Shown here piece after piece: positions 1 through 22,945 of a DNA stretch of 22,945 nt (within the stretch, counting starts at the first letter, position 1; each line of letters opens with the position of its first letter). The notes under the pieces are model-generated. The model did not search any database, was not told the DNA's origin, and saw only the letters and a program-made list of their open reading frames with translations. Made by a program: the position numbers and the translations under genes. Source of the stretch: Candidatus Gracilibacteria bacterium CG2_30_37_12 (GTDB lineage: Bacteria > Patescibacteriota > Gracilibacteria > BD1-5 > UBA2023); assembly GCA_001873165.1 (NCBI GenBank), contig MNYO01000050.1, positions 1 through 22,945 of the forward strand, read 5' to 3'.

Positions 1-198
1 GAAAAAAAGTTTCTTTTCTGGGTTTCTGATATTCCCCTGTCTTCCTCCTCCATATCCACGCTTACGGTTTTGTTTGGAAAGAGCTACTTCTATGACAAAT
101 TGAGTAAAGACAGGTAAAAGCGATTGAAATTCTTCAGGGGATATTCCTGTGAGGGCACGAAAAATACGATTGTTCTTAAGAGCACGATTGAGATCCAT
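1..198 (-). CDS. IS5-family-type transposase, N-terminal part (runs off the window edge)
   Basis: The open frame continues past base 1, so only about 66 N-terminal residues are visible. It begins MDLNRALKN and holds the segments RALTGISPEEFQSLLP and KRGYGGGRQGNIRNPEKK. This pattern (a helix-turn-helix, then a Gly/Arg-rich turn before the DDE domain) is typical of the HTH that precedes the DDE domain in IS5-like transposases. The DDE catalytic residues lie outside the window, so activity cannot be judged. An alternative in-frame ATG at 210 would add four residues (MFSC). The gene lies downstream of the DHH phosphoesterase on the same strand, separated by a hairpin. Family assignment is by sequence feel and is moderately sure. 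Confidence 0.7.
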   Translation of the reverse strand, partial: MDLNRALKNNRIFRALTGISPEEFQSLLPVFTQFVIEVALSKQNRKRGYGGGRQGNIRNPEKKLFF

Positions 199-222
199 AC
201 AAGAAAACATGAGACAAATAGA

Positions 223-254
223 AATATACTACAATGTGACCTTTGTAGTATATT
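223..254. terminator. Perfect 12-bp hairpin after the DHH phosphoesterase gene
   Basis: Arms at 223-234 and 243-254 are exact reverse complements around an 8-base loop. The hairpin starts 38 bases past the stop of the minus-strand gene that ends at 292 and is followed on that strand by TTTCTATTTGTC, which is only moderately U-rich. Most likely it is that gene's intrinsic terminator, insulating it from the transposase. Confidence 0.55.
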
Positions 255-291
255 CATTTTTTGTTTCGGGACAAGTCTAATACAGTTTCTT

Positions 292-1272
292 CTACATTCT
301 CACATCCATTTCTTCTATTACTTTGAGTATTTCTTCAATAGATATATTCGTATAAGCTCCACCTGATTGGATGTGTCCGCCACCTCAGAAATATCGAGCA
401 ATTCGAGAAACATCGAATCCATCTCGTCGAGCACGGAAACTGAGCTTAATATCACCCGAATCCGTTTCTTTTATGAGAAATGCAAAATCTGCACCATCCA
501 AAGAGGAAAGTACTTCATTAATAAGTTGTGGTCCAAGTTCTGTTTCTTTTATATTATATCGTTGAAAAACCTCTTGAGTAATAATTCCTCCAACAATTTT
601 CCCTCACTTCAGAGAGGTGAGGTTTTCGAGTACGTATCCGTACAACTGAAGATAATTCAATTTCTCACTTTTGTAGGAATGAAAAATAATTTTTTCATAT
701 TCTGCCTGAAGCGCTATAAGTTTACTCGTCACTTCAAGAGTATGGGGACGAATACTATTTTTGAAGCAATTCGTATCACGAATGATCCCAAAAAGGAGAA
801 GTGTTGCTACTTGTATGGTAATCTCTTTTTTATTTTCCTCCATCAAATCATAGAGAAGCTCACACGTGGAACTCGATTTCGTATCCACCAGATTATAATC
901 CCCAAACATTTTATTTCCATTATGATGATCGATACTTACAATCGGCGTATGTTCAAAAATATCTGGGTGCAATTCTGGATACTTTCCAATGAGTGATAAT
1001 TCTCCACAATCACACACAAAAATAGCATCAAATTTCGTTCCCTCAATCGCTTTATGTACTTCTGTATGGATATTCAAGAAATGAAAAAGTGGCGTGATAG
1101 GAAGTTCATTTATGACCTCCACATTCTTACCGATACTTTGGAGATAAAAGTACAGAGCCATACTCGATCCATAAGCATCGCCATCGACACTTTTATGTCC
1201 CATCACGAGAAAATTTTGTCATTTTTCGATAACTGCGAGGATTTTTCGTATTTCTTGTTGCGTTTCATTCAT
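292..1272 (-). CDS. nrnA: DHH/DHHA1 phosphoesterase, NrnA-like oligoribonuclease / pAp phosphatase
   Basis: The protein has 326 residues when UGA is read as Gly; three UGA codons interrupt it under the standard code. The N-terminal DHH domain has the manganese-binding motifs in order: MGHKSVDGDA (about residue 24), FVCDCGEL, SIDHHNGN and GIIRDTNCF. The C-terminal DHHA1 domain ends with IARYFGGGGHIQSGG, whose first Gly is a UGA. Family members remove nucleotides from very short RNAs and/or dephosphorylate 3'-phosphoadenosine 5'-phosphate in the cytosol; the sequence alone does not say which substrate is used. I chose the ATG at 1272 because it keeps the leading helix (MNETQQEIRKIL); a GTG at 1206 would cut off conserved sequence. 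Stop is TAG. It is divergent from rlmE, with 52 bases between the starts. Confidence 0.88.
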
Positions 1273-1324
1273 TTTTGTGTATTTTAAGAGCAAATAATAG
1301 GAGATATTAATAATTTTTTCTTTC

Positions 1325-2110
1325 ATGTCAACAATAAAATCCCCAAAGAAACTCACTCGTACCAGACGTCGAACAAAACTTGATAAGGTCTTGGCAGGAG
1401 AACTTCCTCAAAAACAGAAAAATATCAGGGTTGCGTGTGATGCCGGAGCTTCTCCTCAGAAGAAAGCCAAAGATATTCCTGTAATTATCAAGAAAAAGCA
1501 AAAAACGGGAAAACCTCAGTATATCGTGCGAGACGATTATTTTTATGAGGCAAAACGCCTCGGATATCGTGCACGAAGTGCCTTTAAGCTCCTCGATATT
1601 CAGGAAAAATATAATATTATCAGAACCGGCATGAAGGTTCTCGATATTGCAAGCGCTCCAGGAAGTTGGCTCCAAGTTCTCGTAAAAATGGTCGGACCAA
1701 CAGGGGTTGTTGCTGGAATCGATATTCAAAAAATCGCTGGATTTGGACACCAGAATATCCATGTATTTCAGGGGGATGTCTTTGTAACAGAACCTATTAT
1801 TGAGTTTCTCAAAGGACACGACATTGTACAAGTAGATTGTATAACTTCGGATATCGCTGCCCACACTACTGGTCAAACAGGAGTAGACCAGTATCGTAGC
1901 GTGGAACTTAACCTTGCTATCCTCGATATCGCAGATATATTTCTGCGAAAATGAGGAACACTCGTACTTAAGGTCTTTGTCGGAGAAGATATCGATGATC
2001 TCATCGGACCAATAAAAGATCGTTATGCGGTACTTCACAAATGCAAACCAAAAGCCTGCCGAGAACGAAGTTTCGAAGAGTACTTCGTATGTCAGGGGAA
2101 GAAAGATTAA
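1325..2110 (+). CDS. rlmE: 23S rRNA (uridine-2'-O-)-methyltransferase RlmE (FtsJ/RrmJ) with a basic N-terminal extension
   Basis: This is a 261-residue FtsJ-fold methyltransferase. RlmE 2'-O-methylates a uridine of the 23S A-loop on the 50S subunit. The SAM-binding motif is VLDIASAPGSW (about 105-115). The K-D-K-E catalytic tetrad is visible as K88 (RSAFKL), D176 (TSDIAAHTTG), K216 (LVLKVFVGED) and E251 (RSFEEY). The Gly at codon 210, just before GTLVLK, is a UGA; a standard-code caller would truncate the protein there and lose two tetrad residues. The first ~65 residues are Lys/Arg-rich and absent from the roughly 209-residue E. coli enzyme. They may bind rRNA (inference). ATG at 1325, stop TAA; no Shine-Dalgarno. 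Confidence 0.93.
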
Positions 2111-2132
2111 ATTTGTAAAAATATTAAAAATC

Positions 2133-2163
2133 ATCCGTTCACAAATAGACGGGTAATTTTTTT
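2133..2163 (+). terminator. Candidate intrinsic terminator of rlmE
   Basis: A 6-bp stem (2133-2138 with 2149-2154, one G-U pair) is followed by AATTTTTTTTG. It lies 22 bases after the rlmE stop. Confidence 0.5.
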
Positions 2164-2246
2164 GATCCTTTTCTAGAAACTCAGATGTAATTAGGTATTT
2201 CTTAAGGTAGCCAATTACCATTCATTTACACATTTTACTATTTAAA

Positions 2247-2275
2247 TGTTTCAGTATATGAAACAGTTTTTAATT
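2247..2275 (+). terminator. Hairpin TGTTTCA/TGAAACA with a T-rich tail
   Basis: A perfect 7-bp stem (2247-2253, 2259-2265) with a 5-base loop is followed by GTTTTTAATTATT. It sits in the 252-base gap between rlmE and the secreted repeat protein. It could be a second rlmE terminator or part of the leader of the next gene. I see no convincing coding capacity in this gap. Confidence 0.35.
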
Positions 2276-2362
2276 ATTATAGTTAATAGGAGTCTCTTTC
2301 TGTTCTACAAAACTTCTTTTTAGGATTACAATAATGATTCTTACCTTGTAAATTTCACTTAT

Positions 2363-4522
2363 ATGAATGCTTATAAAAATATCAAAAATATAGTTTTAGG
2401 AATATGCTCTTTCGGATATATATTTTCTCTTTCTACCCTAACATATGCGGAAGTAATCGGAGATTCACATACAGGAATGGACAAAATTATTCAAGTAATT
2501 AATAGTGATGAGTGACTCAAAAATAACATGGAAAATAAGAATAATCCTGTGACACAGAGCGATATAGATGCTGGAGCAACAAACGCCAATTGGATGAATA
2601 AGATTATTATTTACTCAATAAAAGCAACGGGGGTTGCCAATGATGGAGCGATCAATACCGCTGATGCACGAGATCTCAATGATTTTATCTACAAGAAATT
2701 TTACACTACTTGGAAAAATCTTCATGGACTCGATGATCCCAAAAATAAAATCGAAACGGGATATCACCGAATTCAAAATGATGGCGGAAATACGACTATG
2801 TATGGTGAAAATGCCATAAATACGGTGTTTGATGGGATCTATCATCTCGGATACGAAAGTAGTGAGAGTAATAATCTCCTCAATGAAAATGGGAATAATA
2901 ATGCCACTTTTACGACCGTAGGATTTTGGATGAGTGATTTTTTGAAAGATAAACTAGCGAATGGAAGTCTCAAATGACCAGATGAGAAAAATATTGTTTG
3001 AGTTACTAATACTGGACTTGATCAGATTATAAATATCATAAAAGATGATCCGGGAGTAGCTCTCCGGGTTTCCACTAGCCATATACGAGATGGAGCAAAT
3101 GCTGCAAACGAGATGAATAAAATTATTATCACTTCTATAAAAGCCACGGGGATTGCTAATGATGGAGAGATAAATACAGCTGATGCCCGAGAACTCAATG
3201 ACTATATTTTTAAAAATTATCATAATAAATGGATAATACTTCATGGGGATGATAGTCAAATCACTTCTCCAAATACAGGAAAGAAAATCACTCTAGAAAC
3301 AGGATATCACCTCATCCAAAACGATGGATGAGTGACACAAATATTCGGGATAAATGCGATAAATACGGTGTTTGATGATATTTACCATCTCGGATTTGCA
3401 TCGAGTAAAAATAATCTCAAGAATGAAGATGGAAATGGAAATGCACAATTTTCTTCTATCTGATTCTATCTCAATTATCTCCTCGAAAACGATCTCAAAA
3501 ATGGAAGTCTCAAAAATGGAGCGATTCAGGAAATCAAAGGGACAACCAATACAGGACTCGATAAAATTATAGAATATCTCAAGACCGATGTTGGACTGAG
3601 TCAAAATGTAAAAACTTCCGATATGCTCGTTGGAGCAAAATCTGCTGACGGTATGAATAAAATCCTCATAGAGGCATTCAAAAAAACCGGAGTAACCAAT
3701 GATGGAAATATTTCAGAAACCGATATACGAGAAATTAACCTCTTTATCACGAAAAATTATCTCCCAAAATGGGCAAATCTCCATGGAGATGATGAAACGG
3801 CTGGTGGAGAAACAGGATTCCATCTCGTTCAAAACGATGGAGCGTCCAAACAGATGTTCGGAAAAAATGCTGTTAATACGGTGTTTGATGGAATCTATCA
3901 TCTCGGATTTCTCACCACCGATAAAAATCGACTAAAGAATGAAGATGAAAATGCTAATGCTTCATTTAAAGATGTAGCTCTTTGGCTTGATGGTCTGATG
4001 TGAGATGATATACGAAGCAATACGGCTATTAAAAATGTAGAATTTAAATGACTCGATGTTGCTTCTGGAGACTGGTATATGCTCCCAAATGGCTTCAAAG
4101 GATGAAATTTTGAAGCCAATGGGATTGCTATTCTAAGTGATAAAACAGTAAAAAATAACTCTATAATACATGTCACAATAAATGCAACCGCGGATGGAAG
4201 TTATCAAAATGGATTCATCGTCTTTGATTACGTTTCCCCCGATGAATTTAAATATGTCTGAGCAAGAATATGAGGAAAATATTGGGTCATAGGACAATAC
4301 AAAAATGGAAGATATGCAGATCTCAAGACCTTTAAAGACGCACTAGAAACTAGAAAAAATTATAGACTATCGATAAGTGTTATCGGAAGTTCTATCATTC
4401 TCAATGTAGATTCTGTAGAAAAAATTCGATATACTTTTACAAAACCATTCAACGAGAAAATATGATTGGCCATAGAAAGATCCTCTATTGAATTTACAGA
4501 CATTAATATTGTAAATAAGTAA
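2363..4522 (+). CDS. Secreted triple-repeat protein with dockerin-like calcium loops and a C-terminal lectin-like domain
   Basis: The protein has 719 residues, with 11 UGA-Gly codons that split it into fragments under the standard code. Residues 1-33 look like a signal peptide (basic MNAYKNIKN, hydrophobic core, ending TYA). Three homologous units of about 180 residues begin at TGMD/TGLD (residues 37, 217, 397). Each carries M-N-K-I, a loop of the form NDGxINTADxRxLNxxI resembling an EF-hand/dockerin calcium loop, then LHGxDD, ETGYHxIQNDG, NTVFDGIYHLGF and a second Asn/Asp-rich loop (NEDGNANA). The final ~165 residues (DWYMLPNG, FIVFDYVSPDEFKYVG, KYWVIGQY) look like a concanavalin-type beta-sandwich. 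Similar repeat and sandwich segments occur in calcium-binding secreted proteins of other bacteria (recalled, not searched). Probable role is extracellular adhesion or carbohydrate binding; no catalytic motif is seen. TAA stop, then a bidirectional terminator. Confidence 0.82.
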
Positions 4523-4541
4523 TATTATTCGCTTAATCCAG

Positions 4542-4575
4542 AAAAATACTCCATTCGGTCGAATGGAGTATTTTT
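4542..4575. terminator. Bidirectional intrinsic terminator between the repeat protein and clpB
   Basis: A perfect 15-bp stem (4542-4556, 4561-4575) with a GGTC loop has an A-tract on one side and a T-tract on the other, so it works on both strands. It starts 20 bases after the stop of the plus-strand gene and ends one base before the clpB stop codon. Confidence 0.92.
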
Positions 4576-4576
4576 G

Positions 4577-7144
4577 TTATATGATAAACAATTCTCATTT
4601 TTTCATACTAAGTTTCACATCCATCCCTTCCATCAATTCTCCCGAGAGAATCTTTGTTGAGAGTGGATTTATAACCATTCGAGTAATCGCTCGCTTCAGA
4701 GGTCGTGCTCCAAATTCTCGATCATATCCTGTTGCAATGAGTTCTTTTTTAATACTTGCATCATACGAAACAATAATGTGTTTCTCCGCGAGTAATGTAG
4801 TAACATTCTGTAAGAGGATATCAACAATTCTTGAAAGTACCGATTCTGAGAGTGGGTTATATACCACGATGTCATCGATTCGATTTAAGAATTCAGGACG
4901 GAAATAGTTCTTCAATTCTCCCATAATATTTTTCGTAAGTTCTTTCTCATCACTTGTGGCTTCTATGAGTCGACTTCCTACATTGGAGGTCATGATAATG
5001 ATGGTATTTTTAAAGCTCACGGTTCGTCCCTTCCCATCGGTCAGTCGACCATCGTCAAGGATTTGAAGAAATACATTAAATACATCGGAGTGAGCTTTTT
5101 CTATCTCATCGAAGAGTATAACAGAATAGGGGTTGCGACGAACCGCTTCAGTCAATTGTCCCCCTTCTTCGTGTCCGATATATCCAGGAGGAGAACCGAT
5201 CAGACGAGCAACTGTGTGAGCTTCTCCATACTCACTCATATCAATACGGATCATCGCGTGCGGATCATTGAAAAGTTCTTCGGCAAGTGCTTTTGCTGTC
5301 TCGGTTTTCCCGACTCCTGTCGGTCCGAGAAAAAGGAAACTTCCGATTGGTTTTTCTGGATCAGAAAGTCCTGCTTTATTGCGTTGAATAGCTTCGGAAA
5401 CAAGTTTCAGAGCAGTATCTTGTCCAACAACATGTGTAGAAAGATTTTCAAAAAGATGCAAATATTTTTCTCCTTCTCCTTCCACAAGCTTCCCAACAGG
5501 AATACGAGTCCACTTTGCGATAATCTCCGCGATATCTTCTATATCCACTTTTTCTCGGAGAAAAGATTCTCCTTTTTTCTGAATATCTGAAAGTTCTTGT
5601 TCTATAGAATCAATGGTTTTTTCTAATACTGGGATTTCTCCATAGCGAATACGCGCAACTCCTGCATAATCTGCATCCCGCTCCAATTCCAGAGCATTAT
5701 TTTTAAGAGACTCGATCTTTTCTTTATGAGTTTTTACCGAAACAATCAAATCTTTTTCTCGTTGCCACTTCGAAAGTTTGGTTCGAAATTCTTCTTGTTT
5801 ATCTGCAAGAGATTTTTCGAGTTCATTCATAATTTTCGGATCTTGGGTCGTTTCTGCCTTCAGAGCTTCGCGTTCGATTTCGAGAGAACGAATCTCTTTT
5901 TCTAGTTTATCGAGAACAATCGGTTTACTTGTAGAGCTCATTTTCACACTCGATGCCGCCTCATCTATCAAATCAATTGCTTTATCAGGCAGTTTGCGAT
6001 CGGGAATATATTTCACCGAGAGTTCCACCGCACTCGTGATAGCTCGATCCATAATCTTAATTCCATGAAAAGCTTCGTATTTATCCTTGATTCCACGAAG
6101 GATGGAGATCGCATCTTCTATACTTGGTTCATCCACCAGAACTTGCTGAAATCGACGTTCCAATGCTTGATCTTTCTCAATATACTTTCTGTACTCAGCA
6201 ATCGTCGTCGCTCCGATAACTTTGATAGCCCCACGAGCAAGAGCAGGCTTTAGGAGATTTCCTGCATCAGCTCCTCATTCCTGATTTCCTGCTCCGACAA
6301 TCGTGTGAACTTCATCGATAAAGAGAATAATTCCTCCGTCCGATTTCTCAACCTCTTTCAGAACTCCCTTGAGTCGTTCCTCGAATTCTCCGCGGTACTT
6401 TGCACCCGCAATAAGCGCTCCAAGATCGAGAGTGAGTATTCGTTTATTTTTCAGGACATCTGGCACGTCTCCCTCGACGATTTTTCGAGCAATTCCTTCG
6501 ACGATGGCAGTTTTCCCTACTCCTGGGTCTCCGATGAGGATGGGATTATTCTTTGTTCGGCGAGACAATATTTGAATAGTTCGATGAATCTCCTCTTCTC
6601 GCCCAATAACCGGATCAATCTTTCCTTTCTTGGCGAGTTCCACCAAATCAATCGTGTATTTCTTCAGTGCCTCATAGAGATTCTCCGCGTCATTAGAAGT
6701 TACTTTTTCACCTCCACGGAGATTCTCCACTTCTTTTTTGTATACAGAAAAGGTAATACTAAAAGTACCCAAAAGATCTTTCAGACTCATAGCCTTTTCA
6801 ATCAAAGCCAAAAAAAGATGTTCCTCGGTGATATAATTGTCTTGCATAGTTTTCGCAAGAACATCTGCGTAAGTTATCACTGTATTCATTTCACTTGAAA
6901 GCGTAATCCCCGACTGTCCACTGACTTTTGGGAGCTTTTCCAATTGTTCCGTAACTCGTTTTATAAAAAATTCTAAATCCACCCCAATCCTTCATAGAAG
7001 TTCTCGGTTGATACTCTCACTTGAGAGGAGAATAGATGAAAGAAGATGAATACTTTCTAAAGATGGATTTCAGGTACTTATAGCCAAGTTTTGTGCTTCC
7101 TCAAGTCTCTTAGAAGCTGATATAGTATAGCGTTCGAGATTCAT
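4577..7144 (-). CDS. clpB: ATP-dependent chaperone ClpB (Hsp100 disaggregase)
   Basis: The protein has 855 residues, about the usual ClpB length. The N domain (1-145) is followed by AAA+ module 1 with Walker A GDPGVGKT (about 205-212) and Walker [14 protein letters not shown] long charged middle coiled coil (about 405-520) distinguishes ClpB from ClpA/ClpC. AAA+ module 2 has GPTGVGKT (about 607-614), [11 protein letters not shown] and [11 protein letters not shown]. ClpB threads aggregated proteins through its hexamer pore, normally with DnaK. Four UGA-Gly codons: two in the N domain, one in GNQEGGADAG just after Walker B of module 1, and one four residues before the C-terminal ELFII. Upstream is a degenerate CIRCE operator and an A/T-rich -10 element, suggesting HrcA-type heat-shock control. 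ATG at 7144, stop TAA. Confidence 0.97.
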
Positions 7145-7154
7145 ATGCGTGAAT

Positions 7155-7160
7155 ATTATA
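7155..7160 (-). promoter_or_regulatory. Possible -10 element of clpB
   Basis: Minus-strand TATAAT lies 10 bases upstream of the clpB ATG and just downstream of the CIRCE-like palindrome. No clear -35 is visible at the expected distance. Transcription from here would give an almost leaderless mRNA. Confidence 0.35.
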
Positions 7161-7168
7161 AAATATAA

Positions 7169-7195
7169 CTAGCATATACAGTGTATACGTGCTAA
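7169..7195 (-). promoter_or_regulatory. Degenerate CIRCE-like operator (HrcA site) upstream of clpB
   Basis: On the minus strand the sequence is TTAGCACGT, nine bases, ATATGCTAG. The CIRCE consensus is TTAGCACTC-N9-GAGTGCTAA. The left arm matches 7 of 9 and the right arm 5 of 9, with exactly the 9-9-9 geometry and a heat-shock gene directly downstream (24 bases to its ATG). HrcA repression is inferred; hrcA is not in the window. Confidence 0.5.
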
Positions 7196-7226
7196 TTTAA
7201 AAAGCAAGAGGAAATATAAAAAACTT

Positions 7227-7255
7227 TTGATTTACAAAAAAAAAAACGATATACT
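7227..7255 (+). promoter_or_regulatory. Sigma-70-type promoter for the glycine-rich protein gene
   Basis: TTGATT (7227-7232), a 17-base spacer containing an 11-A run, then TATACT (7250-7255). The element ends 35 bases before the ATG at 7291. Both hexamers are close to consensus and the spacing is ideal. Confidence 0.65.
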
Positions 7256-7290
7256 TTCTCTGTAATTTTAGTTTCTAAATCTTTTTCAAT

Positions 7291-8316
7291 ATGAAACAGT
7301 TCTTTAAGTGGCTTGGGAAACATATTGCGGGAGCAATGGTATTTTCATTATTCTCTATACTCTTTATAGCAGGGATTGTCTATGCTCTCACCTATCCAAG
7401 TGCTCCACCAATGGGAGAAGTAGCAGGAGGAAAATTTATGGATTATTTTAATAAAATACTCGTAAGCACTGGAACATTGAGCGATGGAACTGTTAAAAAG
7501 GCAGCCAATCTTCAAGTCTCTGTAGGCGCAGCTGTAGGGAAAGTACTTACATCAGATGCTACGGGAAATGGTTCATGGCAAGATGCTACATGAGGGGGAA
7601 GTTTTGTATGTAACGGAACTACATTTTGTAATGCAGTTCACGGAACATATTCATTTCCTGGAACAGTTACTAACTGGATAGTTCCAGTAGGAGTGGTATC
7701 TGTTCGTGTTAGTATGAAGTGAGGAAATGGTTCATCTTATACTGGAGGTGGTGGTTCATTTTTAATGAATAATGGTATCTTAATTATGGTATCTGGTGGT
7801 GGTGGTGGAAGTGGAGCTTGGGATGGAGATGGTCCTAAATATGCTGGAGCTGGGTGAGTAAATGGAGCTGGTGGAAATGGTGGTGGTGGTTTTTGAGGAG
7901 CTGGCGCGTGAACTAATAGTCATGGTGGAAATGGTGGTACATCTCTCTGCTGAAGTCCCTCTCCTGGAATATGAGGAGTGGGTGGCGTAAATGGTACAAA
8001 TGGAGCTGCTGCAGTTTATTGGTCTGTTGGATGAGGTGGTGGACATTGAGGTGGAGCTTCATTAGAAGACTTTCTTGGAGGTAATATCATACAATTTGGT
8101 GGTGGATGAGGTGGTGGATATGGTGGATGAGGTGGATGAAGCGGTCGATGGTGCGGATATAGTTATAGTGGTGGATGAGGTGGATGAGGTGGATATCGTG
8201 CAGGTACAATTATTTCCGATGCCATTTATGGAGGTGATGCTATAGCAGTTGTTCCCGGACAAACTCTTAGAGGTACTGCAGGAAATTACTCTGGTTATGT
8301 CACCATTAATTGGTAA
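7291..8316 (+). CDS. Membrane-anchored glycine-rich surface protein (14 UGA-encoded glycines)
   Basis: The protein has 341 residues when UGA is Gly. Residues about 12-33 are a strong hydrophobic segment (signal anchor or signal peptide, ending GIVYAL). A short linker contains GKVLTSDATGNGSWQ, a motif common in trimeric fibre-like proteins. Then comes NWIVPVGVVSVRVSMKGG, typical of the start of the glycine-rich domain in tail-fibre-like and surface proteins. From about residue 150 to 310 the protein is largely Gly, with runs of six to nine. Fourteen of these glycines are UGA and most of the rest GGT/GGA. The C-terminus is ordered again (DAIAVVPGQTLRG...YVTINW). Under the standard code only the first 100 residues would be called. 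Likely an exported structural or adhesive surface protein; the exact role is unknown. TAA stop, 25 bases before the next gene. Confidence 0.8.
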
Positions 8317-8341
8317 AAAAATATTTTTTAATCTTCAAGAT

Positions 8342-8950
8342 ATGGATATCAACAAGAATCAGATATTAAAATTATTAGTCTCTGGAATTATTATTTTTTC
8401 TATAGGTATGGCTACTGGTATATTTCTAGTTATTCCTAAAATTCTACCACTTCCATGTATAAATAGTAATCCGAATATCCTTGTACAAAGCAGTACAGGA
8501 ACTCAAAATATCTCAAATACAAATTTTGAAGTACTAGAAAAGCTCAATAAGACAAGATTGCTCTCAGGAATAGTATCGCAAATTGATGGAAATTATATAT
8601 ATATTCATACACAAACACCAGATCAAATAAATAGCAAAACTTTCGATGAATATAAAGTACTTATAACGAATGATACAAAGATATCTAAAATTTCTTTAAG
8701 AGCATCAGATGTCAGGTGATCTGAAATATCCGATACAAAAATAATACACAGGAATAATACAATACCTCAATGAATCTTGCTATCGGGAATAACAACCTTT
8801 ATTCCCGCTAATATTGCAGATATTACCATAGGAGCGGTGATTAGTGTTTTTCTTCAGAGGGATATTAAACCAATGGATGATTTATCGGCAGAAGAAATTC
8901 AATTTCAACCAAAACTTACAGAGAAGGATATTCCTCGTCTTCCCCTGTAA
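8342..8950 (+). CDS. Membrane-anchored protein of unknown function
   Basis: The protein has 202 residues, with two UGA-Gly codons. The N-terminal hydrophobic segment (residues about 9-32, LLVSGIIIFSIGMATGIFLVIP) makes it a single-pass or secreted protein. The rest is small-beta-barrel-like in character (LLSGIVSQIDGNYIYIHTQ, YKVLITNDTKISK, DITIGAVISVFLQRDI), resembling domains that describe pH- or metal-independent binding folds, but I recognise no family. I chose ATG at 8342 because the longer frame opening at 8249 lies inside the glycine-rich gene. It starts 25 bases after that gene and is probably cotranscribed with it, which hints at a shared role at the surface. Stop TAA. Confidence 0.7.
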
Positions 8951-8983
8951 ATGAATAACTAAACTTATCAAGCTTGCACAGTA

Positions 8984-9025
8984 AATATAAAGACCTTTTG
9001 GAAATTCCTAAAAGGTCTTTATATT
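8984..9025. terminator. Bidirectional terminator between the membrane protein gene and ftsW
   Basis: A perfect 16-bp stem (8984-8999, 9010-9025) with a 10-base loop lies between two convergent genes. Its last two bases overlap the ftsW stop codon. Confidence 0.92.
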
Positions 9026-10241
9026 ATCTCACCCGATTCCTCCGAAACAATCCTATTTTATTCTCCACTTTCGCATAATCGGCATTTCGTGAGATATTCA
9101 GAAGCACTCCTATAGCGAGCATAAGAGAGAGAAGTGAAGATCCTCCGTAGCTGATAAATGGAAGAGTAATTCCTGTGAGTGGTAATATATTCAAATTTAC
9201 CCCGATATTAATAAAGGCCTGGGAAAGGATCAGGGTTGTAATCCCTGTGGCAACATATTTCCCGAAAAGATCGGTGGTGGCTTCAGCGATCAAAAATCCA
9301 CGCCATCCAATATAGAGATAGAGAGATACAAGAAATAATACTCAAAGGAAACCAAGTTCTTCTGAGATCACCGAGAATATAAAATCTCCTTCCACCTCTG
9401 GGAGATATCCGAATTTTTGTATGGATTTACCGAATCCAAGACCGAAGAATCCGCCACTTCCAATAGCAATAAGTCCTTGCTCCGTCTGAAAATTGATAGT
9501 TTTGTTCTGTATAGCATTCTGGTTATCTGCGAGGAAATTATCTACTCGTTCCGTTATATAAGAAAATGAATTTCTATTAATGGGATCACTATGTTTCCCG
9601 AGCCCATAAACAGAAAGAGCAAATATCATAAATATCCCAATGGAAGCAAGAAGATGCTTGATATTTCCTCATCCGACAAAAAACATCGCTATAACAAAAG
9701 GGGTACAAATCAATATAGAACCGAAATCTGGTTGCAAAATCAAAAGAAACATAATTATCCCGAAATTGAACATATAGGGGAGAAATCCATTGAAAAAATC
9801 AGCAATTTGTGAATGTCGTTTCTTGAGAAAATATGCAAGATAGACAATGAGACCGAACTTCATAAACTCCACTGGTTGGAGAGAAAATGGCAGAAATGGA
9901 ACATTAATCCATCCTCTTGCCCCATTATATGTAGTCCCTATGAAAAATACCAAAATCAGAGAAATAATTCCTCCGATAAAAATATGTTTCGCGTATCGTT
10001 CAAAAAAAGTATAAGGAGTTTTTACAACGAATGCAAAAAGGAGAAAACTAATAGATACATGAGCGATATTCTTCAATAAATAAAAATAATTATTTGGTTC
10101 AGCGAGCAATCCTTTGCTGACCATTAAAGAAGTCACTTTAAAAGAAGGATATACACTCACAGAACTTATCATAATCATCCCGAACACAACAAGAGATAAT
10201 ACGATAAAAAATATGGAATAATCAATGTTTTTAGAAGGCAT
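9024..10241 (-). CDS. ftsW: Septal peptidoglycan polymerase FtsW (SEDS family)
   Basis: The protein has 405 residues and about ten membrane segments. SEDS signatures are present: [50 protein letters not shown] and [15 protein letters not shown]. FtsW polymerises lipid II glycan strands at the septum together with a class B penicillin-binding protein. The DFIF...EELG and ISYGGSS wording is closer to FtsW than to RodA, although the two cannot be separated with certainty here. Two UGA-Gly codons, at FFVGGGN and LGFLGVLF. ATG at 10241, stop TAA. It lies 55 bases downstream of yggT on the same strand, so the two probably form an operon. No partner PBP is in the window. Confidence 0.92.
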
Positions 10242-10296
10242 ATTATAAAAAGATGAATGAATTATACAAAGATATTCTTAGAAAATGAGCTGATTT

Positions 10297-10587
10297 CTAT
10301 TTCGGTAAAACTCCTCCGATGCTTGGATCGATGGAAATAAGGAGGCTTTGTATAAAAATAATGATGATATAGACAATAATGGGGGCAAAATCAATTCCAC
10401 TAAAAGAAGACGGGATAAAACGACGCACTGTTTCATAGAGCGGTAAAGTAATCGCCTGTATAAATTTCGGACGGAAATGTATTCCTATGAGCGTTCCCCA
10501 AGAAAGTATGACATCCAGAAAAATAATCCAGGTAATAATATTAAGAAAGGTAAAAAGAGAAAAAAGAAGTATCGTCATAATTTGCAT
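10297..10587 (-). CDS. yggT: YggT-family membrane protein
   Basis: The protein has 96 residues with two hydrophobic segments (about 4-28 and 66-90), separated by the family's LSWG...RPKFIQAITLPLYETVRRFIPSSFSGIDFAPI stretch. The conserved turns here are FIP and IDFAPI. YggT proteins are small inner-membrane proteins whose genes often sit near division or membrane genes; their function is poorly defined. No UGA occurs in the called frame. An in-frame ATG at 10647 would add 20 residues and one UGA-Gly (MQKKYGFLVFF). I prefer 10587 because it gives the usual family length. Stop TAG. Upstream partner of ftsW. Confidence 0.85.
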   Translation of the reverse strand: MQIMTILLFSLFTFLNIITWIIFLDVILSWGTLIGIHFRPKFIQAITLPLYETVRRFIPSSFSGIDFAPIIVYIIIIFIQSLLISIDPSIGGVLPK

Positions 10588-10660
10588 GATTGAGAATAGA
10601 GGTCCTATAGTACAGAAAAAAACGAGAAATCAATATTTCTTTTGCATTTTCGGAAAACAT

Positions 10661-10690
10661 ATGACATTATTAATGTGGTTTAGATATATA
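10661..10690 (+). promoter_or_regulatory. Candidate promoter of the Cys-pair protein gene, with an overlapping palindrome
   Basis: ATGACA (10661-10666), 18 bases, then TATATA (10685-10690). The palindrome ACATTA-T-TAATGT (10664-10676) overlaps the -35 edge. The position favours translation from the ATG at 10717 rather than 10705. Confidence 0.4.
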
Positions 10691-10716
10691 TTTTTATTTA
10701 CATAATGTTATTTTCT

Positions 10717-11727
10717 ATGAAAAAACTTCCTATTTTACACATCATTCTGATAGTATTACTCGTCGGAGTTATAGCTTTTGGATTTTTTGCAAATCAGAAA
10801 AAAACGAATACGATAGACAAAAATTTAATTCAAACGGGAACTATTACCAATACAGGAATATCTGAAACAAATTCTCTCTATGAAGCAGAACAGAAACAAC
10901 TTCAAGAAAAGATGGATTCCTACACGACCTACAACACCGCCGTTGATACTCTTGATATCACACTTTGTGAAAAAATTATCAATAATGATACTCTTAAAAA
11001 GAAGTGTACGGATAATGTATATTCTGCTCAGGCAGCGAAAAATAAAGATGCGACGCTTTGCGAGAAAATTCAAGATACAAAAACCAAAGCTCATTGTGCG
11101 AATAATTTTATCTACGAAGCCATTACTAGTTCTGGAAATATCGCTGATTGTAGTAAAATCACTGGAGATGATGCACTAAAGAATACCTGTACAAAAAATA
11201 TTGTTTTTGCACAAATCGAATCAACTTCTTTCTCAGGAACTACCAATACTTGTGATTCACTTACTGGAGCAGATAAAGATTATTGTATCAATCGTATCAA
11301 GAAAAATACCGATGTTGAACTACTCCAAAAATGAACCAATACGAAAGACATAAATATTTGTAAACAGATTGCGGATCTTAGTATGAAGAATACTTGTAGT
11401 GATACGATATATATGACACTTGCACTCGAGCAAAAAAATGCCTCACTTTGTACGAAAATCGTCGATACAGCTCGTAAAACAAATTGTACTACTCAATTTG
11501 TTCGTATAAATGATGTAAATATCCTTCAGAAGGCACTTGCAGAAAATAATCTTTCGCTTTGCTCTACTATTACTACTCCTGATCTAAAAATAAAATGTAA
11601 TGACAGTATTCTTTTGAAACAATGAGTGGCAAATAAAGATAATACGCTTTGCCTTAAGATACATGATATAGGAACTCAAAAACAGTGCAGCGATGCCGTA
11701 AAGCTTCGACTCGAACAAACCAAATAA
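10717..11727 (+). CDS. Exported repeat protein with eight Cys-X(10-12)-Cys pairs
   Basis: The protein has 336 residues with two UGA-Gly codons. MKKLPILH is followed by a hydrophobic segment (about 7-24) that anchors or exports it. The body is a tandem array of helical repeats, each with one cysteine pair: xLCEKI...KKKC, LCEKI...KAHC, DCSKI...KNTC, TCDSL...KDYC, ICKQI...KNTC, LCTKI...KTNC, LCSTI...KIKC, LCLKI...QKQC. The gap within a pair is 10 to 12 residues, and NKDxxLC or a variant often precedes a unit. The pairs probably form disulfides outside the cytoplasm. I do not recognise a named family; a protein-binding helical solenoid is plausible. ATG at 10705 (MLFSMKKL) is the alternative start. 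Stop TAA, 28 bases before the next gene. Confidence 0.75.
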
Positions 11728-11755
11728 AAATAAATATTTCCTTACTTTTCATTTT

Positions 11756-14290
11756 ATGAAACGTCTTTCTTTATATATAGCACTACTTTGTAATGTACTT
11801 GGTGCAAGTATGTCAATTTCTTTTGCGGCAGTATCAAGTACTGCTCCGATTATAGGAACAGCTACTTGAGAGAATGCTGGAATTTTAACATTCAATTATG
11901 AACTATGACTTCCGGGTCCTAATGAAGTATCTCTCAATGGAAATACACTTGTATTTACTGGAAATTTTTGGTCTGAAAATGCAGGTTGGTGTACTTTTAG
12001 TGGACTTGGCGTCAATGGAGCTCAGCTAACTGGTGTAGTAAATATTATGCCTATGACAGGATTTGCATGGTGTGAAAATGCTGGATGGGTTTCATTTAAT
12101 CCCAAAAACAATATAGACTCCACTATATTTAGTAATTCTGATGCATTTTTTGATAAAGCAAGTGGATTATTTCATGGATATGCTTGGAGTGAAAATCTTG
12201 GATGGATTAATATGGAAGGTCTTATGTCAGATATAACTCCTCCAGCTTTTACTAATTTTAAACCTTTTACAGCAAATGCCTCAAAAGTATTTACTATGAT
12301 CGATCCCTCTCCTATTGTCCCATCAGGTGGAACCTATGACTTTGCAGTGGAAAATTGGGATACTACTGCTATCATACACACATGATCTACTAATGGAAGT
12401 TTCACTCATGATTTTCGTCAGGCAAAATCCTATGCACTTACTATAACTGATCCATTTGGGAATAGTACCACTGGAAATGTACAAGTAGTAGCAGATGTGC
12501 CAGCTGATATTATTACTTCCCCAATTGCTTGATTTATCACTAATGGAGCTGCATCAACTTATACTAGTACTTTTGCAAATTCTGTTGTAGCAGATGCAAC
12601 CGCTGTTCATAACATGGATGTGAAACTTCGTGATCAATATGGAAACCCTATCATCAACGAGCCAGGCATTAAAACTGTCAATGTTCGTGTGGCGTTTAAT
12701 AATAATACTGATAAAAATCAATTACTTTCCATTGGAGGAATAATTGGTGATGCAATCCAGTTCCCAAGTACTACTTTTAGTGCACTCTCTTTCTTGAGTG
12801 GATCGGTCGGTCTTGATAATAATACCTCAGGAAACTATTCTCTCAATATTTCCTCATATGCACCGACAAAAACAGGATATAGCTTTACAAATCAAAATGA
12901 TATATCACTTCAGAAGTTGAGTTATGAAGTGATAGCAGACATGGGAAATACGGGAGTTGGTGAAATTATAGAAACGGATATCAAAAACAAAATAGGGACT
13001 AATAATCTCAAATTCTCTCCAGCATTTTATGTAGGCAGTGTAAATAATGTGGATAATTGGAATATCATTCAGGGGTATGATAGTAATTTTACTGCGTCGC
13101 TTTTAACTGGCACAACTGTTGCTCTTACGAATCCACAAGTACGACATATCTTAGATATCGATACCAATACACTTATGTCTTACCAAAATCCGATTGTTAT
13201 AGGCGGTGGAACGGAAGTTTGTAATGGATATAGGAAAACTGTTACGACTTTCAATGGATCATATACTTCTACTAGTCCTTCATGTAGTCGTCCTGATTCT
13301 TCGAATATTTTGATGAATTCTGTACCTTTCGCAAGTAATATGACATTCTCTTGGAAACCGACTATCATTTATGCTGCACCAGCTAACAGTATTGTAAAAT
13401 ATGCATCTGAAATTTCTTACACAAATGGTTCAGCGAATGTTGCGTATCCATCCTATAATCGTTCCAATAGTTCAGCATTAACAGCGAATGGAACAGTTAT
13501 GGCTCTCAATGCAACAAATGCAGGATCGGGGATTATTAATCAGGCTGTGAAAATTCTCGGTATGAGTAACTCTCGTAATACTATAGATGTTCTTAATGGG
13601 AATAATACGAATGCAGTAGGATCTCTGACCCGTGTCGATATCAAAAATACTATACATAAAAATGTAGAAATTATGACTCGATGAGGAGTTCCTCCAAATG
13701 CCAACTATAAAGTATATACTGGAAATAAAACTATTTCTTCTTGGCCAGATATGACAAAAGATACCATTATTATACAATGAGGAGATCTTATAATTGATGG
13801 TGATATTCTCAATACTACAGCAAATATACATGGGATTATTGTTCTCCAGGATGCAACTGGAAATGGTGGAAATATCTATATTAAAAAGAATGTTTCTAAT
13901 ATCGCGGCAGTGCTCTTTTCTGACAAGAGTATTATTTCAGGAGATTCTACTGCACAACCATCTTTGAAATATTATTCTGATATCTCTCCAAGTGCTCAAA
14001 CTGCTACAGGACAACTTTTTCTTGAAGGATCTATTATCTCAGACAATACGATTGGTTGAGCTTCTATGACTCCACTCAAATGTCCTTATGGAGCAAATAC
14101 TTGTACAAGTCAGGAAGCAAAACGATATGATCTCAATTACTTCCGATTCTATTCTGGCATAGGAACATCGAGTCTTGGAGCCTCACTTAATCCAGCCGTT
14201 CCAGTAGGTTCTGAAACATATCCGTTTGTTATAAAATATGATACTCGTCTCCAGACTGCACCACCCCCTGGTTTTAGTATGCCACAATAA
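11756..14290 (+). CDS. Large exported surface protein with three WxENxGW motifs
   Basis: The protein has 844 residues with seven UGA-Gly codons. The signal peptide is residues 1-24 (MKRLSLYIALLCNVLGASMSISFAA). Residues about 68-155 hold three copies of an aromatic motif: FWSENAGWCTF, FAWCENAGWVSF and YAWSENLGWINM. The next ~80 residues are Ig-like (SDITPPAFTNF...ALTITDPFGNSTTG). The middle is a long beta-rich Asn/Ser/Thr-rich region. Near the C-terminus GGDLIIDGDI...GIIVLQDATGNGGNIYIKKNV and QLFLEGSIISDNTIGG look like a short right-handed beta-helix, followed by a Cys-containing end (LKCPYGANTC, RYDLNYFRFYSG). Motifs like YAWSENxGW are familiar from surface proteins of other Patescibacteria (recalled, not searched). 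Probably cell-surface structure or attachment; no enzyme motif. Follows the Cys-pair gene in one operon. Stop TAA. Confidence 0.78.
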
Positions 14291-14297
14291 AATTATC

Positions 14298-14341
14298 AAA
14301 AAACAAAACATTTCAAGCAATCTTGGAATGTTTTGTTTTTT
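14298..14341. terminator. Bidirectional terminator between the surface protein gene and the glycosyltransferase
   Basis: A 20-bp stem (14298-14317, 14322-14341; one G-T pair) with a CAAT loop, A-rich on one side and T-rich on the other. It starts 7 bases after the plus-strand stop and ends 8 bases before the minus-strand stop. Confidence 0.92.
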
Positions 14342-14349
14342 TTGTTTAT

Positions 14350-15450
14350 CTACTTTGAAAATATTTCCACTAATTTCTTACTTATAGCAGGTACAGAATA
14401 TTTATTCATATCTTTTTTCTTTCATTTCAATAATGGCCTATTAAACATCTGAATAAAAGCACTTTGTATATCTGGGACACTCATTGGACGAAAATATAAT
14501 ACATCTTTCTGAGAAAAAATAGTCGTGAGAATCGGAAGTATCGAAGATGTTATAGGAAGTCCGTACGACAAAGAGGTTAAAAGAGCTAATTCTGAACTCT
14601 CATACAAGGAAGCAAGAATAAAGAATGAGGCATTTTGATACAATAATCTCATCTGTTCTACATCGAACATATTGTATATATGAACCCGGCTTTGGAGTCC
14701 GAGTTGAATAATAGTGGATCGTATTTCATGATAAGTCGGATCTTCTTTACCGACAAGTACTAAATCTATATCTTCTCCATTTTCCTTGAGAAAAAGATTG
14801 TATGCCTGTAAAAGTCGTGGTATATTTTTGTATTCTCGAAGTTCCCCAACAGAAAGGATAAACTTTTTAGAAATACCTTCTTTGAGGAGAAAATTGTTTA
14901 TTGTGTTTTCTTCTCAAATTTGCATATCTTCCTTATTTGAAAGCATTGGTGGAATAACCAATATTTTTTCTTCCTGAATATCAAATATCTCAATGAGATC
15001 ATGCTTCAATATTTCACTCAAGACAATAACAGTATCTGATGATTGTATACTGTGACGTAACATGAAACTCTTCCAATATTGTAACAATCATCATTTCAGA
15101 TGTTTTTCTGGATAAAAATAAGCAATCAGATCTATCAGAAGAATAGTGGATTTTCTTCGATACAATAATGGAATATAGGGATGTGAAAAAAACATATGAT
15201 CGAGTTTTTCTCTCAAAAGTTCCCGAGGAAATAATATTTGCTCAGAAATACTTTCTATCTGTGCGGAAGTTTTTACCATATGAATACACGAGGAGTGTGG
15301 AACAAAATCACCGAATTCTCGTTCGTTGAAAAAGAGTATATATTTATTTTCATCCTCATTTTTATCGAGATAAGAAACGAGATTCTCGATATATATTCCT
15401 CTGTACCCATGATTTTCCCCATAAGCACGGCAGTCTATTCCGATTCGCAT
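14350..15450 (-). CDS. Glycosyltransferase of the GT4-like (GT-B) type
   Basis: The protein has 366 residues with four UGA-Gly codons, two of them adjacent (HLKGGLLQYW). It opens with MRIGIDCRAYGENHGYRGIYIENL, the typical start of GT4 enzymes acting on surface polysaccharides. The C-terminal Rossmann half begins FILSVGELREYKNIPRLLQAY (about residue 190) and has DLVLVGKED. The nucleotide-sugar loop reads YESSELALLTSLSYGLPI. In the usual EX7E motif the second Glu would fall at the Thr of this loop, so the motif is incomplete. The sugar donor and acceptor cannot be told; with galU nearby, UDP-sugars are available. It starts 24 bases downstream of the malic enzyme stop and is likely cotranscribed with it. 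Stop TAG. Confidence 0.85.
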
Positions 15451-15474
15451 ATTGATAATATATGAAATAAATAT

Positions 15475-16632
15475 TTACCGAAACTGTCCGATACTTTCCG
15501 CAATGACATGCACAACATTTTTATCGAGTGGATTTGGGATAATCATATTTTCCGTTGGATTCTCAACATAGGCTGCAAGTGCTTCTGCTGCAGAGAGTTT
15601 CATTTCGTCAGTAATAGTTCGGATTCGATACTGAAGTGCTCATTTAAATATACCAGGAAATACGAGGACATTATTGAGTTGATTGGGAAAATCGGATCGT
15701 CCTGTCGCGATGATACGAGCTCATCCTGCACGAGCATCATCAGGCATAATTTCAGGAATCGGATTCGCCATAGCAAATATGATAGATTCCCTGTTCATTG
15801 TACGAACATTCTCGATTGAGAGACTATTTGGAGCACTCACTCCAACAAATACATCTGCTCATTTTAGCGCATCTGCAAGAGTTCCAGAGAGATCCCGAGG
15901 ATTCGTAATCTCCACAAGTTTCTGTTTTTCAGAGTTAAGATCTGTACGAGACCGAGAAAGTATTCCCTTGCTATCACATGCGACGATATCAGTAATTCCC
16001 CAGAGTCGAAAAAGTTTCAAAATAGCAGTTCCTGCTGCCCCTATTCCACTGATCACTATTTTCACATCTTCTTTTTTACGATTGGTAATTTTAAGACTAT
16101 TAATCAGTCCAGCAAGAGCCACAATAGCCGTTCCATGCTGATCATCATGCATAACTGGGATATCAAGCTCTGCCTTGAGTCGTTCTTCGATTTCAAAACA
16201 TCGTGGTGCAGAAAAATCCTCGAGATTAATTCCCCCAAAAGTTGGTGCGATATTTTTAATGGTTTGAATAATCTCTTCCGTATCTTGAGTGGCAAGTATT
16301 ATCGGAAATGCGTTGATTCCTGCAAATTCCTTGAATAATACACATTTTCCTTCCATAACAGGAAGTCCTGCCAGAGCACCGATATTTCCAAGTCCGAGAA
16401 CAGCAGAGCCATCAGAGATAACCGCAACCGTATTGGCCTTGAGAGTGTAAAGATAAGCATCTTCTGGATTCTTGGCAATGGCAAGACAGGGAGCTGCTAC
16501 TCCAGGAGTATATGCGAGGCTCAAATCTTCACGTGTATTAATAGGAGTTTTGGAGGTAGTTTCCAACTTCCCTTGAAGTTTTTGATGAAATAGAAGACTT
16601 TCTTCAAAATAATTCTTCGGTGGATTTGTCAT
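15475..16632 (-). CDS. Malic enzyme (malate dehydrogenase, oxaloacetate-decarboxylating)
   Basis: The protein has 385 residues, the size of short bacterial malic enzymes. It converts malate to pyruvate, CO2 and NAD(P)H in the cytosol. Visible features: LAYTPGVAAPC with the catalytic Tyr (about 41), FKEFAGINAFP with the catalytic Lys (about 101), metal ligands in INLEDFSAPRCFEIE (about 138-139) and HDDQHGTA (about 162-168), and the dinucleotide loop SGIGAAGTA (about 195-203). Three UGA-Gly codons lie in the C-terminal third (ALKGADVF, RAGGARI, FKGALQY); a standard-code call would stop at residue 257. NAD versus NADP use cannot be decided. ATG at 16632, stop TAA. The promoter upstream carries a palindrome. 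Confidence 0.94.
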
Positions 16633-16661
16633 AGTATAGAAAAATAAGAGATAACACTACG

Positions 16662-16689
16662 TGTATAGAAAAAAAAGTGCTTTTTGCAA
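16662..16689 (-). promoter_or_regulatory. Promoter of the malic enzyme operon
   Basis: On the minus strand: TTGCAA (16684-16689), 16 bases, TATACA (16662-16667). The -10 ends 29 bases before the ATG at 16632. Confidence 0.5.
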
Positions 16690-16697
16690 GAAGTACT
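16676..16697. promoter_or_regulatory. 22-bp palindrome over the -35 of the malic enzyme promoter (possible operator)
   Basis: AGTGCTTTTTGCAAGAAGTACT reads the same on both strands except at two symmetric position pairs and is centred on TTGCAA. Overlap with the proposed -35 suggests a repressor site (inference). Confidence 0.35.
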
Positions 16698-16728
16698 ATA
16701 AATCCGCTCAACTGAGGGGATTTATAGT
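16695..16728 (-). terminator. Hairpin downstream of the coiled-coil membrane protein gene
   Basis: A perfect 11-bp stem (16695-16705, 16718-16728), 6 bases past the stop of the upstream minus-strand gene. There is no immediate U-tract; a T8 run follows about 18 bases later. It may act as a weak terminator before the malic enzyme promoter. Confidence 0.45.
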
Positions 16729-16734
16729 ATAAAA

Positions 16735-17910
16735 TTAGAGAATATGAGGTATGGGTGGAAGGAATTTATTAAGAGTATCATTTATCTTGTGAGCAATATC
16801 TGGATTCTTATCTTTTGGTCATATAGTATATTTCGCTATTTTATTCTTATTAAAATCATGGAATGTAATGATGATATTTCCGCTATACATTTTCTTCACT
16901 TTCATAGAAATAGGACTATCTAGAGAAGTAGATATACCATGTTGATGTGCAATACTTTCTATCTCTTCCACCTGAGTAAGTTGATAAATAGAATCTGCTA
17001 CCCATTTTCTCATTCATACTTCTGTAAGACGATTTTTAAATTTGGGACTATCTGCATAAAAACCGAGAGATTTTTTTCCATTATACTCTACGTAAACAAG
17101 TACCCGCCCGCCTTTATCTTCTCGTAATTTGACTTGCAAACTTGTAGGAAATTCCTTTACTACTTCATCTCGTATACTTTTTACATCTGCAAATAAAGTA
17201 GAGTTATAAACATCTGTATTCTGTGTCTTTTTTTGAATAGTTTTTAAATTATTTGATTCATTCGGAGATATATCTACTCCTCATATATCTTTCTTCTGTT
17301 TATCAGGCAAGGCAATAAGTTCATTATTTTTCGCTATCCGTTCCTGAAGAGTAATAATCTCTTTCTGAATATCATTCAATCTCTGAACTCTTTTTAATTC
17401 CTGAACTTGTTCCTTTATCACTCAAATACTTTTCTCTCCTTCTTGGATGCGATTATATCATGTATCACTATCTCCGAATACTTTTTCTACAGATCAAGAA
17501 ACCCATTTTTTTAATCAGGACTCTGGTACTACTTGTTCATAAATAGTTGCTCCAGTTGCTCATACCACTACTCATAAAAATGCGATGCCTACTTGACTCT
17601 TCAATCGAGACAATTTAGAAGGTTGCTCGATTAATGGTGGAATAGTATCAATAAACGATTGCTGAAATTCCACTGCTGTAATAGTTTCATTATTGTTTTT
17701 ATGTTCTTGAATATACGCCTTCTCTGCCTCACATACCTCATGGAGGGTATTTGTTACTGCTATCCGATCTTGATCATTTTTAGCTAACTTTATCATCTCT
17801 TCTAGTTCGTGAATTCTTTTTGAAAACTCCACTAACATAGCTTCATATATGTCTGCAGAAATAAGACCCTTATAACGTTCTCGTCTTCAATATCAACATT
17901 GCAATGTCAT
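16735..17910 (-). CDS. Single-pass membrane protein with coiled coil, unknown function
   Basis: The protein has 391 residues with 11 UGA-Gly codons, so no standard-code frame covers more than a fragment. The N-terminal ~100 residues are charged and helical (SKRIHELEEMIKLAKNDQ), preceded by a small Cys/Arg/Gly tip (MTLQCGYGRRERYKG). One membrane segment, about 105-123 (SQVGIAFLGVVVGATGATI), has two of its glycines as UGA. A coiled coil follows (about 160-215, IKEQVQELKRVQRLNDIQKEIITLQERI). The C-terminal domain is alpha/beta (KLREDKGGRVLVYVEYNGKKSLGFYAD, MRKWVADSIYQLTQ). I do not recognise the family. ATG at 17910 is in frame with the later one at 17838; the longer form is chosen because it stays coding-like. 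Stop TAA. Confidence 0.75.
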
Positions 17911-18118
17911 AATATGAATAGAAATTAATAATACTATTATATACAGTTATACCCAAAAAATAGAAAAGTCAAAAGTAAATATTGCTCATTTTGGTTATTA
18001 TTCCATTCCTCATAAGAAAAAGAAATATCTTACACAGTACACAAGTTCAAATTTTGCTTTTGAGTGAAAAATATGTTATTCTTAGAAAAAGAGTAGTTAC
18101 AAATAAATATAAATATCT

Positions 18119-19702
18119 ATGCAAAAAAAACAACTTTCCTTACTCAGTATACTTTGGATCTGTAATCTGATTCTTCTTATTACTTATTTCATAGGCTGAC
18201 AGAGTATCTCCTTTTTGAAATCTTCTGTGCTGGAATATAACAATATTACCTCTGATCCATTTGATGGAGCAGTTTCACCAATCGCCTATGTGCCAGATTG
18301 GTGAAAATCGGAGAATATGAATAAAGCTCGGCTCTTTGAAAGTTTTAGTATCGCCGATTTTATAGAGATTCCAGAATACGATATTGGACTCTTATCTGAC
18401 ACTCTTCAACAAACAACTTCTGCTTCCATTCTTCGTTACACGTATCCCGTTGTATATATGGGGAGTTATCGTGGAAATTACATAGAGTACGATGGAAGTC
18501 ATCCGGCAGTAGATATCCGCGCTCCTATTTGAACTCCCGTGGTTTCTATCGCTAACGGAGTCGTGATAAAAGTAAAAAATACCGACACAGGTGATGGAAA
18601 ATACGTAATTATCCGCCATGATAATGTAGATGTAAATGGTGTAAAAGAAACTCTCTATTCTGGATATGAGCATCTTTCGGAAATAATTGCTGCAGAAGGA
18701 ACCAAAATTAGACGTGGGGATGTTCTTGGAAAAATAGGAATGACCGGAATTACCACGACTCCTCATTTACATTTTCAGATAGATAAAAGTACTTCTCCAT
18801 TTCATATGTACTGGCCATATACTTTCCAGGAAGCAGCCGATCTTGGTCTCGATTTCTTCGGAGCAATCAATGTTGGACTTGGGAAAGAAAATGCGATTCG
18901 ATACACGATAAATCCTATGGATTTCATAAAAAATAATAGATTTCTCGGTTCTGCTCCACAAGAGAGAAACATCGCAACAGTAGTCAAGCAAGAACCTTTA
19001 GTGGTATCTTCACAAATCGTAGCCGACACAACCATCCCAGAAAATGGAAATATTGTCACCGTTGTACCAAAATCAGAAAATATTATTACTCCTGAAGTTA
19101 TTTCACAACCAGAAATGGTAACTTCTCGAGTAAATATTTCTCCGCGTTTTACTTCAGATGCAACACATATTTTCAGTGATATACCTACAGATTCTCCATT
19201 CTATGACTCTACGAAATATCTTTCAGAAGCAGGTGTTGTACAGGGATATTCCGATGGAGGATTTCATCCAAGCGAATATATGTCTCGAGGAGAAGCTATT
19301 CTGATTTATGACCGACTCTTTAAGAGCAATACATTGTATACAAATATTGATTTTCCTTTTCTCGACATCCTTCCATCGGACGAGCTTGCGCCAGCTCTTA
19401 TGCGAGCTTTCACACGCAATATTGTGACTGGTAGTAATTATTTCCGACCCAATGATTCTCTCACGAGAGCAGAAACTATCACACTTCTTGTGCGATCTTC
19501 TGGAATTCCTGTCGAGACACTGAAATATTCTCTCTTTTATGACGTAACCACACAAAATTCTCACGCAAAATATATCAATACTTTTGCTCGGTATCTCGGA
19601 ATCCCCAGTGGAAATTTTGAACCAAACAAATCTATTACACGCGGAGAACTCGCAAAGATACTCTATGCATTTGACCAAAAAAAGAAAAAAGAGAGCAACT
19701 AG
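18119..19702 (+). CDS. Exported LytM/M23-fold metallopeptidase with three S-layer homology domains
   Basis: The protein has 527 residues with three UGA-Gly codons (FIGGQ, DWGKSE, APIGTPV). A hydrophobic segment at about 8-26 directs export. The M23 domain (about 95-270) keeps the zinc/active-site set: SHPAVD (H128, D132), GYEHLSE and TPHLHFQ (H216, H218). It should therefore be able to cut peptidoglycan peptides, or act as a LytM activator. After a Pro/Val-rich linker come three SLH domains: IFSDIPTDSPFYD...GFHPSEYMSRGEA, FLDILPSD...YFRPNDSLTRAE and FYDVTTQN...NFEPNKSITRGELA. SLH domains bind secondary cell-wall polymers, so this is a wall-anchored enzyme. Stop TAG overlaps the stop of tlyA on the other strand. 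Confidence 0.92.
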
Positions 19703-19715
19703 CTCTCTTTTTTTT
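19685..19715. terminator. Bidirectional terminator embedded in the overlapping gene ends
   Basis: A 12-bp stem (19685-19696, 19702-19713; AAAAAAGAGAGC with its complement) with loop AACTA is followed by more T. The loop and stem edge contain the stop codons of both convergent genes. Confidence 0.9.
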
Positions 19716-20421
19716 GTAGCCATAACAAATATTCTTTATTACCCGCTTCTCATATGAGAGACGAAAGGGAAATCTTTTTTATAAGAACTCCTTTTTCTCT
19801 GAGTAATTCTTGAAACTCTGCAAATCTTTTCGTAACAATTGCCTCAGATTTTGGAACTCCTGTTTTTCGAAGATGCTCTGAACCTACCTCAAACTGCGGC
19901 TTATAGAGAATAATAATTTCTGTTTTATTATCTGCGAGAGCGAGAATAGAATCTATCAGTTTCATGAGACTAATAAAGGAAATATCTCCCACGATAATAT
20001 CAAAATGAACCGTCGTCCGAAAATATCGGATATCAGTATTTTCAAGAGCAATTACTCGAGAATCTGCCTGGAGAGAGGAATGAAGTTGAAGAGTACCAAC
20101 ATCCACCGTGTGAACCGATTTTATTCATCGGGATAAAAGCACTTGGGTAAATCCTCCTGTCGATGCACCAATATCAAGTCCTGACATATTTGTAACATCC
20201 AAATTGATCTCATCGAGAAAAGTATCGAGTTTTATCGCACTTCTGGAAACAAAACCTATCCTTTTATCCTCAAGCACTCGAACTATATATCATTCCTTAA
20301 CCTCATAACTTGCTTTAGTAATACATATATCATTCACAAAAACGAGTTCCTGTTCGATAAAAAACTGTGCTCGATTTCGAGTACAGTTTTTGATTTCAGT
20401 TATATATTTATCGAGACGCAT
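19699..20421 (-). CDS. tlyA: TlyA-family rRNA 2'-O-methyltransferase
   Basis: The protein has 240 residues with three UGA-Gly codons. The N-terminal S4 RNA-binding domain (1-58) starts MRLDKYITEIKNCTRNRAQFFIEQ. The FtsJ-type methyltransferase follows: SRSAIKL (catalytic Lys), GLDIGASTGGFTQVLL (SAM site), HTVDVGTLQL, VGDISFIS (Asp) and LYKPQFE (second Lys). TlyA enzymes methylate ribose in 16S and/or 23S rRNA; despite the old 'hemolysin' label, the domains indicate RNA modification. Regular family length is about 240-275. It starts 13 bases after the tandem chorismate-mutase-like gene, so the two are likely cotranscribed. ATG at 20421, stop TAG within CTAG shared with the SLH gene. Confidence 0.9.
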
Positions 20422-20434
20422 ATAGAAGAAGAAA

Positions 20435-21019
20435 TTATTGTAGAATTGTAACTACTTGAGTAGGAACTTCATAGTTCACACAACCACAATCCGATATATG
20501 AAACTTAGATTTTTTACATCGTTCTTCTACTTCGCAAGCATATTTATGAATAGTATTCCATATTATTTCGATCCATTCTTCATCTAATCATCTTTCTCTT
20601 GCCAATGACTTTCGTGTTTCTAGAACTTCTTCCCAACGCTTTGGTTGTAGTGGGGGCATGTTTTTTTCTGCTTTATATTTTCCAACTTTTTCTACTACAA
20701 CAAACCGTCTTAATAAACAATTCATAATATCTTTATCAATTTTTTGAGTTCATTCTCTTATATTCATCCATGAAAAAATATCCTTCCAAAAACTTTCTAT
20801 CCAATCTGGATCTAATCCACACTCCATAGCCCATGCTTTTCGTTCTTCAAATAAAATTCATACATCAACAGGAGTTTTATTTCCTTGAGATATAACAAAT
20901 CTTTTATGCAAGAGTCCTATGAGTCCTGGATCAATAGCATCTATTTCTTCTCGAAATCCCTTTAATACTAAATCAACAACTGGTAATATATCAGACTCAG
21001 TATTTAAATCTCATGACAT
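20435..21019 (-). CDS. Tandem chorismate-mutase-like (AroQ/CM_2-type helical) protein
   Basis: The protein has 194 residues. It is invisible to standard-code calling because four UGA codons split it, the first being codon 3 (MSG). It holds two successive all-helical units. Unit 1: LVLKGFREEIDAIDPGLIGLLHKRF, then FEERKAWAMECGLDPDWIESFW. Unit 2: IDKDIMNCLLRRFVVVEKVGKYKAEK, then QPKRWEEVLETRKSLARERGLDEEWIEIIW. This is the AroQ pattern: R/EID-ID-LL-RR, IGxYK, R..EVL, GLD..WIE.IW. Unit 2 keeps the RR and YK active-site-like positions; unit 1 lacks the Lys. The C-terminal ~25 residues contain three Cys (YACEVEERC, DCGC). It may be a true or degenerate mutase, or a CM fold used for another role. First gene of an operon with tlyA. 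Stop TAA. Confidence 0.7.
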
Positions 21020-21032
21020 AGTAAAACTACTA

Positions 21033-21053
21033 TATATAAATAGGATTTATATA
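21033..21053. promoter_or_regulatory. Palindrome over the -10 region of the chorismate-mutase-like operon
   Basis: TATATAAAT-AGG-ATTTATATA is a perfect 9-bp inverted repeat containing the proposed -10. It may be an operator or simply AT-rich chance symmetry. Confidence 0.3.
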
Positions 21054-21075
21054 CTCATACTATAGATTTTGTCAA
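21046..21075 (-). promoter_or_regulatory. Sigma-70-type promoter of the chorismate-mutase-like/tlyA operon
   Basis: On the minus strand: perfect TTGACA (21070-21075), 18 bases, TATAAA (21046-21051), 26 bases between the -10 and the ATG. It lies in the 62-base gap after galU. Confidence 0.6.
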
Positions 21076-21081
21076 AAAAAA

Positions 21082-21951
21082 TTATATTCTTGTTTTCATA
21101 AATTCTCTAAGTTTTGGACCAAGATCTTCTCTGTCGAGCGCGTAATCAATCGTTGCCTTCAAGAATCCGAATTTGTCTCCGGTATCATAGCGTGCTCATT
21201 CAAGTTCTAAACCATAAATATCCCGATCAGATACCATCGCTGCAAAAGCATCAGCAAGCCGGAGTTCTCCATCCTTGCTCGCTCCTCCATTGGAATGTTC
21301 AATATAATCAAAAACTTCCGGGGTAATGATGTATTTTCCTATAACTCCGAGTCGTGAGGTGGTTTCTGTCGCTTTCGGTTTTTCTAGGAATTTATCCACA
21401 AGGTGAATTCCATGTTCTGAAGAACTGGATTCAACGATACCATAGGATGAAACCATATCATCCGCTACTTTTTCGAGAGCGATAATAGGAGTACGTTTTC
21501 GCGAGAATGCCTCAACAAGCTGAGTTGCTCCTCATTTCTCTCCTTTGATAAGATCATCTCCAAAGAGCACGAGACAGGGCTCATCTCCGATGAATGGTCG
21601 AGCTCGGAGAATTGCATCCCCATCTCCTCGAGGAATGGGTTGTCGTACATAGGCGATGCGAGCAAGATTTGGAATATTCTCCACCGAAGCAAGAAGTGCA
21701 TGTTTTTTCTTCTCGACCAGAGTATATTCGAGCTCAAATGAGGTATCAAAATGATCCTCAATCGAGTGTTTCCCTCGCCCTGTTACGATAACGATATCAA
21801 TAATACCAGCAGCAACTGCCTCCTCTACGAGGTATTGGAGAACGGGTTTATCAACAATCGGGAGCATTTCCTTGGGCATGGCCTTGGTTGCCGGAAGAAA
21901 TCGGGTTCCATACCCAGCCGCCGCGATGATACATTTACGAATTTTTTGCAT
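21082..21951 (-). CDS. galU: UTP-glucose-1-phosphate uridylyltransferase
   Basis: The protein has 289 residues, the normal GalU length. It makes UDP-glucose from UTP and glucose-1-phosphate in the cytosol for glycan synthesis. The nucleotide-binding start is [30 protein letters not shown]. Later family marks are [31 protein letters not shown], the sugar-phosphate region KFLEKPK and [20 protein letters not shown]. Two UGA-Gly codons, at GEKGGATQL and LEGARYDTGD; the second is an invariant Gly. ATG at 21951, stop TAA. It can supply the glycosyltransferase at 14350-15450. Confidence 0.96.
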
Positions 21952-21982
21952 AGTGAAAAAATGAGAAAAATATAATGCGAGA

Positions 21983-22010
21983 AATATAGTGAAAAAGAAG
22001 ATTAATGCAA
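21983..22010 (-). promoter_or_regulatory. Candidate promoter of galU
   Basis: On the minus strand: TTGCAT (22005-22010), 16 bases, TATATT (21983-21988), 31 bases before the galU ATG. Confidence 0.38.
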
Positions 22011-22031
22011 GGATTTTCTGGGGAAAATATT

Positions 22032-22688
22032 TTATATTCCCAAAATTCTTTTTTTACACGCTATATATACTTTCTCATCCACCCCCTCCAATCATTCAAA
22101 AATAGTCGAGATGGCCCCATCGAGGAGGAGTCCGGTCGCGTCCGCGCGATTGAAACCGCGACTTCGGAGATAGAAAAGTTCCTCGTCAGATATACGGTCG
22201 ATGGCGAGAGCATGGCTGGCTTTAATATCGTCGGAATGGACGATTAAAGCAGGAATTCCGCGAATCTTCCCCGAGCTTCCGAGGAAGATGTGTCGCTCCT
22301 GGAGCCGACCGACAATTTGTTTTGTCCCTTCTTTGATTTCTATCGCACTATCGAGGAGCACTTCTCCGAGAGAATCTGCAAGGGAGAAAATATGAATCTC
22401 ACTCGTCGCATGACTTGCCTCAAAGGAGCTCCTCAAAATCGCCTCTATTTTCCCACCATCAGATACATGAAAACCACATCGTATCTGAGATATACTATGA
22501 GCTCCTTGGTGAATAATCTGGATTTGGAATTTACCACTCGTACGGGCACTATAGAGGTCGAGTCTCGCTCCTTCTGCGAGGATAATAATCTGCTCCGTGT
22601 CATTATTTTCGGAATCGAGAAGAATCCAAGACTCATGAGCTGGAATCTGAATCGTCGGCGGAAGTGAATGAAGAGAATGCATTTTCAT
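22032..22688 (-). CDS. sufD: Short SufD/SufB-family Fe-S cluster assembly protein
   Basis: The protein has 218 residues, about half the length of a usual SufD. It corresponds to the beta-helix core plus C-terminus. Family marks: [36 protein letters not shown] and [26 protein letters not shown]. SufB/SufD with SufC form the scaffold that builds Fe-S clusters. The ASH version of the C/ASHG motif, without Cys, is more SufD- than SufB-like. One UGA-Gly near the end (TIFEGLEGV). Start chosen at ATG 22688 (MKMHSLHSL); ATG 22682 is also possible, while the TTG at 22721 opens in a non-conserved stretch. No sufB, sufC or sufS is visible in this window; they may lie upstream of the edge. Stop TAA. Confidence 0.85.
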
Positions 22689-22729
22689 TTGACTTTTAAT
22701 ATTATTTAGGCATAATGGCAAAAAGTGTG

Positions 22730-22799
22730 TGGCTGTTTTGACTACTTCACCCCGCTTCCAGAGGGCAGATAAGGGGGTAAATTAGTCAAAAACAAGCCA
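22730..22799. repeat. 70-base imperfect inverted repeat (long isolated stem-loop)
   Basis: The outer arms TGGCT/AGCCA continue inward as GTTTTGACTA.TT.ACCCC pairing with GGGGT.AA.TAGTC(A)AAAAC. This gives about 24 pairs with two mismatches and two single-base bulges, closing a loop of about 20 bases. It lies 41 bases upstream of the sufD-like start, in non-coding DNA. It is too long for an ordinary terminator. It could be a miniature transposable element, a REP-like sequence or a structured RNA leader. Confidence 0.7.
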
Positions 22800-22945
22800 A
22801 ATTTAGCGAGAAATATAAAAGTTGATACTTGGGTGCCTTAGATAAGAGAACAACTTGTATTTTTAACCACACATAATTTTCTATTTAACCTATATCTCCA
22901 ATCACCCGAAGTCGCAAGCATGAAAGCAACTCAAACACCTCACAA
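22800..22945. other. Unassigned edge sequence
   Basis: No gene can be supported in the last ~145 bases. With UGA as Gly, two short minus-strand frames run in from the edge (22838-22945 ending TAA; 22885-22944 ending TAA). Either could be the tail of a gene beyond the window, but neither is recognisable. Confidence 0.4.

Follow-up and report, generated by a model that had tools for sequence, protein, structure and literature searches.

A fused double AroQ-type chorismate mutase gene, read with UGA as glycine, in a gracilibacterial genome

The textbook example of an active site that two identical chains share is provided by the AroQ enzymes. Yeast chorismate mutase arose by duplication, and a route to a one-chain, one-site enzyme has been proposed for it. 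PMC10520331 describes the yeast enzyme (AroQ beta) as a dimer of 12 helices whose subunits each have one catalytic centre. According to PMC5526877, one chain of EcCM and BsCM_2 lines the pocket with Arg28, Lys39, Asp48, Arg51, Glu52, and Gln88, and the partner chain contributes Arg11. Searches of the open-licence literature on tandem, duplicated, or single-chain chorismate mutases, on chorismate mutase in the candidate phyla radiation, and on chorismate, amino acids, and shikimate in Gracilibacteria brought up nothing that, judged from title and abstract, addresses the present point.

We compared these enzymes with a locus of Candidatus Gracilibacteria bacterium CG2_30_37_12, using a window that comprises the whole 22,945-nucleotide stretch of DNA analyzed (contig MNYO01000050.1). 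A first-pass annotation had claimed a gene hidden by UGA codons next to tlyA (Table 1). Indeed, with translation table 25 the frame of the product, P0001, is intact, and its four TGA codons are residues 3, 54, 90, and 144; table 11 yields short open pieces only. Alignments of the neighbors tlyA and galU support the reassignment of TGA to glycine. Opposite TGA codons of the window, the relatives show Gly in 25 cases, TGA in 10, and seven other residues in 17, with no Trp at all; where the relatives have TGA, the window has Gly 25 times, other residues 16 times, and Trp never. When proteins were searched with P0001 alone, 57 candidates were scored, and the sole match besides P0001 itself was P0002, which is identical except that TGA is translated as Trp. 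The window holds further UGA=Gly frames at 2363-4522 (+), 11756-14290 (+), and 16735-17910 (-), of 719, 844, and 391 residues, for which we found no Pfam match over cut-off.

Table 1. Features of the mutase locus (positions in the window)
Feature	Position	Strand	Basis or remark
tlyA, 23S rRNA cytidine 2'-O-methyltransferase family	19699..20421	minus	13 bp downstream of mutase; neighbor only
Tandem AroQ-type chorismate mutase gene, P0001	20435..21019	minus	194 aa, TGA=Gly
Unit 2, complete AroQ domain, about residues 83-170	20510..20773	minus	Profile search, alignment, model
Unit 1, degenerate, about residues 18-79	20783..20968	minus	Profile search and alignments
Arg23 codon, proposed donated arginine of unit 1 (EcCM Arg11 equivalent)	20951..20953	minus	Alignment; putative role
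galU, UTP-glucose-1-phosphate uridylyltransferase family	21082..21951	minus	Upstream; recurring tlyA neighbor in relatives

Membership in the CM_2/AroQ family, which the first-pass annotation had claimed, held in an HMM search: P0001 matched Pfam CM_2 with an E value of 2.8e-28 and 98.4 bits (cut-off, 27). Only one NCBIfam model scored over its cut-off, TIGR01803 CM-like (82.8 bits; cut-off, 73.35), which is a subfamily model and no mutase equivalog. Over 91 residues, the structure model of unit 2 lies 1.3 Å from E. coli chorismate mutase and has the AroQ three-helix fold; on unit 1 the model says little. By eye, we saw no hydrophobic stretch at the N terminus of P0001 that could serve as the export signal of the AroQ gamma type. 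AroQ alpha enzymes (E. coli PheA domain, 1ECM) are symmetric dimers of two identical chains, each a single-domain protomer of about 90 residues, whereas P0001 is a fused tandem with two units per chain. AroQ beta enzymes have one catalytic centre per longer chain plus allosteric sites; the residue pattern of P0001 would fit one site per chain. No yeast enzyme was among the matches of P0001 in two sequence searches (E up to 1 and up to 0.1). The gene, with its two fused mutase units, is genuine, and its metabolic setting is unusual. Its enzyme class and family are already known; new are the putative fused one-site form and a pathway that appears to lack its upper half.

The tandem arrangement claimed earlier was borne out, with the qualification that unit 1 is degenerate and no second full domain. 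A profile search of the organism's own genome recovered one mutase unit in full (20522-20761, 70.3 bits); a second was recovered as two weak pieces, at 20765-20854 and 20888-20953, which jointly score 32.5 bits and exceed the cut-off. When unit 2 was omitted and unit 1 was compared with a profile built from 120 single-domain relatives (those listed of 173 found), it scored 21.1 bits, a value reached by none of 1,000 shuffles and none of 4,163 background ORFs (3,233 of which were scored). By alignment, unit 2 has Arg88, Arg105, Lys116, and Arg128 at EcCM positions 11, 28, 39, and 51, the arginines and lysine of the AroQ active-site set. The four residues invariant in 120/120 listed single-domain relatives are kept in unit 2. 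It differs from 1ECM at positions 48, 52, 84, and 88, occupied by Gln125, Trp129, Ala161, and Glu165; its Gln48, Trp52, and Glu88 are as in most other members of the group. Unit 1 retains Arg23 and Arg40, equivalent to EcCM Arg11 and Arg28, and in both alignments has lost the stretch that bears the equivalents of Lys39 and Arg51; position 48 is a gap in one alignment and Asp in the other. The two units are 31% identical. Unit 1 is nearer to P0079, a congeneric single-domain mutase (39% over 75 columns), and a quick FastTree tree groups it with P0079, P0094, and P0098 (support, 0.915), apart from unit 2, although the very long branch of unit 1 makes this placement weak. We therefore set aside the simple explanation that the tandem arose by a recent internal duplication. 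The argument is weak, and a Trp common to both units, at a column where 0/120 listed single-domain relatives have Trp, speaks against it.

From the observed gene, family, tandem arrangement, and residue pattern, we infer the geometry, activity, and substrate supply of P0001. We reasoned that it may be a pseudodimer within a single chain, whose one active site combines the pocket of unit 2 with an arginine of unit 1 and converts chorismate to prephenate, a reading to which we give a probability of roughly 0.5. The protein would be a soluble AroQ-class chorismate mutase with two units fused head to tail. In EcCM numbering, the pocket would come from unit 2, with Arg28, Lys39, Arg51, and Glu88. 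Unit 1, its own pocket gone, would mainly donate Arg23, the arginine that normally comes from the partner subunit, and each chain would then have one working site. Since no chorismate-making gene was found in the genome, the substrate would be supplied from outside, for example, by a host or prey cell. We consider this mechanism plausible. Arg11 and the Gln88 of the other unit share a pocket, so the end of helix 3 probably lies near the start of the partner's helix 1, and a head-to-tail fusion would therefore run across the first unit's pocket. This would explain which pocket was lost.

Additional tandem mutases bear on this proposal. In a second alignment of 78 relatives (nonidentical rows with matches of 1e-9 or stronger), six lack Arg11. 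Four of them are the pocket units of tandems in genomes G398, G426, G413, and G414; the remaining two are a short frame and a mutase-dehydratase fusion with Lys. A protein profile search found three proteins of the G398 type (P0003, P0005, and P0006) and three of the G426 type (P0004, P0007, and P0008), counting P0003 and P0004, the proteins of G398 and G426 themselves. As in P0001, the donor unit comes first and the pocket unit second; unlike P0001, these tandems have other donor units and have lost Arg11 from the pocket, and they are 24 to 28% identical to it (BLASTP). In both types the first-unit arginine is invariant. P0004, named chorismate mutase by NCBI, and its type carry the usual residues at EcCM positions 28, 39, 48, 51, 84, and 88, and these do not vary in two further sequences that are 50 and 73% identical to the first; position 52 is Arg. 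For the donor of P0004 and P0007, one background ORF scores equally high. We set aside a structure model of P0004 (pLDDT 55, built from three sequences). In G413 (L101 3234-3776) and G414 (L104 2817-3644), an Arg11-less pocket unit is followed by a possible donor segment that is not significant. Perhaps these are fusions in reverse order, but we do not rely on them: 10 and 63 of 1,000 shuffles, respectively, reach the donor score, and 11 and 172 of 4,163 background ORFs score as high. In the FastTree tree, the pocket units of P0001, the P0004 type, and the P0006 type lie apart, as would suit independent origins of the tandems, but G413 and G414 cluster together with P0005 and P0006 (0.834).

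In the other tandems found, the pocket unit has lost Arg11; where the tandem is well supported, this arginine is retained in the partner unit. P0001 would be a milder case, with a dead pocket in unit 1 and a unit 2 that keeps both roles. This last feature also suits a different arrangement, in which two chains intertwine through their unit 2 domains as a usual AroQ homodimer with two sites and unit 1 is a vestigial or regulatory attachment: unit 2 has all the residues of a normal dimer, Arg88 included, and unit 1 is poorly modeled. We regard this as somewhat unlikely, given that unit 1 has retained the very arginine needed in trans and that in the other tandems Arg11 is gone from the pocket unit, a loss for which an ordinary dimer of pocket units could not compensate.

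The first-pass annotation suggested that the protein may have a different function. P0001 might now catalyze a different reaction known from this fold, such as that of isochorismate pyruvate lyase (PchB), or bind a chorismate-like ligand without catalysis. PchB provides the closest solved structures (single-sequence search, 2.5e-6), TIGR01803 assigns P0001 at the subfamily level only, and no chorismate synthase was detected in the genome. Position 52 is not Glu in unit 2; according to PMC12329711, Glu clearly prevails there among AroQ mutases, and PchB has Val. However, PchB is a single-domain protein, P0001 scores 66 bits against the PchB equivalog PRK07075 (cut-off, 126), and the Chorismate_bind enzyme needed for isochorismate was not found in the genome. 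The pocket type is also common. Among the 120 listed single-domain relatives, Arg11 is kept in all, position 52 is Trp in 113 and Phe in 7, and position 88 is Glu in 118 and Gln in 2; L004 (Labilibaculum; by eye, a DAHP synthase-mutase fusion) has Gln48, Trp52, and Gln88. At the compared active-site positions, the mutase of G432 equals unit 2 at 8/8, and those of G409 and G410 do so at 7/8, with Ser for Ala at position 84. All three share a contig with chorismate synthase and prephenate dehydratase (PDT), and in G409 and G410 prephenate dehydrogenase (PDH) is near as well. Since matching pockets occur near pathway genes, the Trp52/Glu88 type is no mark of lost function; a different function is not required, and a changed reaction seems distinctly unlikely. 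The Gracilibacteria single-domain mutases that share this pocket type (P0058, P0060, P0079, and others; NCBI-named) differ from P0001 in their length of about 90 residues without a second unit, and those among the 120 listed are at most 49% identical to unit 2. In family f155 (for example, L093 2827-7954 and L078 3006-9656), the single-domain mutase belongs to a recurring gene block that also encodes an SLH-domain protein, an HtpX-like M48 peptidase, and a 5'-3' exonuclease; a class II tRNA synthetase gene is often close by.

The pairing of the mutase with tlyA, reported earlier as an unexplained operon, did not hold up as a conserved arrangement. Both neighbors were identified by profile: tlyA matches NF049952 at 3.5e-71 and 239.4 bits, slightly below the cut-off of 250, with FtsJ and S4 over cut-off, and galU matches TIGR01099 at 2.5e-93 and 312.4 bits, slightly below 326.8. 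Of 27 family genomes, 12 had no tlyA match at 1e-10. Among 14 relatives with one, galU adjoins tlyA in five (G402, G405, G381, G382, and G391), ends about 1.4 kb from it in G397, and gave no match within the fetched flanks in the other eight. The recurring pair is thus galU-tlyA, and a mutase match occurred at 0/14 of the tlyA loci, for which flanks of up to 1.5 kb were covered, or less where the contig ended. We rejected a functional tie between mutase and tlyA on this count. The aligned galU-tlyA gap is 4 to 29 bp in the five relatives versus 660 bp, containing the mutase, in the window; the mutase looks like an insertion. The GC content is 0.316 for the mutase gene, 0.441 for galU, and 0.358 for tlyA. 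On the other side of tlyA, convergent with it, lies a Peptidase M23 gene with three SLH stretches (18119-19702, +).

Such an insertion might be a decaying acquired gene, unused and heading for loss. The mutase occupies this site in the present genome alone among 15 family tlyA loci, its GC is lower than that of galU, no pathway enzyme up- or downstream of its reaction was found in the genome, and part of a domain is missing from unit 1. Against this, the 194-codon frame is intact, unit 2 has kept the four invariant residues, and the low GC is unexceptional, being equaled or undercut in 53 of 448 window segments of 585 bp. We consider decay very unlikely.

As the first-pass annotation anticipated, no upper shikimate pathway was detected: in the organism's own genome (946 kb, 90.5% complete), chorismate synthase, dehydroquinate synthase, Chorismate_bind, PDT, and PDH were not found. 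Across 77 genomes of the order, matches over cut-off numbered 44 for CM_2, 45 for PDT, 28 for PDH, 15 for Chorismate_bind, 9 for chorismate synthase, and 7 for dehydroquinate synthase; the 44 omit G398, whose tandem scores below cut-off, and G400 and G401, with weak matches in frames judged by eye not to be mutases. Chorismate synthase was not found in 36 of the 44 mutase genomes, of which 27 have PDT or PDH and nine, including the one-contig G442, have neither. Outside the order, 23/43 mutase genomes in a phylum sample have chorismate synthase, versus 8/44 within it (P = 0.0008, kinship ignored). Assembly gaps are unlikely to have caused such uneven loss. Some tie between the mutase and the history of the pathway remains, since it tends to co-occur with chorismate synthase (8/9 synthase genomes; Fisher P = 0.07, and 0.23 in genomes at least 90% complete); it also occurs with PDT or PDH (P = 0.01, and 0.045 in complete genomes, kinship ignored). 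Mutase, PDT, and PDH are far commoner than chorismate synthase, which suggests the use of scavenged chorismate or prephenate. Such scavenging, with putative uptake and activity, is the simplest reading of these gene counts. In genus g332 (G418-G425), PDT and PDH each occur in the same seven of eight genomes, and neither CM_2 nor chorismate synthase was found in the eight; simple chorismate salvage does not explain this pattern. Together, g332 and the nine mutase-alone genomes do not fit any single simple scheme.

These data led us to a broader, tentative proposal, against which we would still place the odds: in this UGA=Gly order, tandem AroQ fusion may repeatedly have yielded single-chain enzymes composed of a donor and a pocket, and these, with the single-domain enzymes, may serve an aromatic pathway without an upper half on imported chorismate or prephenate. 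The tandem genes look like stages toward a one-chain, one-site enzyme, each testable by single-residue changes. The order-wide pattern of pathway genes makes a testable prediction as well, that these organisms would take up a pathway intermediate, beyond finished amino acids.
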